From IMG/VR virus record IMGVR_UViG_3300009130_000036, positions 1 through 59,907 of that record: a stretch of 59,907 nt of DNA; one strand, given 5' to 3'. Shown here in pieces: positions 1 through 59,907 of this stretch. The position numbers and the translations under genes are program-made. Position 1 is the first letter of the stretch; each line of letters starts with the position of its first letter. This DNA is from a virus. A model generated the notes under the pieces. That model searched no databases and was not told the DNA's origin. It saw nothing but the letters and a program-made list of their open reading frames with translations.

Positions 1-1
1 A

Positions 2-118
2 GTATCTGATAAGCCATATGTTTATAACATGATAGACAACCAAAACAGGCTCTTAGTTAGCTTCTTTTACGCTAATGAAATATTTCCAGAAGGTAGTTTA
101 GAAATAGTTGGCGTTTAA
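2..118 (+). CDS. C-terminal end of an upstream protein (partial), probably fibre or virion protein
   Basis: An open frame enters from the left edge and stops with TAA at 116-118. The 38 visible residues run from VSDKPYVYNM to GSLEIVGV. They are too few to identify a family. The position before a run of fibre-like genes suggests a virion appendage protein, but this is only context. The stop overlaps the TTG start of the next gene by 11 bases, so the two are probably translated from one message. Confidence 0.55.
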   Translation, partial: VSDKPYVYNMIDNQNRLLVSFFYANEIFPEGSLEIVGV

Positions 119-524
119 TAATATTGTCGTTAATTTCTCCGGGTCACAGTTTAACTCGACTTCAATATTTGCAGTATCATTTACAGGAGCTGGAAACTTT
201 GGAGCTTTTGGTTCTAACGGTGCTGCTACTACTCCTAACTCACAGTCTATAACTATAGCTGCAAACTCTATTATTTACTTAACAGGCCTTTCTTCTAATG
301 CACAGAATACTCAATACAGTATTGGAGGATCTAGTAGAACCTTTGAATTTAGTCACAATACTAATAGACAAGTTAGGGGAGCATTATCTGCTACAGGATT
401 AAGCGCAGGAGCAACTAACGTAACAACAGCTGTAGATTTTAGTACAGTTACTAACTTTAGAGTTGAAGTACAGGAAGCGTCATCAGCACCGACAGGTAGA
501 AGAAGAATTTTCATAGTATCTTAA
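108..524 (+). CDS. Small serine/asparagine-rich probable virion or fibre protein
   Basis: This 138-residue frame has no ATG, and the only sensible start is TTG at 108, inside the end of the previous gene. The protein is rich in Ser, Thr, Asn, Gly and Ala (for example FGAFGSNGAATTPNSQSI), alternates short hydrophobic strands, and ends in the basic stretch GRRRIFIVS. This composition is typical of beta-rich phage fibre or decoration proteins. No family is recognised and no catalytic motif is visible. It could be a small fibre tip or a fibre-associated chaperone; the virion role is inferred from composition and neighbours. Confidence 0.55.
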   Translation: MAFNNIVVNFSGSQFNSTSIFAVSFTGAGNFGAFGSNGAATTPNSQSITIAANSIIYLTGLSSNAQNTQYSIGGSSRTFEFSHNTNRQVRGALSATGLSAGATNVTTAVDFSTVTNFRVEVQEASSAPTGRRRIFIVS

Positions 525-554
525 TAAAACGAATTTCTCGTTACCGGTATAAAA
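524..554 (+). promoter_or_regulatory. Candidate -35/-10 promoter, ATAAAACGA-N14-GTATAAAA
   Basis: TAAAAC at 525-530 is separated by 17 bases from TATAAA at 548-553, preceded by G. It has the same spacing as the boxes before groEL, the S1 gene and thyA. The TTG start of the glycosyltransferase lies 24 bases downstream. Confidence 0.45.
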
Positions 555-578
555 TCTTATTAAAATAATCCCTTTATA

Positions 579-1772
579 TTGGAACCAGGAAGTATTGTGC
601 TCACAATGATAGTAAAAGACGAAGGGCATGTGATAGAAAGATGCTTAGAGTCATGTTATAGATTAGTAGATTCATATTGTATTGTAGACACAGGATCGAC
701 CGATAGAACTAAAGAAATCATAAAAAACTTTTTCGATAACAAAGGAATAGAAGGTAAAATAGTAGATTTTCCATTTACTAATTTTGAAGAATGTAGGAAT
801 GTAGCTATAGCCGAAGGAAGAAAACTAGGAGAATATGGATTCTGGATAGACGCAGATGAAACTCTAGAACTATATGATAAGTTTAATAAGGAATTATTTT
901 CTAAGTCAATTGTTAAAAACAAATTAGATCAATCACTTCTAACTTGTGAATATGATAAATTGAAGTATGTTAGGACTCAGATTTATAGATTTGATAAAGG
1001 TTATTACTGGTACGGCCCTGTTCATGAAGTATTAACACTTTCTCCTGAGGATAGTAATGCTATTAAAGGCGATCATTTTAAATATGGTCATATAGTTATT
1101 AAATCAGAAGGAAATTCGTGGCAAGGAAATGTGTCAGAGAAATACCGAGATCATGCCGAAATACTTTTACAATATCAAAACGATAATAACTGGAAAGATC
1201 CCAGATGGACGTTCTATTTAGCTCAGAGTTATAGAGATGCATATCAAACCTTAGACGATAATCTTAAGAATACTGATATAGGTAAAAATTATGTCTCTAA
1301 ATGCCTTAAGTACTATAATCTAAGACTGGAACAGGGTAGAAATCCAAATAGCTTTGTTGAAGAACTATATTATTCTCAACTAATGATTTCTAAATACGTA
1401 CAGCCAGATGTAGATCTTGCTAATTACATATTGAACTTACTAAAATGTGACAACTTAAACCCATTTAATAGAATAGAGCACTTATACTATGTATCATTAG
1501 CAATGTTAGAAGGAGGATATCCAGGCGCAGCATTAACTCAGGCCGAAAAAGGACTTCAATACATTAAAAACGGTACTAAAGCAGTTCTTTTCTTAGAACA
1601 TTCAGTATATGAATGGAAGATGTTGGAGACTTACGGAGTATGCTTAGCTAGAGTAGGAAGATCTAAAGAAGCAGTTAACGTAATGAATCAAGCATTAAGT
1701 AGAATGAAGGGACTAGAAGGTACTCCAGATTACTTAAGGATTCAACAAAACATACTAAACAATTCTAAATAG
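579..1772 (+). CDS. Glycosyltransferase family 2 with C-terminal helical (TPR-like) region
   Basis: The 397-residue protein has a GT-A fold. The first strand and loop (SIVLTMIVKDEGHVIERCLES, residues about 5-25) are followed by the nucleotide-binding motif IVDTGSTDRTKEI and the metal-binding motif WIDADETLE (about residues 89-97). Residues about 190-390 are helical with TPR-like pairs such as HLYYVSLAMLEGGYPGAALTQ. It should transfer a sugar from an NDP-sugar to an unknown acceptor. The TTG start at 579 is preferred because the later ATG at 606 would cut off the first beta strand. It lies between fibre genes, so modification of a virion glycan or of the host surface is plausible. It could be SunS-like; the acceptor is unknown. 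Confidence 0.85.
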   Translation: MEPGSIVLTMIVKDEGHVIERCLESCYRLVDSYCIVDTGSTDRTKEIIKNFFDNKGIEGKIVDFPFTNFEECRNVAIAEGRKLGEYGFWIDADETLELYDKFNKELFSKSIVKNKLDQSLLTCEYDKLKYVRTQIYRFDKGYYWYGPVHEVLTLSPEDSNAIKGDHFKYGHIVIKSEGNSWQGNVSEKYRDHAEILLQYQNDNNWKDPRWTFYLAQSYRDAYQTLDDNLKNTDIGKNYVSKCLKYYNLRLEQGRNPNSFVEELYYSQLMISKYVQPDVDLANYILNLLKCDNLNPFNRIEHLYYVSLAMLEGGYPGAALTQAEKGLQYIKNGTKAVLFLEHSVYEWKMLETYGVCLARVGRSKEAVNVMNQALSRMKGLEGTPDYLRIQQNILNNSK

Positions 1773-1775
1773 TTT

Positions 1776-1790
1776 TAAATAAATAATTAA
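1776..1790 (+). promoter_or_regulatory. Candidate late promoter box TAAATAAATAATTAA
   Basis: The core AAATAAATAATTAA resembles the T4 late consensus TATAAATA and nearly repeats at 8364 and 43528. It ends 15 bases before the ATG of the next gene. It also directly follows a stop codon, so an A/T-rich spacer is the alternative. Confidence 0.5.
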
Positions 1791-1805
1791 AACTGAATAT
1801 TTAAT

Positions 1806-3314
1806 ATGTCGAATTTAAGATTAGGAAATATAGGAGCAACGGCAGTCTCTACTCCACCAGCAGGACAGGTTTCTATATTTGCAAATGCAAGCAATTCAGA
1901 TCACCCTACTGCTAAAGATCATTTAGGTAATCTTTATGATTTAACGATAGCAGCAGTTGATGATACTATAACTACTGAATTTTATATAGTAGATGCAATT
2001 AACGGAGATGACTCTACCGGAGAAAAAAGTAGCTACGTTAATTCCTTTAAAACAATCGCAGCAGCCGAGGACGCAGCTAGTTTTGGAGAAGTTATTAGAA
2101 TAATAACAGATGTTAAAGAATGCGGTATGGGTAAAGATGGTATAAAATACATTATTGACCCAGGTGTTAAAATTTACTACACTATTGCCGATGCTACTCC
2201 GGGAGATTTAAACACTTCTCACTTATGGTCTGACTATAGAGCAGGAACTGCTATATCTTTTGAGGTATATGGAGGTTACCATGAAGCAGAAGGTAACTGG
2301 TTCGGACCGTCAGATAGAGGAATTATCCGAAACAATTTTGGTTCAAATATAAAAATATTAGATGCTGAAAAAATCTTTGCTAAAGGTACTTCTCAGGATT
2401 TAATCATAGCGCAAGGTACTGGAGGTAATACTGAAATGCATTGTAAAGGAGATATTATTTCAGGACTAAATGGTTTACAAATTATAGGTGCGATAGATTC
2501 AACTGTTATTGTAAAAGCTGAAGGTAAGATTCAAACAGAGTTAAGAAAGATTGGAGCATACAGTGGAGCTGAAGGAAATAAAGTTCTATTCGAAGCAGGT
2601 ACTGAAATGGTTAGCTTAGGTCATAGCATTAGTGGACTTAGATCTACATTATACGGTAACACTGGTAATCCAGATAATCCAGAGCATTGGATTATGAAAG
2701 CCCCAAGGATTACTTACTACGATCCTTTCCCTAACTTAGGTTCTAACAACGGTGCATTCTTATTCGGTTGGAATAACTTCAATCTTAAACTAGATGTTGT
2801 TGCTGAGATATTAACAATGTCTAATATTGATCCAGCAACATACACTAACGAAGCAGGTTTATTAGCACTGAACTACGGTGGTAGTAATTCAAACTACGAT
2901 GTTAGACTAGATGTCGGTACTATCGTATTAGGTAAAGGACATGAGTTCGACGATACTTCATATACTCCTGGTAGAACTCAATCGTTAGTAAAACTGAAGA
3001 ACTGCGAGATAGTGACTATGTCAGACCTTTTACATTCAGGTAATGTGATTGATACTAATTACTTTATGCCAACATTTGAAGGAGCATGTAAAATTATCAT
3101 TAATCCTGATGCAATTACTGCAGGTCAAAAAGCAATAGGAAGTTCAGGAGGTAACGATGCATGGGTTATGGGACATGTTATAACTAATGGAGATTACTAC
3201 GATGCTAACTTCACTGATATGTTTACAGGTGCAACTGGACCTGCTATAACAAACATCAAAGTAAACGACACTAGTGAAATAACTGATTTCGAAAAATATA
3301 GAAATATCTTATAA
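1806..3314 (+). CDS. Tail fibre/appendage protein with probable beta-helix
   Basis: This is a 502-residue protein. Residues 1-50 (MSNLRLGNIGATAVSTPPAG, then SIFANASNSDHPTAKDHLGN) form the kind of N-terminal attachment segment seen on many phage fibre and tailspike proteins. From about residue 60 (FYIVDAINGDDSTG and NSFKTIAAAEDAA) the pattern matches the start of right-handed beta-helix tailspikes. Many short Gly/Asn-rich repeats follow to residue 490. No glycosidase active site can be named. Its likely role is host-surface binding, perhaps with polysaccharide cleavage. A late promoter box lies 15 bases upstream, and the 85-residue gene follows after 16 bases. Confidence 0.7.
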   Translation: MSNLRLGNIGATAVSTPPAGQVSIFANASNSDHPTAKDHLGNLYDLTIAAVDDTITTEFYIVDAINGDDSTGEKSSYVNSFKTIAAAEDAASFGEVIRIITDVKECGMGKDGIKYIIDPGVKIYYTIADATPGDLNTSHLWSDYRAGTAISFEVYGGYHEAEGNWFGPSDRGIIRNNFGSNIKILDAEKIFAKGTSQDLIIAQGTGGNTEMHCKGDIISGLNGLQIIGAIDSTVIVKAEGKIQTELRKIGAYSGAEGNKVLFEAGTEMVSLGHSISGLRSTLYGNTGNPDNPEHWIMKAPRITYYDPFPNLGSNNGAFLFGWNNFNLKLDVVAEILTMSNIDPATYTNEAGLLALNYGGSNSNYDVRLDVGTIVLGKGHEFDDTSYTPGRTQSLVKLKNCEIVTMSDLLHSGNVIDTNYFMPTFEGACKIIINPDAITAGQKAIGSSGGNDAWVMGHVITNGDYYDANFTDMFTGATGPAITNIKVNDTSEITDFEKYRNIL

Positions 3315-3330
3315 AAATAATTATTAAAAA

Positions 3331-3588
3331 ATGCAAGAAGGATATACTAAACAAGTACAAATAACATTCACGTTCGATGATAAAGGAAACGTGATAGATG
3401 GATCGTTAGAAGGTCAAATAGACTCTAGATTTGTTGGAGTTACTTTCTTTACTCCAGAAGGAGAAAGATCACAATTAGGAGGAGCATCTCCTGTTTTACT
3501 TACTACTTATGACAAGATGACATCTCAACAAAAAACAGTATTTGATAGCTTAGTAAATGATTACGTAAATATCAAAGATCAAAAATAA
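3331..3588 (+). CDS. Small protein following the fibre gene, unknown
   Basis: The 85-residue protein begins MQEGYTKQVQITFTFDDKGN and ends SLVNDYVNIKDQK. The first two thirds look like short beta strands, and the end is an amphipathic helix (MTSQQKTVFDSLVND). It follows the beta-helix fibre gene by 16 bases, probably on the same late message. Small genes in this position often encode fibre chaperones or fibre subunits, but no homology is recognised. Confidence 0.6.
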   Translation: MQEGYTKQVQITFTFDDKGNVIDGSLEGQIDSRFVGVTFFTPEGERSQLGGASPVLLTTYDKMTSQQKTVFDSLVNDYVNIKDQK

Positions 3589-3596
3589 AAATTATT

Positions 3597-3683
3597 ATGT
3601 TTAATTCACTATGTGATGAAAACATCAACTGGACTAAAGAAGACATTTCTAAAAAGTTAATAGAGCTTTTCAAAGGAGAATAG
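3597..3683 (+). CDS. Very small ORF, 28 residues
   Basis: The ATG at 3597 lies 8 bases after the previous stop, and the frame reads MFNSLCDENINWTKEDISKK then LIELFKGE. A compact charged helix and tight spacing make it a plausible real microprotein in the fibre operon. No function is assigned, and it could be chance. Confidence 0.4.
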   Translation: MFNSLCDENINWTKEDISKKLIELFKGE

Positions 3684-3735
3684 TATATAAGTAGATCCTG
3701 TTCTATCCATAATAGTATAATAAAATAAACTAGTT

Positions 3736-4560
3736 ATGGATAAGATATTTTTTCAATCATCCTTGCCTAGAGCAGGATCTACTTTACTTCAAAACATATT
3801 AGGTCAAAATCCTGATTTTTACGTTACTCCAACATCTGGAGTTTTAGAGCTTCTATATGGAGCAAGATCTAATTTTTCATCATCATCTGAATTTAAGGCA
3901 CAAGATCAATCTACTATGGAAAGTGGATTTAAATCTTTTTGTAGATCAGGCCTAGAGGGATTCTATAGAGGAATACCTGAAGCATCTTCTAAGAAATATA
4001 TTGTAGATAAAAGTAGAGGATGGGGAATCCATTACGGATTCCTTAATGAGTTCTACCCTAATCCTAAAATAATCTGTATGGTTAGAGACTTAAGAGCTAT
4101 CTTTTCTTCTATGGAAAAGAATTTTAGAAAAAGTCAATTGAATGGTAATGATATAGTTAATCATGCAAACATGACTGGAACTACTACTGAAAAAAGAGTT
4201 GACATATGGGCACAAGGTCAGCCTGTTGGATTAGCAATAGAGCGAATACATGAAATGATTAGACAGGGAATTTCAAATAACATATTGTTTGTAAAATTTG
4301 AAGATTTAACAATAGATCCTAAATCTCAATTAGATAGAATATACGACTATTTAGAAGTAGATAGATTTAATCACGATTTTTCAAATATAGAACAAATTAC
4401 AGTTGAAGATGATCAAGTATATGGTATATACGGAGATCATACAATTAAAAAAGAAGTAAAGCCCGTAAACGAAGACTGGAATACTATATTAGGACCGTTT
4501 GCAAGTCAGAGAATAAAAGAAAATTATTCCTGGTTCTATAAACAATTTGGATATATGTAA
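3736..4560 (+). CDS. PAPS-dependent sulfotransferase family protein
   Basis: The 274-residue protein carries both hallmarks of sulfotransferases. The 5'-phosphosulfate loop is SSLPRAGSTLLQNIL (P11-R12-A13-G14-S15-T16), and the 3'-phosphate-binding region is KIICMVRDLRAIFSSMEKNF (R117, S124/S125). A second phosphate-loop-like motif KYIVDKSRGWGIHYGF precedes it. The enzyme would move sulfate from PAPS to a hydroxyl, on a sugar, lipid or tyrosine. Next to fibre genes and a glycosyltransferase cassette, the likely acceptor is a glycan, either on the virion or on the host surface. The upstream sequence TATAATAAAATAAAC may be its promoter. The family call is strong; the substrate is unknown. Confidence 0.85.
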   Translation: MDKIFFQSSLPRAGSTLLQNILGQNPDFYVTPTSGVLELLYGARSNFSSSSEFKAQDQSTMESGFKSFCRSGLEGFYRGIPEASSKKYIVDKSRGWGIHYGFLNEFYPNPKIICMVRDLRAIFSSMEKNFRKSQLNGNDIVNHANMTGTTTEKRVDIWAQGQPVGLAIERIHEMIRQGISNNILFVKFEDLTIDPKSQLDRIYDYLEVDRFNHDFSNIEQITVEDDQVYGIYGDHTIKKEVKPVNEDWNTILGPFASQRIKENYSWFYKQFGYM

Positions 4561-4580
4561 AGGGAACATTAGTTCCCTTT
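4559..4580. terminator. Bidirectional terminator between convergent genes
   Basis: A perfect 9-bp stem, AAAGGGAAC / GTTCCCTTT, encloses an ATTA loop. A runs and T runs at the outer ends make it work in both directions. It contains the stop of the plus-strand sulfotransferase and the last codons of the minus-strand glycosyltransferase, which is where a convergent pair needs it. Confidence 0.8.
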
Positions 4581-5288
4581 TACTTCTCCCCATTTTTCTA
4601 AGAATACTTTTTGCTGATCACTTGTGTATTCTTTTTTCTTATTATCATCTAGAATTTCTCCAGTTCTACCTATGTTATTAACATGATGATGTACAACGGA
4701 TGCTGGAACTAACGCGTGTTTAACGTTTTTAGATTGTAAAGTCATCGCATAATCATTATCAGCGTACCAAAATTCAAATCTTTCATCTAAATCTCCTATG
4801 ATATCGTAAATTTCTCTCTTTTGGAATATACACCATCCTGCGACTTCTCCTCTTACTCTATATCCTAAATATGCCTTTCCCTCGTGAGGCTTATTATCTC
4901 CTTGTGTTTGAGGACACCATGGTGAAGCAGATAAAATACTAGGGTTTGCATTCATTAAAGCTATCATATGATTTGCCCAATGTAAATTAAAAGTAAGATC
5001 ATTGTTACATAGACATATGAATTCAGAGTTTCCTGCTTTTCTACCTATATTTAAATATCTATGATATCCAAAGGGAACATCAGGGTGAATTGTTTTTATA
5101 GTATGTGGTAACTTACCAATTATATTAGAAAGTTCCTCGTACTTCACAGAATGATTGGATTCTACTATGTATATATGATACACTACTTCAGCATCCTCAT
5201 TGATCAAAGAGAATATTGCGTTATCCGTTACCTGTTTAAGATTTTTATCCTTTGCCCAAGATACTAATACTACGTCTACATGTTTCAT
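4569..5288 (-). CDS. Glycosyltransferase family 2
   Basis: The 239-residue GT-A enzyme has a first strand VDVVLVSWAKDKNLKQVTDN and a donor-binding motif EFICLCNNDLTFNLHWANHM in which NND replaces DxD. The acceptor-side motif GDLDERFEFWYADNDYAMTL resembles rhamnosyltransferase-type GT2 enzymes. It is the last gene of the minus-strand cassette. Its ATG overlaps the stop of the upstream GT by 4 bases, which implies translational coupling. The linkage and acceptor cannot be read from sequence. Confidence 0.85.
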   Translation of the reverse strand: MKHVDVVLVSWAKDKNLKQVTDNAIFSLINEDAEVVYHIYIVESNHSVKYEELSNIIGKLPHTIKTIHPDVPFGYHRYLNIGRKAGNSEFICLCNNDLTFNLHWANHMIALMNANPSILSASPWCPQTQGDNKPHEGKAYLGYRVRGEVAGWCIFQKREIYDIIGDLDERFEFWYADNDYAMTLQSKNVKHALVPASVVHHHVNNIGRTGEILDDNKKKEYTSDQQKVFLEKWGEVKGN

Positions 5289-6172
5289 ATTGATAAATAT
5301 TCGTCTATTTGAGTTTCGATATTGAAATTTTCAAGAGCATAATCTCTCATGATTCTTCCGTTATCCTTATGATATTTTCTAAGTTCATTCACAATATCAT
5401 CTATCGTGAATTCTCTTTTGGTTGCACGTCCGCTACAGTTATTTTCTAATGATTTATCTATATTATGTTTGAATAATATACCATCTCCAATAGCAGGAAG
5501 TCCTGAATATCCTCGTTTATCAAAAACAAATACGTTTCTACCTGCTGCCATTGATTCATAAGCACCTCTACCTAAAGTAACAATTAAATCGGCTTCTAAT
5601 ATTTTATCTTCGATATTGAACATTGGATTAATGTACTTATTGTGCCATTCAAATTCAACTCCAAGTTTAGAACATGCTTTACTTAACATATCGTTAACTG
5701 ACTGGTCATGTGAAAGAGAAAGAACTTTAGTTAGTTTTTCTCTTATTGGAACTCTAGGTGAGAATCTTTCGCAATTTACTCCATTATGAATAAGATGAGC
5801 TTTATATCCTTTGGATAAAACATGATCGTATACCTCTTTAGATATTGCAACATGTTCTACTCCAGGATACGGCTGCTCTAATTCAGGATATATTCCATGG
5901 CATGTTTGAATCTTCTTACAAGTAAAATGTTCTAAATGTTTAAACGTAGAAGTATGAGATCCTATTATAAGATCATATTCCTTTTCAGGAACTACTTTAA
6001 AGTATACTTTGACTCCAAGCTTAGCAATTTCTCCTGCTATCATTGTACATGGACCTGTTGTAAAAGCATCTACTTCATGTCCTCTTGAAACAAGTTCTCT
6101 TATTACTGAGTATGCATACGTTTCGCTACCTCCGGTAAATGAAAACGTATTATTTGTAACTAATATTTTCAT
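5285..6172 (-). CDS. GT-B fold glycosyltransferase (GT4-like)
   Basis: The 295-residue protein starts MKILVTNNTFSFTGGSETYA, the typical N-terminal Rossmann strand and Gly-rich loop of GT4 enzymes. Further along it has VEHVAISKEVYDHVLSKGYK and LIHNGVNCERFSPR (the usual 'NGVD..F.P' donor-domain entry), and then LIVTLGRGAYESMAAGRNVF, the E-x7-E-like donor-binding site. It is shorter than the usual 350-400 residues, mostly in the C-terminal domain. It lies in the glycan cassette with a 4-base overlap to the gene downstream. Confidence 0.85.
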   Translation of the reverse strand: MKILVTNNTFSFTGGSETYAYSVIRELVSRGHEVDAFTTGPCTMIAGEIAKLGVKVYFKVVPEKEYDLIIGSHTSTFKHLEHFTCKKIQTCHGIYPELEQPYPGVEHVAISKEVYDHVLSKGYKAHLIHNGVNCERFSPRVPIREKLTKVLSLSHDQSVNDMLSKACSKLGVEFEWHNKYINPMFNIEDKILEADLIVTLGRGAYESMAAGRNVFVFDKRGYSGLPAIGDGILFKHNIDKSLENNCSGRATKREFTIDDIVNELRKYHKDNGRIMRDYALENFNIETQIDEYLSI

Positions 6173-6178
6173 AATGTA

Positions 6179-6925
6179 TTATTTTAATCCGGCTCCATGT
6201 AAGTCGAAGCCATTTGTTATTCTATTTTCCCATTTAATTAGATCAAAACCGAAATCAGATTTAGTATGGATTGCTTTACCTTTTCTTTCTTTCCATTTCT
6301 TAGTAAACATTGGAATGTAATCTTTACCTCTATGATTTATATAATAATCACAAGTCTTTTCCCATTCTTCTATTGAAATAGCTTTACCGTAATGCTTCAC
6401 ATATCCTCCTATTTCATAAGGACTTGGCACTCCGTAAGGAATTCTCTCTCTGAATAGAACCTTTGGATTAGGCCTAAACAACATTAAGATATCCCTATAT
6501 TCAGGTCCAATCCATTCTCGCTCTAGATAATTTTTATCTTTATCTTCTTCTGTGATATAATAATCAAAAAGTCTCAAGTTATATCCTTGAATATCAGTAT
6601 TATCCCAATCAACTAAGCTAAAGTCAGCATATTCATCGGCATCGAAATAATAAACCCATTCAGGATTCTCTAACATTGCTTGCTGATAAACATAGTGCCT
6701 AAGATTACCTTCAGCTGCCTGTCTACCTTGAGGAGTAGGATCCCACTTAGTATTAATAATTACATTAGATACTGCCGAATGTTTCTTACATATTTCAGGA
6801 GTAGAATCAGTCGAAGCATCATCAAGTACGATTATCTTATCAACTAATGTTGCAACATGATCAAGAGTATTCTCTATTATTTGTTCTTCGTTCCTTACTC
6901 TAGTTATTCCTACTTTCATTTTCAA
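6179..6925 (-). CDS. Glycosyltransferase family 2
   Basis: The 248-residue GT-A enzyme starts KVGITRVRNEEQIIENTLDH, followed by VDKIIVLDDASTDSTPEICK and the metal site WVYYFDADEYADF. Conserved features of glycan-modifying GT2 enzymes are complete. Its start overlaps the end of the amidase gene by 26 bases, an unusually long overlap for this cassette. A second possible start is the next Met (M3). Six bases separate it from the downstream GT4-like gene. Confidence 0.85.
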   Translation of the reverse strand: MKMKVGITRVRNEEQIIENTLDHVATLVDKIIVLDDASTDSTPEICKKHSAVSNVIINTKWDPTPQGRQAAEGNLRHYVYQQAMLENPEWVYYFDADEYADFSLVDWDNTDIQGYNLRLFDYYITEEDKDKNYLEREWIGPEYRDILMLFRPNPKVLFRERIPYGVPSPYEIGGYVKHYGKAISIEEWEKTCDYYINHRGKDYIPMFTKKWKERKGKAIHTKSDFGFDLIKWENRITNGFDLHGAGLK

Positions 6926-7493
6926 TTAATTTATTTGTATTATACATTGCGGTTAAAATACTACCTGCAATTGCATGAATTCCTTTATCTGTTTTTAGAT
7001 ATGTAACATCTTGAATATTATTCATGAATCCACATTCTAATAAAAGAGACGGATGCTTTGTTCTAGTTAATAATCTAAATCCTTTTTCAAATATTCCTCT
7101 ATTAGGAATAACATCAGATATATGATCTTGAAATATCCATGAATATTTTCTACCTTCATTATGTCTATAATAAAAAGTAGTTATTCCTCTTTTTTCGTCT
7201 GTAAAGAACTCATCAGTTCCGTTCATATGGATAGATATAACAAAAGCATTATCGTATGAATTAGCACAATGCGCTCTCTCATCTAAATCTACATCTTCTT
7301 GTTCTGGAACTAGATTGATTATATCAAGACTTCCGGCATTTAGTTTAATTATCTTATTGACAACTTTACGATTCCAATCTCCTTCGTATAAAATAGAACC
7401 GTCAGGTAAAACGGGAGACTTCTTATGTTTAGATTTAGTTTGGTATATTCCATCTATTATTCCTCCATGTCCGTTATCTAATATCCAAATCAT
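6900..7493 (-). CDS. N-acetylmuramoyl-L-alanine amidase (Amidase_3), probable endolysin
   Basis: The 197-residue protein is a single catalytic domain with no signal peptide. Zinc ligands and the catalytic acid are in place: H9 (LDNGHGG), E37 (LYEGDWNRK), H89 (VISIHMNGTD) and E153 (LLLECGFMNN). It should cleave the bond between MurNAc and L-alanine of peptidoglycan. The size fits a lone Gram-negative phage endolysin. It sits inside a glycosyltransferase operon with a 4-base ATGA overlap upstream, so a tail-associated or cell-wall-remodelling role is also possible. No holin or spanin was recognised beside it. Confidence 0.9.
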   Translation of the reverse strand: MIWILDNGHGGIIDGIYQTKSKHKKSPVLPDGSILYEGDWNRKVVNKIIKLNAGSLDIINLVPEQEDVDLDERAHCANSYDNAFVISIHMNGTDEFFTDEKRGITTFYYRHNEGRKYSWIFQDHISDVIPNRGIFEKGFRLLTRTKHPSLLLECGFMNNIQDVTYLKTDKGIHAIAGSILTAMYNTNKLIENESRNN

Positions 7494-8227
7494 ACTTTCC
7501 TCTTTTCTCTTATCATTTCTAGTTTTTCCCTATCTCCCCAATCTATTCCGTCTGTTCCAACTCTAAAGGTTTGATTCTTAAAATGTAATACAAAAGATTT
7601 TCTACATAAAACAGGATAAACGCCAGATTCTATTAATCTAACTCTTAGATCGTCCTCATTTCCTACATTAATGTTTTTAGGATTAAACAGATGCTCTGAA
7701 TCAAATTCATAGTTTAATACATCTCTATTCATTGCGAAAAAGAAGCCATTAAACTTAGAAAGAGTTAGTGGATCCATATTCATTTCAACTAAAGTATTTT
7801 GTATTTTACTACAGTCAATATTTTGTTTAATTTTAATATATTGCTCTATTCCTTGCCATTGTCCACATTGACCTGCTCCCCAAGAAGTGCTCATTGGAAC
7901 GACTAGAGTATTTTCTTCTAATTCTTTAAATAACTCATGTAATGCTCCGTTCGGTATTAATATATCATTATTAGCGATAATTAAATAGTCGTATTCTGAA
8001 TTATTTTTGAAATCTCTATATGCTTGATTCCACGAATCTGTCAGACCCATTCCTTTGTCCTTTAGTACTATTCGAACTCGCTCTGAAGATAGTTTTGAAT
8101 AATCTTCTTGACTGAAATCATCATATATAACTATATCAACACCTTCTACTGGTGAAAAGTTATTTAAGAAGTTCTGGGTTAATTTAATTTGGTTATATGT
8201 AGTAACTGCTAATAAAGTACATTTCAT
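7490..8227 (-). CDS. Glycosyltransferase family 2
   Basis: The 245-residue protein starts MKCTLLAVTTYNQIKLTQNF, followed by VDIVIYDDFSQEDYSKL, YLIIANNDILIPNGALHEL (NND in place of DxD) and a histidine-containing end SFVLHFKNQTFRVGTDG. This is a GT-A fold enzyme closest in layout to the last gene of the cassette. It is the first gene of the minus-strand cassette, and the amidase start overlaps its stop by 4 bases. No late box is visible directly upstream in the 166-base divergent gap. Confidence 0.85.
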   Translation of the reverse strand: MKCTLLAVTTYNQIKLTQNFLNNFSPVEGVDIVIYDDFSQEDYSKLSSERVRIVLKDKGMGLTDSWNQAYRDFKNNSEYDYLIIANNDILIPNGALHELFKELEENTLVVPMSTSWGAGQCGQWQGIEQYIKIKQNIDCSKIQNTLVEMNMDPLTLSKFNGFFFAMNRDVLNYEFDSEHLFNPKNINVGNEDDLRVRLIESGVYPVLCRKSFVLHFKNQTFRVGTDGIDWGDREKLEMIREKRKV

Positions 8228-8363
8228 TACATCAAAAGATTTTAATATGATTAGGACCTACCGTTCTAATCCAGGCTCTAGTATAATCGATTGTTTATCC
8301 ATATATCCTATATATTAGGTACCGATTTCTCCACTTTAGTTTATCATTATCCAATCTATTATT

Positions 8364-8380
8364 AAAATAAATAATTAAAA
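8364..8380 (+). promoter_or_regulatory. Candidate late promoter box AAAATAAATAATTAAAA
   Basis: This is nearly the same A/T-rich box as at 1776 and 43528, ending 13 bases before the GTG start of the long fibre gene. The divergent gap 8228-8393 holds nothing else clear except a stray GTATAAT at 8282. Confidence 0.55.
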
Positions 8381-8393
8381 TAGTCAAATCTCT

Positions 8394-10742
8394 GTGAAAG
8401 AAACTGAAATTTATAGAAACGTAATATTCCTAGGTGACGTAAACGTTAATAACGAATATAATCTGCCAACATCAGCAGGTGCAACTGGACATGTGTTAAC
8501 ATACAATGGATCTGGAGAAGCAGTATGGTCAAGTTTAGGATCTTTATCATTAACAACTAACGATGTTGCAGAAGGAATAAGTCAATACTTTACTCAAGAA
8601 AGAGCCGAAGATGTAGTTGGAAATCTGATCCAAGATGGAACAGGTATTACTTGGAACTATGACGATGTTGCTAATTTAATGACAGGTAATGTTACGTTAG
8701 CGCCATTTAGCACTATAAACTTAGCCGAAGGAGCAACTGCTCTATATTTTACAGAAGAAAGAGTAGACGACAGAGTTTCTAATCTAATAGTAGGAGGAAC
8801 TGGTATTAATTTCATATATGATGACGGAGCAGATACTTTAACTGCATCTATTGATTTCGGAGAGTTTAATGCTGATCAAATCACTGAGGGAAATAATAAC
8901 TTATATTTTACTGACGAAAGAGTTGATGACCGAGTTGCACTATTAATTAAAGATGGAACTGGAATTACTTGGAGTTATAATGATGGAGCAGGAGCCCTTA
9001 CTCCTACTGTAACATTAGCACCGTTTACAACTGCAGCGCTTGCAGAAGGAGCAACTGCTCTATATTTTACAGAAGAAAGAGTAGACGATAGAGTGTCTAG
9101 TTTAATTATAGATTCAGCGACGGTTACTTGGAATTATAACGACGGATCTAATACTTTATCTGCCAGTGCAATACCTGCAATACAAGTTGAAAAAGGAGGA
9201 ACTTTAGAATCAACTAGACCTACTTTAAACTTTATAGAAGGAACTGGAATATCTATATCTGTTTTTGATAACGGCGTTAATAATAGATCAGACATTACAA
9301 TAAACTCTACAGGTAGCGGAGGCGGAGTGTTTGAGGAATCTACTGGAACTCAATCTACTATTAGAACAGGATCTAACTCAGTTGCATTAAATAGCTATAA
9401 CTCAGTGTTAGCAGGAGTTAATAACTCGGCATCTGGAGCATATCATTCATTGATAGTAGGAGGAACAGGTAACTCTACAAGTGGAGCACCTTTTAACTAC
9501 GTAATTCAAGGTAACAATAACACTGCTAGCGGATATCACGGAGGAGTATTAAGTGGATCTAATAATGGTGGAAATGCAACATATGGATTAGTATTGAACG
9601 GATCGGGAAACGTGGTAAACGGAGGAGGTACTTATTCTATTGTAGGAGGTAGCAGTAACGTAGCAAGCTCTAGCAACTCAGTTATATTTGGATCAAATAA
9701 CATTTCTGAATCATCATATGCTCATATAACAGGTTCAGGTAATAAATCAGTAGGAGGTTGGTCAAATCATATAATAAATGGTACAGGTAATACTGCCGAT
9801 GGAACACATTCTACAATATTAAACGGTAATAACGGAACTGCATCAGGTTCATATGCAACTGTTATAAACGGAACATCTAATATAGCAGCAGGAGATAGAT
9901 CAGTAGTTACAGGTCTACAGAATAGAATACTTCTTGCAGGTGCTTATGGAGCGATACTTAATGGTTCTGATAATACTGTTAATGCACCTTACGTAATAGC
10001 AGCTGGAATTGGTAATAGCGCATCAGCAAGTGCTAATAATTCACTAGTTATAGGTAGCGTGAATACGATAGACGCTCCTTATACTAGCATAATAGGAAGA
10101 CACAGCACAACTGCAGGATATACTGGAGCAAATATAATCGGAATAGGTATTACTGCAAATTCTGAAAATACTACTTTTGTTAATGCGTTGAATTTAGCTG
10201 ATAATTTAACTGAGAATAATACTGAAGATGCTGTTCTAGTACGAAATAATACAACAGGTAAAGTTGAAACTAGGGACGCTAATACTCTTAGTGGAGTATC
10301 TGTATTAGAAGGTAATGGACAGACTGTTGCTTCTGGAACTGGAGTTGAAACTTCACTTAGAACTATAACAATACCTGCAAATACTCTTAGAACCAATGGA
10401 TCTGCTATAACGGTTCAATTAGGAGGAGGATTTGGATCTGATTCAGGTAGCCAGGACTTCAGAATTAAATTCAACGGAAACGAAATGTATGCTAAAAATG
10501 TTACAGGTAGTACTTCAATTTCTGAATTCGATGCAAAGGTTGTGATAACTAGATGGAATAATACCTTTATTAAAGCATACACTACAATGCTAATAAATGG
10601 ACAACCGGTAGAACATGAATCGTATGTTGAATTTTCTCTAGATTTAACTAACAATGCATACATAATCGACATAACAGGAGAATCCGTAGCAGGATCTCAA
10701 GTTAGTATATACTCAAGTTTAACGACTGCGATGGTAGTTTAA
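8394..10742 (+). CDS. Long tail fibre with repeat modules and YadA-head-like beta-roll
   Basis: The 782-residue protein starts with GTG. Residues about 20-45 contain LPTSAGATGHVLTYNGSGEA, a common fibre N-terminal motif. Residues about 60-250 hold four copies of a roughly 50-residue module with the core LAEGATALYFTEERVDDRVS and a GTGITWNYDD partner. Residues about 320-600 are a long series of 14-16-residue NNSASGAYHSLIVGG-type repeats, like the head beta-roll of trimeric autotransporter adhesins. The last 100 residues form a separate beta domain (FRIKFNGNEMYAKNV...). A trimeric receptor-binding fibre is the likely role. It abuts the convergent tube-like gene with no gap. Confidence 0.8.
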   Translation: MKETEIYRNVIFLGDVNVNNEYNLPTSAGATGHVLTYNGSGEAVWSSLGSLSLTTNDVAEGISQYFTQERAEDVVGNLIQDGTGITWNYDDVANLMTGNVTLAPFSTINLAEGATALYFTEERVDDRVSNLIVGGTGINFIYDDGADTLTASIDFGEFNADQITEGNNNLYFTDERVDDRVALLIKDGTGITWSYNDGAGALTPTVTLAPFTTAALAEGATALYFTEERVDDRVSSLIIDSATVTWNYNDGSNTLSASAIPAIQVEKGGTLESTRPTLNFIEGTGISISVFDNGVNNRSDITINSTGSGGGVFEESTGTQSTIRTGSNSVALNSYNSVLAGVNNSASGAYHSLIVGGTGNSTSGAPFNYVIQGNNNTASGYHGGVLSGSNNGGNATYGLVLNGSGNVVNGGGTYSIVGGSSNVASSSNSVIFGSNNISESSYAHITGSGNKSVGGWSNHIINGTGNTADGTHSTILNGNNGTASGSYATVINGTSNIAAGDRSVVTGLQNRILLAGAYGAILNGSDNTVNAPYVIAAGIGNSASASANNSLVIGSVNTIDAPYTSIIGRHSTTAGYTGANIIGIGITANSENTTFVNALNLADNLTENNTEDAVLVRNNTTGKVETRDANTLSGVSVLEGNGQTVASGTGVETSLRTITIPANTLRTNGSAITVQLGGGFGSDSGSQDFRIKFNGNEMYAKNVTGSTSISEFDAKVVITRWNNTFIKAYTTMLINGQPVEHESYVEFSLDLTNNAYIIDITGESVAGSQVSIYSSLTTAMVV

Positions 10743-11288
10743 TCAAAAGTCTAGAGATAAATCAAAATCTAAATAATTAAACTTAGCAGTAAAGGTCTTA
10801 AAATCAGGAGTAACTGAACTATAAGAAAGCTTAATCCCATCCTGTCCGAACAAGATGGGTTTTTTGAATATTACTGAAGATACTATGAATCCTTCATTAT
10901 TCAAAAGAGATAATCGCATAGGTTCTAAAGACTGTTCTCTATTATCAAAGTTTAAAAAGTTTAGAGCATTATCTAGAAATATGAAGTAATTTAAATAAGC
11001 GTCAGATAATTTAAAAGTAATAGTAAATTGTCTTTTAAACAAATCTTCAATAGGTTTAGAACTTTTATATTCTTGTCTTTTACCTAGCGTTCTAGTCTGA
11101 CCTGGTAGAGACATGTCCCATCCTGGAAATTCTATCTGTTGAACAGTAGATGACATAAAATCTTCTAACGTATCATAAGGTAAAACTAATTGTTTAAAAT
11201 ACTTCTTATACTTCTCTTGAATTTCTTTATTAAAGAAATTAGGAGGGAAAAAGAATGCAAATCCGTTATTTCTAGCGTTTAATATCAT
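10743..11288 (-). CDS. Tail tube-like or baseplate tube protein
   Basis: The 181-residue protein has the size and strand pattern of phage tail-tube fold proteins: TVQQIEFPGWDMSLPGQTRT in the first part, then paired strands RQFTITFKLSDAYLNYFIFL and the end SYSSVTPDFKTFTAKFNYLD. Contractile-tail phages use such proteins for the tube or for the baseplate tube adaptor (T4 gp19, gp48, gp54 group). The assignment rests on length and layout, not on a definite motif. It is the last gene of the minus-strand virion module, and the next gene upstream overlaps its ATG by 4 bases. Confidence 0.45.
   Translation of the reverse strand: MILNARNNGFAFFFPPNFFNKEIQEKYKKYFKQLVLPYDTLEDFMSSTVQQIEFPGWDMSLPGQTRTLGKRQEYKSSKPIEDLFKRQFTITFKLSDAYLNYFIFLDNALNFLNFDNREQSLEPMRLSLLNNEGFIVSSVIFKKPILFGQDGIKLSYSSVTPDFKTFTAKFNYLDFDLSLDF
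10836..10865 (+). terminator. Rho-independent terminator for the fibre gene, inside the opposing gene
   Basis: The stem CCCATC / GATGGG (with an inner TGT/ACA pairing around CCGA) is followed by six T residues on the plus strand. It lies about 95 bases past the stop of the 8394-10742 fibre gene and inside the coding sequence of the convergent minus-strand gene. Confidence 0.6.
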
Positions 11289-11938
11289 TTCTTAGTTTTA
11301 GACTTTTTAACATTTGCCCATGATTTACTAGGAGTAGCTTTATTTACTCTAGCCATTGCCCATTGATGAGCAGTCATTCCAGGTCTAGACCCTGAGCTAT
11401 AAAATGCTCCAAGTCCTTTAATGTATTCTTGTTTTAGGCTTGAAAACGTATATCCTTTCTCATCTGCTACTTTTCTTATTTTATCTTCAGTCGCTTTACT
11501 TAAATTTCCTTTTTTAGCTTCATTTAGATTTTTTCTCTCTTCTTTTTCCATATTATCTCTAAGAGAGTATGCCTCCTTCTTCTTGCCTTTCTTTAGTAAT
11601 TCTTGTGCTTTATCTAGCATCTTATCCCTTTTACTTCCTTCTGGTGCTTTATATATTGCAGGATGATTGCTTTTCTTTTCAAGAATTTGCTTTTTATAAT
11701 TTGGAAAGTCTAAAACGTTAGATTCATCTATAGGACCTCTTGGTATTTTGTTGTTTATAAAGTCAAATACTTGATCTATATTTTCCTTCGCAACAGTGAT
11801 ATGATCATCTGCCCAATCGTGTCCATTATTTAGCATGTGTTCTATTAAGTTAGGATCAATACGCATCATATCTTCTAATTGAGATATCATCTGCTTGATG
11901 TTACTAAAGAACATATAGTTTCCTGATTTATGACTCAT
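11285..11938 (-). CDS. Basic virion-module protein with GSRPGMTAHQWAMARVN motif
   Basis: The 217-residue protein has a helical N-terminal part (SNIKQMISQLEDMMRIDPNL), a charged, lysine-rich middle (about residues 90-150), and the C-terminal motif FYSSGSRPGMTAHQWAMARV followed by a basic tail KSWANVKKSKTKK. This C-terminal motif is common in phage proteins of unknown function (from memory DUF5824-like; a profile search would settle it). The many charged helices suggest a nucleic-acid or head-associated protein. It overlaps both neighbours (4 and 11 bases). Confidence 0.55.
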   Translation of the reverse strand: MSHKSGNYMFFSNIKQMISQLEDMMRIDPNLIEHMLNNGHDWADDHITVAKENIDQVFDFINNKIPRGPIDESNVLDFPNYKKQILEKKSNHPAIYKAPEGSKRDKMLDKAQELLKKGKKKEAYSLRDNMEKEERKNLNEAKKGNLSKATEDKIRKVADEKGYTFSSLKQEYIKGLGAFYSSGSRPGMTAHQWAMARVNKATPSKSWANVKKSKTKK

Positions 11939-12185
11939 TTTTTATTTTATTTATTTTAAGTTTAAGCGATCCACTTCCCTTTATTAATCTATGGAACGTT
12001 TCTCTTTTTATAAATACTTTACTATTGAGACTTTCTGGCAATTGATTATCTAATTGAATTTTCCAATCAGTATTTTCAATAGATTCTATGATTCTATCTT
12101 CCTCGTCTCTATGCCATATAAGTTCACTCTCGTCAACTGTATCCTCAAAGATGCGTATTTTATTATTATCAATGTAAGGTTTCAT
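11928..12185 (-). CDS. Small acidic protein, unknown
   Basis: The 85-residue protein begins MKPYIDNNKIRIFEDTVDES and ends SGSLKLKINKIKNES. It is acidic in the first half and basic at the end. No motif is recognised. It is held tightly between two virion-module genes (1-base spacing upstream, 11-base overlap downstream), so it is probably translated as part of the late operon. Confidence 0.55.
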   Translation of the reverse strand: MKPYIDNNKIRIFEDTVDESELIWHRDEEDRIIESIENTDWKIQLDNQLPESLNSKVFIKRETFHRLIKGSGSLKLKINKIKNES

Positions 12186-12743
12186 CTACCAATATCCAGG
12201 ATATGTCTTGCCACCCCATAAGTGTGCATATTTATTAATTCTACACGCCCAATATCCTGCTTTTGTTTTATCTTTCTTTTCTTTACATTTATGTCTAGCT
12301 GCAAAGCTTTTTCTTGCTTTTGGGTTACTCACTTTAGCATTTAATCCAGGATCTCCGAATTGTATCTTTTTAACTCTTCCGGTTTTAGGATTTTTAACGT
12401 ATACTACGTATTTCTTAGATCCTCCTCGTCGAGGTTTATTTAGCTCAACATCCTTTCCTTGATATTCTGCCTCTAGGACTAGATCGAGCGCAACTTCTTT
12501 TCCATCATAAAAATCAGTAAGACCTAGATCAGTTGTTTCAAAAAGAGAGCTGTCCATATCTTCTAAAATAAGAGAACCTTTAAAATATAAGTACCTTGCT
12601 TCTTTTAATATATCTACATGAGACTCAGATCCTGGTCTAAATATAGATTCGCATATAGATATATTATTGTCTATATGATATCTTAAATTCTCAGATATTA
12701 ATTGAGAACCTTTAAATTGGCTATATGTTGATATTCTATTCAT
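12186..12743 (-). CDS. Probable packaged head protein with basic C-terminal domain
   Basis: The 185-residue protein has an N-terminal segment MNRISTYSQFKGSQLISE|N (IxE at residues 16-18). This resembles the T4 capsid-targeting sequence, which the prohead protease cuts after [L/I]xE. The C-terminal 80 residues are strongly basic (KYVVYVKNPKTGRVKKIQFG, RKSFAARHKCKEKKDKTKAG, YWACRINKYAHLWGG). This basic motif is found in other marine phage virion proteins. DNA contact inside the head is plausible. Its start overlaps the stop of the upstream gene by one base. Confidence 0.55.
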   Translation of the reverse strand: MNRISTYSQFKGSQLISENLRYHIDNNISICESIFRPGSESHVDILKEARYLYFKGSLILEDMDSSLFETTDLGLTDFYDGKEVALDLVLEAEYQGKDVELNKPRRGGSKKYVVYVKNPKTGRVKKIQFGDPGLNAKVSNPKARKSFAARHKCKEKKDKTKAGYWACRINKYAHLWGGKTYPGYW

Positions 12744-13531
12744 TATTCAGCGGTTGGATAATCTTGATCAGTCCATGTTTGACTTAGGTTTGAGTTACTT
12801 CCGCTCAGATTAGTATTAGAACCAAAATGTCTAATGACATTACCTTTTTCTCTAGTTGATGATTGATCAAAGCTAGGATAATAAGTTTCCATGCTAACTT
12901 GTAAGCTAGTTTCTACAGTAGTATCGTCTTTATACGTAAAGTTGTATTTCTTATCATTGGATATAGATTCTGGAAATTTAATTTGAGCAGGTATTCTTAT
13001 TCCTCTATATTGATAATATGTAACAATATTAGCATAGTAAAAATCAAATATCTTTTCTGTTATTTTAAACGTTTTATTTAGATTATCACTTATTATTTTT
13101 AAATCGAAAGTCAATTTCATAGGAAGTGTTCTTAATCTGGATGAATAAGCCTTCATGATTTTTTCATCGTTATCTCCTCTTTCCTCTTGAGTGAAAGTTC
13201 CTCTTACAAAAGGATTAGTAATATCAGAACTTTGTATTCCAAAATTAGTTAATGTAACAATTCCCCTAGGAACTTGGTCATAATTTCCTTCTGCAAACTT
13301 AGGATATTTGCATACTCCATCAGGAACATCAATAAAAAAATCTTGCATAAATCCTTGATTACCTGCAAAGTTATAGAAGAAGGGAACTTCATGTTTAGTT
13401 ATCTCGTCGTTTCTAGCAAGATCTATAATTATCTTTCTATTTAACACATCAAGTAAAGAAAGAGTTGCATTTCTTAAAAAGATATCCTGAGTATTAGAGT
13501 TTTCTATATTTTCGTGATTAGAAATCTGCAT
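12743..13531 (-). CDS. Tail completion/sheath-stabiliser-like protein (gp15-like)
   Basis: The 262-residue protein has the layout seen in T4 gp15-type tail completion proteins. An N-terminal helix pair is followed by a loop naming VPFFYNFAGNQGFMQDFF, then RLRTLPMKLTFDLKIISDNL and NKTFKITEKIFDFYYANIVT, with a closing beta region (RIPAQIKFPESIS). The phrase LPMKLTFDLKI followed by a helix ending ILPFF-like is what I rely on. The last 30 residues are Ser/Asn-rich. In T4 this protein closes the tail tube and meets the neck. Confidence is moderate. Confidence 0.45.
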   Translation of the reverse strand: MQISNHENIENSNTQDIFLRNATLSLLDVLNRKIIIDLARNDEITKHEVPFFYNFAGNQGFMQDFFIDVPDGVCKYPKFAEGNYDQVPRGIVTLTNFGIQSSDITNPFVRGTFTQEERGDNDEKIMKAYSSRLRTLPMKLTFDLKIISDNLNKTFKITEKIFDFYYANIVTYYQYRGIRIPAQIKFPESISNDKKYNFTYKDDTTVETSLQVSMETYYPSFDQSSTREKGNVIRHFGSNTNLSGSNSNLSQTWTDQDYPTAE

Positions 13532-13536
13532 AAGTA

Positions 13537-15681
13537 TTATCTGTTTTTAGCGATATACGGTAAGTCTAATTGAGGCTTACAGTTATCTATTAATATAAGT
13601 TTAGATTCGTCTTTAATGTATTGTTGACTTAGAATAAAATCGTGATCTTCTTCTTTTATCATCGTATTGAATAATCTAATATTCGCAACTAACATATCAG
13701 AAGAAGGAAGATAATATCTACCTTCTAAATTAAATTCAGAAGTAGTGAAAGAAGATTGACTTTCGTATACTTTTGCAAAGTCAGTATGGTTATGCATATC
13801 AGCAGGATCTTCTAAAATAGAATATAAATAAACTCCACTTTGATTAAATTCATTAGATAGGCAAACTACTAGGCTATACCATTCTCCAGTATTAATTACT
13901 GGTATGTTATGCACTTGATCTACTCCGTTAATCGTTACAGTTATTGCAAATGTTCCGTCTGTAGCAGATCCTGAATTCTTAACAAATTCTCCACTTATCT
14001 TAATTCCTGAATCTGTTTCATTATCGTATCCATTGATAAAGTGAACTACTTCGCTTGATATGTTTAAATTAAACAAAGAAGTAAATGATAGATTACATAC
14101 ATCACTAGTATTAAATGTAGGTTTAGCATTATATACAACTGAAGCTTCTCTAATTTTAAATGTTACAATATCATCAGTTCCGTCTACATCTGTCATAAGA
14201 TTCTTTTGTTTATTAAATGATAAGTCATTGTATGCTTCTATTCTAATATATCTTCCTGATTCAGATTGACCGTCATGATTAGGAAGAGTATCAAAAGGAG
14301 CTCTTACTCTAATAAATTTAGAAAGAGTACCTCTAACATTTTTATCAGAAGTAACTATTGCATTATTTCTCCATAAAGTATATAAATCACTTCCTTGGTA
14401 TGCTAATGCTACGTTATAACTAGATTGATCTCCATCATTAATACTAGGAAGATTCTCTAAATTAATACTGTTAGAAACTGCAGGTGAATCATTAGTAAAC
14501 TTATAAGTTGCGTTAACTGGATTAATTGCACCTAAATCGTAATAGCTATCTATTAAAGACGCATGATTGAAGTTATACTTAAGAGATCTTAATCTGAGAT
14601 CGGGATGTATCGCATTTCTAGAAGGATCAAATCTTTGAGATATTGTCGAATATTGATCAGGCATTGTAGCATCCTCTATGTCACGTTCTACTTCTGCACC
14701 GAATAGATCTTCAGCTGACTGTACAACGTTGTCTAGGAAGTTACGAGAATCATCTGTAAGCAACATATCAATATTCGGCTGATACTTCTTAAGAGTAATC
14801 TTCCAATAAGTAGGTTCCATCATAAATCCTCTGTGTAAATAACTACCTTGAATCTCATACATTCTATTAATTAAAGGAAAGTATAAGAAATCCCTATGTC
14901 TAGGAGTAGCAGTGCTTCCAAATATAGATTTGAAATACATATTGTCTACATGAATCTCAAAAGGCATTTCAAAATCTAATCCAAATTGTCCAAATTTAGG
15001 ATCGTTAGACGGGAAGTTATTTCCAGGAACTAATACTTTTAAACATTTACGATCTACATTCTTAAATAATGTCCATTCTTTAAATATAAAGTCTCCACTA
15101 TCAGATTCCGGAACAGTTCTAAAATAGACTACCTCGTGACCAAACATCGTATTAGTATAGAAAGAAAGTTCTTTGAACATTCCAACCGCACTATCTACTT
15201 CGTAAGGTTTAAATTCGGGATTAGTATTCGCAATGAACGCCTTAGCCTTTTCATCAGAGCTCTGTAAAACTGGAGAATAAGTATTCTCAACATCAGATGC
15301 TTGAGAAAATCTAAGCTTAATCTCATTTATTTCAAGAGTATTGTCCAACTCATTAGTTGTAGTATCATCATATTCGTATCTAACTTCAAAATAATAGTCA
15401 GTACAATCATCGAAGATAATATCATCAGCTTCTCCTAAATCAGAAGGTGAAATGGCATACCATAGGGACCAATCTAGCTTATTTCTAGAATATCTTATTG
15501 ATCTATTAAGATTATTTAAATCAATTGTACTCGGTGTACCTACGATGACATCTTCAACTAGGTCAGTGAATCCCGTAATACCTTTAATAGGATCAATCGT
15601 TGAATAGATTCTATAGTTTTTACTAAAAGTAATGGAATTTTTCTCCGGGTCGATTAATAATTTTATTGTAGTTTTTGCCAT
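13537..15681 (-). CDS. Large virion protein, possibly baseplate wedge, with lectin-like C-terminal domain
   Basis: The 714-residue protein has beta-rich N-terminal modules (WSLWYAISPSDLGEADD, YYFEVRYEYDDTTTNELDN). Residues about 250-300 hold FLYFPLINRMYEIQGSYLHR, then MMEPTYWKITLKKYQPNIDM, a block that looks conserved. Residues about 480-700 look like a concanavalin/LamG-type jelly roll (TGEWYSLVVCLSNEFNQSGV, LVANIRLFNTMIKEEDHDFI). No enzyme motif is visible. The place in the tail module suggests a baseplate part with a carbohydrate-binding end. A late box lies 22-35 bases upstream. Confidence 0.55.
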   Translation of the reverse strand: MAKTTIKLLIDPEKNSITFSKNYRIYSTIDPIKGITGFTDLVEDVIVGTPSTIDLNNLNRSIRYSRNKLDWSLWYAISPSDLGEADDIIFDDCTDYYFEVRYEYDDTTTNELDNTLEINEIKLRFSQASDVENTYSPVLQSSDEKAKAFIANTNPEFKPYEVDSAVGMFKELSFYTNTMFGHEVVYFRTVPESDSGDFIFKEWTLFKNVDRKCLKVLVPGNNFPSNDPKFGQFGLDFEMPFEIHVDNMYFKSIFGSTATPRHRDFLYFPLINRMYEIQGSYLHRGFMMEPTYWKITLKKYQPNIDMLLTDDSRNFLDNVVQSAEDLFGAEVERDIEDATMPDQYSTISQRFDPSRNAIHPDLRLRSLKYNFNHASLIDSYYDLGAINPVNATYKFTNDSPAVSNSINLENLPSINDGDQSSYNVALAYQGSDLYTLWRNNAIVTSDKNVRGTLSKFIRVRAPFDTLPNHDGQSESGRYIRIEAYNDLSFNKQKNLMTDVDGTDDIVTFKIREASVVYNAKPTFNTSDVCNLSFTSLFNLNISSEVVHFINGYDNETDSGIKISGEFVKNSGSATDGTFAITVTINGVDQVHNIPVINTGEWYSLVVCLSNEFNQSGVYLYSILEDPADMHNHTDFAKVYESQSSFTTSEFNLEGRYYLPSSDMLVANIRLFNTMIKEEDHDFILSQQYIKDESKLILIDNCKPQLDLPYIAKNR

Positions 15682-15702
15682 TAATGAGTTAAAATTACCT
15701 TT

Positions 15703-15716
15703 TTATTATTTATTCA
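15703..15716 (-). promoter_or_regulatory. Candidate late promoter box TGAATAAATAATAA
   Basis: Read on the minus strand, the box has the core AATAAATAAT and ends 21 bases before the ATG of the 714-residue virion gene, inside the divergent gap 15682-15762. Confidence 0.5.
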
Positions 15717-15762
15717 TAGATCCAAACTTAAACTGAATAGATTTTTTCGGTAGAAAATTAAT

Positions 15763-16572
15763 ATGAATAATAAAGACATACTAGATCCGTTATGGATTAC
15801 TAAAGGAGAAGGTAAAGGAATTGATGCCGAATACTCTAAGTATGTTCTACTTGCAGCGAATAAGAAGTATAGAGAACTATTAGACGAAGGTAACACTGAT
15901 AAGTTCTACGAAATACTCTTTCATTCTCTTAATCTTAATAATCTTGCTATTAACGGTAAGATATATGATTCTAAAATGAATGCGATTGCAAACGATCCTA
16001 AACTAAAACAAGTTAGAGAATATTTAATAGATATGTATTCTCTTCCTCAAGATATGATTGATATATTTAGAAATTCTAATCATATTCTTGTAACACTTCT
16101 AGTGGATTATCTAGATGAAATGATATATGCACTAGAGGAATCTAAATTATATTACCTGAATGAACATATACATGCTCAGAGAGAAATATTTATAATAAGA
16201 AACTATAATCCTGAGTTTAAATATGAAGTATGGAAACTTAAGTTCGACGGAAGATATAATTACTCGCATAACCTATCTAAGATAGAAGATCTTGAAATAA
16301 AAGAAGGTGAAGATTATACTTTAATGTCAGAGGTTAAAAGATCAGGAAACATGCAACTTAAGAATCTAAATACTGAGAAGAATGTCGTTTTTATATCTCA
16401 TGCTAAAGATTTAGAAAATACTAAGCAGATAATTAATTCTGTATCTAATTCTATTGTGTTTTATAGAGCGTTTGATAGGAATAATAAATTTAATCCTAGA
16501 ATCTTAGAAGAACTAAGAGAAGTTCTCCTAAGAGACAAAGTTATTCCTTTTGCTTTAAATTCTATCGTCTAA
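15763..16572 (+). CDS. Unidentified 269-residue protein on the plus strand within the minus-strand virion module
   Basis: The protein is mostly helical and charged (GIDAEYSKYVLLAANKKYRE, FYEILFHSLNLNNLAINGKI, MIYALEESKLYYLNEHIHAQ), with a C-terminal alpha/beta part (NVVFISHAKDLENTKQIINS, SIVFYRAFDRNNKFNPRI). No signal peptide, membrane segment or catalytic motif is seen. It is the only plus-strand gene between 10743 and 37913 and ends one base from the convergent fibre gene stop. It may be a regulator or an inserted accessory gene. The upstream motif TTTTCGGTAG also occurs before the resolvase gene at 37913. Confidence 0.7.
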   Translation: MNNKDILDPLWITKGEGKGIDAEYSKYVLLAANKKYRELLDEGNTDKFYEILFHSLNLNNLAINGKIYDSKMNAIANDPKLKQVREYLIDMYSLPQDMIDIFRNSNHILVTLLVDYLDEMIYALEESKLYYLNEHIHAQREIFIIRNYNPEFKYEVWKLKFDGRYNYSHNLSKIEDLEIKEGEDYTLMSEVKRSGNMQLKNLNTEKNVVFISHAKDLENTKQIINSVSNSIVFYRAFDRNNKFNPRILEELREVLLRDKVIPFALNSIV

Positions 16573-16573
16573 A

Positions 16574-19500
16574 TTATCTTCCTAATTTAATAACGTTAAC
16601 TGAAATCCTATCACATTTAGCTCTAGCAGTCCAGGATACTCCTGCTGGAATAATCGCGTTTATAGTAGGGTTAGATGTAAAGTTAGAAGAAAAAGTAGTT
16701 AAGTCTACTAATCCAGTAGATGCTAACGGAGTCCAATCGTTTATCTCGTCCGATCCTGTTCCAATTTTAGCTAGAATTTCAGCAAATTGCTGAGAATCAG
16801 TACCTACATTAACTCTGTTTATCTTAACAACGACCATTACATCAAAAGGATAAGGTGGAAAGCTTCCACTTAAATTGTTATCCGCTACTACCCATAATCT
16901 TCTAGAAGAAGGAAGATCTTCATTAGAAGGCCAATTTGTCGATAAACATCTAGCTTCGCTATCAGATCCTAATCCAGAGGAACTATCTACGAAGTTATTA
17001 TCTAATATCTGAACTCCAGTATCAGAATCCGCAGTACCTAATACTAAATTTTGACCTAATTCAGGTCGAATAGTAAAGTTAACACCTGTGTTAGATGCGT
17101 TTGAAAAATCTCCTACTGAATCAAGGGATCCTATTATAGCTGAACGATAAGCGTTATCGTATGCATCTCTATATCCCCATTCAACGAAGTTATTGCCTTC
17201 ATTTACGCCTGCTCCTGGAATATTACCAGACAGTATTGCAAGAGGAGCTCCACCTGCTGATTCTATTCTTACTGCATTAGTGTTACCTGCTTTATCGCTA
17301 GATCCCGCTGTAGATAACCTATCAGTATAGAAGTCACTTACTGCTCCATGTTCAAGTGCATAGTTTGAATAATCAATAGGCTGAGAAGGATCTCCTAAAG
17401 TCACTATATTATTGCTAAAGTTTGCTCCTGTACCTTTGCTGATATGTAAATGTTGACCATCAGTTTCGTTACTAAAGTGAACTCCATTAGCATTAAATCT
17501 ATCTGTTTTAAGGTTGTCCGCATTTAATATATTAGCATTTATCTTTTGTGCATCTATAGAAAGAGATGAAATACTGTCAATCTCGGAATTACCTATTTTA
17601 ACATGATCTGATTCTATACCATCTATTTCTAACGTTATTAACTCAGATTGATTGAAATCACCAGAAGTAGTAACATATATGTTATTACCTGATATTAACA
17701 TTCTAGATGCATTAGATACTGATAGCACTTTCTTCCAAACTACAATAGGATTCTTAGGATCTCTAATATCTACTTTAATTATACCAGATGTTCCAGATGT
17801 TGCATAATCAGATCCAGAAGATTCAGAATATAATAAGTATAAAGAGTTTCCTGAAACTTTAGCTTCGAGAGCTCTCATGTTAGAATCTCCATCGTATAAA
17901 AGTGAAGTTTCTTCAATGAATACGTTTTCAGATCCTCCGGAAGTTGCTTGATTAGAATGTAAATCTTTACGCTCTATATCGTATACGTGTAATTGGTTTC
18001 TATAGAAAGCATATAAGTAATTACCTTTTATTTCTACTGCACCGAACTTATTCAACCCTCCGTCTGCATGATTAAGAGAATTCACATTAGAAGGAGAATT
18101 GTATATAGGATTTCCAACTGACGTCCAGAATGAATCGAATTCTTCCCTCCAGTTACCTCTAACCATTTTAACATTATAACTAAGATCAGTAGCACCTGCT
18201 GCTTGGAAATCTATAACTAGAGAATAAGCATATTCTCCTTGAACTTTAAGATCTAATGCATGTGCTTTTGGCGTACCGTGAACTCCCGGGTCAAAATTTA
18301 AAGTATCTATAATCTTAAATCCTTCTCTAGGAGATGATATATCGACTAATACCATTACTGCGTTACCTCCTCCATAAAAATGATTAGCAACTGATCCTAC
18401 TGTACTTACTCCAAATGATCTAAGCATTTGAGTACTTATTACTGCGACGTCTCCTAAAACTTCTATTCTATGATATCCTTGATATTCTCCATTTGATTCA
18501 GGAGCTACGTTTAAAGGATTGGAAAGTTTTCCTTCAACAAATAAAGGGCTTCCTTTAACTGGAGATAAATCCTGAGAAAATCTAGGGTTATATTCAAATA
18601 CCTGAAGATCTGCTAAAGAATATCCTGCAACGTTAGAATAATCATAATCATTAGTATTGTTAACAACATAAACGAAATTACCTTCCATTTTAACGTCGCT
18701 TACTCCAATACCGTTTATTGTATTACTTAAGCCTAGTCCATTTGATGTCCACGTTCCAACTAAACTAGTATCAGATGGATTAGTCACATCATAATAACTT
18801 AATCTACCCCATAAAGAAGAATCACTTAACGGAATTCCAGGAGATTCAGTAGTAGACGAAGTAGAATCTATAGTAAGTATATTTCCGTCTATTTTTACTA
18901 TACCTGCGTTACCGTATCCTTGTCTAACAGTTGCAGCGTTTTGGTTACTAGATGTTGAAATATCTAAATCTCTAAATTCAGAAGTACCTGCTTGAATAAT
19001 GTTACCACCGTCCTGGATTAATTTAGTATTGACGAAAGTAGCATCTATTGTTGCGTCATCTCCTTCTAAGAATAAATAGTTTTTATTATTAAATACTTCG
19101 TTTGCACTTTTTTGGTAGTCTAATGCTAATCCCATCGCTACGCCTACTGAACCTATATTAAACGCAATACCATTAACAGCAGTAGGCCCTGGAGAATATT
19201 CACTTAGTGCTTCTATAGAACCTATTCTAGTTACTAATTCAGAACCTACGGCACCGTCCCATTTAGCAGAAACTAATTCAAACATAGAGTTATAATCTAG
19301 ATCTATGATTGGATCAGATTCTGAAATAGACGTACTTAGTCTTCCTATATAAATATATCTAGAACTTCCTCCTAAATCGTCAACTAAATGTCTAAATTTA
19401 AGATCATGTTTAGTTTTACTAATAACAGGAGTTCCTGCTCCGTTTCCAAATAAATTAGAAACATCAGAGAAATAAGATCCTAATTGTAAATGATATCTTT

Positions 19501-20089
19501 GAGGAGTACCTCCAGTACTAACTACATCTGTGTTTATTCTAGCTAATGACGTATATAAATCAGTTTCAGTTTCAGTTATTCCTGATTCGTCGAAGTTATT
19601 AAGAAATAACATGTCGTTAGTAGATGAACCTCCTATTGTATCATTACTTACATCATTTCTATTCTTGAACGTAATGAATCTTTGCTGAGGATCTGCTATT
19701 TGAAGATCTCTTACAAAGGCTATAGACGATGCAGTAGAGATTTGAGCAGATATAATAGCTCCTAAGTCAGTGACTAAATTCCAATTAACTCCATCCCATT
19801 GATATTGGTTACCTGTACTTCCATCAACATGTAAATCGTTTGTTAATAGTCCAGTGGGTAATCCTGCAGTTGGAGTAGATGTACCAACATACCATAAGCT
19901 ACCTCTAGTTCCAGCAGGTCCAGTTATACCAGAAGGTCCAGCAGAACCGATAGGTCCCTGTATACCTTGTATACCCTGTTCTCCGATCCCAAGCTCCAAT
20001 AATCTATTGAAGTTAAAATTCAGTTTATCTACTGTAACTCCTTGAGAGTCGCTTCCAAATAATTCTTTTAGGTTTATTCTTATTGGCAT
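16574..20089 (-). CDS. Tail fibre with collagen-like segment and LVIVD-like repeats
   Basis: The 1171-residue protein has four visible parts. Residues 1-35 form an attachment segment (VDKLNFNFNRLLEL). Residues about 36-63 are Gly-X-Y repeats (GEQGIQGIQGPIGSAGPSG...), expected to form a trimeric collagen-like stalk. Residues about 440-850 are repeats such as DVKMEGNFVYVVNNTNDYDY, DLKVQGEYAYSLVIDFQ and AVEIKGNYLYAFYRNQLHVY, which fit LVIVD-type beta-propeller blades. The final 100 residues are a beta domain ending CDRISVNVIKLGR. It is likely a side or long tail fibre used in adsorption. It lies 2 bases after the 1976-residue gene in the operon. Confidence 0.75.
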   Translation of the reverse strand: MPIRINLKELFGSDSQGVTVDKLNFNFNRLLELGIGEQGIQGIQGPIGSAGPSGITGPAGTRGSLWYVGTSTPTAGLPTGLLTNDLHVDGSTGNQYQWDGVNWNLVTDLGAIISAQISTASSIAFVRDLQIADPQQRFITFKNRNDVSNDTIGGSSTNDMLFLNNFDESGITETETDLYTSLARINTDVVSTGGTPQRYHLQLGSYFSDVSNLFGNGAGTPVISKTKHDLKFRHLVDDLGGSSRYIYIGRLSTSISESDPIIDLDYNSMFELVSAKWDGAVGSELVTRIGSIEALSEYSPGPTAVNGIAFNIGSVGVAMGLALDYQKSANEVFNNKNYLFLEGDDATIDATFVNTKLIQDGGNIIQAGTSEFRDLDISTSSNQNAATVRQGYGNAGIVKIDGNILTIDSTSSTTESPGIPLSDSSLWGRLSYYDVTNPSDTSLVGTWTSNGLGLSNTINGIGVSDVKMEGNFVYVVNNTNDYDYSNVAGYSLADLQVFEYNPRFSQDLSPVKGSPLFVEGKLSNPLNVAPESNGEYQGYHRIEVLGDVAVISTQMLRSFGVSTVGSVANHFYGGGNAVMVLVDISSPREGFKIIDTLNFDPGVHGTPKAHALDLKVQGEYAYSLVIDFQAAGATDLSYNVKMVRGNWREEFDSFWTSVGNPIYNSPSNVNSLNHADGGLNKFGAVEIKGNYLYAFYRNQLHVYDIERKDLHSNQATSGGSENVFIEETSLLYDGDSNMRALEAKVSGNSLYLLYSESSGSDYATSGTSGIIKVDIRDPKNPIVVWKKVLSVSNASRMLISGNNIYVTTSGDFNQSELITLEIDGIESDHVKIGNSEIDSISSLSIDAQKINANILNADNLKTDRFNANGVHFSNETDGQHLHISKGTGANFSNNIVTLGDPSQPIDYSNYALEHGAVSDFYTDRLSTAGSSDKAGNTNAVRIESAGGAPLAILSGNIPGAGVNEGNNFVEWGYRDAYDNAYRSAIIGSLDSVGDFSNASNTGVNFTIRPELGQNLVLGTADSDTGVQILDNNFVDSSSGLGSDSEARCLSTNWPSNEDLPSSRRLWVVADNNLSGSFPPYPFDVMVVVKINRVNVGTDSQQFAEILAKIGTGSDEINDWTPLASTGLVDLTTFSSNFTSNPTINAIIPAGVSWTARAKCDRISVNVIKLGR

Positions 20090-20091
20090 TA

Positions 20092-23000
20092 TTATATAAA
20101 TTTAATTTTAACTTTAGGGCTGATTAATAATCCGCTGTTAAGTCTCTTAGAGAAATTAAAAGTAAGTATTAACCTCTTAGATTTATTTATTTCCAAATTC
20201 TTATTTGGTTTATAGCCTAAATTAAACCTTTCTTTGTCAGTTAAGAATCTAAACTCAATTGCGTTTATATTTGTATTAGAAGTGTCTTCAACTAGAGTCT
20301 TATCTTCTTTTTCAAAGAATTCAACTTCTTCTATTTCGTATAATCTTAATATGTTGACTGCAACATAATCTTTAATGTAATCTTCGATAGTTTCAAAGTT
20401 TCCAATAAACTCAGGTCCTACTTTCAAGAATTCGTTAAATTTATCAGCTATACCATCAGAAAGTAAGAAGCTAGTTATAACATTTTCTATATTGATTATT
20501 CCTTCTACAGTATTTTCATTTTCAGTATATGCAATTTCAATATCGTCAATATTAACTGAAGCTAAATTGTCAACTTTAACAAGGTCATAATTTTCTAATT
20601 CTATGTTAGGTCTTAGGTTTATAAGCTTAGATATAAAAGTTTCATCTTCTTCTATTCTAAGAGTACCTGATACAGGATTCTTTAACTTTTTATCTGAATA
20701 TCTATAGTGGAATCCATAATCCCAGTTAGAAGACAATAAGTCGTAATCTTCTCTACCTATAGCTATTTCATCAATTAATTCATATTGAGGATCGAACTCG
20801 CTATCTGCTTCTAATGATAATATCTTATTATTTGCAATCTTAATGTGATTAAAGTTTTGAATATTTAAGAACTTATCAATATTAATGTTGAATAATGTAT
20901 TACTTAAATCAAGATCTTTAATATCATTATTAACAAATTTAAACTTAGAATTAAAAGTAAATACGTTTTTGAAAAGAGGAGAGAATCCTCCATCATATCT
21001 GTTTATTTCGTAAGTATTATCTAATTCAGTCGATTCATAAGTATATCCAACTACCTGATTAAATGCGGCGTTTGATGGCTTATTAGTATCTTCAACTGCA
21101 AGAATAGCAGACTTCTTAATTATAGAAGAAGTATCTGGAATTTCACAGAACCAGTTTAAATCTGATGTCGATAATGTAGTTCCGTCATATGAATAAGATT
21201 CATATTCAATAAACGGATTAAGCTCATTTACATATCTCTTAAATCCTGCGAATGATATCTTTTCAAATAAAGTTTCATAGTATAATTTACCTCCACTTAA
21301 TATCTTATTAACATAATTGTTCTTATAGTAAGTAGCATTAAGTCCAGTTGGAATACCTGCTTCAACGATATTATTGTCTGAAATTAATTTAAGATCAGAA
21401 GTCACTGAGAATACTATTGAGTTCTCAGTAGCAGATATTAATTTACTCACATTTAAAGGAGTAAACGTTGGAGAATAGTCTATAAACTTATTAGACAATG
21501 TAGTTAAATCTTTACCTATTACAAAATTGTCCTCAGTAGGCTGATTTATTTCATCAGATAAATTAGAAGGATAATTAGAAATAGCATCTATTGTAAGATT
21601 GGTTACAGATGGTAAATTAACTCCAGACGAACTTATATTAATAATAGAACTAAGCTTTATATTAGAGAATCTATTAAGCTTATTGTTGTATTTTTTATTT
21701 CTAATAGAATATAATCCAGCATAAGTTAAGTCAGACACAAGATCTCCATTGAAATCAAATCTATAATCTCCATTAATAGTGTCATATGCTAAAGTTCCTC
21801 CAGCTCCAATTGACGATAGGAAATTAGAACTATTTACTGGAGAAGAGTCAGTAAATCTAATTTCAGGTATACTGTCATACGGCGCATAATTCTGAGAAGG
21901 AGAAAAATATATATTGTTATCTCCAGAAAACACAACTGGTCTATCTTCAGATCTAAATGTGAAAGAACCAGTCAATTCAGTTAAAGTATCAGTAGTTGGA
22001 TCAAGTTCTAGAACTCCGTCTATAATAATAAAATATATTAATCCATCTCTTTCGAGTACACAAGAAACATTATCACTACTTACTCCTGTTGGATATGATA
22101 TTGGCGTAATTGCATCAGTTAATAGATTTAGCTTATAGAAATCAGTAGGAGACGCTCCTGCGCTTTTAAATTCAGTGAAATATATAAATCCATTAGCTTC
22201 AGCTGACATATTTCTATAGTGAAAATTGCCACTAATTACTTGATTAGATCCAATTACTGTTAAAGTATCAGTAATTGGATCTAATTTTGAAATATTTCCT
22301 CCATTATCTCTATCAAATATATACATATATCCGTTACTAGCATATATTATATCTCCTTGAGGATTTAATCCTGAGAAAAGAGTAGATACAGTATCAGTAT
22401 TAGTATCAATCTTTAAAATATCTCCGGTATTATAACTAACAGCATACTGTATTCCGTTAGGAGAAGTATCACTATCGATATATTTAAAAGTTCCTGCTGG
22501 AACTCCTGCTGTTATATTAACATAAGTATCTGTTGATGGATCTATTACTAGAACTGCAGACGCATTATGAGGTGCGCAATATATTTTTCCATTAGGAGCA
22601 ATGCTTGCTGTTCTATATTGACTATCATCAGATGGAACGAATCCTCCAAATAATCCTACTTTAGTCTTATTAATAGGATCGAATTTAAGAACATTTGTAG
22701 TATTTTCAGGCGGAGCATATATAAATCCGTTTCCGCCGTCTACTAATTGTCCCCATGCTTTTGATTTTCCAATAGGACCTCCCCATCTATACTGTTCAAT
22801 TTTTCCAGTTTCTTGCCAGATACTATCTATTGAATCAACATCACCTAGTCTTATCTCTATTAAAAGTAATATGTATTTAAAATCTTTATGCTCTATTAAT
22901 CTATATCTAATAGGCGGCTGATTAGGATTATCTATATCTTCTACAAGAGGCTTAAGTATAGCCGCAAATTTATAATCCTCAAACCTGTTAGAATTAGGAT

Positions 23001-26000
23001 TAAATTCAGGCTTACCTGATGAATCTATATTATTAGCATCTATGAAATCTTTAAAAGATATCTTGAATCCCTTAAATAAAGCCTCATAGATTCCTTGTGC
23101 ATTCTTGTTTATAGGAGAGTATCTAGTTTGAGTCTCTGCTATTTCTTCTCCTCCAAAACTAGGAGTATATGTGAAATAGTCAGTAAAATATCCTTCTTCA
23201 GTCTGAGCTCTTGTTAAATCAAAGCTTTCGTCAAAATAAGAGTTGTTTAATTTAGTAGTATCTTCCGATTCACTATAATTAAAATCAGACTCTATGTAAA
23301 ACCATTCATGAGTAAAGTTAGAAGGATTTTGAGAAAGATCTTCATGATCAGGAGAGAAGTTATTGAATCCAAATGGAAGTTCACTATTCAATCTGTAAGG
23401 ATTGCTTCTAGAATCAGTTCCATCAGTTGCACTCCATTTTGTAATATAAGGAATCATCTTAGATCTTAATGCAAAATCTAAGTTTTCATTTTCTTTATAG
23501 AATTCATATTCGCTATTTGCTAGTCCGTTAATATATTTAGTTCTAAGTGAAAAGCTAAGATCATTAGATTCCGGTACTACTTTATCAGGATCTTTTACTG
23601 TAAAGAACCCTTCAAAGTTTAAGAACTCTTCGTTCTCATCTTCTATTTCAACGAAGTCATCTAAGCTTCCTGGAACTCCACTGTTATCAAACACTAAGAA
23701 AGGAGATCCTGATACTACATCATATCCTCTAGATCCTCCTGAAGGAACATATACTAGCCTTCCAGTGTTAGGCCCAGAAGGATCATTATTAGGATAAATG
23801 TCTCCTGTTCCAGATGGATATCGTATTTGACCTGTTCCTACTAATTTATAGGTAGAGTCTTCCTGTAATATGTCAATATTAGGAGGAATGAAATAATGCT
23901 TATATAAATCGATAATAGGGAAATTAAGATATTCACTAGAATAGAAATCGAAATCAAAGTCTTTAATAGGGAAAAATGAAAGAAGTCCAAATGACGGTCT
24001 ATGTTTAGATCTCATCATGAAGTTTTTAAACTTAACTTCAGGTTCTTCGTCTTGTTCTAGTACTATCGCTATATTATCAAAGAAACTGCTAATTGAGTTT
24101 CTTCTATCTACATCAGTAGTTGAATTTTTTTCTAATATCTCGTCGATGTATTTAGAAACCTTTTTAATCTTAGACCATCCTGTTTTCGTTTTAACTAGAA
24201 TGTCATCGAAATTATCTACTATCTTGTTATAATGATCTTCACTGATAATTAATCTGTTTTTATTAGATCTAGAACCTCCTTCAAATGGAATTAAAGTTCC
24301 AATTAAATCGGATCCTGAAGTATCATTTATAACAACACTATCGTATACTCCAGTCGGAGAATTAAACTCTAATGAATAAGCAGCATCTGAATCACTAGGA
24401 ACTTTTAATCTAATAAAAGCGAATTCATTGAATGCAAGAGCTTCGAATCTAGAACTTCTTATTCCATTTAGACATCCAACTAGAGCTCTAATAGTCTGCT
24501 GATCGGATCCGTCTATATTAAAATAGAAAGTATCAAATCCTGCTACATTATCAAAATCGTTATATACATAGAAATCTCCTGGATTAGGAACTACAGAATA
24601 TCCTGAAGTTCCTATAATAGAATCATATCTACCCTTAGCATCTGATCTAGTACCATTTAAGTGATATACTTTAATTTCATCTAAATGAGATAGCTTATCA
24701 ACGTTTATATATGAATGGCTAAATCCACTTACATTTGAAGAGAATCCTTCGTCTTGTAAGAATACTTCTCCAGGTCCATAAAATTTACTAAGTTCTATAT
24801 CAGTATTAGACAATCTAATCTTTGCGTTAGTTAACTCAGTAGTTCCTTCATAGTCAATACTATATGGAGAATCTAATTTAGGTAAATATATGTTAGAATC
24901 CTTATCACTGATATAGTTAAAGAACATGTTGGACTTATCCTGGAAAATATTTTCAAAATCAGAGAATAATATTCCAGAATTTTTAGCAGGTATAATTACA
25001 CCATCTTTATTAGATTGAGTTACTCTATCAGTGTCCCATTCTTTATATGGAGTTCGTATGGCAGGAGTATTCTCCCAAGTACCTCTTTCGCTGTATGCTC
25101 TTTCAAGATCTATATCAAGTTTACTAAGCTCTATTGCATTTATATAAACTCCTAAATATCTATTGAAATCGTATAACTCAGAAGAGTCGTCATTGAATAT
25201 AAATTCAAAATTTATTAGGTTAGGAAGTATTATACCGTTTCTTTCATACCCTCCAGTTATAAATTCCTCGAATCTTTTAAGAGGAGCTGATGTAGAATAA
25301 AAATCATTCAATAATTCTCCTCTACTTCCCATTACTCCTGAATTGAACATGATACCATTCCATTCAGTAAGCTCTCCTTTTTGATATGATACATTAAGAG
25401 GGCTAGTAGGAAATTGTTCAGATTCAATGTAGTCTCTGATATACTTACCTACTTTAGTAGTTCTTCTAATATCAAAAGTCTTAATAATAGAAGATTTTTT
25501 AAATAATTCTTTTATGTATTCCTCTCTGTTAAAAGGGTATTCATTTTTAAGATCCTCAATATTCTTGTTAATTGGATCGTCTATTTTAAATATAACAAAG
25601 AAATCAGGAACGTCTTTCTTTAAATACATCGGAGCAAAATATGACATTCTTTCGTCGTATCTCTTACTCACTAGATATTTTGCACCGCTAAAATAGTTAG
25701 CAAAGTCATACTGATCTTTAAAATCAGTAGACGTCTTAGTATTGTCAAACGATTCCTTTAAATCGAATACTATATCATTTGGAGTAGTTCCATTGTTAAA
25801 AAACCTGAACATATTTCCAGATAAAGATATAGTTGGATCGATAGCAACTCTCTTATAAAGATCTTTAGATAGCTCGTCATTAGCATCTATTGAGTTTAAC
25901 CACATATTGTCGTTTCCATCAATAGTAAACTTAACGTTACCCGTTAATTTAGGGTTAGTTCTAACTACTTGAAAACTTGAACGGTCTTCAAGGATCTGAG

Positions 26001-26022
26001 AGTAATTAATTTCTACAGCCAT
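20092..26022 (-). CDS. Giant baseplate/tail structural protein carrying a seven-bladed beta-propeller
   Basis: This 1976-residue protein is the largest in the window. The N-terminal part (MAVEINYSQILEDRSSFQVV, then MSYFAPMYLKKDVPDFFVIF) and C-terminal part are beta-rich and unidentified. Residues about 1090-1370 contain seven blade-like repeats, such as GFIYAPPENTTNVLKFDP, GKIYCAPHNASAVLVIDPST, GIQYAVSYNTGDILKIDTNT and GYMYIFDRDNGGNISKLDP. A related propeller is present in the 32741-36799 protein. The repeat is likely a surface-exposed binding module inserted in a structural scaffold. No signal peptide or protease site is seen. It lies 7 bases after the next operon gene upstream. Confidence 0.7.
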   Translation of the reverse strand: MAVEINYSQILEDRSSFQVVRTNPKLTGNVKFTIDGNDNMWLNSIDANDELSKDLYKRVAIDPTISLSGNMFRFFNNGTTPNDIVFDLKESFDNTKTSTDFKDQYDFANYFSGAKYLVSKRYDERMSYFAPMYLKKDVPDFFVIFKIDDPINKNIEDLKNEYPFNREEYIKELFKKSSIIKTFDIRRTTKVGKYIRDYIESEQFPTSPLNVSYQKGELTEWNGIMFNSGVMGSRGELLNDFYSTSAPLKRFEEFITGGYERNGIILPNLINFEFIFNDDSSELYDFNRYLGVYINAIELSKLDIDLERAYSERGTWENTPAIRTPYKEWDTDRVTQSNKDGVIIPAKNSGILFSDFENIFQDKSNMFFNYISDKDSNIYLPKLDSPYSIDYEGTTELTNAKIRLSNTDIELSKFYGPGEVFLQDEGFSSNVSGFSHSYINVDKLSHLDEIKVYHLNGTRSDAKGRYDSIIGTSGYSVVPNPGDFYVYNDFDNVAGFDTFYFNIDGSDQQTIRALVGCLNGIRSSRFEALAFNEFAFIRLKVPSDSDAAYSLEFNSPTGVYDSVVINDTSGSDLIGTLIPFEGGSRSNKNRLIISEDHYNKIVDNFDDILVKTKTGWSKIKKVSKYIDEILEKNSTTDVDRRNSISSFFDNIAIVLEQDEEPEVKFKNFMMRSKHRPSFGLLSFFPIKDFDFDFYSSEYLNFPIIDLYKHYFIPPNIDILQEDSTYKLVGTGQIRYPSGTGDIYPNNDPSGPNTGRLVYVPSGGSRGYDVVSGSPFLVFDNSGVPGSLDDFVEIEDENEEFLNFEGFFTVKDPDKVVPESNDLSFSLRTKYINGLANSEYEFYKENENLDFALRSKMIPYITKWSATDGTDSRSNPYRLNSELPFGFNNFSPDHEDLSQNPSNFTHEWFYIESDFNYSESEDTTKLNNSYFDESFDLTRAQTEEGYFTDYFTYTPSFGGEEIAETQTRYSPINKNAQGIYEALFKGFKISFKDFIDANNIDSSGKPEFNPNSNRFEDYKFAAILKPLVEDIDNPNQPPIRYRLIEHKDFKYILLLIEIRLGDVDSIDSIWQETGKIEQYRWGGPIGKSKAWGQLVDGGNGFIYAPPENTTNVLKFDPINKTKVGLFGGFVPSDDSQYRTASIAPNGKIYCAPHNASAVLVIDPSTDTYVNITAGVPAGTFKYIDSDTSPNGIQYAVSYNTGDILKIDTNTDTVSTLFSGLNPQGDIIYASNGYMYIFDRDNGGNISKLDPITDTLTVIGSNQVISGNFHYRNMSAEANGFIYFTEFKSAGASPTDFYKLNLLTDAITPISYPTGVSSDNVSCVLERDGLIYFIIIDGVLELDPTTDTLTELTGSFTFRSEDRPVVFSGDNNIYFSPSQNYAPYDSIPEIRFTDSSPVNSSNFLSSIGAGGTLAYDTINGDYRFDFNGDLVSDLTYAGLYSIRNKKYNNKLNRFSNIKLSSIINISSSGVNLPSVTNLTIDAISNYPSNLSDEINQPTEDNFVIGKDLTTLSNKFIDYSPTFTPLNVSKLISATENSIVFSVTSDLKLISDNNIVEAGIPTGLNATYYKNNYVNKILSGGKLYYETLFEKISFAGFKRYVNELNPFIEYESYSYDGTTLSTSDLNWFCEIPDTSSIIKKSAILAVEDTNKPSNAAFNQVVGYTYESTELDNTYEINRYDGGFSPLFKNVFTFNSKFKFVNNDIKDLDLSNTLFNINIDKFLNIQNFNHIKIANNKILSLEADSEFDPQYELIDEIAIGREDYDLLSSNWDYGFHYRYSDKKLKNPVSGTLRIEEDETFISKLINLRPNIELENYDLVKVDNLASVNIDDIEIAYTENENTVEGIINIENVITSFLLSDGIADKFNEFLKVGPEFIGNFETIEDYIKDYVAVNILRLYEIEEVEFFEKEDKTLVEDTSNTNINAIEFRFLTDKERFNLGYKPNKNLEINKSKRLILTFNFSKRLNSGLLISPKVKIKFI

Positions 26023-26029
26023 TTAAATA

Positions 26030-29000
26030 TTAAAATGTTACTGAAACACTACCCTTAGACGGAACAACTGGAGAGTCTAGAGTGGTTTCCTTTTTATACT
26101 GAGTATTTACCTCAATATCAAATGAGAATGGTGATTCATCTTTTATGTTGATATCAACACCTATCTTCTTAGAATATTTTATATTCGTAAGTTGCTCATT
26201 GGTTCTAAAACCTCCAACGTTTCCTAATTTATCAGAACATCTATATTGGAATAATACTGGAATGTTAATAGCATTCTCAGATCCAACTTCAACGTTAACT
26301 GTAGACAAGCTAGGATGGTTACCTTCGACTGAAATAGCCTCGTAACTATTAGGGAACATATATAAATAAGATCCACATGTATATTTACCAACTAAGAATT
26401 CATCATTAGGAGAGAATCCTAATTTAACAGGATAGTTGGAAGCATTTCTTAAAGTATTATCAGTAACTACTATTGGAGTATTTCTATTAAGCTGAACGCT
26501 TGAACCATTACCAAATACTCCAGACTTTTCATTAACTGAAGTTTCCATAAATAAAGAGTGAGAAAACTCCATATATTTCTGATTAGCTCCAGTATCTATA
26601 GTAGGAGGAGCTGAAGAATCAAATTCAGGTTGAAATAATTCTTGCTGCTGTCCAGTAATATCATAAGAAGTACCTAAAGCTGAAGTTGCTAAGAATGGAT
26701 GATCTTTATGAATACAAAATTCACTTACATATCCTCCTCCTTGAGGAACTCCTGATCCATCTGTAGTTCCATCCCAAACATTAGAGTCTGTTGAAAATGG
26801 AGTAGAGAAAGTTGGAGTACCGTCCCATATAGGATCAAAAGGTAAGTAGTGACCCCAGTCAAAAGGAACAGGGTCTGAAATACCTGCTACTGAATTACCT
26901 CTAAAGTTATAGGATGATCCTACAGTAACTAATCCACCAACAGGTTCTCCATATAAATCAGTAGATAAACCGTAATTCTTAAATCTACTGTTAACAAATT
27001 GACTTTGAACTTGAGCTGATTGGAATCCTGGAGTATGAGATAGTCCAGCTATTTCTCCTTCAGTTAAAGCATTAACTGATAGAGGAGCTAAGTCGTACCT
27101 TCTGTTAACGTGATAATCAGAATCCGGAAATGCAATAGGATCTGAAGTAGGAGCAGATTCTTCAATACCTCCTCTAAGAGCTGCAACTAATTGCAAAGCA
27201 GTAGCTGAAGTATTTTCAATAGAAACTATATACTGTTTAGTTATAATATCTCCTTCATTATATACAATAGAAGATCCAGACGTATCTTTTATCTGATCTC
27301 TATAATAACCAGCGAATAAACTAAGAGTATCTCCGTTTTTAACCTCTGATGTATTTCCGTCATTATCAATTAAGCTTACTTTAATAACTCCTTTTTCAAG
27401 AGTAATTGATTGTTGTAAGCTAGTTAATTCATTTTCTAAATTTTTAAGCTTCTCAAAAAGGTTAATGATATTACCTTCATTTGTAAAGAATCCACTAGCA
27501 ATATCTTCTGATTTATGTGAGAAGAATCTTTCACCTGTCGTGAATTGATTTTGTAAGTGAAGATCTAAACCTCTAGAAGTTAATTCTTCTTCGAAATCTA
27601 ATCTTGCTTCTTCAGCAAATGTTTGTTGAGAAATAATAGAAGCTTCTTCAGCAGACTGAATATCTTCTGGGAAAGCTACTTGAACAGAATCAGACCATTC
27701 AGATTCAACCGGATTATCCGGCCATCCTGCTTCAGAAAGAGATTTAACCTGTATTTCTACAGTTTCTCCTTTTCTAATTGCTATATCCAATTGGTTAGTA
27801 TTAACCTCTTCAACGTTAGCAACATCTTCAGTTGACCATTCATATAAACCAGTAGTCTCATTAAGAGTCTTGGTTCTAGGCTTTGTTAATATTTCATTCC
27901 ATGGAGAGAATACAGCAAATGTAGAATCTTCTCCAGTAGTCACCTTAGATTGTTCTGCATTAGGTGCAGTTCCTTTTTTACTAAGGTATCTATATCTAAT
28001 TTTAAACTGTGCTACTTCCTGTGGACCATATTGACTGCTCTTAGCGTCTGGAATAGGCCAAAATCCTCTAACTCGATACTTAGGAGATCTGTTAAAAGAT
28101 GGAGTAGTGCTCAATTTAGAAGTAATATTCTTAACAGTACTCGTTAATTGAGTAGTCAATGTAGATTTTAAATTGATCGCAGTTGTTAAATTCTTTTGCA
28201 ATCTATTCTTTTCAGAATCAGTTTTCTGAGAATCGTTTAATTGAGCTTTGATACTATCAATCTCTTTGTTATTCTCCTGAATTCTTACTTTAATATTTTC
28301 TTTTTCAGATATTTGATTTTGAATTTCATTCTCGTCCTCATCTTCTTTAATATGAGAATCTATTTGAACTACGCTAAAATCATCTGCGCTAATAGCAGGA
28401 ACGTCTGGAGTTTCAGCAATAATAGCTGGAACTTTTCTCTCTTTAGCAGAATTTAATAAGATTAGTCCAAAATCAGATACGAAGTTATTGTAGTAATCTT
28501 CTAAAGTAGAAGTACTGTTATCTTCAAGTTGGATTGTTAATTCGTTGGAGTGAGATCCAAATCCGTTTGAATAATCATCTACTGTGATATTATTATTCTT
28601 ACTAATAGGCTTAATGAATATTACTTGTCTTTCGTTATATCCAACATTTACCTTAAGTTCGCTAGGTCTATAAGGAACTGGCTTAATTCTTAAGATGTTT
28701 GCTCCTACTGTAATTGGTTCAATACCAAAAATTCTTTCAAGAACTACTTCTGAAGTTGTTCTATTTACAGAAGTTACTTTATATTCCGAATCATTATCAG
28801 TAATTAATACATCTCCTTCTGCAAGGATTCTAGTATTAGCAACTTGATCAAGAACATCAGTATAGTTTAAAGTGCTTAATTTATATCTTCTTCTGGCTAC
28901 AGTAACAGTATCTCCAGTAGAAAGAGCTTGATCAGATTCTTCTTCAAATATTCTAGTAACATCGAAAGATCCTTTGAATCTGTTAACTGCAGTTTCCATA

Positions 29001-29620
29001 TCAACTACATTATCATCTTCAAAGAAATCAATACCTTGATCTTCTAAGTCTATAAGAAGGTTATTTAATCTAATATCATTTTCACCTTTATAATTATCAT
29101 CGAAATACTGTAATTGATCATCGTCAATAGAGTTGATAATAATTCTCTTTACGTCGAATTGATTAATGTCATCAGTTAAGATTGAGTTTACATCAATTGC
29201 AACGAATAATAAAGGATTTAAGAACGATTCAAAGAACCAGTTATTTCTTACTCCAAATGAAGTAGGAACAGAAAGATTAGTGTTCTTAATATCTTCTAAT
29301 TCTTGTATAAGTTGAGATACTTTCTTTAATTCGAATTTTCTAACATCTCCGTTAGCTGATTTAATTCCGATAACATCGTCATTAGTAGATACTAAAGTAT
29401 CAAACTTAGTGTTAACGTCATCGATCTTTCCTTTAAGATATCCGAATGATGGAACATTGATAGTAGTCTCATCACCATTATCTAATACTTGAGTAATCGA
29501 CACATTTTCAGACTTAGACTCCAATATATTTTGAAGGCTAAATAGGAATTCGTTCATGTTGTTTACATCAACAACTAATCTACTTAGTAAATCTGATATC
29601 GTATTTTTAGTACTACTCAT
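26030..29620 (-). CDS. Baseplate/tail structural protein with coiled coils and fibronectin-type region
   Basis: The 1196-residue protein has an N-terminal helical start (DLLSRLVVDVNNMNEFLFSL). Residues about 430-500 form a long coiled coil (KVRIQENNKEIDSIKAQLND, EKNRLQKNLTTAINLKSTL). Residues about 510-660 look like fibronectin type III sandwiches (QFKIRYRYLSKKGTAP, GETVEIQVKSLSEAGWPDNP, ESEWSDSVQVAFP). A second coiled coil lies near residue 720-745 (LFEKLKNLENELTSLQQSI). The last 450 residues are beta-rich. Fibronectin domains and coiled coils are frequent in tail-tip and baseplate proteins of phages. The specific T4 equivalent is not clear. Confidence 0.65.
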   Translation of the reverse strand: MSSTKNTISDLLSRLVVDVNNMNEFLFSLQNILESKSENVSITQVLDNGDETTINVPSFGYLKGKIDDVNTKFDTLVSTNDDVIGIKSANGDVRKFELKKVSQLIQELEDIKNTNLSVPTSFGVRNNWFFESFLNPLLFVAIDVNSILTDDINQFDVKRIIINSIDDDQLQYFDDNYKGENDIRLNNLLIDLEDQGIDFFEDDNVVDMETAVNRFKGSFDVTRIFEEESDQALSTGDTVTVARRRYKLSTLNYTDVLDQVANTRILAEGDVLITDNDSEYKVTSVNRTTSEVVLERIFGIEPITVGANILRIKPVPYRPSELKVNVGYNERQVIFIKPISKNNNITVDDYSNGFGSHSNELTIQLEDNSTSTLEDYYNNFVSDFGLILLNSAKERKVPAIIAETPDVPAISADDFSVVQIDSHIKEDEDENEIQNQISEKENIKVRIQENNKEIDSIKAQLNDSQKTDSEKNRLQKNLTTAINLKSTLTTQLTSTVKNITSKLSTTPSFNRSPKYRVRGFWPIPDAKSSQYGPQEVAQFKIRYRYLSKKGTAPNAEQSKVTTGEDSTFAVFSPWNEILTKPRTKTLNETTGLYEWSTEDVANVEEVNTNQLDIAIRKGETVEIQVKSLSEAGWPDNPVESEWSDSVQVAFPEDIQSAEEASIISQQTFAEEARLDFEEELTSRGLDLHLQNQFTTGERFFSHKSEDIASGFFTNEGNIINLFEKLKNLENELTSLQQSITLEKGVIKVSLIDNDGNTSEVKNGDTLSLFAGYYRDQIKDTSGSSIVYNEGDIITKQYIVSIENTSATALQLVAALRGGIEESAPTSDPIAFPDSDYHVNRRYDLAPLSVNALTEGEIAGLSHTPGFQSAQVQSQFVNSRFKNYGLSTDLYGEPVGGLVTVGSSYNFRGNSVAGISDPVPFDWGHYLPFDPIWDGTPTFSTPFSTDSNVWDGTTDGSGVPQGGGYVSEFCIHKDHPFLATSALGTSYDITGQQQELFQPEFDSSAPPTIDTGANQKYMEFSHSLFMETSVNEKSGVFGNGSSVQLNRNTPIVVTDNTLRNASNYPVKLGFSPNDEFLVGKYTCGSYLYMFPNSYEAISVEGNHPSLSTVNVEVGSENAINIPVLFQYRCSDKLGNVGGFRTNEQLTNIKYSKKIGVDINIKDESPFSFDIEVNTQYKKETTLDSPVVPSKGSVSVTF

Positions 29621-29625
29621 TAGTT

Positions 29626-31719
29626 TTATCTTATTTTATCAACTTTAAATTCTAAAGTCTCGTCATTTATACAAATGATCTCAAATATAGGTTTATTACT
29701 AGCATCTGTGAAATCAGTTTCATCAAATAAAGTAATAGATTTTCCGTATGTTCCTAGACCAATAGCGTTTGTCGCATCAGTTTTAATAGTCACATTGTAA
29801 ATATCAAGTATAAACTCTTCAGCAAATACTAATTTTACAGTTTGACCTTTCTTCCAAGAGTTAATAGTATCATCAATAAAAATTTCATGATCGTTAACTA
29901 ATATAATAGGAGCAGTATGCTCGTGTCTAACGTAATTGCTAAACTTAGAAAGAACAATAGTATTATCGTTAAATAAGTTAGCAATAGAAGTATTAGAAAT
30001 ATTATAATCTTGGTTAGCATTCTCTACTTTAATTCTATTAGGAGTATTAGTATTTAAAGAAATACCATCTCCTGGTCTAATGATATCGGCATCGTAAGAA
30101 ATAGTAATGTTAGTATCTCCGTTGATAATATCATTTATCTTTTCGTTGTTATTCTCTATCATTTTGATCAACTCATTCGTATTATTGAATATAGCTGAAT
30201 TAGCAGTTAAAGAAGTTTCAACGTTATTAATTCTTATTTCTAACTCATTTAAATCTTCAGTATTAATTAAAAGATCCTTAAGACCTTCTACATCTGTTGA
30301 TAATTGAGTAAGTTCTAATATCTTATCATTTAAAGTAGTTTGGATAGATTTAAACTCAGTTAAAACGTCAGTAAATAAATCCAATGAGAAAGTAGAGTAA
30401 TCATTAATAGATCTCTCAACTAAAACATTCTCAATAGAAGTATCAAGCTTTAAATTAGCTTTGAATCCAAATGAGTTTCCATTAACTTTATTTAAGACGT
30501 CTGGTCTATATTTAGTTATAAATGGAATACTAAATTCTAATCCGTCTTGTTCTATTTTATCAAGGAATAAAACTCCATATAAGTTAGTTTGAAAATCAAT
30601 AGGATTTCCGCTACTATCTAAGTTATTAGGATCAAATGTATCGTAATAGATTAGAATAGCATTGAATTGGAAATCTTTATTTGCTACGTAATCATTGAAC
30701 TGAGAGAAAACTTTAATCTCAGGATTCTCAGAAGCAAGTTTATAATTTTCTAAATCGAAATCTAATGAAATACCGTCAAGAGTATTTCTAACATATTCAG
30801 TTGTAGTAGTTCCATCAGTCTTAGTAATGAACTGATCTTTAGCAACGTCATAAGTTGAAGCGCCGTCTGTATAATATGCATTGTTAATTGTTCCTAATCC
30901 GTCCCATGTTCCTGGAGTAGGAGATACTAATATATCATCAGTAATAGAAGTAGAAATACTAGCATCATCTAAATCGTAATATGCCTTAACAGATAATCCA
31001 AAAGGATGAGTCTCGCTAAAAGATCTACCAGATAAATATTCAATATCTAAAGGATCGCTTGGACTATTTGCAATAGTTAATCCTGCCTCATAGTTATCAT
31101 CAGATACTGACTTAAATAATACATGAGGAGTTGTTCCTACATTAGTAGGGATGTGCATATAAACCTCAGTATATGAATTATCATTTGATTTTATTGTGTT
31201 GACTACATCAATGTCTCCAATATACTGAACAACTCTATTATAAGTACTAGTAGGAGCATGTGGCTCTACGAATCTTTTATCAGTACCTAAAGCAGTTAAA
31301 TTCTTTTCAAGATTATTGGCATCTCTAAATCTTACAGCTCCTGATTCTTTTAACCATTTCCAAAACACTCTTTCAGAGATAGTTAATTTTTCTTCTCTTT
31401 TATAACTTGGTCTACCAATCATTAAAGCTTCCATGTTAAGTGCATAACTTTGGAAAGATTGAGCAAGATTTATATTCTGATCAGAGTTAAGACCCTCTAT
31501 CATGTGAGATTCACCCTGTGCTAGAAACTGAAATTTATTATCAGTCTCCAAAGTATCAGGTGTTCCGAACTCAGGAATTCTTAAAAGAGCAAACTTAGAA
31601 AATCTAACTCCATTCTCGCTATTAGCTAGAGTGATGTTGATGTCTTCCAACGCACTTTGAAAAGTGTAAAGAATACCCTTTTTATTCTGTATAGGTTTTA
31701 ATAGAGGAGTAACCGCCAT
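29626..31719 (-). CDS. Baseplate-associated structural protein with central coiled coil
   Basis: The 697-residue protein starts MAVTPLLKPIQNKKGILYTF and has a conserved-looking first 150 residues (ISERVFWKWLKESGAVRFRD). Residues about 450-540 hold a heptad-rich coiled coil (FKSIQTTLNDKILELTQLST, NELEIRINNVETSLTANSAI). The end is a beta domain with VNDHEIFIDDTINSWKKGQT. It is 5 bases from the downstream gene and 14 bases after the upstream one, so it is part of one late message. A trimeric baseplate or fibre-attachment role is inferred. Confidence 0.6.
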   Translation of the reverse strand: MAVTPLLKPIQNKKGILYTFQSALEDINITLANSENGVRFSKFALLRIPEFGTPDTLETDNKFQFLAQGESHMIEGLNSDQNINLAQSFQSYALNMEALMIGRPSYKREEKLTISERVFWKWLKESGAVRFRDANNLEKNLTALGTDKRFVEPHAPTSTYNRVVQYIGDIDVVNTIKSNDNSYTEVYMHIPTNVGTTPHVLFKSVSDDNYEAGLTIANSPSDPLDIEYLSGRSFSETHPFGLSVKAYYDLDDASISTSITDDILVSPTPGTWDGLGTINNAYYTDGASTYDVAKDQFITKTDGTTTTEYVRNTLDGISLDFDLENYKLASENPEIKVFSQFNDYVANKDFQFNAILIYYDTFDPNNLDSSGNPIDFQTNLYGVLFLDKIEQDGLEFSIPFITKYRPDVLNKVNGNSFGFKANLKLDTSIENVLVERSINDYSTFSLDLFTDVLTEFKSIQTTLNDKILELTQLSTDVEGLKDLLINTEDLNELEIRINNVETSLTANSAIFNNTNELIKMIENNNEKINDIINGDTNITISYDADIIRPGDGISLNTNTPNRIKVENANQDYNISNTSIANLFNDNTIVLSKFSNYVRHEHTAPIILVNDHEIFIDDTINSWKKGQTVKLVFAEEFILDIYNVTIKTDATNAIGLGTYGKSITLFDETDFTDASNKPIFEIICINDETLEFKVDKIR

Positions 31720-31733
31720 CTTTTAAATTATTT

Positions 31734-32708
31734 TTAGTATATGTCTAACCCTACTGCAGAGTTGATAATTAATCTATCATTAGAAGTTCCGTCAATAATA
31801 TAGTTGAAACTTACAGAAGATCCAAACACCCTGTTCGCGCTTTTTAATGGATCAGCACTTGAGTAATTTACTCCTAACGTTAATCCTTCTCCTGCAAAAT
31901 CGCTATGTAATAAAATAGGATTAGTAGTAGATTGATTAGTTCCTGCCTCTATTGTAATTTCTTGTTGAAAAACGTTAGATGCAGTAATAATTGAAGAATT
32001 ACCTGAATTTTCAGTTATGTCTGAAACAACTATATTAAAAGAAGTATTTTGAGCAGGTGGATTAGTTGCATCAAAATCTATAACTAAAGCGAATTTAGTC
32101 ATAGCTGGCGCAAAAGGAGTACCTCCTCCGAAACCAAATACTTGAGTTGCTCCAATATTAGTTTCAGCTTCTATATTAACATAAATATTATTCTTAGAAG
32201 TATTAGTAAGAGTTAAAGTTGCAACTGCAGTATCTACTGTATCAAACTCAGCAAGAACTGTTACGTTCTCTTTAGACTCTATTAAAGAAGATTCTAAAAT
32301 AACTGCTCCAAGAGTAGCAGTATCAGTTACCACTAAATCATCATTAATAGTAATAGTATTTGCAGTAATTGTATCAACGTCAATAGACGTATCGATGTTT
32401 AAAATATCTACATTCAGTACGGACTGGTTACTAACATTTTGGCTTAATTGTGCGATGATATTATTAGGAGTACCTGTTTGAAAGATAAATCCATCATCTT
32501 GAAGGATTAAATTATCAGTCTTAATGCTCTCAATCGCATTATCAGTACCTATAGTTTTATTAGTGATATCAATCTCAAAATTGTTAATCAAGTCCTCTAA
32601 TTTATCCTTTAACAAAAGTACATTAGAGTTATGTATTGTTGCAATATCTGTAACGAAATCAGTCTGTAAAATTTCTTGAATTGCTAAATCTACCGCTGTA
32701 AATGCCAT
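31734..32708 (-). CDS. Probable short fibre or baseplate peripheral protein
   Basis: The 324-residue protein has a helical N-terminus (AVDLAIQEILQTDFVTDIAT, LLLKDKLEDLINNFEIDI), a repeat-like middle with alternating hydrophobic residues (LNIDTSIDVDTITANTITIN), and a C-terminal beta domain. The middle pattern (xVxIxGTxTI-type) is common in trimeric fibre shafts. It is preceded by the clear late box at 32727-32739. Homology to a specific T4 protein is not visible; an arrangement like T4 gp10-gp12 is only a guess. Confidence 0.55.
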   Translation of the reverse strand: MAFTAVDLAIQEILQTDFVTDIATIHNSNVLLLKDKLEDLINNFEIDITNKTIGTDNAIESIKTDNLILQDDGFIFQTGTPNNIIAQLSQNVSNQSVLNVDILNIDTSIDVDTITANTITINDDLVVTDTATLGAVILESSLIESKENVTVLAEFDTVDTAVATLTLTNTSKNNIYVNIEAETNIGATQVFGFGGGTPFAPAMTKFALVIDFDATNPPAQNTSFNIVVSDITENSGNSSIITASNVFQQEITIEAGTNQSTTNPILLHSDFAGEGLTLGVNYSSADPLKSANRVFGSSVSFNYIIDGTSNDRLIINSAVGLDIY

Positions 32709-32726
32709 AATGGTGTAGTTATTTTA

Positions 32727-32739
32727 TTTTATTTATTTA
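32727..32739 (-). promoter_or_regulatory. Candidate late promoter box TAAATAAATAAAA
   Basis: Read on the minus strand, the box lies in the 32-base gap after the baseplate wedge gene and ends 18 bases before the ATG of the 324-residue gene. The spacing matches other late boxes. Confidence 0.5.
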
Positions 32740-32740
32740 A

Positions 32741-35700
32741 TCAATTGAATTTCTTTAATATTTCAGTTTTTCTTCTGTTTAGTCTAGTTTCTGTATATTT
32801 GATATAATCTTTCTTATCTACGACATTTATAAGTCTGTCAATTTCGTTTACATATGAAGTTCCTCTATTATCGATAACCTCAACTTTAAGTTTGAAATTT
32901 CCAATATCTTTAAACTTCCATACAAAGAACGGAACTCCAGTAACTCTTATTATTTCTTCTTCTCTATTAGAATCAATAAGAGTCCAAATATATTCTTCCT
33001 TACCGTCTAGATTATTAACAGTAAAGAACATTGGACAATTCTCTGGAATAGTGAATGAACTATCAAATATCTTAACGTCATTTAAGTTAAACGAATTTTG
33101 ATCAAGCAAAGTAGGAATAAATCCTTTTTGAACATCGTCTTCAATAATCATATTCTTAGTATCTTTCCAGAAAGTTGGATCATCTACATTACCATTTAAC
33201 ATATCAGATGTTTTGGCATACATAAATAACATTTCCTCATTGAAATCTGTAGAAATACTTTTTAAGTTATCAATTACTCTTTTTGAATGAGTATCTTCCG
33301 GAGTAAAGAAACTATACTGGTCTACTTGAACGCCAGTTGCTCCTACTGGAATTGTATCTAGCGTATGATACATTACTTTTGAGAAATATTCTCCTTGAGC
33401 ATGAATAACAGTCTTATCAATTGAAGTAGTAACAGGAAGAGATGAACTATCGTCAAAAGTTAACTTAAGAATAGAATCTCCTGTATTATCTCCACTGATT
33501 GAATATGCATTATTTCCTTCTACTATAAGCTTTAAATAAAACTGAATATTAGATACAGTAAGAACTTCTGTAGTAACATCTGTTGTAATATCCAATTCTA
33601 TAACTTTACCGGTATATAATGAATATCCATATATCTTATCTCCCGGAAACGCTATAATATCAGTCATATTAGATCCAACAGGAGCAGCTATTTCAACTAA
33701 GCTATTAGTTAAAGGATTGTATCTAAAAAATGAATCTATTACCGCAGCATATAGATTATTATCAGAACCTTCTACTAGATCATTAATAGTTCCAGATGCA
33801 AAAGTTAAAGGAAATGATGACGTAATATATGCATCAGTATTGGGGTCAAGTTTAACTAAATCAACTGACATAGATCCAATATCTAAGAAGTATACGAATC
33901 CATCTACACTGCTATATCCTCCAGCAGGAAAGTTAAAGCCTGGGATAGTGAATGAGGTAACAGTATCGGTATTAGTATCTATTTTAATTATAGCATTAGT
34001 CGCAACTGTTCCATATCCATATATCATACCATTAGGTGTAGTCACTGGATTATCTAATCTAATAGATGTTGAAGAAGCTCCAGGAAGTGGCCATGGTACT
34101 GTATAATAAGTATCATTAGTTGGATCAACAACTAACATATCGTTATGAGTTAATTCAGGGAAAAAATAAAGCTTTCCATTAGTTTCTGATTTTGCTCCAT
34201 ATACATATAGCCCTCCGCTTACTGGAGGTGTAAATGTTCCAAATTCAGAAACAGTATCGTTGGATAAATTAACTTTAAGAATAGTTGACGCTCTATACGG
34301 AGCTGAGTATGCGAATCCATTATCAGCATTAACTAACACTTGTCGCTCATCATCAATCGTAGCAGTATGAAAGTAGCTATCAACTGGATCACTAACTGTA
34401 CCAGGACTAGTAGATCCTGGCGTAGTAGAAGTAAAAGTGACATCTAATACTTCGTAATTATATAATTTAACACCTTTATGAGAAGATGTGTTTAATTGAG
34501 CAGCTAAATCATCAAGATCAGTATGAGCAGGTATTGAATAGTCTGAATAAGAGCTAATTTTTAAAGTATCACCTGCGACTGCGTCCCACATATAGAATCC
34601 TGCTAAAAAATCATCAGTGTAAACAGTATTGCAAATTCTCTGGAAGAATGAACCTTCTATTGAAGAGTTATCAAAATCCTTAAGAGTTAGAGGAAGCTGA
34701 TCTTCTCCTAATCCCCAATAAGATTTATAAGGATGATCTTGAGTAGGATCTGTAAATGGAACATAAGAATTAGATGAAACATCAAATAATTCAGCGTCCA
34801 ATAAGTTAGCTCCTAAACCATAACTGTTTTTGTAAAGTCTAACCCATTCTAAAAGGTTCTTATAAACGTTGATTCTTGGAACTGAATCTTCATTATCTAA
34901 TACATTAACTTTAGGATAGAAGTTATAAGAAGGACCGAAGTCAATCAATTGAACATTTTCTAAATTGTCTATTTGATAATCAAACTTATCTTCTATTCTA
35001 GTAACTCCTACTATTTCAGGTTTTAGATCATCTTGAACCAATATAAACTTGCTGAATACACTAGTATTTCCTCCAAAATCATGAAGTTGAGCAGTTACTC
35101 TATAATTTCCAGCATATGGAAGGAAATGAGGTAATTTATGTAAATCCTCAATTTTTCCTCTGTATTCAAAATTATAAGGATTAGGTGAATGTTTAGTAAT
35201 CTTCCAAGTAATTTCATAGAAATTCTTAAAGTCTATATTTCCAAGTTTGAAATACGGATCTAAACCTCCCATTCCAGCAAGATCGTCAAATGTTACACCT
35301 TTAAAGTTTTCAAAAGTAAACTTTCCAGTATTTATATCAAGTACTATAGGAGCTCCTATTACTCGTTCAGGATCGTCTCCCTGTTCCCATGTTAATCTTG
35401 CTCCTAAATCTGGGAATCTTTGATTTCTAATCTCATTGTAAAATTCTTCAATGTTATCAACGATCGGATCAATATCAGAAGGAGCGTATTTTTGCTTGTC
35501 CTCAAAGGGATCTCTGGCTCCGTCGTTAATTATAAATTCTCCAAAATCTATTCCACTTAAATAATCCTTTCTAAATAAAGGTGAAAGAGATCTTAAGATG
35601 ATATTAGTTGAATTTACGTTTGGATATATTTCTACGTCAGCGTCATCATTGAACCTAATATCGGTGATTGGAGTACGATCAGACCAAAACTTAATAGTAA

Positions 35701-36799
35701 TCTTTTGGAAGTATATAAACTCTCCAATAATATCCTTGATCTTTACATTAATTGGAATTATATCTTCCTTTAACTTATCTTTAAGATGATTAAGCTTATA
35801 GAACATTTCGTTAACAGTGAAATCCGTAGTTTCTTCAACTATTGGAATACCATCATCGTCAAATGATCCACTCTCTTGAGTAAATTGATAGACTAAAGCA
35901 AGGCATTCAGTCTTTCTAAACTGCTTACCAAATTTGATATTCTTATTCTGATCAAGAATATTCATGTTATCGATCTTACCGTCATCTAAATAATCGGTAA
36001 TGTCGACAAGAGTTTGCTTATCAAAATAAGGAGACTTTTTATTAATATTCTTCCAATATTCTTTTATATGTAATACATCTTTATATCCAAGTAAATCTAT
36101 GAAATTTGAAAGACCTTTGTATGTTCCAATATATGGAAATACTTGTTCTTTGTTGACTAATAAGTCTTTTCTAGCAGTGTTAAGCTGACTCCAGTCTGGA
36201 AAAGCTTCTTTGATATCGTACTCTTTAAGAATATTAGCGTCTTCTTTATTAAATTTAATCCCGAAGTTTCTTGCCCATACTCCAAATCTTTCGTCTTCGT
36301 CTAAACCTTCTCCGTATATTTCTATTTCAGCAACTTTAGTTTTAACAGTTGGAGCTGAATCGTTAGAAGTATATACTAAAAGCTTTCTAGTGTAATTAAT
36401 CTCTTCTTTAGGATTAAATGCGATGTTAATCTGTAGAGGAAGATTAATATTTACTATTGAAGATGTCGTGTAAATATCACTATACGAAACGCCAATAGTT
36501 TCTTTCTTATTGATGAATAAGTTATCTAGATCAGTATCTTTTTCTACGTCATATAGAAAGATCTCGTCTTCGTCTTTAAATACTTCCCATTCGAATGTAA
36601 TGCTGTCTCCAGATGAAAGAACAGGGAATTTATAGTCACTAGATATTTTCTCTAGTATGAATATATTCTCGTTATCAAAAAGATAAGTCGATACTTCAGG
36701 GAAAAAGATAGTCCCTTTCCAGAAGCTTCCGTCCGAATCCCAGTCTAAATTTAAGTTTTTTCCGAACTTGTCGAAGAAGAAAAGATTACTTATTACCAT
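32741..36799 (-). CDS. Baseplate wedge protein, gp7/P2 gpI-like, with inserted beta-propeller
   Basis: The 1352-residue protein contains near residues 190-245 the sequence AFPDWSQLNTARKDLLVN, followed by QVFPYIGTYKGLSNFIDLLG and YKDVLHIKEYW. This resembles the 'YKGTxxAIxxxLxxLGY' segment of P2 gpI tail proteins and T4 gp7-type wedge proteins. Residues about 815-1125 are seven beta-propeller blades (GFAYSAPYRASTILKVNLS, GKLYFFPELTHNDMLVVDPT, GMIYGYGTVATNAIIKIDTN). PKD-like beta sandwiches appear near residues 540-590 and at the C-terminus (FKDIGNFKLKVEVIDNRG). It should form part of the wedge around the baseplate hub. A late box ends 16 bases upstream. The gpI similarity is by eye and needs a profile test. 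Confidence 0.65.
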   Translation of the reverse strand: MVISNLFFFDKFGKNLNLDWDSDGSFWKGTIFFPEVSTYLFDNENIFILEKISSDYKFPVLSSGDSITFEWEVFKDEDEIFLYDVEKDTDLDNLFINKKETIGVSYSDIYTTSSIVNINLPLQINIAFNPKEEINYTRKLLVYTSNDSAPTVKTKVAEIEIYGEGLDEDERFGVWARNFGIKFNKEDANILKEYDIKEAFPDWSQLNTARKDLLVNKEQVFPYIGTYKGLSNFIDLLGYKDVLHIKEYWKNINKKSPYFDKQTLVDITDYLDDGKIDNMNILDQNKNIKFGKQFRKTECLALVYQFTQESGSFDDDGIPIVEETTDFTVNEMFYKLNHLKDKLKEDIIPINVKIKDIIGEFIYFQKITIKFWSDRTPITDIRFNDDADVEIYPNVNSTNIILRSLSPLFRKDYLSGIDFGEFIINDGARDPFEDKQKYAPSDIDPIVDNIEEFYNEIRNQRFPDLGARLTWEQGDDPERVIGAPIVLDINTGKFTFENFKGVTFDDLAGMGGLDPYFKLGNIDFKNFYEITWKITKHSPNPYNFEYRGKIEDLHKLPHFLPYAGNYRVTAQLHDFGGNTSVFSKFILVQDDLKPEIVGVTRIEDKFDYQIDNLENVQLIDFGPSYNFYPKVNVLDNEDSVPRINVYKNLLEWVRLYKNSYGLGANLLDAELFDVSSNSYVPFTDPTQDHPYKSYWGLGEDQLPLTLKDFDNSSIEGSFFQRICNTVYTDDFLAGFYMWDAVAGDTLKISSYSDYSIPAHTDLDDLAAQLNTSSHKGVKLYNYEVLDVTFTSTTPGSTSPGTVSDPVDSYFHTATIDDERQVLVNADNGFAYSAPYRASTILKVNLSNDTVSEFGTFTPPVSGGLYVYGAKSETNGKLYFFPELTHNDMLVVDPTNDTYYTVPWPLPGASSTSIRLDNPVTTPNGMIYGYGTVATNAIIKIDTNTDTVTSFTIPGFNFPAGGYSSVDGFVYFLDIGSMSVDLVKLDPNTDAYITSSFPLTFASGTINDLVEGSDNNLYAAVIDSFFRYNPLTNSLVEIAAPVGSNMTDIIAFPGDKIYGYSLYTGKVIELDITTDVTTEVLTVSNIQFYLKLIVEGNNAYSISGDNTGDSILKLTFDDSSSLPVTTSIDKTVIHAQGEYFSKVMYHTLDTIPVGATGVQVDQYSFFTPEDTHSKRVIDNLKSISTDFNEEMLFMYAKTSDMLNGNVDDPTFWKDTKNMIIEDDVQKGFIPTLLDQNSFNLNDVKIFDSSFTIPENCPMFFTVNNLDGKEEYIWTLIDSNREEEIIRVTGVPFFVWKFKDIGNFKLKVEVIDNRGTSYVNEIDRLINVVDKKDYIKYTETRLNRRKTEILKKFN

Positions 36800-36815
36800 C
36801 TAAGTTGTATAGTTT

Positions 36816-36827
36816 CTATTATTTATC
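36816..36827 (-). promoter_or_regulatory. Candidate late promoter box GATAAATAATAG
   Basis: Read on the minus strand, the box ends 16 bases before the ATG of the 1352-residue wedge gene and directly follows the stop of the gp55-like gene. The core ATAAATAAT matches the other boxes. Confidence 0.55.
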
Positions 36828-36828
36828 G

Positions 36829-37233
36829 CTATATGCTATAGATATAACCATCCCCAGTAGTACTAAGAGAAATAAAATCTAGAGATTCGTCGTCATCTAA
36901 TCCAGTCTTCTTATGTATTGCCTTCCACTGTTTAGCATATCCATTTTTACATACTTGAGTAAAGTAAGCAAAAGCATTAGGATTCTTAGATTTTGACGGG
37001 TCGAAGCCTTTCCAATACTTAACACAGTCTAAGATAGCCGACTGTATACAATCTTCTCTATCTCTAGAATCTTCGTAGTACATCTTATTTACTGCTCTAT
37101 TAGCTAAAGCAACGAAACAAGATAAAGAGAACTTAGATAATTCTCCATTCTTTTTATCTTCGATGATAGCTGCTGTAAAATCTTTATTATTTACATAATG
37201 CTTGTCACCTTTCTTTTTTCTTTTAGTAGACAT
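36829..37233 (-). CDS. 55: Late transcription sigma factor, T4 gp55-like
   Basis: The 134-residue protein has the typical small size and core of T4-type gp55. The N-terminal part contains KKKGDKHYVNNKDFTAAIIE, and the sigma region-2-like helices read YEDSRDREDCIQSAILDCVK, YWKGFDPSKSKNPNAFAYF and TQVCKNGYAKQWKAIHKK. The phrase FDPxKSKNPxAFAYFTQ is shared with T4-like phage gp55 proteins as I know them. It should direct host RNA polymerase to TATAAATA-type late promoters, and boxes of that kind occur before the virion genes here. It is downstream of the resolvase gene by 11 bases. Usual partners gp33 and gp45 were not recognised in this window. Confidence 0.85.
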   Translation of the reverse strand: MSTKRKKKGDKHYVNNKDFTAAIIEDKKNGELSKFSLSCFVALANRAVNKMYYEDSRDREDCIQSAILDCVKYWKGFDPSKSKNPNAFAYFTQVCKNGYAKQWKAIHKKTGLDDDESLDFISLSTTGDGYIYSI

Positions 37234-37244
37234 TAATCGATTGA

Positions 37245-37913
37245 TTATTTTTGATTAAGTATATTATGGATCTTAAGAATACCTAAGTAGGCATCTATCA
37301 TATCCATAATAGGAGAAAGTACTTTGTCTTTCTCTATAATCCAATCTTCTGATGTAGCTGCTAAGTAAAGATCGGATTGTTTAGTTTCTTCTAATATAGG
37401 CTCATTTGTAAAGGCATTAAAGATGTCCATCTTATTAGCATTACCTTTACAGTTGATAGCATTCTTTAATTCTCCTGGAGAGAATACAAAGAGACGGTCT
37501 GTGTCTCCTTTTAAGATTTCTTTAACAAGTTTTTCTTTAAAGATACCAGTAGATTGAGATATATCAACTAAAGCGTTACCTTTAGATCCAAAAGAAATAC
37601 CTTCGATTGATACTATAATGTCATCATTAAGATCGATATTGTCTTTTATAAGATCAACTAAAAGAGTAGTAGCTTCTAAATAGTTGTTTAACTTAATTCT
37701 TTCAGTAACATGATATAGCTTATCTTTATATCTTTTACTTTCGGTTTCTTTTATTTTAATAGAAGGATATTGTAATTGAAGATCTTCTAAATTGGCTTTA
37801 TCTTTCTTTCTAAGTTTAGAGTTAGCTACTGCAAGCCATTTAAAGGTCTTAAAGTCTTTACAGATACATACTCCGGGTGCTAAGATTGAAAAGTCTATAC
37901 TTACTATAGTCAC
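37245..37913 (-). CDS. RuvC-like Holliday junction resolvase (RNase H fold)
   Basis: The 222-residue protein has RNase H-fold nuclease motifs in the right order: D7 in TIVSIDFSILAPGVCIC (first strand), E104 in DIIVSIEGISFGSKGNAL, K161 in KGNANKMDIFNAF, and D204/D207 in LSPIMDMIDAYLGILKIH. It should cut four-way junctions during recombination or before packaging, doing the job of T4 endonuclease VII (gp49). The start at 37913 opens the minus-strand transcript facing the divergent control region. The fold is well supported; the exact substrate is inferred. Confidence 0.8.
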   Translation of the reverse strand: MTIVSIDFSILAPGVCICKDFKTFKWLAVANSKLRKKDKANLEDLQLQYPSIKIKETESKRYKDKLYHVTERIKLNNYLEATTLLVDLIKDNIDLNDDIIVSIEGISFGSKGNALVDISQSTGIFKEKLVKEILKGDTDRLFVFSPGELKNAINCKGNANKMDIFNAFTNEPILEETKQSDLYLAATSEDWIIEKDKVLSPIMDMIDAYLGILKIHNILNQK

Positions 37914-37970
37914 TCATGAGGGATTATTTTATAAAGATTAACTACCGAAAAGATATACAAAAGTTTTACT

Positions 37971-37986
37971 TATATAATTATTTATA
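37971..37986 (-). promoter_or_regulatory. Candidate late promoter box TATAAATAATTATATA
   Basis: Read on the minus strand, it matches the T4 late core TATAAATA exactly. It lies 57 bases upstream of the resolvase-gp55 genes, which would let gp55 raise its own expression late. Confidence 0.55.
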
Positions 37987-38127
37987 AAAAAGTTTGTAAA
38001 AAGTTAAAACCAAAGTCCCGAAACCCAGTACGATACCTTCGAGTACGCTACTCTTAAGTACTTCAGAGTTACTTCCTCTTAAAGATAATACTTTTAATCC
38101 TTACTTTATTTTTACATTAGATCTACA

Positions 38128-38149
38128 TTAGTATTACTTTAGTATTACT
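38128..38149 (+). repeat. Two perfect tandem copies of TTAGTATTACT
   Basis: Two 11-base copies lie back to back (38128-38138 and 38139-38149), directly before a GC-rich island and about 25 bases before the promoter of the right-hand genes. This looks like a protein-binding site. Confidence 0.7.
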
Positions 38150-38171
38150 CGCGCGGGCCAAAGTCCGATCA

Positions 38172-38201
38172 CTAAAAATTTTTTAAAAAAAGAAGTATAA
38201 T
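38172..38201 (+). promoter_or_regulatory. Candidate promoter CTAAAAATT-N14-GTATAAT
   Basis: The first box matches TTAAAACTT at 7 of 9 bases, with the same 14-base gap to a perfect GTATAAT. The annotated ATG at 38208 is only 6 bases downstream, so initiation at the Met codon 38223 may be the real one. Confidence 0.55.
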
Positions 38202-38207
38202 CATTAT

Positions 38208-38489
38208 ATGAAAGCAGTTAAAATGTTCATCGTTAAATATTCGTCAGGATCTCATGATGATTATGAAGAATGGGATATTTTTATTACCTCTAAAAAGAGT
38301 ACTGCTACTAAATACGTAACGAAGTTTAATAGGAAGGTTAAATATTGGCAATCTTATTATTCTCAATTCGAGTACGATATGGGAGGATTTAAGTGGATAA
38401 AAGACGAATATGTAGAGTCTCATTATACCAGGTGGAATCAGATTAGAAAGATAAACCGATGTTACTGGGAAGAAATTGAAATAAGATAA
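38208..38489 (+). CDS. Small basic/aromatic protein, unknown
   Basis: The 93-residue protein is rich in Tyr, Trp and Lys (YWQSYYSQFEYDMGGFKWI). No domain is recognised. The longest frame starts at 38208, but a perfect GTATAAT ends only 6 bases before it. A start at Met6 (38223, MFIVKYSSGSHDDYEEWDIF) would leave a normal leader and is preferred. It is the first gene of the rightward cluster and so probably expressed early or in the middle of infection. Confidence 0.6.
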   Translation: MKAVKMFIVKYSSGSHDDYEEWDIFITSKKSTATKYVTKFNRKVKYWQSYYSQFEYDMGGFKWIKDEYVESHYTRWNQIRKINRCYWEEIEIR

Positions 38490-38490
38490 A

Positions 38491-38634
38491 ATGGAAGATT
38501 TTTTAAAGATATCAGAATTATTTACTAATGGTTTAGGACTGATCTTAGCTATTAGAGTTCTTTATAAAAAGAAAAAAGAAGGAGTAGATCCTACTGTTTG
38601 GGACGTATTTATAATCGCTGTATTACTATCATAA
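38491..38634 (+). CDS. Small membrane protein, 47 residues
   Basis: The frame reads MEDFLKISELFTNGLGLILA, then IRVLYKKKKEGVDPTVWDVF, then IIAVLLS. Two short hydrophobic segments (residues 14-24 and 38-47) flank a basic loop KKKK, so it could be a small inner-membrane protein. It is one base after the previous stop and one base before the next ATG, which supports translation as part of an operon. Confidence 0.5.
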   Translation: MEDFLKISELFTNGLGLILAIRVLYKKKKEGVDPTVWDVFIIAVLLS

Positions 38635-38635
38635 A

Positions 38636-38971
38636 ATGACTAAAGAAAAAGAAATAGGATACGAAGTTATCAACTGTATCTGGAGAGATCAAGAAGAATT
38701 TAGAGACTTATGGAATACTACTGATATTCCTATTAAGGACATAATCGTAGAAAAAGCAGGAAGAGTTGCTATTGAAGCAGCTATACCTACTGTCGCCAAA
38801 AGAATGAAGTTAAAATTCTCTTTAGTAATTGGACTTTGTGCTTTTATGCTAGGAATAATGCTAGGATTTTTTATTGCTCCTAAAGACACTACGTCGTTAA
38901 ATATAGAATCAGCTAAGTCTCAATTAGGTAGATCTAAAGATGCAATTCAATTTCACTATAAAAAAGATTAA
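38636..38971 (+). CDS. Membrane-anchored small protein
   Basis: The 111-residue protein has a soluble N-terminal part with EVINCIWRDQEEFRDLWNTT and a single transmembrane segment at about residues 62-81 (FSLVIGLCAFMLGIMLGFF), followed by a charged tail. No family is recognised. Small membrane proteins at the start of an early cluster can be superinfection-exclusion or lysis-control factors, but nothing here proves it. Confidence 0.6.
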   Translation: MTKEKEIGYEVINCIWRDQEEFRDLWNTTDIPIKDIIVEKAGRVAIEAAIPTVAKRMKLKFSLVIGLCAFMLGIMLGFFIAPKDTTSLNIESAKSQLGRSKDAIQFHYKKD

Positions 38972-38989
38972 AATTAGTATATTAGTACT

Positions 38990-39898
38990 ATGGAAAACTT
39001 AGGATACTGTTGCATCAACTTAACTCTTAGAGAGCAAGGAATTTATACTAATCGTAGTATGATCAAGAGAACTTTTTTAGAAAAAGGTCCTGATTATGCT
39101 GGTGAATTAGCTCTTAAAAATCTCAATGATCTTCTTACTATTCTAGAGTGGAATAATTCTAAAGGCATAAAAGTATTTAGGATTTCTAGTACTATATTTC
39201 CTTGGATGTCTGAGTATGATTTCGAAGATTTATCAGTGTTCAACGATATTAAAAGTCAACTTGAATCTATAGGATCTTATGTCTTAGAAAATAATATGCG
39301 AGTAGGATTTCATCCTGGTCAATTTTGCGTACTTCCAAGTCCAACTCCAAAAGTAGTTACTAATACTATTAATGAATTAGACAAAGCTGCTAAAATATTA
39401 GACTTAATGGGATTACCTGTTAATCAAAAGTATAGTTTAAATATTCATGTTGGAGGAAGTTACGGAGATAAATTTGCTACATTAAAAAGATTTAGAGAAA
39501 ACTTTGCACTATTAAGTAAGTCTGCTCAATCTAGACTTGTTATTGAAAATGACGATAAGGAGAGTCAATATAGTGTACATGATTTATTTCATGGTATTTC
39601 TAATCAAATTGGAGTTCCAATAACCTTTGATTTCTTTCACCATACTCTTTGTACTGGTGATATGTCTCAAATGGAAGCTGCTAATTTAGCTGCTTCTACT
39701 TGGCCTAATGGCATTCGTCCTCTTGCTCATTATAGTAGTAGTAAAAAAATATACGAAGACGAATCTGTAGTAAACCGAGCACACGCTGAATATTTATATG
39801 AAGAAATACCAGAATTTGGTAAAATATTTGATATTGAACTAGAAGCCAAGTCTAAGGAATTAGCTTTATTTAAATACATCGAAGATTATGCAAAGTAA
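38990..39898 (+). CDS. uvsE: UV damage endonuclease UvdE/UvsE family
   Basis: The 302-residue protein is a TIM-barrel endonuclease of the UVDE family. It starts NLGYCCINLTLREQGIYTNR and contains FRISSTIFPWMSEYDF, the metal-binding motifs RVGFHPGQFCVLPSP, YSLNIHVGGSYGDKFATLKR and RLVIENDDKESQYSVHDLF, then VPITFDFFHHTLCTGDMS and RPLAHYSSSKK. It nicks DNA 5' of UV photoproducts, giving the phage its own dark repair. The length agrees with bacterial UvsE. The next gene overlaps its end by 11 bases. Confidence 0.9.
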   Translation: MENLGYCCINLTLREQGIYTNRSMIKRTFLEKGPDYAGELALKNLNDLLTILEWNNSKGIKVFRISSTIFPWMSEYDFEDLSVFNDIKSQLESIGSYVLENNMRVGFHPGQFCVLPSPTPKVVTNTINELDKAAKILDLMGLPVNQKYSLNIHVGGSYGDKFATLKRFRENFALLSKSAQSRLVIENDDKESQYSVHDLFHGISNQIGVPITFDFFHHTLCTGDMSQMEAANLAASTWPNGIRPLAHYSSSKKIYEDESVVNRAHAEYLYEEIPEFGKIFDIELEAKSKELALFKYIEDYAK

Positions 39899-40214
39899 TT
39901 ATACTTTCGTTAAAGACGAAGATGGTAGATGGTATATTGATCTGCCTGAATGGGAAGGTCCTCAGGAGGATCTAGAAATGGTAATGGGAGCAGATACAAT
40001 GCTAGATATTATTGCACAAGGAGAAGATGATGTAGTAATTAGCATCAGTGATACTTATGTTCCTCATAAAATGCGATTAGAATTTATTAGAGAAGAATCT
40101 GATGGAGGAATGTATCAATTACATAGTACTCTTCATAGCTTTGAGGTATGGTTATGTCATGTAACTAAGTTTGTATTTGGAAACCTTCCTGAAACTCTCT
40201 ATATAAATTATTAA
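39888..40214 (+). CDS. Small conserved protein, DUF6717-like
   Basis: The 108-residue protein has the recognisable opening YTFVKDEDGRWYIDLPEWEG, followed by EDLEMVMGADTMLDIIAQGE, and ends LCHVTKFVFGNLPETLYIN. From memory this matches a widespread small family of unknown function (DUF6717). It overlaps the uvsE end by 11 bases and the HAD-like fragment by one base (ATG at 40214 within TAA), implying coupled translation. No role can be given. Confidence 0.65.
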   Translation: MQSNYTFVKDEDGRWYIDLPEWEGPQEDLEMVMGADTMLDIIAQGEDDVVISISDTYVPHKMRLEFIREESDGGMYQLHSTLHSFEVWLCHVTKFVFGNLPETLYINY

Positions 40215-40315
40215 TGGAAAAAGTTATTATATTTTTAGATATTGATGGAGTGTTCTGTACTAGAAACTCTTTGAATGAAGCTTGGAAAAAACTTGAGGAA
40301 TTAGTAAAATCTTAA
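40214..40315 (+). pseudogene. HAD-phosphatase N-terminal fragment
   Basis: The 33-residue frame reads MEKVIIFLDIDGVFCTRNSL then NEAWKKLEELVKS. The first strand and DxDGV loop are the nucleophile motif of HAD-superfamily phosphatases (D9, D11), but the remaining three motifs and the cap are missing. It looks like the start of a HAD gene cut down to its first exon-sized piece. It could still be translated because its ATG overlaps the previous stop. Confidence 0.6.
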
Positions 40316-40317
40316 TA

Positions 40318-40467
40318 ATGGAAGAACTTATTCAAAATATTATTGACCTTGTAAACGAACAAAGAGATTCACAAGGTCAAATTAGTCAGAAGAAGCTTGA
40401 GATACAGCTCAGATTACTTCTAGAAGAGTCTAGAAGTAGAAAACAATTGTATTACTGCAAATGTTAA
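40318..40467 (+). CDS. N-terminal part of a probable frameshifted gene
   Basis: The 49-residue frame starts MEELIQNIIDLVNEQRDSQG and is helical until LLLEESRSRK, after which it reads an odd cysteine-rich end QLYYCKC. In the +1 frame over the same bases (40424-40510) the sequence ENNCITANVNSITLEEGKQL continues smoothly into the 40511 frame. The two frames probably form one gene divided by a single-base change or joined by ribosomal frameshifting near 40433-40445. Confidence 0.5.
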   Translation: MEELIQNIIDLVNEQRDSQGQISQKKLEIQLRLLLEESRSRKQLYYCKC

Positions 40468-40510
40468 TTCAATCACTCTAGAGGAAGGTAAGCAACTTGT
40501 TGATTATGGA

Positions 40511-40945
40511 ATGTGGTATTCTGTAAACAGCCAACATGATGGATATGTTCCTGTTGGAAACTACTTACAAAAATTAGTAAGCATTAAAGGTCTTATTAAT
40601 CCTCCTAAAGAATGGGATGAATATAGGAAAGAAAAAGCATTTGGAGCTAAAAACGTTCCTCTAACTAAACAAGTAATCGATAGCTATGGCTTCTCAGAAA
40701 GAACATATAAGCCTGACTGGGATGATACTGCAATCGATTACACTTTAGAAAATGGTTTAGTTCTTACAGGATTTACTCAAATCAATAATAGTCCAACTGA
40801 AATGGATTCATTAGAAGGATTAGATGGTTGTATCTACATTGAAAATAAAGAAGAGTTAGATAGACTAGTAAATCAATCTTTGGAAGATATCTGTAAAAAG
40901 ATAAAGAACGAAAACCCTAATTTTGATATTGACCAATATATTTAA
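40511..40945 (+). CDS. C-terminal part of the frameshifted gene, unknown function
   Basis: The 144-residue frame starts at the first ATG, but its reading frame is open and looks coding back to 40424 with no ATG, GTG or TTG that would serve well. Clear features are GYVPVGNYLQKLVSIKGLIN, PPKEWDEYRKEKAFGAKNVP and a C-terminal helix DRLVNQSLEDICKKIKNEN. No family is recognised. If joined to 40318-40467 the product would be about 208 residues. Confidence 0.55.
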   Translation: MWYSVNSQHDGYVPVGNYLQKLVSIKGLINPPKEWDEYRKEKAFGAKNVPLTKQVIDSYGFSERTYKPDWDDTAIDYTLENGLVLTGFTQINNSPTEMDSLEGLDGCIYIENKEELDRLVNQSLEDICKKIKNENPNFDIDQYI

Positions 40946-40998
40946 TATATCTTTCTTTTTTAGTATTATGTAAATATAACTTATTAATTATATTTGCT

Positions 40999-41583
40999 AT
41001 GAGACTTTTATTATTAATTATTTCGATTTTTATTTCTTCATCTTTATTAGCGTGTGACACTAAAAAAGATTCTTTTGATTTAACTGATATCAATAGTTTA
41101 ATCATTCAAGAAATTAATAAGTATAGAGTAGAAAACGGATTATGTGAAGTTGAATATGACTCTAGAGCAGATTCTTCAGCTAAATACCACAGTGGATACT
41201 TAGCAAAATTAGGAATGATTACTCATTACCAAGAAGATTCTTTAGAAGGATACGACACGTTATATACTGACATTGACAATAGAATGGCAAAATACGGTAT
41301 TACTAACTACTGGGTAATGGGAGAAAATATTGCAATTGTATACGATAGCGTTCAAGTATCCAGAGCAAGCCTAATTCGTCAAACAGTTGAAGGTTGGAAA
41401 AATTCTCCATCTCATAATAGAGTAATGTTAGATCCAAATATTAAAAAGATTGGAGTTAATTATACTATTGGAAATCATAAATCAGAGTACTACGAAGATT
41501 TTGAAACAGGTGACATCTACTTATCTAGAGTAGAAACTACTTCATGGGTATTCGTAATGAATGTATTTACTGAAAAGATTTAA
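40999..41583 (+). CDS. CAP-domain (SCP/PR-1) lipoprotein
   Basis: The 194-residue protein begins MRLLLLIISIFISSSLLAC, a lipoprotein signal with lipobox SLLAC and lipidated C19. A CAP domain follows: NKYRVENGLCEVEYDSRA, SAKYHSGYLAKLGMITH, GENIAIVYDSVQVSRASLIR and WKNSPSHNRVMLDPNIKKIG, then SWVFVMNVF. The usual CAP signature elements GENI and W-x-SPSHxxxML are present. It should be exported and anchored by lipid in the host envelope. The role in infection is unknown; blocking of superinfection or envelope change is possible. It ends one base from the convergent gene. Confidence 0.85.
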   Translation: MRLLLLIISIFISSSLLACDTKKDSFDLTDINSLIIQEINKYRVENGLCEVEYDSRADSSAKYHSGYLAKLGMITHYQEDSLEGYDTLYTDIDNRMAKYGITNYWVMGENIAIVYDSVQVSRASLIRQTVEGWKNSPSHNRVMLDPNIKKIGVNYTIGNHKSEYYEDFETGDIYLSRVETTSWVFVMNVFTEKI

Positions 41584-42144
41584 TTACTTAATAGGTTGAC
41601 CTTTAACACCAGTTTGAACGTTAGTACTATCTGATTTGAATTGACCAGCAATCTTAAGATCTTTCTCGTCATATTTCTTATCAGAAACTGTCATAGCAAC
41701 ATCTTTCTTTCCTCTTTTTACAAAGTAGTCGTTAATTCTTTTAATTTCCATTCTGATAGCAGTATCTGCTGTACCGATACCAAAAGTTCCATCATTTAAA
41801 GGCTTAGGTTCTCCTTTTTCGTTTTGGAAAGTTTTAATTCCTGTTTGCTTCATCATATCCTCTTGCATCTTCTTAATAGCTGCGTTAGTAGGCTGCTTGT
41901 ATCCTTTCTTAGTAAAGAATTCAATAATGCTAGGATATTTTTTAGCTTTAAGAGTATTCTTAAGAGCTTCAGCATATTGTCCGTACGTCATAGTTTTCCA
42001 ATCTTTACCAACTGTAGGCAGAGTAGGAAGATATTCATCTTTAAAAATTTTAAATAGCTTCTTAGAGTTTCCATCAGTAGTCCAAGTTAAAATTGCTTCA
42101 TTTAACTTTTTCCATCCTTCAAAATTTTCTACTAATCTGTTCAT
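41584..42144 (-). CDS. Probable internal head protein with capsid-targeting N-terminus
   Basis: The 186-residue protein begins MNRLVENFEGWKKLNE|AILT, in which LNE at residues 14-16 fits the T4 prohead-protease rule [L/I]xE|. T4 capsid-targeting peptides of packaged proteins (for example MKTYQEFIAE|A) have the same length and character. The mature part is basic and helical (KTMTYGQYAEALKNTLKAKK, IIEFFTKKGYKQPTNAAIKK). It is a lone minus-strand gene with its own late box 20-33 bases upstream. The target peptide reading is an inference. Confidence 0.55.
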   Translation of the reverse strand: MNRLVENFEGWKKLNEAILTWTTDGNSKKLFKIFKDEYLPTLPTVGKDWKTMTYGQYAEALKNTLKAKKYPSIIEFFTKKGYKQPTNAAIKKMQEDMMKQTGIKTFQNEKGEPKPLNDGTFGIGTADTAIRMEIKRINDYFVKRGKKDVAMTVSDKKYDEKDLKIAGQFKSDSTNVQTGVKGQPIK

Positions 42145-42163
42145 GACAAAATGATGTTTATTT

Positions 42164-42177
42164 AAATTTATTTATTT
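42164..42177 (-). promoter_or_regulatory. Candidate late promoter box AAATAAATAAATTT
   Basis: Read on the minus strand, the box ends 19 bases before the ATG of the probable internal head protein. Core and spacing match the other late boxes. Confidence 0.55.
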
Positions 42178-42207
42178 GCGAATTATTGGTATAATTGAAT
42201 ATCTTAG

Positions 42208-42237
42208 TTAAAACTTAACGGATAACTAAAGTAAAAA
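42208..42237 (+). promoter_or_regulatory. Candidate thyA promoter, TTAAAACTT-N14-GTAAAAA
   Basis: The upstream box is perfect and the 14-base gap is kept, but the -10 is degenerate (GTAAAAA). A perfect GTATAAT also lies at 42189-42195 without the upstream box. thyA starts 16 bases downstream and has a Shine-Dalgarno-like AAGGAG, rare in this window. Confidence 0.45.
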
Positions 42238-42253
42238 ATACAAAAGGAGAAGA

Positions 42254-43252
42254 ATGCTTAACAAAACAGATAAAGTGTACCACGATCTATTAGTAGATAT
42301 TTTAGAGAATGGTCACCAGAAAGAAGATAGAACCGGAACAGGAACTCTATCAGTATTTGGTAGACAGATTAGATTCAACATGAAAGATGGATTTCCACTA
42401 ATTACTACCAAGAAATTACACTTAAGATCAATCACTCACGAATTACTTTGGTTCCTTAAAGGAGACACTAATATCCAATATCTTAAAGATAACGGAGTTT
42501 CTATTTGGGACGAATGGGCCGATGACAAAGGAAGCTTAGGTCCTGTTTATGGAGGTCAATGGAGAGACTGGGGAGGTAGATACGAGAAGTTATTGACTAG
42601 AGAAAAGGATGAAAATGGATTTCATATGTTTAAAGAGAAACATTATCCTGGAATAGATCAAGTTTCTAACATGATGGAAAGATTAAAAACTAATCCTGAT
42701 TGTAGAAGAATGATAGTATCTGCGTGGAACGTTGATGAGCTAGATAAAATGGCTTTGATGCCATGTCATAACTTCTTTCAAGTTTACACTAGAGAATTAA
42801 CTCAACTTGAAAGATATGATATCTGGTTTGATAATAATTATGAACAAGGTATGGAAAGATACTTTGATCCTAATAATATACCAGATTATGACAATGAGTA
42901 TTACACTCCAACTCCTACTAGGGAAATTAGCTTGATGTGGAATCAACGCTCAGTAGATACTTTTCTCGGGCTCCCATTTAATATCGCTTCATATGGAATG
43001 TTACTTGAAATGATTGCTCAGCAAACTGGAATGGTTGCAGGAGAATTAGTAGGAAATCTAGGAGATGTTCATTTATATTCTAATCATTTAGAATATGCAA
43101 AAGAACAATTACAAAGAACTTCTATGGAAGATTCTAGAGCTCGCTTAGTATTGAATAAAGCAGATGACTTATTCAATTATAAGTTTGAAGATTTTGAAAT
43201 GAAAGGATATATCGCACATCCAAATTGGAAAAACGTGCCAATCGCAATATAA
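42254..43252 (+). CDS. thyA: Thymidylate synthase
   Basis: The 332-residue protein makes dTMP from dUMP with methylene-tetrahydrofolate. Conserved ThyA motifs are present: [62 protein letters not shown], the catalytic C171 in [26 protein letters not shown] and GDVHLYSNH. It is about 65 residues longer than the common 264. Two insertions account for this, near residues 108-132 ([19 protein letters not shown]) and 182-222 (between VYTRE and ISLMWNQRS). The AAGGAG before ATG suggests strong translation. It begins the block of nucleotide and DNA-processing genes. Confidence 0.95.
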
Positions 43253-43273
43253 AAACTCAAAAACTTTAGTAAA

Positions 43274-43501
43274 ATGACTAAGAACGAAATTAAGAAAGCT
43301 TTATATAAGCAAAAACCAGTTGCACATTTTGATTTAATTAGAATAGGAGTTGAATAATATGCAACTGCTGTTGAAAATTTAGAAGGTGAACAGGAAGTAA
43401 TTCAATTTCAAATACCAGTTAGTGATATGGGAGACGCTGATTTTAAATCAGAAGAGCCGGCTAACTTATTAAATAGATGGATTATCTCAGAAGAAAACTA
43501 A
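43274..43501 (+). pseudogene. Small conserved-looking gene with in-frame stop
   Basis: The ATG at 43274 opens MTKNEIKKALYKQKPVAHFD then LIRIGVE, then TAA at 43355-43357. The same frame continues YATAVENLEGEQEVIQFQIP, VSDMGDADFKSEEPANLLN, RWIISEEN and stops at 43499-43501. The 76-codon frame reads as one protein of normal composition broken once. It may be a nonsense mutation, a sequencing error or stop-codon readthrough. Function is unknown. Confidence 0.65.
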
Positions 43502-43537
43502 AAATAGGAATTATTGGACAGGGATTATATAAATAAT
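43502..43537 (+). other. Relic resembling the start of the dehydrogenase gene
   Basis: Right after the preceding stop, the bases read AAA ATA GGA ATT ATT GGA CAG GGA TTA, that is KIGIIGQGL, followed by YK and a stop. The dehydrogenase start 800 bases downstream is KKIGCVGQGFVG. The match covers the GxGxxG NAD-binding loop but uses different codons throughout. Confidence 0.45.
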
Positions 43538-43542
43538 TAAAA
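43528..43542 (+). promoter_or_regulatory. Candidate late promoter box TATAAATAATTAAAA
   Basis: This is an exact T4 late core TATAAATA, ending 10 bases before the ATG of the first homing endonuclease. T4 homing endonucleases are commonly made from late promoters, so the placement is sensible. Confidence 0.6.
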
Positions 43543-43552
43543 ATTATTAATT

Positions 43553-44320
43553 ATGGCAAAAACAATATGTCCAATATGTAAAAAGGAATTTAGCTATATT
43601 AATTCTAGACATGCTAAAAAACATAACGTTACTCTTGAGGATCTAAAAAAATTAGATAGTTCAATAAGAACTTCACCTACTCAAGGTATGAAATTTAGCG
43701 AAGAAACTAGAAATAAAATGAGAATTAAGTCAGATAAGTATTACGAATCGTTACGTAAACAAGATAGGTCAGGGTCTAATAATTCTTTCTATGGAAAGAA
43801 GCATAGCGAAGAATCTAAATCTAAGATGGGAAGAGATATTACTGGAAAGAATAATCCATTTTATGGAAAGAAACATAGCGAGGCTTCAAGGCTGAAGATG
43901 AGTAAAACGCGTTCTGAATTAATATCAATAGGTAAACTTCATCCTTGGCATCATAATAATGGTAAATACACTTCTCTTAAATCTGGAAAAGTCGAGTCTT
44001 ATGATTCAAAACTAGAGTTATTTAGAATGATTCAAATGGATAATGATATTAACATAGTATCATGGACTAAAAAACATAATATAATAATTTCATATATTGA
44101 TATTGATGAAATAGAATGTAATTACGTTCCAGATTTCTTAGTAGAATATTCTAATGGATCTATTTATATTGAAGAAGTAAAAGGATGGGATGTTAAATCT
44201 GAATTAAAATTAAAAGGTCTTGTTAAATACTGTGAATTAAATGATATATTATATAAATGGCATAATCAGGACGATAGTATATTTTCTGAGTATAGAAAAT
44301 GGTTAAAAACTTTAAATTAA
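43553..44320 (+). CDS. Free-standing homing endonuclease, zinc finger plus NUMOD3 plus PD-(D/E)XK
   Basis: The 255-residue protein has three parts. Residues 6-24 form a C2H2 finger (CPICKKEFSYINSRHAKKH; C6, C9, H20, H24). Residues about 75-118 hold two NUMOD3 DNA-binding repeats, NNSFYGKKHSEESKSKM and NNPFYGKKHSEASRLKM. The C-terminal nuclease has a PD-(D/E)XK pattern: E155 (DSKLELF), P193-D194 (YVPDFLVEY) and E208-V-K210 (IEEVKGW). It should cut an allele lacking it and spread by repair. It ends 5 bases before the dehydrogenase gene, so its target is probably near that gene's 5' end. It is preceded by a late promoter. Confidence 0.8.
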   Translation: MAKTICPICKKEFSYINSRHAKKHNVTLEDLKKLDSSIRTSPTQGMKFSEETRNKMRIKSDKYYESLRKQDRSGSNNSFYGKKHSEESKSKMGRDITGKNNPFYGKKHSEASRLKMSKTRSELISIGKLHPWHHNNGKYTSLKSGKVESYDSKLELFRMIQMDNDINIVSWTKKHNIIISYIDIDEIECNYVPDFLVEYSNGSIYIEEVKGWDVKSELKLKGLVKYCELNDILYKWHNQDDSIFSEYRKWLKTLN

Positions 44321-44325
44321 AATAT

Positions 44326-45435
44326 ATGAATAACATTAAAAAAATCGGGTGCGTAGGTCAAGGCTTCGTTGGAACTGCCGTAAGAGAAAAATTAAAACAA
44401 TCGTTTAGCGTTTATACTTACGATAAGTTTAATGATGACAATTGTCTAATGTACACCGATGGTAAAGTAAACGAGCCGTTTAGATTAAGTTTAACTCCCG
44501 TTGTTGACAATTGTAGAGTTATTTTTGTATGTGTGCCTACTCCAATGTTTGAAGACGGAGAATGCGATACGAGTATTGTTGAATCGGTTATAGATGATAT
44601 AGCTAAAGAATGTGAAACGCTTGACAAGAGTGTTATAGCTATTGTTAAATCTACAGTCCCTCCTGGAACCACTGAGAAATTAAATTCTATTTCCAATAGA
44701 GTAACTGTTGGTTTCTCTCCAGAATTCTTAACTGAAGCTAATTCAATTGAAGATTTTGACAAGCAGGATAGAATCATCTTAGGATTAGATTATCTTGAAA
44801 TGGTAGATCCTGTTAACGAGATATTCAAAACATCATTTCCCGATGCAGAAATTATAATTGTAAATTCTAAAGAGGCAGAAATGACTAAATATATGACTAA
44901 CTTATTCTTAGCGACTAAAGTTAGTTTCTTCAATGATATGTATTCAATATGTGAGAAATTAGGTATTGAATATGATACTGTAATTGAAGCTACTTTACAC
45001 GATCCTAGAATTGGAAAGTCACACTTTATGGTCCCAGGGCCTGATGGTGATAGAGGCTTTGGTGGACATTGTTTCACTGAAAATCATGAAGTTCTAACTA
45101 TAAATGGATCCATTCCAATCTCTAAAGCATACGATATGCATACTAAAGGAGATCTTATTGAAGTAATTTCTTTTGATGATAAACTAACTACAGAAGAATC
45201 TAAAATAGTTAAAGAAGTTACTAAAAATAAATACGAAGGAGAGATAATATCTTTTAATTTAGATAATGGTTCAACTATTGAATGTACTCCTGAACACATA
45301 TTTCCAATACTTAGAAATGGAAAATTAACTCTTTCTTTTGCTAAAGATATTACAGAATCTGACGAATTTTATGATAGGTCTAATATAAATAATAAGAAAA
45401 CAATGACCTACGATGATACTAAAGTTTTCAGATAA
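44326..45435 (+). CDS. UDP-glucose 6-dehydrogenase N-terminal half fused to N-intein
   Basis: Residues 1-248 are a UDP-glucose/GDP-mannose dehydrogenase N-domain: IGCVGQGFVGTA (NAD loop), VIFVCVPTPMF, KSTVPPGTT, SPEFLTEANSIEDFDKQDRI, EMTKYMTNLFLATKVSFFND and GPDGDRGFGGH. At the catalytic Cys codon (45070) an intein begins, with block A CFTENHEVLTINGS and block B GSTIECTPEHIFPI. The N-intein has 121 residues and stops at 45435. The C-half is encoded at 46176. The start at 44326 is preferred over 44299, which lies inside the upstream endonuclease gene. The spliced enzyme would oxidise UDP-glucose to UDP-glucuronate, fitting the glycan cassette. Confidence 0.9.
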   Translation: MNNIKKIGCVGQGFVGTAVREKLKQSFSVYTYDKFNDDNCLMYTDGKVNEPFRLSLTPVVDNCRVIFVCVPTPMFEDGECDTSIVESVIDDIAKECETLDKSVIAIVKSTVPPGTTEKLNSISNRVTVGFSPEFLTEANSIEDFDKQDRIILGLDYLEMVDPVNEIFKTSFPDAEIIIVNSKEAEMTKYMTNLFLATKVSFFNDMYSICEKLGIEYDTVIEATLHDPRIGKSHFMVPGPDGDRGFGGHCFTENHEVLTINGSIPISKAYDMHTKGDLIEVISFDDKLTTEESKIVKEVTKNKYEGEIISFNLDNGSTIECTPEHIFPILRNGKLTLSFAKDITESDEFYDRSNINNKKTMTYDDTKVFR

Positions 45436-46174
45436 TAAATTAAATACTAAGACTCGAGTAGAGTTTAAATGTGATAAATGCGGCAAAATCGATAGTCGAT
45501 TAATGGTTTCTCATAATAGATTAAGGGAAAATAATAAAGATTTCGATAAAGATTATTGTCAAGATTGCTGGAGAGGAATTAGACAAAAAACTCCAGATGC
45601 TAAAAAAAGAATGTCAAACGCCATTAATAAAATGATTAAAAACGATCCTGATTGGAAAATAAGAAACTCTAATTCTAAGAAAGGAAAAATTAACATAGGA
45701 GAAAAGAATGGAATGAAACAATTAGATGCTAGAAAAAAAGCGTCTGAAACTAGAAAGAGCATGATGACAGATGAATTCAGATCTAAAATATCTGAATATA
45801 CTTCAAAAGCATGGGCAGATGGAAAATATGAAGGAGTTAGAGTTGGACAATCTAAGTGGCATACATATACTCATTCAAATGGAAAAGAATATAAAGTACA
45901 AGGAACATGGGAACTCGAGTTTATTAAATGGTTAGATAAATCAGACCTTCGTTTTGACTGTCATAAAGGTAGAATTTCATATAATTTAAATGGAAAAGAC
46001 AGATCATACTATCCTGACTTTTTTGTATATGAATGGGATCAATACGTAGATATTAAAAATGAATATCATTATAACCTTCAAAAAGACAAATTTGACGCAC
46101 TTTTTGAACAAGGACATTCGATACGAATTATATTAAAAGAAGAACTTGAAACATTAATTAAAAAACAACTATAA
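45413..46174 (+). CDS. Homing endonuclease between the split-intein halves (PD-(D/E)XK)
   Basis: The 253-residue protein has an N-terminal zinc ribbon (C20, C23, C49, C52: FKCDKCGK ... YCQDCWRG), a lysine-rich DNA-binding middle (residues 60-130), and a C-terminal nuclease with E167/E169 (GTWELEFIKWLD), P201-D202 (YYPDFFVYEWDQ) and D213-x-K215 (YVDIKNEYHY). It overlaps the N-intein end by 23 bases in another frame and ends one base before the C-half ATG. Its place in the intein matches that of an intein endonuclease that has become a separate gene. Reading +1 at the GTTTTC near 45424 would fuse it to the N-intein. Confidence 0.8.
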   Translation: MILKFSDNKLNTKTRVEFKCDKCGKIDSRLMVSHNRLRENNKDFDKDYCQDCWRGIRQKTPDAKKRMSNAINKMIKNDPDWKIRNSNSKKGKINIGEKNGMKQLDARKKASETRKSMMTDEFRSKISEYTSKAWADGKYEGVRVGQSKWHTYTHSNGKEYKVQGTWELEFIKWLDKSDLRFDCHKGRISYNLNGKDRSYYPDFFVYEWDQYVDIKNEYHYNLQKDKFDALFEQGHSIRIILKEELETLIKKQL

Positions 46175-46175
46175 T

Positions 46176-46733
46176 ATGAAAATAGTTAAAATTGAAAGGA
46201 GACATTTTAAAGGAGACGTCTATAACTTAGAACTTAATTCATCTAGACAAGAAGATGATTTATTCTGGGTAGAAGGAAAATCAGAAACAGTTACTCATAA
46301 CTGTTTCCCTAAAGATCTTTCTGCAATGCTTTATATCTCAGATTCTTTAAGATTATCAGTTCCTACTTTAGCAGGCGCTCAAATCACTAATCAGCTGGTT
46401 AGAAAAGATAGAGACTGGGAAAAGATGGAAGGTAGAGCAGTATCTAAAAGATCTGAAGACAAAATATCTTTAACAGATTTAGATAATGTAGTATTATTAG
46501 ATAGTCCAACATTTAGATTAAATCTAGAGGATCCAATGCAAATTTCTTATGAAGAATTAGACGGACACTGGAAACCTATTCAATGTGAGACTTTTGAACA
46601 TCCATTATCTGCTCCTTTAGAAAACGAGATATTATACATGTTTTCTGAAAAAGTAGGATATTACTTATCTCTACAGGAAGCAGGAGAGGATGATTCTTAT
46701 AAATTTATGGTAAACCAACAATTCGAAGATTAA
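46176..46733 (+). CDS. C-intein fused to UDP-glucose 6-dehydrogenase C-terminal half
   Basis: Residues 1-42 are a C-intein. Block F is GDVYNLELNSSRQEDDLF, and block G ends SETVTHN at residues 36-42, with N42 the splicing asparagine. The next residue is the +1 Cys (codon 46302-46304), which starts the extein CFPKDLSAMLYISDSLRLSV. After splicing to GFGGH this gives GFGGHCFPKD, the signature of the dehydrogenase with its catalytic Cys. The remaining C-extein of 143 residues includes the central helix (PTLAGAQITNQLVRKDRDWE); the last 90 residues are divergent from the usual UDP-binding domain. The spliced enzyme would have 391 residues, a normal length. Confidence 0.9.
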   Translation: MKIVKIERRHFKGDVYNLELNSSRQEDDLFWVEGKSETVTHNCFPKDLSAMLYISDSLRLSVPTLAGAQITNQLVRKDRDWEKMEGRAVSKRSEDKISLTDLDNVVLLDSPTFRLNLEDPMQISYEELDGHWKPIQCETFEHPLSAPLENEILYMFSEKVGYYLSLQEAGEDDSYKFMVNQQFED

Positions 46734-46734
46734 T

Positions 46735-47472
46735 ATGTATACATTTGACCAATTAAAAAGTATTGTATTTTTTGATGTTGAGACTGCAGCGTCTCATGCA
46801 ACATTAAATGACTTAAAAGAAGATAATCCTCTTTTAGCAAAATTATGGTCTAAAAGATGTGAATACTTAAGAGCTAAGTTTGAAGAGAATGCTGAGAAAT
46901 CAGATTCTCAATTATACTTAGATAAAGCAGCACTTCATGCAGAGTTCAATAGAATTACATGTGCTTCTTTTGGAAGAATCGCAGGAAACGAAGATGCTCC
47001 TAGTATGATTATTAAAAGTTACTATGGAGAGGATGAAAAAGAAATTCTTGATGGAGTAGCTAAGGTTTTAGATAAATTTAATAAGATGAACCTATGTGGA
47101 CATAATATCAAAAGATTTGATGTTCCAGTTTTAGGTAAAAGATTCTTAATAAATGGAATGACTTTGCCTACTACTCTTAAAGTATATGATTCTAAACCTT
47201 GGGAATTAAACTTTATTGATACTTCAGATATCTGGTCATTTGGAGCATGGCAAGAAGGTTTTGCATCGTTAGAACTTATTGCTGCTGCTATTGGAGTACC
47301 TACTCCTAAAGACGATATCAGAGGAGAAGAAGTTCATGGAGTATTTTGGGACAATCAAGATTACTTAAGAATTGCTAATTACTGTGCAAAAGACGTAAAA
47401 GTATTAGCAGACATCTTATTAAAAATTTCAGGTCGTACTGAATTACTTGGGTACGAACACAAGACAGATTAA
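46735..47472 (+). CDS. DEDDy 3'-5' exonuclease (PolB-like exonuclease family)
   Basis: The 245-residue protein has the three Exo motifs of DEDDy nucleases: Exo I SIVFFDVETAAS (D14, E16), Exo II CGHNIKRFDVPVLG (D129) and Exo III NYCAKDVKVL (Y216, D220). It is a stand-alone exonuclease without a polymerase domain, likely acting on single-stranded DNA ends in repair or recombination. It follows the dehydrogenase C-half by one base and its last base is shared with the next ATG, so expression is coupled. Confidence 0.85.
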   Translation: MYTFDQLKSIVFFDVETAASHATLNDLKEDNPLLAKLWSKRCEYLRAKFEENAEKSDSQLYLDKAALHAEFNRITCASFGRIAGNEDAPSMIIKSYYGEDEKEILDGVAKVLDKFNKMNLCGHNIKRFDVPVLGKRFLINGMTLPTTLKVYDSKPWELNFIDTSDIWSFGAWQEGFASLELIAAAIGVPTPKDDIRGEEVHGVFWDNQDYLRIANYCAKDVKVLADILLKISGRTELLGYEHKTD

Positions 47473-48224
47473 TGTTAGATAAATTAGATTATTTCAGAGA
47501 TCCGAATTTTGTATTCGACGAAGCTGAACATTCATACACTTATATAAATCCCGACACAGGCTTACCGACTCAGATCTTCGAGCCAGTGTCGGGCCTCCTT
47601 TCTCAATTCAAAAAACCATTTGATGCCGATAATATTTCGTACTTTGTTGCGAAAAAGAGAGGTATTACTAAACAAGAGGTTTTATTAGAATGGGAACAGG
47701 CTAAAATAGACGGACTTACTTTAGGATCTACTGTTCATAATTGGATAGAAGATTTTTACAATGGTATAGATCCTGTTCTACCTGAATGTGGAAAGGCAGT
47801 AGAGCGCATTGATCAATTCAAAGAGCTTAGAGAAAATAAACTTCAAAATTTCAAGCCAATTGAGCAGGAATTTAGGCTGTTTTCTAAGAAGTGGGGAATT
47901 GCAGGTACTCTTGATGTTCTATTTGAACATAATGGTAAATATTATGTAGGTGACTGGAAGACTAATAAAAAGTTTACTCACGATAATCATAAGGACGGTA
48001 GAAGAGCTAAAATGCTTCATCCTTTCCAAGACATGTATGATAATAGTGTAAATGGATATAGTCTTCAGATAAGTACTTATAGGTTATTATTACAGGAACA
48101 GGGATTTGAAACAGCAGGCGGATTCTTGATATGGCTAGGTCCAGAAGGATGGGAGCTACATAAAACATTGGATTTAAGAGAGCGTCTTAAATTATATCTT
48201 GACGATAATACTTTCGCTTTTTAA
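47472..48224 (+). CDS. PD-(D/E)XK nuclease, RecB/Cas4-like exonuclease fold
   Basis: The 250-residue protein carries the RecB-type nuclease motifs: GSTVHNWIEDFYNG (H89 helix), IEQEFRLFSKKWGIAGTLD (D148), YYVGDWKTNKKF (D161-W-K163) and YSLQISTYRLLL (Q199, Y203). No iron-sulfur cysteine cluster is visible, which argues against Cas4 proper. It likely degrades or trims DNA during recombination with the DEDDy exonuclease next to it. Overlap with the upstream stop is one base. The end is followed by the groEL promoter. Confidence 0.85.
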   Translation: MLDKLDYFRDPNFVFDEAEHSYTYINPDTGLPTQIFEPVSGLLSQFKKPFDADNISYFVAKKRGITKQEVLLEWEQAKIDGLTLGSTVHNWIEDFYNGIDPVLPECGKAVERIDQFKELRENKLQNFKPIEQEFRLFSKKWGIAGTLDVLFEHNGKYYVGDWKTNKKFTHDNHKDGRRAKMLHPFQDMYDNSVNGYSLQISTYRLLLQEQGFETAGGFLIWLGPEGWELHKTLDLRERLKLYLDDNTFAF

Positions 48225-48250
48225 AACTTCAATACATTACACGGTATAAT
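48221..48250 (+). promoter_or_regulatory. Candidate groEL promoter, TTAAAACTT-N14-GTATAAT
   Basis: Both boxes are perfect copies of those before the S1 gene at 53866, at exactly the same spacing. TAAAAC to TATAAT is 17 bases, a normal -35/-10 gap. The groEL ATG is 24 bases downstream. Confidence 0.65.
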
Positions 48251-48262
48251 ACTAAAAAATAA

Positions 48263-49882
<1,620 letters not shown>

Positions 49883-49918
49883 TCAAATAAATAACTATAT
49901 AGTTATTGATAGCTCAAG

Positions 49919-49947
49919 AAGTCTCGTAGGTAACTATGAGACTTTTT
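49919..49947 (+). terminator. Rho-independent terminator after groEL, GNRA tetraloop
   Basis: The 11-bp stem AAGTCTCGTAG / CTATGAGACTT (one G-T pair) closes on the tetraloop GTAA, followed by T residues. It lies 36 bases after the groEL stop. Confidence 0.85.
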
Positions 49948-49968
49948 AGTTTAAAATAATAATCAAAC

Positions 49969-52900
49969 TTGGATCAATTAGATCAACTTATAGAAGAAAT
50001 AGCTTTAGTTTTAGGAATAGAGCGAGAAGAGGTCTTTAATAAATTTACAAAAGAAGATCTAGATAAGTTATTGGCTGAATCTAAATGTGACCCATCTGAT
50101 AATACTCTTCCTTTATTTAGTGGAGATGCTCTAGGAGACGATATTCCCTGTGAAGACTTAGGGGCTCCATTAAATCCTGATGACTCTACTGATATTGATA
50201 GTCTTCTTAATGATCTTGACGATAAGAATAAATCTCCTGATCTTGATGTTACTAAATGTGTAGATTCTGTAAATGATCTTAATAAAGAGATAGAGGAAGA
50301 ACTTAAGATACTGACTCAATATAGAATACTCCTAGATAAATTAGTAGAGCTTAGAGACAATTTAGTAGGAATTCAATATTATTACGAAGAGAGAATAACT
50401 AGAGCAGGAATAGTCCTAAACGATTTTAAATCAGTTCTAGAAAATATTAAGAACTTAAAGGATAGCATCTCAGGAAGTATTGCTGAAGCAGGTAATATCC
50501 AATCTCGTATTACTCAGATAGGTGAATACGACAATTCTGAGGATTATGCTAGTGAATTATCTACATTAAAAACTAGACTTGAAGAAATATATTCTGCTAA
50601 TAGTGATGTGTTTCAAAAGATTCAAGAACAAGAATTAATTTTACAGAATAAATCTTCTAAATATCCTACTTTAAATTCAAATGAGTTTAGGAATGCTACT
50701 TCTTCTATTGGATCTCTTAATAATGCGGTATTCGGAATAATAAATGAAGTAGATATTTTTAATATCAATAGAGAGCTTAATGGATATTCTGAATTCGTTA
50801 ATGCTAAAAGATATTCTTCTTCCAGGTCTTCTTACTCTGAAATACTTTCTAATTCTCTTATTCAATTTGAAGTAGAGTTTCAGAATTTCATAAGTATTGA
50901 GACCACTAAAGAAGAAGTAGTGAGAGAAACTGGTGAAACTAGAGAATATGATGAGACGATACTAATAAGAGATAATCCTCTTTTAGAAGATAGATCTTTC
51001 TTCAGTTCAGTTCCTGGATATATCATAAAGAATGTAAGAGAAAAGGAAGAGCCGAGCGGAGCTTTATATAGCGACTATTACAATAAGTTAAGTGATCCTA
51101 TTAATAACTTCTTTACTATTGAAGAGCGAGGATTAACTAGTAGTGCAAATTTAGTTGATCCTAATTTAAAAGGAACTGATAATGTTACCAAGAAGGAAAA
51201 TGGTACTGAATACTATATTGCTGATCTTAAAAGATTAGAAAATTTCTACGAAAACTTTGATTCTCTTTTTAAAGAAAGAAGAAAGCAGGTTAAAGATAAA
51301 GTAATAAAAGACAATACTGAAAAGCTTAGAGGAACAATGGCTAAGCTAGCTAGGTTAGACGTAGATGCATTATTATCAATCGGTCGTGTAAACTTATATC
51401 TACCTGAAGAAGATTCAACCTTAAGCACTATAGTAGATAGTATTAAAAACGCAAACTCAGGATTTGCCGAAATAATAGGATCTCTTAATTCTGAAATAAC
51501 TAGAATAGAAGAGGAAATAGAAAGACTTACTCCATCTGTATCTGATGTTAAAGGTAGACTTAAAGCTATTAATCCTGAGTGTTTCGATAAAATAGATGAT
51601 TCTGATGAAGAAGACGGAGATGATTGTAAGTCAGTTAAGTCATTTCTAGGATCTGATCCATTCTTTGAAAGTATTTCAAAAGGATCTAATGGTGCTCTTC
51701 CTAACTGTACTCAATTATGTTATTGGAGAGAGTTCGCTAAAGTGGTAAATAAAATGGGATTATTTCCTATACCTAATGATCCTAGAACTTTAAGATATTG
51801 GCCAGTTGGTCTGGTTCTATATGTTCCCGCTGAGATAAAGATTCCTCTTCCAATTATATGGATTCCGGTTCTTACGATAACAAGTCCTGTAGGAACTCAT
51901 GTTCTATTCATTACAATTAATGGATTATTTATAACTCCTGTTATGTTTTTCTTTAGTTCTTCAGGATTAAAGCAACATATTGCAACAATAAAAGGATCCA
52001 CTGATAAATTTGGATTTGACAGATTTGATGAAACTATTAAAGACACTATTAAAATACCTTTAAGTATTGGAGGATTAACTGATCCTGAATTAAAACAAAC
52101 TGCTGAAGTATTAGATAAAGAAGAAGGTCTTACTGATATTATTAATGACGCAGTTAAATCTATTTCTAAAAGAATGGATGATTTAGGAAATCCTGTTCTT
52201 AAAGGAGTTAATAAAGTAAAAGAAAAAATCCAATCTCGTCAAGATGAGCTTAGAAAGAAATATAATAAGAGTGTCGAAGATGGTAATACTACTGAAACTG
52301 AAGATTTAAAAAGACAACTTTCTACTGATGGTATTAATATAGATGAAAAGATAGATGCTTTAACTGAAGATATCATAGGATATTTTGATAGAATAGATCT
52401 GCCAACTATAGTTCTTCCTAAAGAAAAAGGAAAAGTTAATCCAAATATAAGCGGTAATAAATCTACTGGAACTGCTGCTACTGAATCATCTACAAATAAA
52501 AGAGATGAAATGTTCCCTGAGTCTAAGACTTCTGTTCTAGACAATATTTCAACGTCAATTGCAAAATACAAAGATGAAATAGAATCGACTTTTACTAGAG
52601 GGGCAATAAGTATAGATGAAAAGTTAGACGACGTTAAAGACGCCATGTCTAAAATGGTAGATAAAGTATTTGATAAAGCAACTGGAAAAGATGCTAAGAC
52701 TGTTAATCCAGACTCAGCTGTTAAGCAATTGAATACTGCTAAGAACGAAGGAAAGGATAAACTAAATAATACGATTAAGAATCTATCTGACCGATTAGAT
52801 AATAATTTGGTAAAACAGACTCTTTCTATTACTCCTAATATTATATCAGCTCTTTCTAACATATCAGTCGAGTTTGATCCCTTTGCTTCTTGTTGTAGTA

Positions 52901-53862
52901 TCAAAAAAGAGTTCAGTTTACCGGTTCCTTCTAATCCTTTAGTACTTGCGGCATTTAACGCAGCTAAACCTTTAGTGGTGAATAAGATAAAATCAATGTC
53001 AGCTCCTGAGTTAAAATCCTTATTAGGAGGAAGGCCTCAAGTTAATGCTAGAGATCTTAGATTAGGATTACTTTCTATTGTTAGAGTATCGATACCTAAG
53101 TCAATAAGTTTTCCTAAACCTGATCTAAATGTAGCATCATTTGCCTCTGCATTTGGTGGAATACTTGGATCTTTAGAAATACCTCAAGCCTCATTCCCGC
53201 CTGCTCCTAAGGCTCTTACTATGCCAAAGCAAGTGAATGTAAATCTTAATATTGTAAAAGCACCATTAAAGAATTTATTACAGTCTAGTATTAGATTAAC
53301 ACTTCCTACTGCCTTTCCTCAAGATTTAGAAACTTATTTTTATACAATATCTCCAAAGGATGTTAAAAGATTCTTAAAGGATTTCATAAGAGACAAAATA
53401 GATACTATTGAAAGTCAAATAAAACCTTTCTATACATTAGTTGATATTTCAAAATCTTCTAAAGGTACTGACTTAAGTGTAGTAGAAAAAGGATTATTTA
53501 ATGTTCCACCTTATGGACCTGCTCTTAGTGCTTTATTTAGTGCTAAAACATTGGCAAAGATGAACTTACCTAATTCTAATACGTACTTCAGTATAAATTT
53601 ACAAGCTTTAGAACTTGCCGTTTCTCTTCTAAAACCTGCGCTTACTCCTATAGTTTCCACTCCTATTGTGTATCCTGTAATAGCAGGTGCTGCTGTAGCA
53701 GGCGGTATCGACGGAATAAGAAAATTACACCCAATATTGAATCAAGATGATATACCTTCATGGGAAAGACTTACTGCTAAAAATATCTTACTATTAGTTT
53801 TTATAGATGAATTTATAGTCAATGCTGCAGATAATCTAGGATTTTATAGATCTTATCTGTAA
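49969..53862 (+). CDS. Very large unidentified protein (1297 residues), probably virion or tail
   Basis: A TTG start gives MDQLDQLIEEIALVLGIERE. Residues about 100-230 are coiled coil (LNKEIEEELKILTQYRIL, LKTRLEEIYSANSDVFQK). Residues about 607-665 are markedly hydrophobic and Pro-rich (GLVLYVPAEIKIPLPIIWIP, THVLFITINGLFITPVMFFF). Residues 700-960 are charged and low in complexity. The end has FDPFASCCSIKKEFSLPVPS and Pro-rich beta stretches. No enzyme motif is seen. Size and composition suggest a tail, baseplate or injected virion protein. It is separated from the main virion module and lies on the other strand; the upstream promoter is not clear. Confidence 0.7.
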   Translation: MDQLDQLIEEIALVLGIEREEVFNKFTKEDLDKLLAESKCDPSDNTLPLFSGDALGDDIPCEDLGAPLNPDDSTDIDSLLNDLDDKNKSPDLDVTKCVDSVNDLNKEIEEELKILTQYRILLDKLVELRDNLVGIQYYYEERITRAGIVLNDFKSVLENIKNLKDSISGSIAEAGNIQSRITQIGEYDNSEDYASELSTLKTRLEEIYSANSDVFQKIQEQELILQNKSSKYPTLNSNEFRNATSSIGSLNNAVFGIINEVDIFNINRELNGYSEFVNAKRYSSSRSSYSEILSNSLIQFEVEFQNFISIETTKEEVVRETGETREYDETILIRDNPLLEDRSFFSSVPGYIIKNVREKEEPSGALYSDYYNKLSDPINNFFTIEERGLTSSANLVDPNLKGTDNVTKKENGTEYYIADLKRLENFYENFDSLFKERRKQVKDKVIKDNTEKLRGTMAKLARLDVDALLSIGRVNLYLPEEDSTLSTIVDSIKNANSGFAEIIGSLNSEITRIEEEIERLTPSVSDVKGRLKAINPECFDKIDDSDEEDGDDCKSVKSFLGSDPFFESISKGSNGALPNCTQLCYWREFAKVVNKMGLFPIPNDPRTLRYWPVGLVLYVPAEIKIPLPIIWIPVLTITSPVGTHVLFITINGLFITPVMFFFSSSGLKQHIATIKGSTDKFGFDRFDETIKDTIKIPLSIGGLTDPELKQTAEVLDKEEGLTDIINDAVKSISKRMDDLGNPVLKGVNKVKEKIQSRQDELRKKYNKSVEDGNTTETEDLKRQLSTDGINIDEKIDALTEDIIGYFDRIDLPTIVLPKEKGKVNPNISGNKSTGTAATESSTNKRDEMFPESKTSVLDNISTSIAKYKDEIESTFTRGAISIDEKLDDVKDAMSKMVDKVFDKATGKDAKTVNPDSAVKQLNTAKNEGKDKLNNTIKNLSDRLDNNLVKQTLSITPNIISALSNISVEFDPFASCCSIKKEFSLPVPSNPLVLAAFNAAKPLVVNKIKSMSAPELKSLLGGRPQVNARDLRLGLLSIVRVSIPKSISFPKPDLNVASFASAFGGILGSLEIPQASFPPAPKALTMPKQVNVNLNIVKAPLKNLLQSSIRLTLPTAFPQDLETYFYTISPKDVKRFLKDFIRDKIDTIESQIKPFYTLVDISKSSKGTDLSVVEKGLFNVPPYGPALSALFSAKTLAKMNLPNSNTYFSINLQALELAVSLLKPALTPIVSTPIVYPVIAGAAVAGGIDGIRKLHPILNQDDIPSWERLTAKNILLLVFIDEFIVNAADNLGFYRSYL

Positions 53863-53865
53863 AAA

Positions 53866-53895
53866 TTAAAACTTATATTCATTTTCCTGTATAAT
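53866..53895 (+). promoter_or_regulatory. Candidate promoter of the S1 gene, TTAAAACTT-N14-GTATAAT
   Basis: It has the same two boxes and the same spacing as the groEL promoter, starting 4 bases past the stop of the preceding gene and ending 20 bases before the ATG. Confidence 0.65.
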
Positions 53896-53915
53896 TCTTT
53901 ATATATAAAACTAAT

Positions 53916-55106
53916 ATGGAACAAAAAACATTTATAGCAGATCCAAATAACGTGGACGTTTTTAAAGTTACTAGCAAATATAACACTAGTATCAATTTAA
54001 CTGAAGAGGATAAAAACTCAAATAAGATTAAGATCTTATGTACTGAGAATTATGCTCAAGAATTTTACGATGCAATCAATAACCATTACGAAGAGAAGAA
54101 TTTCACATCTGATCTTTCTAAAGATTTAGACGTAGGTCAAATTTGTAGTGTTAGAGCTTTAAGAGTATCTTTCGCTGATAGATCTATTTTGGTTAAAGAT
54201 GTTAATTCTGAAGTTGAAATTTCTGTTCCATTTAAAGAGTTCTCTAGACCTATTGACGAATTAGTTGAAGGTAAAGATATTAAGTTTAATGTTTCTATTC
54301 AGAAATCAGATTCTCATGGAGGATATATTGGTTCTGAAAGAAAATGTGTTCACTTAAACTACAAGCAAGAATTATTCGAAAACTTTGATAATAATAGATG
54401 GTTTGAAGTTACTATTAAGAAACTTATAAAAGGAGGATATTTAGCATCTTATAAAGGTGCAGTTGACTGCTTTATTCCAGGATCTCATGCTGGAGCTAAC
54501 GTAATAAGAAACTTTTCTAAATTATTAGGAAGAACTATGAACGTTATGGTTGACAATTACGACAAGTCAAATGACTTATTCATCTTATCTTACAAGAAAT
54601 ACATTAAGAAGTCGATGTCTACTAGAATCTCTGATATCAACTTCGGTGAGAAGTACACTGGTACTCTTACTAACAAGCCTTACGATTTTGGAGTATTCGT
54701 TGAATTTGATGACTACTTCACAGGTTTAATCCATTCTTCTGAGTTTGAAAACTACGCAGAAGCTAGAAAGAAACTTAAAGCCGGAGATTCAATTGACTTC
54801 TACGTTAAGAACGTTACTAACAAAGGTAAAGACTACAGAATAGTTCTTACTTTAAGAGATGAGAACGTAGATCCAGTTAAGAAACAGTGGACTGATTTCA
54901 GACAGAAAATCGAAGGAACTAAAGTTGACTACGAGATCGACTACGACGAAAGTAAAGTAATCATTCAAGTTGACGATATGGAGATTCCAGTGGCTATGAA
55001 AAAGAGAGATATGGAGAAAAATTTAGAAGATTTTCCAAAAATTTTAGTCACAAAAGTTGACCCTATTAACAAGAGACTTAAATTCGAATTCGTTAGTGAT
55101 ATGTAA
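53916..55106 (+). CDS. S1-domain RNA-binding protein (ribosomal protein S1-like)
   Basis: The 396-residue protein contains three S1-type OB folds: about residues 70-130 (DVGQICSVRALRVSFADR), 155-225 (WFEVTIKKLIKGGYLASYKG ... VDCFIPGSHAG) and 235-315 (FGEKYTGTLTNKPYDFGVFV ... GLIHSSEFENY). GVFVEFDDYFTGLIHSSE is the classical S1 signature. The last 75 residues are a separate charged alpha/beta part. It likely binds mRNA and could steer host ribosomes to phage messages that lack Shine-Dalgarno sequences. It has its own promoter and a strong terminator about 95 bases downstream. Confidence 0.85.
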   Translation: MEQKTFIADPNNVDVFKVTSKYNTSINLTEEDKNSNKIKILCTENYAQEFYDAINNHYEEKNFTSDLSKDLDVGQICSVRALRVSFADRSILVKDVNSEVEISVPFKEFSRPIDELVEGKDIKFNVSIQKSDSHGGYIGSERKCVHLNYKQELFENFDNNRWFEVTIKKLIKGGYLASYKGAVDCFIPGSHAGANVIRNFSKLLGRTMNVMVDNYDKSNDLFILSYKKYIKKSMSTRISDINFGEKYTGTLTNKPYDFGVFVEFDDYFTGLIHSSEFENYAEARKKLKAGDSIDFYVKNVTNKGKDYRIVLTLRDENVDPVKKQWTDFRQKIEGTKVDYEIDYDESKVIIQVDDMEIPVAMKKRDMEKNLEDFPKILVTKVDPINKRLKFEFVSDM

Positions 55107-55201
55107 TAGTTATTTTCATCAGCAAACTCATTTTACAGCTGATAAATAAATCAAATGAAAGTAACTACAGCATTACATATCATACAATAACAACACTATA
55201 T

Positions 55202-55238
55202 AAATGCCGCTCAATTAGCTTAATCGAGCGGCATTTTT
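55202..55238 (+). terminator. Rho-independent terminator after the S1 gene
   Basis: The 11-bp stem AAATGCCGCTC / GAGCGGCATTT is followed by T residues, with a 13-base loop that can pair further (AATTA/TAAT). The GC-rich stem stands out in this A/T-rich gap (55107-55279), which otherwise holds only an 11-codon ATG frame at 55155. Confidence 0.85.
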
Positions 55239-55279
55239 AGACTCCGATGGTTTGTAATAATTATTAAAAATTAACATAT

Positions 55280-55654
55280 ATGACTGCAGAACGGTTCACT
55301 TATTGGCTTAAAGGATTTTTTGAATTATCCGATGCAAAAACTTTAGATGAAAAACAAGTTAAAATTGTGAAAGATCATCTAGATTTAGTGTATAATAAAG
55401 TTACTCCTGATAGGTCTCAGGAAATTCAAAACATTAATGAAGTACCGCCAACATTCTTTCATCCACAATGCAACACTACAGGATCTTTTCCTGATGATAC
55501 TTTGTTTTGCTCAACTATTGCTGGAACAGATTCTAATCTTATATGTTCAAATGCTGGAGAGTCTATCTCTACTACCTTACAAGAGGAAGAATCTAATGAT
55601 GATAATGCTGAAGGTAAAAGAGGACCTTACACAGGTCCTGCAGGTTACAAATAA
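55280..55654 (+). CDS. Small protein with FTYWLKGFFEL motif
   Basis: The 124-residue protein starts MTAERFTYWLKGFFELSDAK and continues TLDEKQVKIVKDHLDLVYNK. This 45-residue helical opening is common in small phage proteins of unknown function. The second half is Ser/Thr/Asp-rich and contains three cysteines (HPQCNTTGSF, LFCSTIAG, LICSNAGES), then ends PYTGPAGYK. It is the first gene of the nrdB-nrdA unit, 15 bases before nrdB, so a link with nucleotide reduction is possible but not shown. Confidence 0.65.
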   Translation: MTAERFTYWLKGFFELSDAKTLDEKQVKIVKDHLDLVYNKVTPDRSQEIQNINEVPPTFFHPQCNTTGSFPDDTLFCSTIAGTDSNLICSNAGESISTTLQEEESNDDNAEGKRGPYTGPAGYK

Positions 55655-55669
55655 AAAAATTTAAAACGT

Positions 55670-56629
55670 ATGTATTTTACAAACTCAGACAGTGAGAAGA
55701 GATATTCTATCTTTCCTATTTTGAATCAGGATTTATGGGATGCCTACAAAGCAGCTGAAAAACAGACATGGGTTGCTGAAGAAGTAAACTTAGCTCAGGA
55801 TAAATATGACGAGCTATTAGATGAGGAAAAGAACTACCTTAAAAACATTCTTGCTTTCTTTACTATTTCAGATGGATTAGTAATTGAAAACTTATGTAAC
55901 AATGTTATCGATGCAGTAGACATTGAAGAAGCTAAGTTCTACTATGTACATCAGGCATTCATTGAGCAAGTTCATGCTAACGCATATGCATTACTTATTG
56001 ATACTTACATTAAGGATGCTATTGAGAAAGCTAACTTGTTTAATTCAATGAAGACTAATAAAGCAGTAAGAGCAAAGGCATCTTGGGCTGAAAACTGGTT
56101 AAACAACGGTACTCTTGTTGAGAAATTAATAGCATTTGCTTGTGTAGAAGGTATTGCTTTCTCGTCAGTATTTGCCGGAGTATTCTGGTTTAGAAGTCGT
56201 CAAAAGATGCCTGGTCTAGCTGAAATGAACGAGCTTATCTTAAGAGATGAAGGATTCCATTACGAATTCGCAGTTCAATTATTTAAAGAATACGTAAAAG
56301 ACGAATATAAGCCGTCTAAAGAAAGAATTAAAGAAATAGTTCTATCTTGTTACGAAACTGAAAAAACTTTTGTTGACGAAAGTATGCCAGATGGTTTACA
56401 AGGTCTTACTAAGGATATGATGATTCAATACGTAGAATTTGTTGTAGATATTGTATTAAATGACTTTATTGGAGAAACTCATTTCCAAGTATCTAATCCA
56501 TTAGACTACATGAAAAAGATTGGATTATCATCTAAGAATAACTTCTTTGAAAGAAGAACTGGAGGAGGATATACTAGAGTTGATATTCCAACATCGAATG
56601 AAGGATTGTTCGATGACGATGATTTTTAA
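55670..56629 (+). CDS. nrdB: Ribonucleotide reductase class Ia small subunit
   Basis: The 319-residue protein holds all diiron ligands: D68 (FFTISDGL), E99 and H102 (IEQVHANAYAL), E160 (CVEGIAFSS), and E194 and H197 (RDEGFHYEF). The radical-bearing tyrosine is present as Y106, seven residues after E99, exactly as in E. coli R2. The C-terminal tail ends GLFDDDDF, the flexible peptide that docks on NrdA. It makes the tyrosyl radical for dNTP synthesis. nrdB precedes nrdA (18 bases), reverse to many bacteria. Confidence 0.95.
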   Translation: MYFTNSDSEKRYSIFPILNQDLWDAYKAAEKQTWVAEEVNLAQDKYDELLDEEKNYLKNILAFFTISDGLVIENLCNNVIDAVDIEEAKFYYVHQAFIEQVHANAYALLIDTYIKDAIEKANLFNSMKTNKAVRAKASWAENWLNNGTLVEKLIAFACVEGIAFSSVFAGVFWFRSRQKMPGLAEMNELILRDEGFHYEFAVQLFKEYVKDEYKPSKERIKEIVLSCYETEKTFVDESMPDGLQGLTKDMMIQYVEFVVDIVLNDFIGETHFQVSNPLDYMKKIGLSSKNNFFERRTGGGYTRVDIPTSNEGLFDDDDF

Positions 56630-56647
56630 AAATAATTAGTTTAACTG

Positions 56648-58813
56648 ATGAAAATTATAAAGAGAGACGGAAGCAAGCAGGCATTTATGCCTAATAAGAT
56701 ATTAAGTAGGCTTAAAACTCAGTCTAAGGATTTAAAAGTAAGTCCTGATAAATTATTTCAAAAAGTCATTCCGCACATTAAAGACGGAATGACTGCTACT
56801 GACATTGACGAGATCATAGCATTTCAAGCTGCGGATTTACAAATTGAACATCCTGATTATGCTACATTAGGAGGAAGGATCCTTATTTCAAGACAGACTA
56901 AGATTTTAGAAGTAGAATCTAAACCTGTTGATGATAAGTTCGATTCTTTTGCTGCATCTACTTTCTTAAAGAAATATTCTATGAAGGACAATTCAGGATC
57001 TCCTGTAGAAATTCCTTCTATGATGCATGCTAGAGTAGCTAAACATTTATATCCAGAATCGTTTAAAGAACGTAGAAAATTATTAAACGAACTTTACGAA
57101 AAAAGAGGAAACTTTGCAACTCCTATTCTTTCTAATTCTGGAATTGAAGGTAGAAACGGATTAATTTCATGTAACCTTACGACACTTAAAGATGACTCTA
57201 TTGAAGGAATCAATGAAACTCTAGATAAGATCTCTCATGGATCCAAAGAGGGTTCTGGTATAGGTCTAAACATCGACATACTTAGAAGTTCTAGAAGTAT
57301 GGTTAAGAGTTTCAAAGGATTTGCTGGAGGAGTAGTTAGATTTGCGGATATGGTACAATCTCACATGAGATTCTATAAGCAAGGTAATCGTTCAGGTTCT
57401 TGTGCTTTATACTTGTCAACTTGGCATAGAGATATCTTAGAGTTCTTAGAATTAAGACTTCCAATTGGAGAAGAATTAAATAGAGCCAGAGATTTATTTA
57501 CTGCTGTTAGTGTTGATGATGTATTCATGGAAAAACTGACTAACGAACAGCCTTATCATTTATTCTGCCCTAATGATATTATCGAAGCAGGTTTAAAGCC
57601 TTTAAGAGAATGTCACGGAGAAGAATTCAAAGAAGTATACAATCAAGCAGTTGAAATGGGAATAGGATACGAAATAGATCCTAGAAAGATTTGGGATGCT
57701 ATGATTCGTTCTCAAGTAGAATCTGGAACTCCATACGTATTCTTTAAAGATAACGCTAATAAGAGAAACATGCAAGATAACATCGGAGTTATCGCTCAAT
57801 CTAACTTATGTATTGAGATCATGCAGGCTTCTAAACCAGGATATACTCCACAATGTACTCTTGCTTCTGTTAACCTTGCTGAACATGACGATGTTAAAAC
57901 TATTGCTAAGACTACTAAAGTTTTAGTTAGAGCTCTTAACCGAGTTATTGATAATAACAAATGGTCAGACGAATGGAGTAAGAGCGCAGGAGAAGATCAA
58001 CGTGCTATTGCCATAGGTGTTGCAGGATTAGCTGATTTCTTTGCGAAGAAAAAGATATCATTTGAATCTGAAGAAGCCAAAGAGTGGACCGAGAAGATCT
58101 TTGAGACTATGTATAAAGCTGCTCTTACTGAAAGTATGAATCTTGCAGTTGAAACTGGAGAGAATTACCCAGCATGGGAAGGTTCTAAATACTCTAAAGG
58201 AGAAACTTACATCGAAGGATGGTCACCTTTACCAGAAGGAGAACCTATTCCTATGAAGAACTCTCTATTATTAGGATTAATGCCTACTGCTAGTTCTGCT
58301 ATTCTTTTAGGAGCTTTCGAATGTTTCGAGCCTATTACTTCAAACGTATTTGATAGAATGGTTGGAGACGGAGAATTTACAGTAGTTAACAAGTATTTAG
58401 TTAATGAATTAAGCGAATTAGGATTATGGAACAAAGAAATGAGTGATAAGATCATTGCTCATGATGGATCAGTTCAAGAAATTCCTGAAATTCCTGAAGA
58501 TATTAGATACCGATATAAAACAGTTTGGGAGATTCCTCAAAAGGCCTTAATTGATTTATCTATTATTCGTAACAAATATGTAGATCAATCTCAATCTTTA
58601 AATGTTTATCATGCAGATGCTAAATATAAAAAGATTTCAAATGCATTAGTTTACGCTTGGAAGAACGGATTGAAGACAGGTGTATATTACACTAGAACTA
58701 AATCTAAGATTGAATCTAACAAGAAGCTATCTGCTTCAGATAACGTTTCAAATACTCCAAAAAGGCCGGAGAATTCAATGTTCGTCTGTGCTGGAGGAGG
58801 ATGTGACGCGTGA
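56648..58813 (+). CDS. nrdA: Ribonucleotide reductase class Ia large subunit
   Basis: The 721-residue protein has an N-terminal ATP-cone (IIKRDGSKQAFMPNKILS, residues 1-90), redox C175 (GLISCNLTT), active site N386-x-C388-x-E390 (SNLCIE), partner C403 (PQCTLASVNL), the radical-transfer tyrosines Y680/Y681 (GVYYTRT) and the C-terminal redox pair C714/C719 (FVCAGGGCDA). All catalytic residues are present. With NrdB it reduces ribonucleoside diphosphates. The TGA stop is followed in frame by five codons that repeat AGCDA before TAA. A terminator with a UUCG loop closes the unit. Confidence 0.95.
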   Translation: MKIIKRDGSKQAFMPNKILSRLKTQSKDLKVSPDKLFQKVIPHIKDGMTATDIDEIIAFQAADLQIEHPDYATLGGRILISRQTKILEVESKPVDDKFDSFAASTFLKKYSMKDNSGSPVEIPSMMHARVAKHLYPESFKERRKLLNELYEKRGNFATPILSNSGIEGRNGLISCNLTTLKDDSIEGINETLDKISHGSKEGSGIGLNIDILRSSRSMVKSFKGFAGGVVRFADMVQSHMRFYKQGNRSGSCALYLSTWHRDILEFLELRLPIGEELNRARDLFTAVSVDDVFMEKLTNEQPYHLFCPNDIIEAGLKPLRECHGEEFKEVYNQAVEMGIGYEIDPRKIWDAMIRSQVESGTPYVFFKDNANKRNMQDNIGVIAQSNLCIEIMQASKPGYTPQCTLASVNLAEHDDVKTIAKTTKVLVRALNRVIDNNKWSDEWSKSAGEDQRAIAIGVAGLADFFAKKKISFESEEAKEWTEKIFETMYKAALTESMNLAVETGENYPAWEGSKYSKGETYIEGWSPLPEGEPIPMKNSLLLGLMPTASSAILLGAFECFEPITSNVFDRMVGDGEFTVVNKYLVNELSELGLWNKEMSDKIIAHDGSVQEIPEIPEDIRYRYKTVWEIPQKALIDLSIIRNKYVDQSQSLNVYHADAKYKKISNALVYAWKNGLKTGVYYTRTKSKIESNKKLSASDNVSNTPKRPENSMFVCAGGGCDA

Positions 58814-58842
58814 GCCGGATGTGATGCTTAATAAATAATAAG

Positions 58843-58869
58843 AATCCCTTGCTTCGGTAAGGGATTTTT
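58843..58869 (+). terminator. Rho-independent terminator after nrdA, UUCG tetraloop
   Basis: The stem AATCCCTTGC / GGTAAGGGATT (one G-T pair) closes on TTCG, followed by T residues. It is a textbook stable terminator, 29 bases after the nrdA stop. Confidence 0.9.
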
Positions 58870-58891
58870 GTTTTTATAGTATAATCTATAT

Positions 58892-59113
58892 ATGGAAAAC
58901 TATATAGAAGTTGCAGGATTACTGATAGATCCTGATCAATTACACTCAGAGAAATTCCAAAAGGAATTAGAGAAGTTACCAAAAGAAGTTTTAGTTGATT
59001 CTCTATTAAGATTAGCAAGTAGAGTAGAAGATCTAGAAGAACTGAACACTAGAAGATTTAATTCAATGATGCTTAGAAAAAAGAGCATTGGAGGTATAAC
59101 AGTAGACGCTTAA
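58892..59113 (+). CDS. Small helical protein, unknown
   Basis: The 73-residue protein starts MENYIEVAGLLIDPDQLHSE and is mainly one long charged helix (LEKLPKEVLVDSLLRLASRV). A perfect GTATAAT at 58879-58885 ends only 6 bases before the ATG, and no later Met is near. If that box is the promoter, the message would be almost leaderless. No family is recognised. Confidence 0.6.
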   Translation: MENYIEVAGLLIDPDQLHSEKFQKELEKLPKEVLVDSLLRLASRVEDLEELNTRRFNSMMLRKKSIGGITVDA

Positions 59114-59117
59114 TAAG

Positions 59118-59273
59118 ATGGAAATACATCATGATACTGGGTTATTTACTTGGACTCCTAAGATAGTAATATATGAAGGAAAAAAGTATAAGGCACCTTT
59201 GAACGTATTAACATTATTTACTATAGACGTAATAAAGGAATTTTTGGAAGATAAACATAACAACAAGATATGA
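59118..59273 (+). CDS. Small protein, 51 residues
   Basis: The frame reads MEIHHDTGLFTWTPKIVIYE then GKKYKAPLNVLTLFTIDVIK and ends EFLEDKHNNKI. It starts 4 bases after the previous stop, and its TGA overlaps the next ATG (ATATGA), which supports translation. A beta strand pair and a C-terminal helix are likely. No function is known. Confidence 0.5.
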   Translation: MEIHHDTGLFTWTPKIVIYEGKKYKAPLNVLTLFTIDVIKEFLEDKHNNKI

Positions 59274-59401
59274 AAAATTATATTAAATTCTTACTATTTA
59301 AAAACAGATTAAGAAAAGTAGGGATTTCACCCTTAGACATATTCCTACCTTTAGTTAGTTGGTTAGGGGTAATAGGTATTATATTTTTGTGTGGTGTTTA
59401 G
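59270..59401 (+). CDS. Small membrane protein, 43 residues
   Basis: The frame reads MKNYIKFLLFKNRLRKVGIS then PLDIFLPLVSWLGVIGIIFL and CGV. A basic N-terminus followed by about 20 hydrophobic residues predicts one transmembrane helix with the N-terminus in the cytoplasm. The ATG overlaps the upstream stop by 4 bases. A holin-like or membrane-regulator role cannot be excluded. Confidence 0.5.
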   Translation: MKNYIKFLLFKNRLRKVGISPLDIFLPLVSWLGVIGIIFLCGV

Positions 59402-59430
59402 TAAATGTTTTATAATTAAAAAGAATAAGG

Positions 59431-59580
59431 ATGAAAGATTTTAAAAAGTATTTAGGAAAGAAGGTGAAAGCAGTTATTGACATAGAAACAAAAGAAACTA
59501 TTGAAACCGTTTTAAAATACCACGAAGAAACAAAAACCTATATTACTAACTGCGGATATGTAGTAGTTGATATTAAATGA
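59431..59580 (+). CDS. Small protein, 49 residues
   Basis: The frame reads MKDFKKYLGKKVKAVIDIET then KETIETVLKYHEETKTYITN and ends CGYVVVDIK. TTTTATAATT 20 bases upstream may be a -10 element. It has a compact beta pattern with one cysteine. No function is known. Confidence 0.45.
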   Translation: MKDFKKYLGKKVKAVIDIETKETIETVLKYHEETKTYITNCGYVVVDIK

Positions 59581-59650
59581 ATTAATTATAACGTTTAAAG
59601 TAAACGATTTTTAAATTGCGTTTAATTATGTGTTATAATTATTTAATGAT

Positions 59651-59785
59651 ATGAAGAATAAAAAACAGAAGAAATTTAAAGATAAGGCTGAATTAGCTTT
59701 ACAAGAGGCTATGGACAGGACTTTAAAACACGTTCTTATTCCTGAAGTTTTTTTAAAAGAAGAAAATAAAATAAAGAAAAGTTAA
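59651..59785 (+). CDS. Small basic protein, 44 residues
   Basis: The frame reads MKNKKQKKFKDKAELALQEA then MDRTLKHVLIPEVFLKEENK and ends IKKS. It is highly basic and helical, so a nucleic-acid contact is possible. A TTATAAT at 59633-59639 lies just upstream. No function is known. Confidence 0.45.
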   Translation: MKNKKQKKFKDKAELALQEAMDRTLKHVLIPEVFLKEENKIKKS

Positions 59786-59790
59786 TTATA

Positions 59791-59862
59791 ATGTTGAGTG
59801 TAATAACTACGTCAGTTGTTATTAATACTTGTTATATGCTGTTAAAAATTAAAATTATATAA
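59791..59862 (+). CDS. Possible 23-residue ORF
   Basis: The frame reads MLSVITTSVVINTCYMLLKI then KII, mostly hydrophobic. It fits between two other small frames with short gaps, but at this length chance is likely. Confidence 0.25.
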   Translation: MLSVITTSVVINTCYMLLKIKII

Positions 59863-59863
59863 A

Positions 59864-59907
59864 ATGAGAGAACCAAAAAATAGATGTGTAGTTGGTGATA
59901 GAGTTAC
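59864..59907 (+). CDS. N-terminal start of a gene running off the right edge
   Basis: The ATG at 59864 opens MREPKNRCVVGDRV and remains open to the edge. The first residues (VVGDRV) would fit the start of a small SH3-like or KOW-like barrel, but too little is visible. Confidence 0.35.
   Translation, partial: MREPKNRCVVGDRV

What the first reader, a model, noticed from the sequence alone, without database searches (positions are those of the whole stretch)
44326..46733. UDP-glucose dehydrogenase gene fractured by a split intein at the catalytic cysteine
Seen: a dehydrogenase N-half ending GFGGH, then an N-intein (block A CFTENHEV, block B TPEH) with its own stop; an independent endonuclease gene; then an ATG-started 42-residue C-intein ending VTHN followed by CFPKDLSA. 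Known: in UDP-glucose dehydrogenases GFGGxCFPKD holds the nucleophile Cys, and inteins splice with Cys1, His-Asn and +1 Cys. Similar fractured genes with split inteins were described from marine metagenomes for other proteins. Inference: the +1 Cys is the catalytic Cys, so the enzyme cannot work before trans-splicing. This could delay sugar-nucleotide synthesis until both halves build up.
Basis: partly seen in the sequence, partly recalled or inferred. Interest (0 to 1): 0.95.

Follow-up and report, generated by a model that had tools for sequence, protein, structure and literature searches.

The report
Split-intein homing element in phage sugar dehydrogenase
A phage enzyme gene is cut in two at its catalytic cysteine by a selfish element that carries a DNA-cutting enzyme, and the two protein halves are predicted to weld themselves together; relatives show the same DNA cutter living beside uncut copies of the gene, where that catalytic site has instead been rewritten.

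Summary
A 1,232-bp element (45070-46301) sits exactly before the catalytic Cys codon of a phage nucleotide-sugar dehydrogenase gene. It consists of an N-intein, an endonuclease ORF and a C-intein in three reading frames. The same layout occurs in more than 15 other viral contigs, and close relatives have precise empty sites. All parts are under purifying selection.

The endonuclease is a T7-endonuclease-I-like PD-(D/E)XK enzyme, not the Vsr/EDxHD type linked to published fractured genes. Cellular genomes sampled carry only one-piece inteins at this site.

Beyond the finding: 18 viral loci carry the same endonuclease free-standing, just downstream of an intact dehydrogenase gene. In 17 of them the near-universal GFGGxCFPKD catalytic motif is altered, against 15 of 72 genes without the endonuclease. 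Two near-isogenic contig pairs break 20-25 nt before the Cys codon. One endonuclease lineage therefore seems to attack one target and protect its carriers in two ways: split-intein insertion or recoding.

Trans-splicing and cleavage are inferred, not shown. The suggested regulatory delay is unsupported. The enzyme lacks the UDP-binding C-terminal domain, so its substrate is uncertain.

The parts
44326..45069 (+). N-extein (248 aa): NAD-binding and central domain of a nucleotide-sugar dehydrogenase, ending GFGGH
   Evidence: Pfam UDPG_MGDP_dh_N 3e-22, UDPG_MGDP_dh 2e-20; Foldseek of the AlphaFold2 model to UDP-glucose/GDP-mannose dehydrogenases, E 1e-15 to 1e-12. The ORF can also start at 44299.
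45070..45432 (+). N-intein (121 aa): Cys1, block B TPEH
   Evidence: TIGR01445 2e-11; Cys1 and the T and H of TxxH invariant in 12 of 12 loci
45413..46174 (+). Homing endonuclease ORF (253 aa): Cys-pair motif, NUMOD-like helices, PD-(D/E)XK nuclease of the T7 endonuclease I type
   Evidence: Profile against PDB 1m0d 9e-7; E167, D202, D213, K215 invariant in 12 of 12; NG86 dN/dS 0.15-0.21
46176..46301 (+). C-intein (42 aa), block F DVYNLEL, ending VTHN
   Evidence: V-N-L and terminal HN conserved in 16 of 16 loci, though several were found with an HNCFPKD pattern; joined-intein profile hits solved inteins
46302..46448 (+). Conserved part of the C-extein, starting with the catalytic/+1 Cys (CFPKD...GRAVSK)
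   Evidence: Aligned to 3gg2, 3vtf, 4a7p and to intact viral relatives
46449..46730 (+). C-terminal extension of the C-half found only in this window
   Evidence: No Pfam, NCBIfam or PHROG match; no tblastn relative in fetched loci or viral contigs
45070..46301 (+). Whole mobile element, 1,232 bp from the Cys1 codon to the codon before the +1 Cys
   Evidence: Empty site at the same codon in L004-L007, flanks align without gaps; element 1,232-1,235 bp in L001-L003

Best explanation
The locus is a mobile fractured-gene element. A T7-endonuclease-I-like homing endonuclease (HEN) recognises the DNA that encodes the catalytic Cys motif (GFGGHCFPKD) of phage nucleotide-sugar dehydrogenases and cuts it. 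Repair from an occupied copy during co-infection copies in N-intein + HEN + C-intein. Insertion destroys the target, so the carrier is immune. The gene now makes two polypeptides, dehydrogenase-N/intein-N and intein-C/dehydrogenase-C. These associate and trans-splice by the class-1 route (Cys1, block B TxxH, terminal His-Asn, +1 Cys) to give a 391-aa enzyme, so the insertion costs little. The +1 Cys is also the enzyme's catalytic Cys, so imprecise loss of the element would destroy the enzyme. Shown by sequence: anatomy, conservation, purifying selection, precise empty sites, patchy distribution, breakpoints at the target. Inferred: splicing, cleavage, homing.
For: Dehydrogenase, intein and endonuclease matches. 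TIGR03026 passes its curated cut-off only for the joined product: 199.5 bits against a cut-off of 189.8; the N-half alone scores 182.8. Catalytic intein residues invariant. dN/dS (NG86) below 1 in all parts: HEN 0.15-0.21, N-intein 0.25-0.68, C-intein 0.18-0.53. Precise empty sites. Split and intein-less alleles interleave on the extein tree; supported branches force at least 5 changes. The element and its host gene diverge at different rates: L001/L003 extein 81% but element 71% nt identity; window/L002 extein 66% but element 73%. Target: free-standing HENs sit beside intact genes whose motif is altered in 17 of 18, against 15 of 72 without HEN, Fisher 9e-9. Two near-isogenic pairs, L232/L271 and L220/L221, both break 20-25 nt before the Cys codon.
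Against: No splicing or cleavage experiment. The C-intein alone matches no curated family. dS is near saturation. The incongruence between extein and element trees is not significant (AU p = 0.16). With phylogenetic pairing, HEN against altered motif gives 4.2 pairs in agreement and 0 against, median p = 0.125, too few independent pairs. 15 altered-motif genes have no HEN nearby, and one HEN-linked gene (L290) keeps CFPKD. The window-specific tail could disturb the enzyme. The two halves could not be modelled together here.
Confidence: 0.86

Rival explanations
1. Genes in pieces without splicing: the two halves assemble non-covalently into a working enzyme, as reported for the mobE-split nrdA of phage Aeh1, and the intein pieces are inert tails.
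For: Such a split nrdA retains function (literature cited in PMC3322345, PMC10448857 and PMC2988022).
Against: Both intein halves keep every splicing residue across divergent loci and evolve under purifying selection. In L017 and L049, where the HEN has decayed to a remnant, the intein halves are still intact. The catalytic Cys would sit behind a 42-aa leader.
Confidence: 0.05
2. Broken gene or assembly artefact: one continuous HEN-containing intein with two frameshifts.
For: One-piece LAGLIDADG inteins exist at the same codon in other viruses and one-piece inteins in many cells.
Against: More than 15 other contigs have the same three-ORF layout with start and stop codons at equivalent places and low dN/dS. 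The HEN between the halves belongs to another nuclease class than the one-piece inteins' LAGLIDADG.
Confidence: 0.02
3. Regulatory device: the split delays or gates enzyme production until both halves accumulate.
For: Only the logic that two polypeptides are needed.
Against: The ORFs overlap by 23 nt and are separated by 1 nt, so co-expression is likely. TATAAATA (T4-type late promoter) is no more frequent than chance and sigma-70-like sites equal shuffles. Comparable split inteins splice very fast (PMC7090010). Intein-less relatives carry the same enzyme without the split.
Confidence: 0.05
4. The altered catalytic motifs beside free-standing HENs are ordinary divergence or hitch-hiking of a divergent 3' end, not protection from cleavage.
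For: Phylogenetic pairing is not significant. HEN-less genes with altered motifs exist. In L235/L294 the gene is similar throughout and only the HEN is present or absent.
Against: 17 of 18 against 15 of 72. Several different substitutions (P to I, V, C or S; G to A, S or L) hit a motif that is otherwise nearly universal. Two pairs break at the same point.
Confidence: 0.25

Closest known systems
Fractured genes with split inteins and an interposed endonuclease gene (Dassa et al. 2009, gkp095; not held here, known from memory and from citing papers)
   Same: Enzyme gene broken by a split intein with an endonuclease gene between the halves; in phage; Dassa reported nrdA and nrdJ cases in ocean metagenomes; the family gave the split inteins gp41-1, NrdJ-1, IMPDH-1 and NrdA-2
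   Different: From memory the published hosts are DNA synthesis and repair enzymes and half of the endonucleases are Vsr-like; here the host is a nucleotide-sugar dehydrogenase and the HEN is T7-endonuclease-I-like with a catalytic Lys
One-piece 'udp' inteins of UDP-glucose 6-dehydrogenase in Halobacteria and other prokaryotes (PMC4071816)
   Same: Same insertion codon, directly before the catalytic Cys
   Different: Continuous in 58 of 58 scorable cellular cases here; in three of four viral one-piece cases tested the HEN is LAGLIDADG
Intronless homing by free-standing phage HENs (SegF, SegG, MobE) and collaborative homing (PMC2988022; PMC10448857)
   Same: Free-standing HEN near its target gene, co-conversion of the flank, overlap with the upstream ORF
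   Different: Here the same HEN lineage also sits inside split inteins, and the HEN-linked alleles change a catalytic-site motif
T7 endonuclease I / Phage_endo_I PF05367
   Same: PDF...(D/E)xK core aligned to 1m0d, E = 9e-7; Pfam match in 6 of 12 family members
   Different: Added N-terminal Cys-pair and helical DNA-binding region; tied to a homing site; the window's own protein does not match PF05367 by itself

Membership tests
Fractured gene with split intein | Conserved enzyme gene broken into two ORFs | tested here: met
   intact homologues
Fractured gene with split intein | N- and C-intein halves at the break | tested here: met
Fractured gene with split intein | Endonuclease gene between the halves | tested here: met
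Fractured gene with split intein | Protein trans-splicing | not testable with these tools
   Needs co-expression; joint modelling of the two halves was not available
Class-1 intein | Cys1, block B TxxH, terminal His-Asn, Cys +1 | tested here: met
   12 of 12 for N-part residues, 16 of 16 for HN/C, the latter partly selected by the search pattern
Vsr-like / EDxHD homing endonuclease | EDxHD motif with catalytic His | tested here: not met
   Invariant D213-x-K215 after YYPDF in 12 of 12, aligned to T7 endonuclease I; the fold is shared with I-Bth0305I (3r3p, Z 5.6, rmsd 2.9, 73 residues), so kinship at fold level remains open
PD-(D/E)XK nuclease of the T7 endonuclease I type | E...PD...(D/E)xK catalytic set and sequence similarity | tested here: met
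   E167, D202, D213, K215 invariant; 1m0d E = 9e-7; restriction-endonuclease-like fold, TnsA Z 7.8
UDP-glucose/GDP-mannose dehydrogenase | NAD-binding and central domains with catalytic Cys motif | tested here: met
UDP-glucose/GDP-mannose dehydrogenase | UDP-binding C-terminal domain PF03720 | tested here: not met
   No match in the joined product or in the intact viral relatives scanned; the substrate is therefore uncertain
Free-standing (intronless) homing endonuclease | HEN gene outside an intron or intein, target in a neighbouring gene, carrier allele resistant | tested here: inconclusive
   Met in layout for 18 related viral loci; cleavage and resistance untested

The most novel reading that the evidence does not exclude
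One homing-endonuclease lineage attacks one DNA target, the codons of the catalytic Cys of phage nucleotide-sugar dehydrogenases, and its carriers escape self-cutting in two interchangeable ways. Either a split intein is inserted at the cut site (fractured gene), or the catalytic motif itself is recoded with the endonuclease parked just downstream. Selfish-DNA pressure would then be rewriting near-universal active-site residues of an enzyme, and free-standing HENs moving to and from this site would explain how fractured genes and split inteins arise.
Probability: 0.6. Interest if true: 0.82.

Novelty: new variant of a known kind. Interest (0 to 1): 0.74.

Why it matters
It adds a sugar-nucleotide enzyme to the hosts of fractured genes and a T7-endonuclease-I-like nuclease to their drivers. 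It also offers natural before-and-after pairs for an open question: how does a separate endonuclease gene come to lie inside a split intein? The same nuclease lineage occurs in the split intein, free-standing beside an intact recoded target, and as a decaying remnant, so gain, switch and loss can be reconstructed and tested with small DNA substrates. The new split inteins are also candidate protein-ligation tools, and the recoded motifs predict that some phage enzymes carry active-site changes imposed by a selfish gene.

Tried and rejected
Reading the locus as a frameshifted continuous intein: rejected, the layout is conserved in many contigs. Assigning the HEN to the Vsr/EDxHD family: the motif is not met, though VIA-align places I-Bth0305I and Vsr among fold neighbours; plain Foldseek of the HEN model gave no hit below E 0.02. 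Promoter or late-promoter control of the HEN or C-half: TATAAATA at 45384 and a TTGAAA/TATAAT pair ending at the C-half ATG are within chance. Rfam: nothing in the window, so no known intron or RNA element. Origin of the C-terminal tail: no relative. Formal incongruence of element and extein trees: not significant. Phylogenetic test of HEN against recoded motif: right direction, too few pairs. GenBank phages: no dehydrogenase C-half or intein match; N-half hits cover the enzyme only. Bacillus phage SP-15: related nuclease inside a split major capsid gene, but no intein residues seen there and no Rfam intron hit; not pursued. Reading Dassa 2009 itself: not held.

Full report
WHAT IS THERE. The window is a 59,907-bp IMG/VR virus record. 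At 44326-46733 three ORFs in three frames follow each other: N-half 44326-45435, endonuclease 45413-46174 (23-nt overlap), C-half 46176-46733 (1-nt gap). The N-half is a 248-aa dehydrogenase fragment ending GFGGH, then a 121-aa N-intein; the C-half is a 42-aa C-intein, then CFPKD and the rest. Pfam and NCBIfam confirm the dehydrogenase domains and the N-intein. The joined 391-aa product passes the curated TIGR03026 cut-off (199.5 against 189.8 bits); the N-half alone does not (182.8). A profile of ten joined inteins from related loci hits solved inteins, including split NrdJ-1 and gp41-1.

SAME LAYOUT ELSEWHERE. Scans of viral contigs found the same three-part layout in L001, L002, L003, L016, L018, L019, L047, L048 and L056, partial copies in L013, L014, L046 and L054, and copies with a decayed endonuclease in L017 and L049. 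More turned up later, for example L193, L197, L199, L222 and L225. Splicing residues are conserved: Cys1 and the T and H of TxxH in 12 of 12, His-Asn before Cys in 16 of 16 (several loci were found with an HNCFPKD pattern, which biases the last count). Intact relatives L004-L007 have the empty site at the same codon with gap-free flanks; the element is 1,232 bp here and 1,232-1,235 bp in L001-L003. Pairwise dN/dS is below 1 for every part.

ONE-PIECE INTEINS AT THE SAME CODON. Such 'udp' inteins are known in Halobacteria and other prokaryotes (PMC4071816). Three of the four viral one-piece cases scanned carry LAGLIDADG domains; the fourth, L043, shows none.

THE ENDONUCLEASE. A 12-member profile matches T7 endonuclease I (1m0d, 9e-7). 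The catalytic set E167, D202, D213, K215 is invariant (the pairing of E167 with the T7 glutamate is by eye). The AlphaFold2 model (mean pLDDT 84) has a restriction-endonuclease-like C-terminal domain, nearest TnsA (Z 7.8), also I-Bth0305I (Z 5.6, rmsd 2.9, 73 residues) and Vsr (Z 4.9); by the tool's own note Z under 8 may mean only a common arrangement. The invariant Lys argues for PD-(D/E)XK rather than EDxHD.

MOBILITY. On the extein tree split and intein-less genes interleave; supported branches force at least five changes. Element and host gene have diverged at different rates: L001/L003 are 81% identical in the N-extein but 71% in the element, window/L002 66% and 73%. A formal topology test is not significant (p 0.16), so this is suggestive only.

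A SECOND LIFESTYLE AT THE SAME TARGET. A scan with the endonuclease alignment returned 75 loci. Besides split loci, including a second dehydrogenase type with a CHPRD motif (L202-L216), many have no intein: the endonuclease lies directly downstream of an intact dehydrogenase gene. In these the catalytic motif GFGGxCFPKD is altered, for example GYGGSCFVKD, GFGGSCFCKD, GFAGSCFIKD, GFSLSCFPKD. To test this I fetched dehydrogenase loci with a query that ends before the motif. Among 90 distinct intact genes, 17 of 18 with the endonuclease have an altered motif, against 15 of 72 without (Fisher 9e-9). Pairing on the tree gives agreement in about 4 of 7 pairs and disagreement in none, which is too few for significance.

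NATURAL BEFORE-AND-AFTER PAIRS. L232 (endonuclease, recoded motif) and L271 (no endonuclease, canonical motif) are 97.8% identical over 1.1 kb to the left and 99.6% over 3 kb to the right. They differ sharply from 20-25 nt before the Cys codon to the last ~20 nt of the endonuclease ORF. L220 (free endonuclease, recoded motif) and L221 (split intein) are 96.5% identical up to the same point and 88% identical beyond both elements. Both exchanges break where an endonuclease aiming at the insertion site would cut. The endonuclease tree does not keep free-standing copies as one clade (AU p 0.0003), and the sister of the window's clade is a free-standing copy beside a recoded gene, L198.

HOW IT PROBABLY WORKS. 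During co-infection the endonuclease cuts a phage genome with the canonical motif; repair copies the split-intein element, or the recoded 3' end plus endonuclease, into the cut. Split-intein carriers still make enzyme because the halves trans-splice. Cutting, homing and splicing are inferences; the residues, breakpoints and associations are observed.

ENZYME. All relatives scanned for it lack the UDP-binding C-terminal domain. Residues matching known catalytic positions (Thr110, Glu133, Lys188, Asn192, Cys249, Asp253 in the joined numbering; assignment from general knowledge of UDP-glucose dehydrogenases) are present, and those on the N-half are invariant in alignment A2. In other phages the gene neighbours sugar-nucleotide epimerases and dehydratases, so a role in glycan building is likely, but the substrate is open.

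NOVELTY. The arrangement is a known kind (fractured genes, Dassa 2009, not readable here). Host gene, nuclease type and the dual lifestyle were not found in the papers searched, and no record among 50,697 GenBank phages matched the split form at the sensitivity used. Absence from these collections does not prove that it is unpublished.

Noticed in passing
window 43553-44320: A second, unrelated homing-endonuclease-like ORF (NUMOD3 motifs, weak TnsA-like domain) ends 5 nt before the dehydrogenase N-half, so the N-half is bracketed by two endonuclease genes.
   Followed up: partly
window 46284-46307: A perfect 10-bp hairpin (GAAACAGTTA ctca TAACTGTTTC) lies exactly on the C-terminal splice junction; it is one of only two such hairpins in the window and is not conserved in L001-L003.
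   Followed up: partly
window 46449-46730: C-terminal extension of the C-half with no relative anywhere searched; perhaps a fused orphan ORF.
   Followed up: partly
L017 4673-4974 and L049 7219-7452: Endonuclease reduced to a remnant while both intein halves stay intact: the split state persists after the endonuclease decays.
   Followed up: partly
L209 695-2869 (same in L210): The N-half of a CHPRD-type dehydrogenase carries, besides the split intein, a one-piece intein-like insertion of about 350 aa inside its central domain: two inteins in one gene.
   Followed up: partly
L001, L002, L003 first N-intein residues: The N-intein starts CFPG in these loci, echoing the CFPKD that follows the C-intein, as if the first residues of the target were mirrored.
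   Followed up: no
Pfam PF24308 (DUF7487): All 12 endonuclease family members match this family of unknown function (best 2.4e-6), which may therefore contain homing endonucleases.
   Followed up: no
L136: Halobacterial dehydrogenase with a frameshift inside its intein, probably a decaying or mis-sequenced one-piece intein.
   Followed up: no
L184 (Bacillus phage SP-15, 25479-27996): Major capsid gene split around a Phage_endo_I-type endonuclease, with no intein residues and no Rfam intron match.
   Followed up: partly
GenBank NC_055895, MT774379, NC_055902 (uncultured phages from faeces): Terminase large subunits show weak C-intein-like matches (E 0.03-0.1).
   Followed up: no
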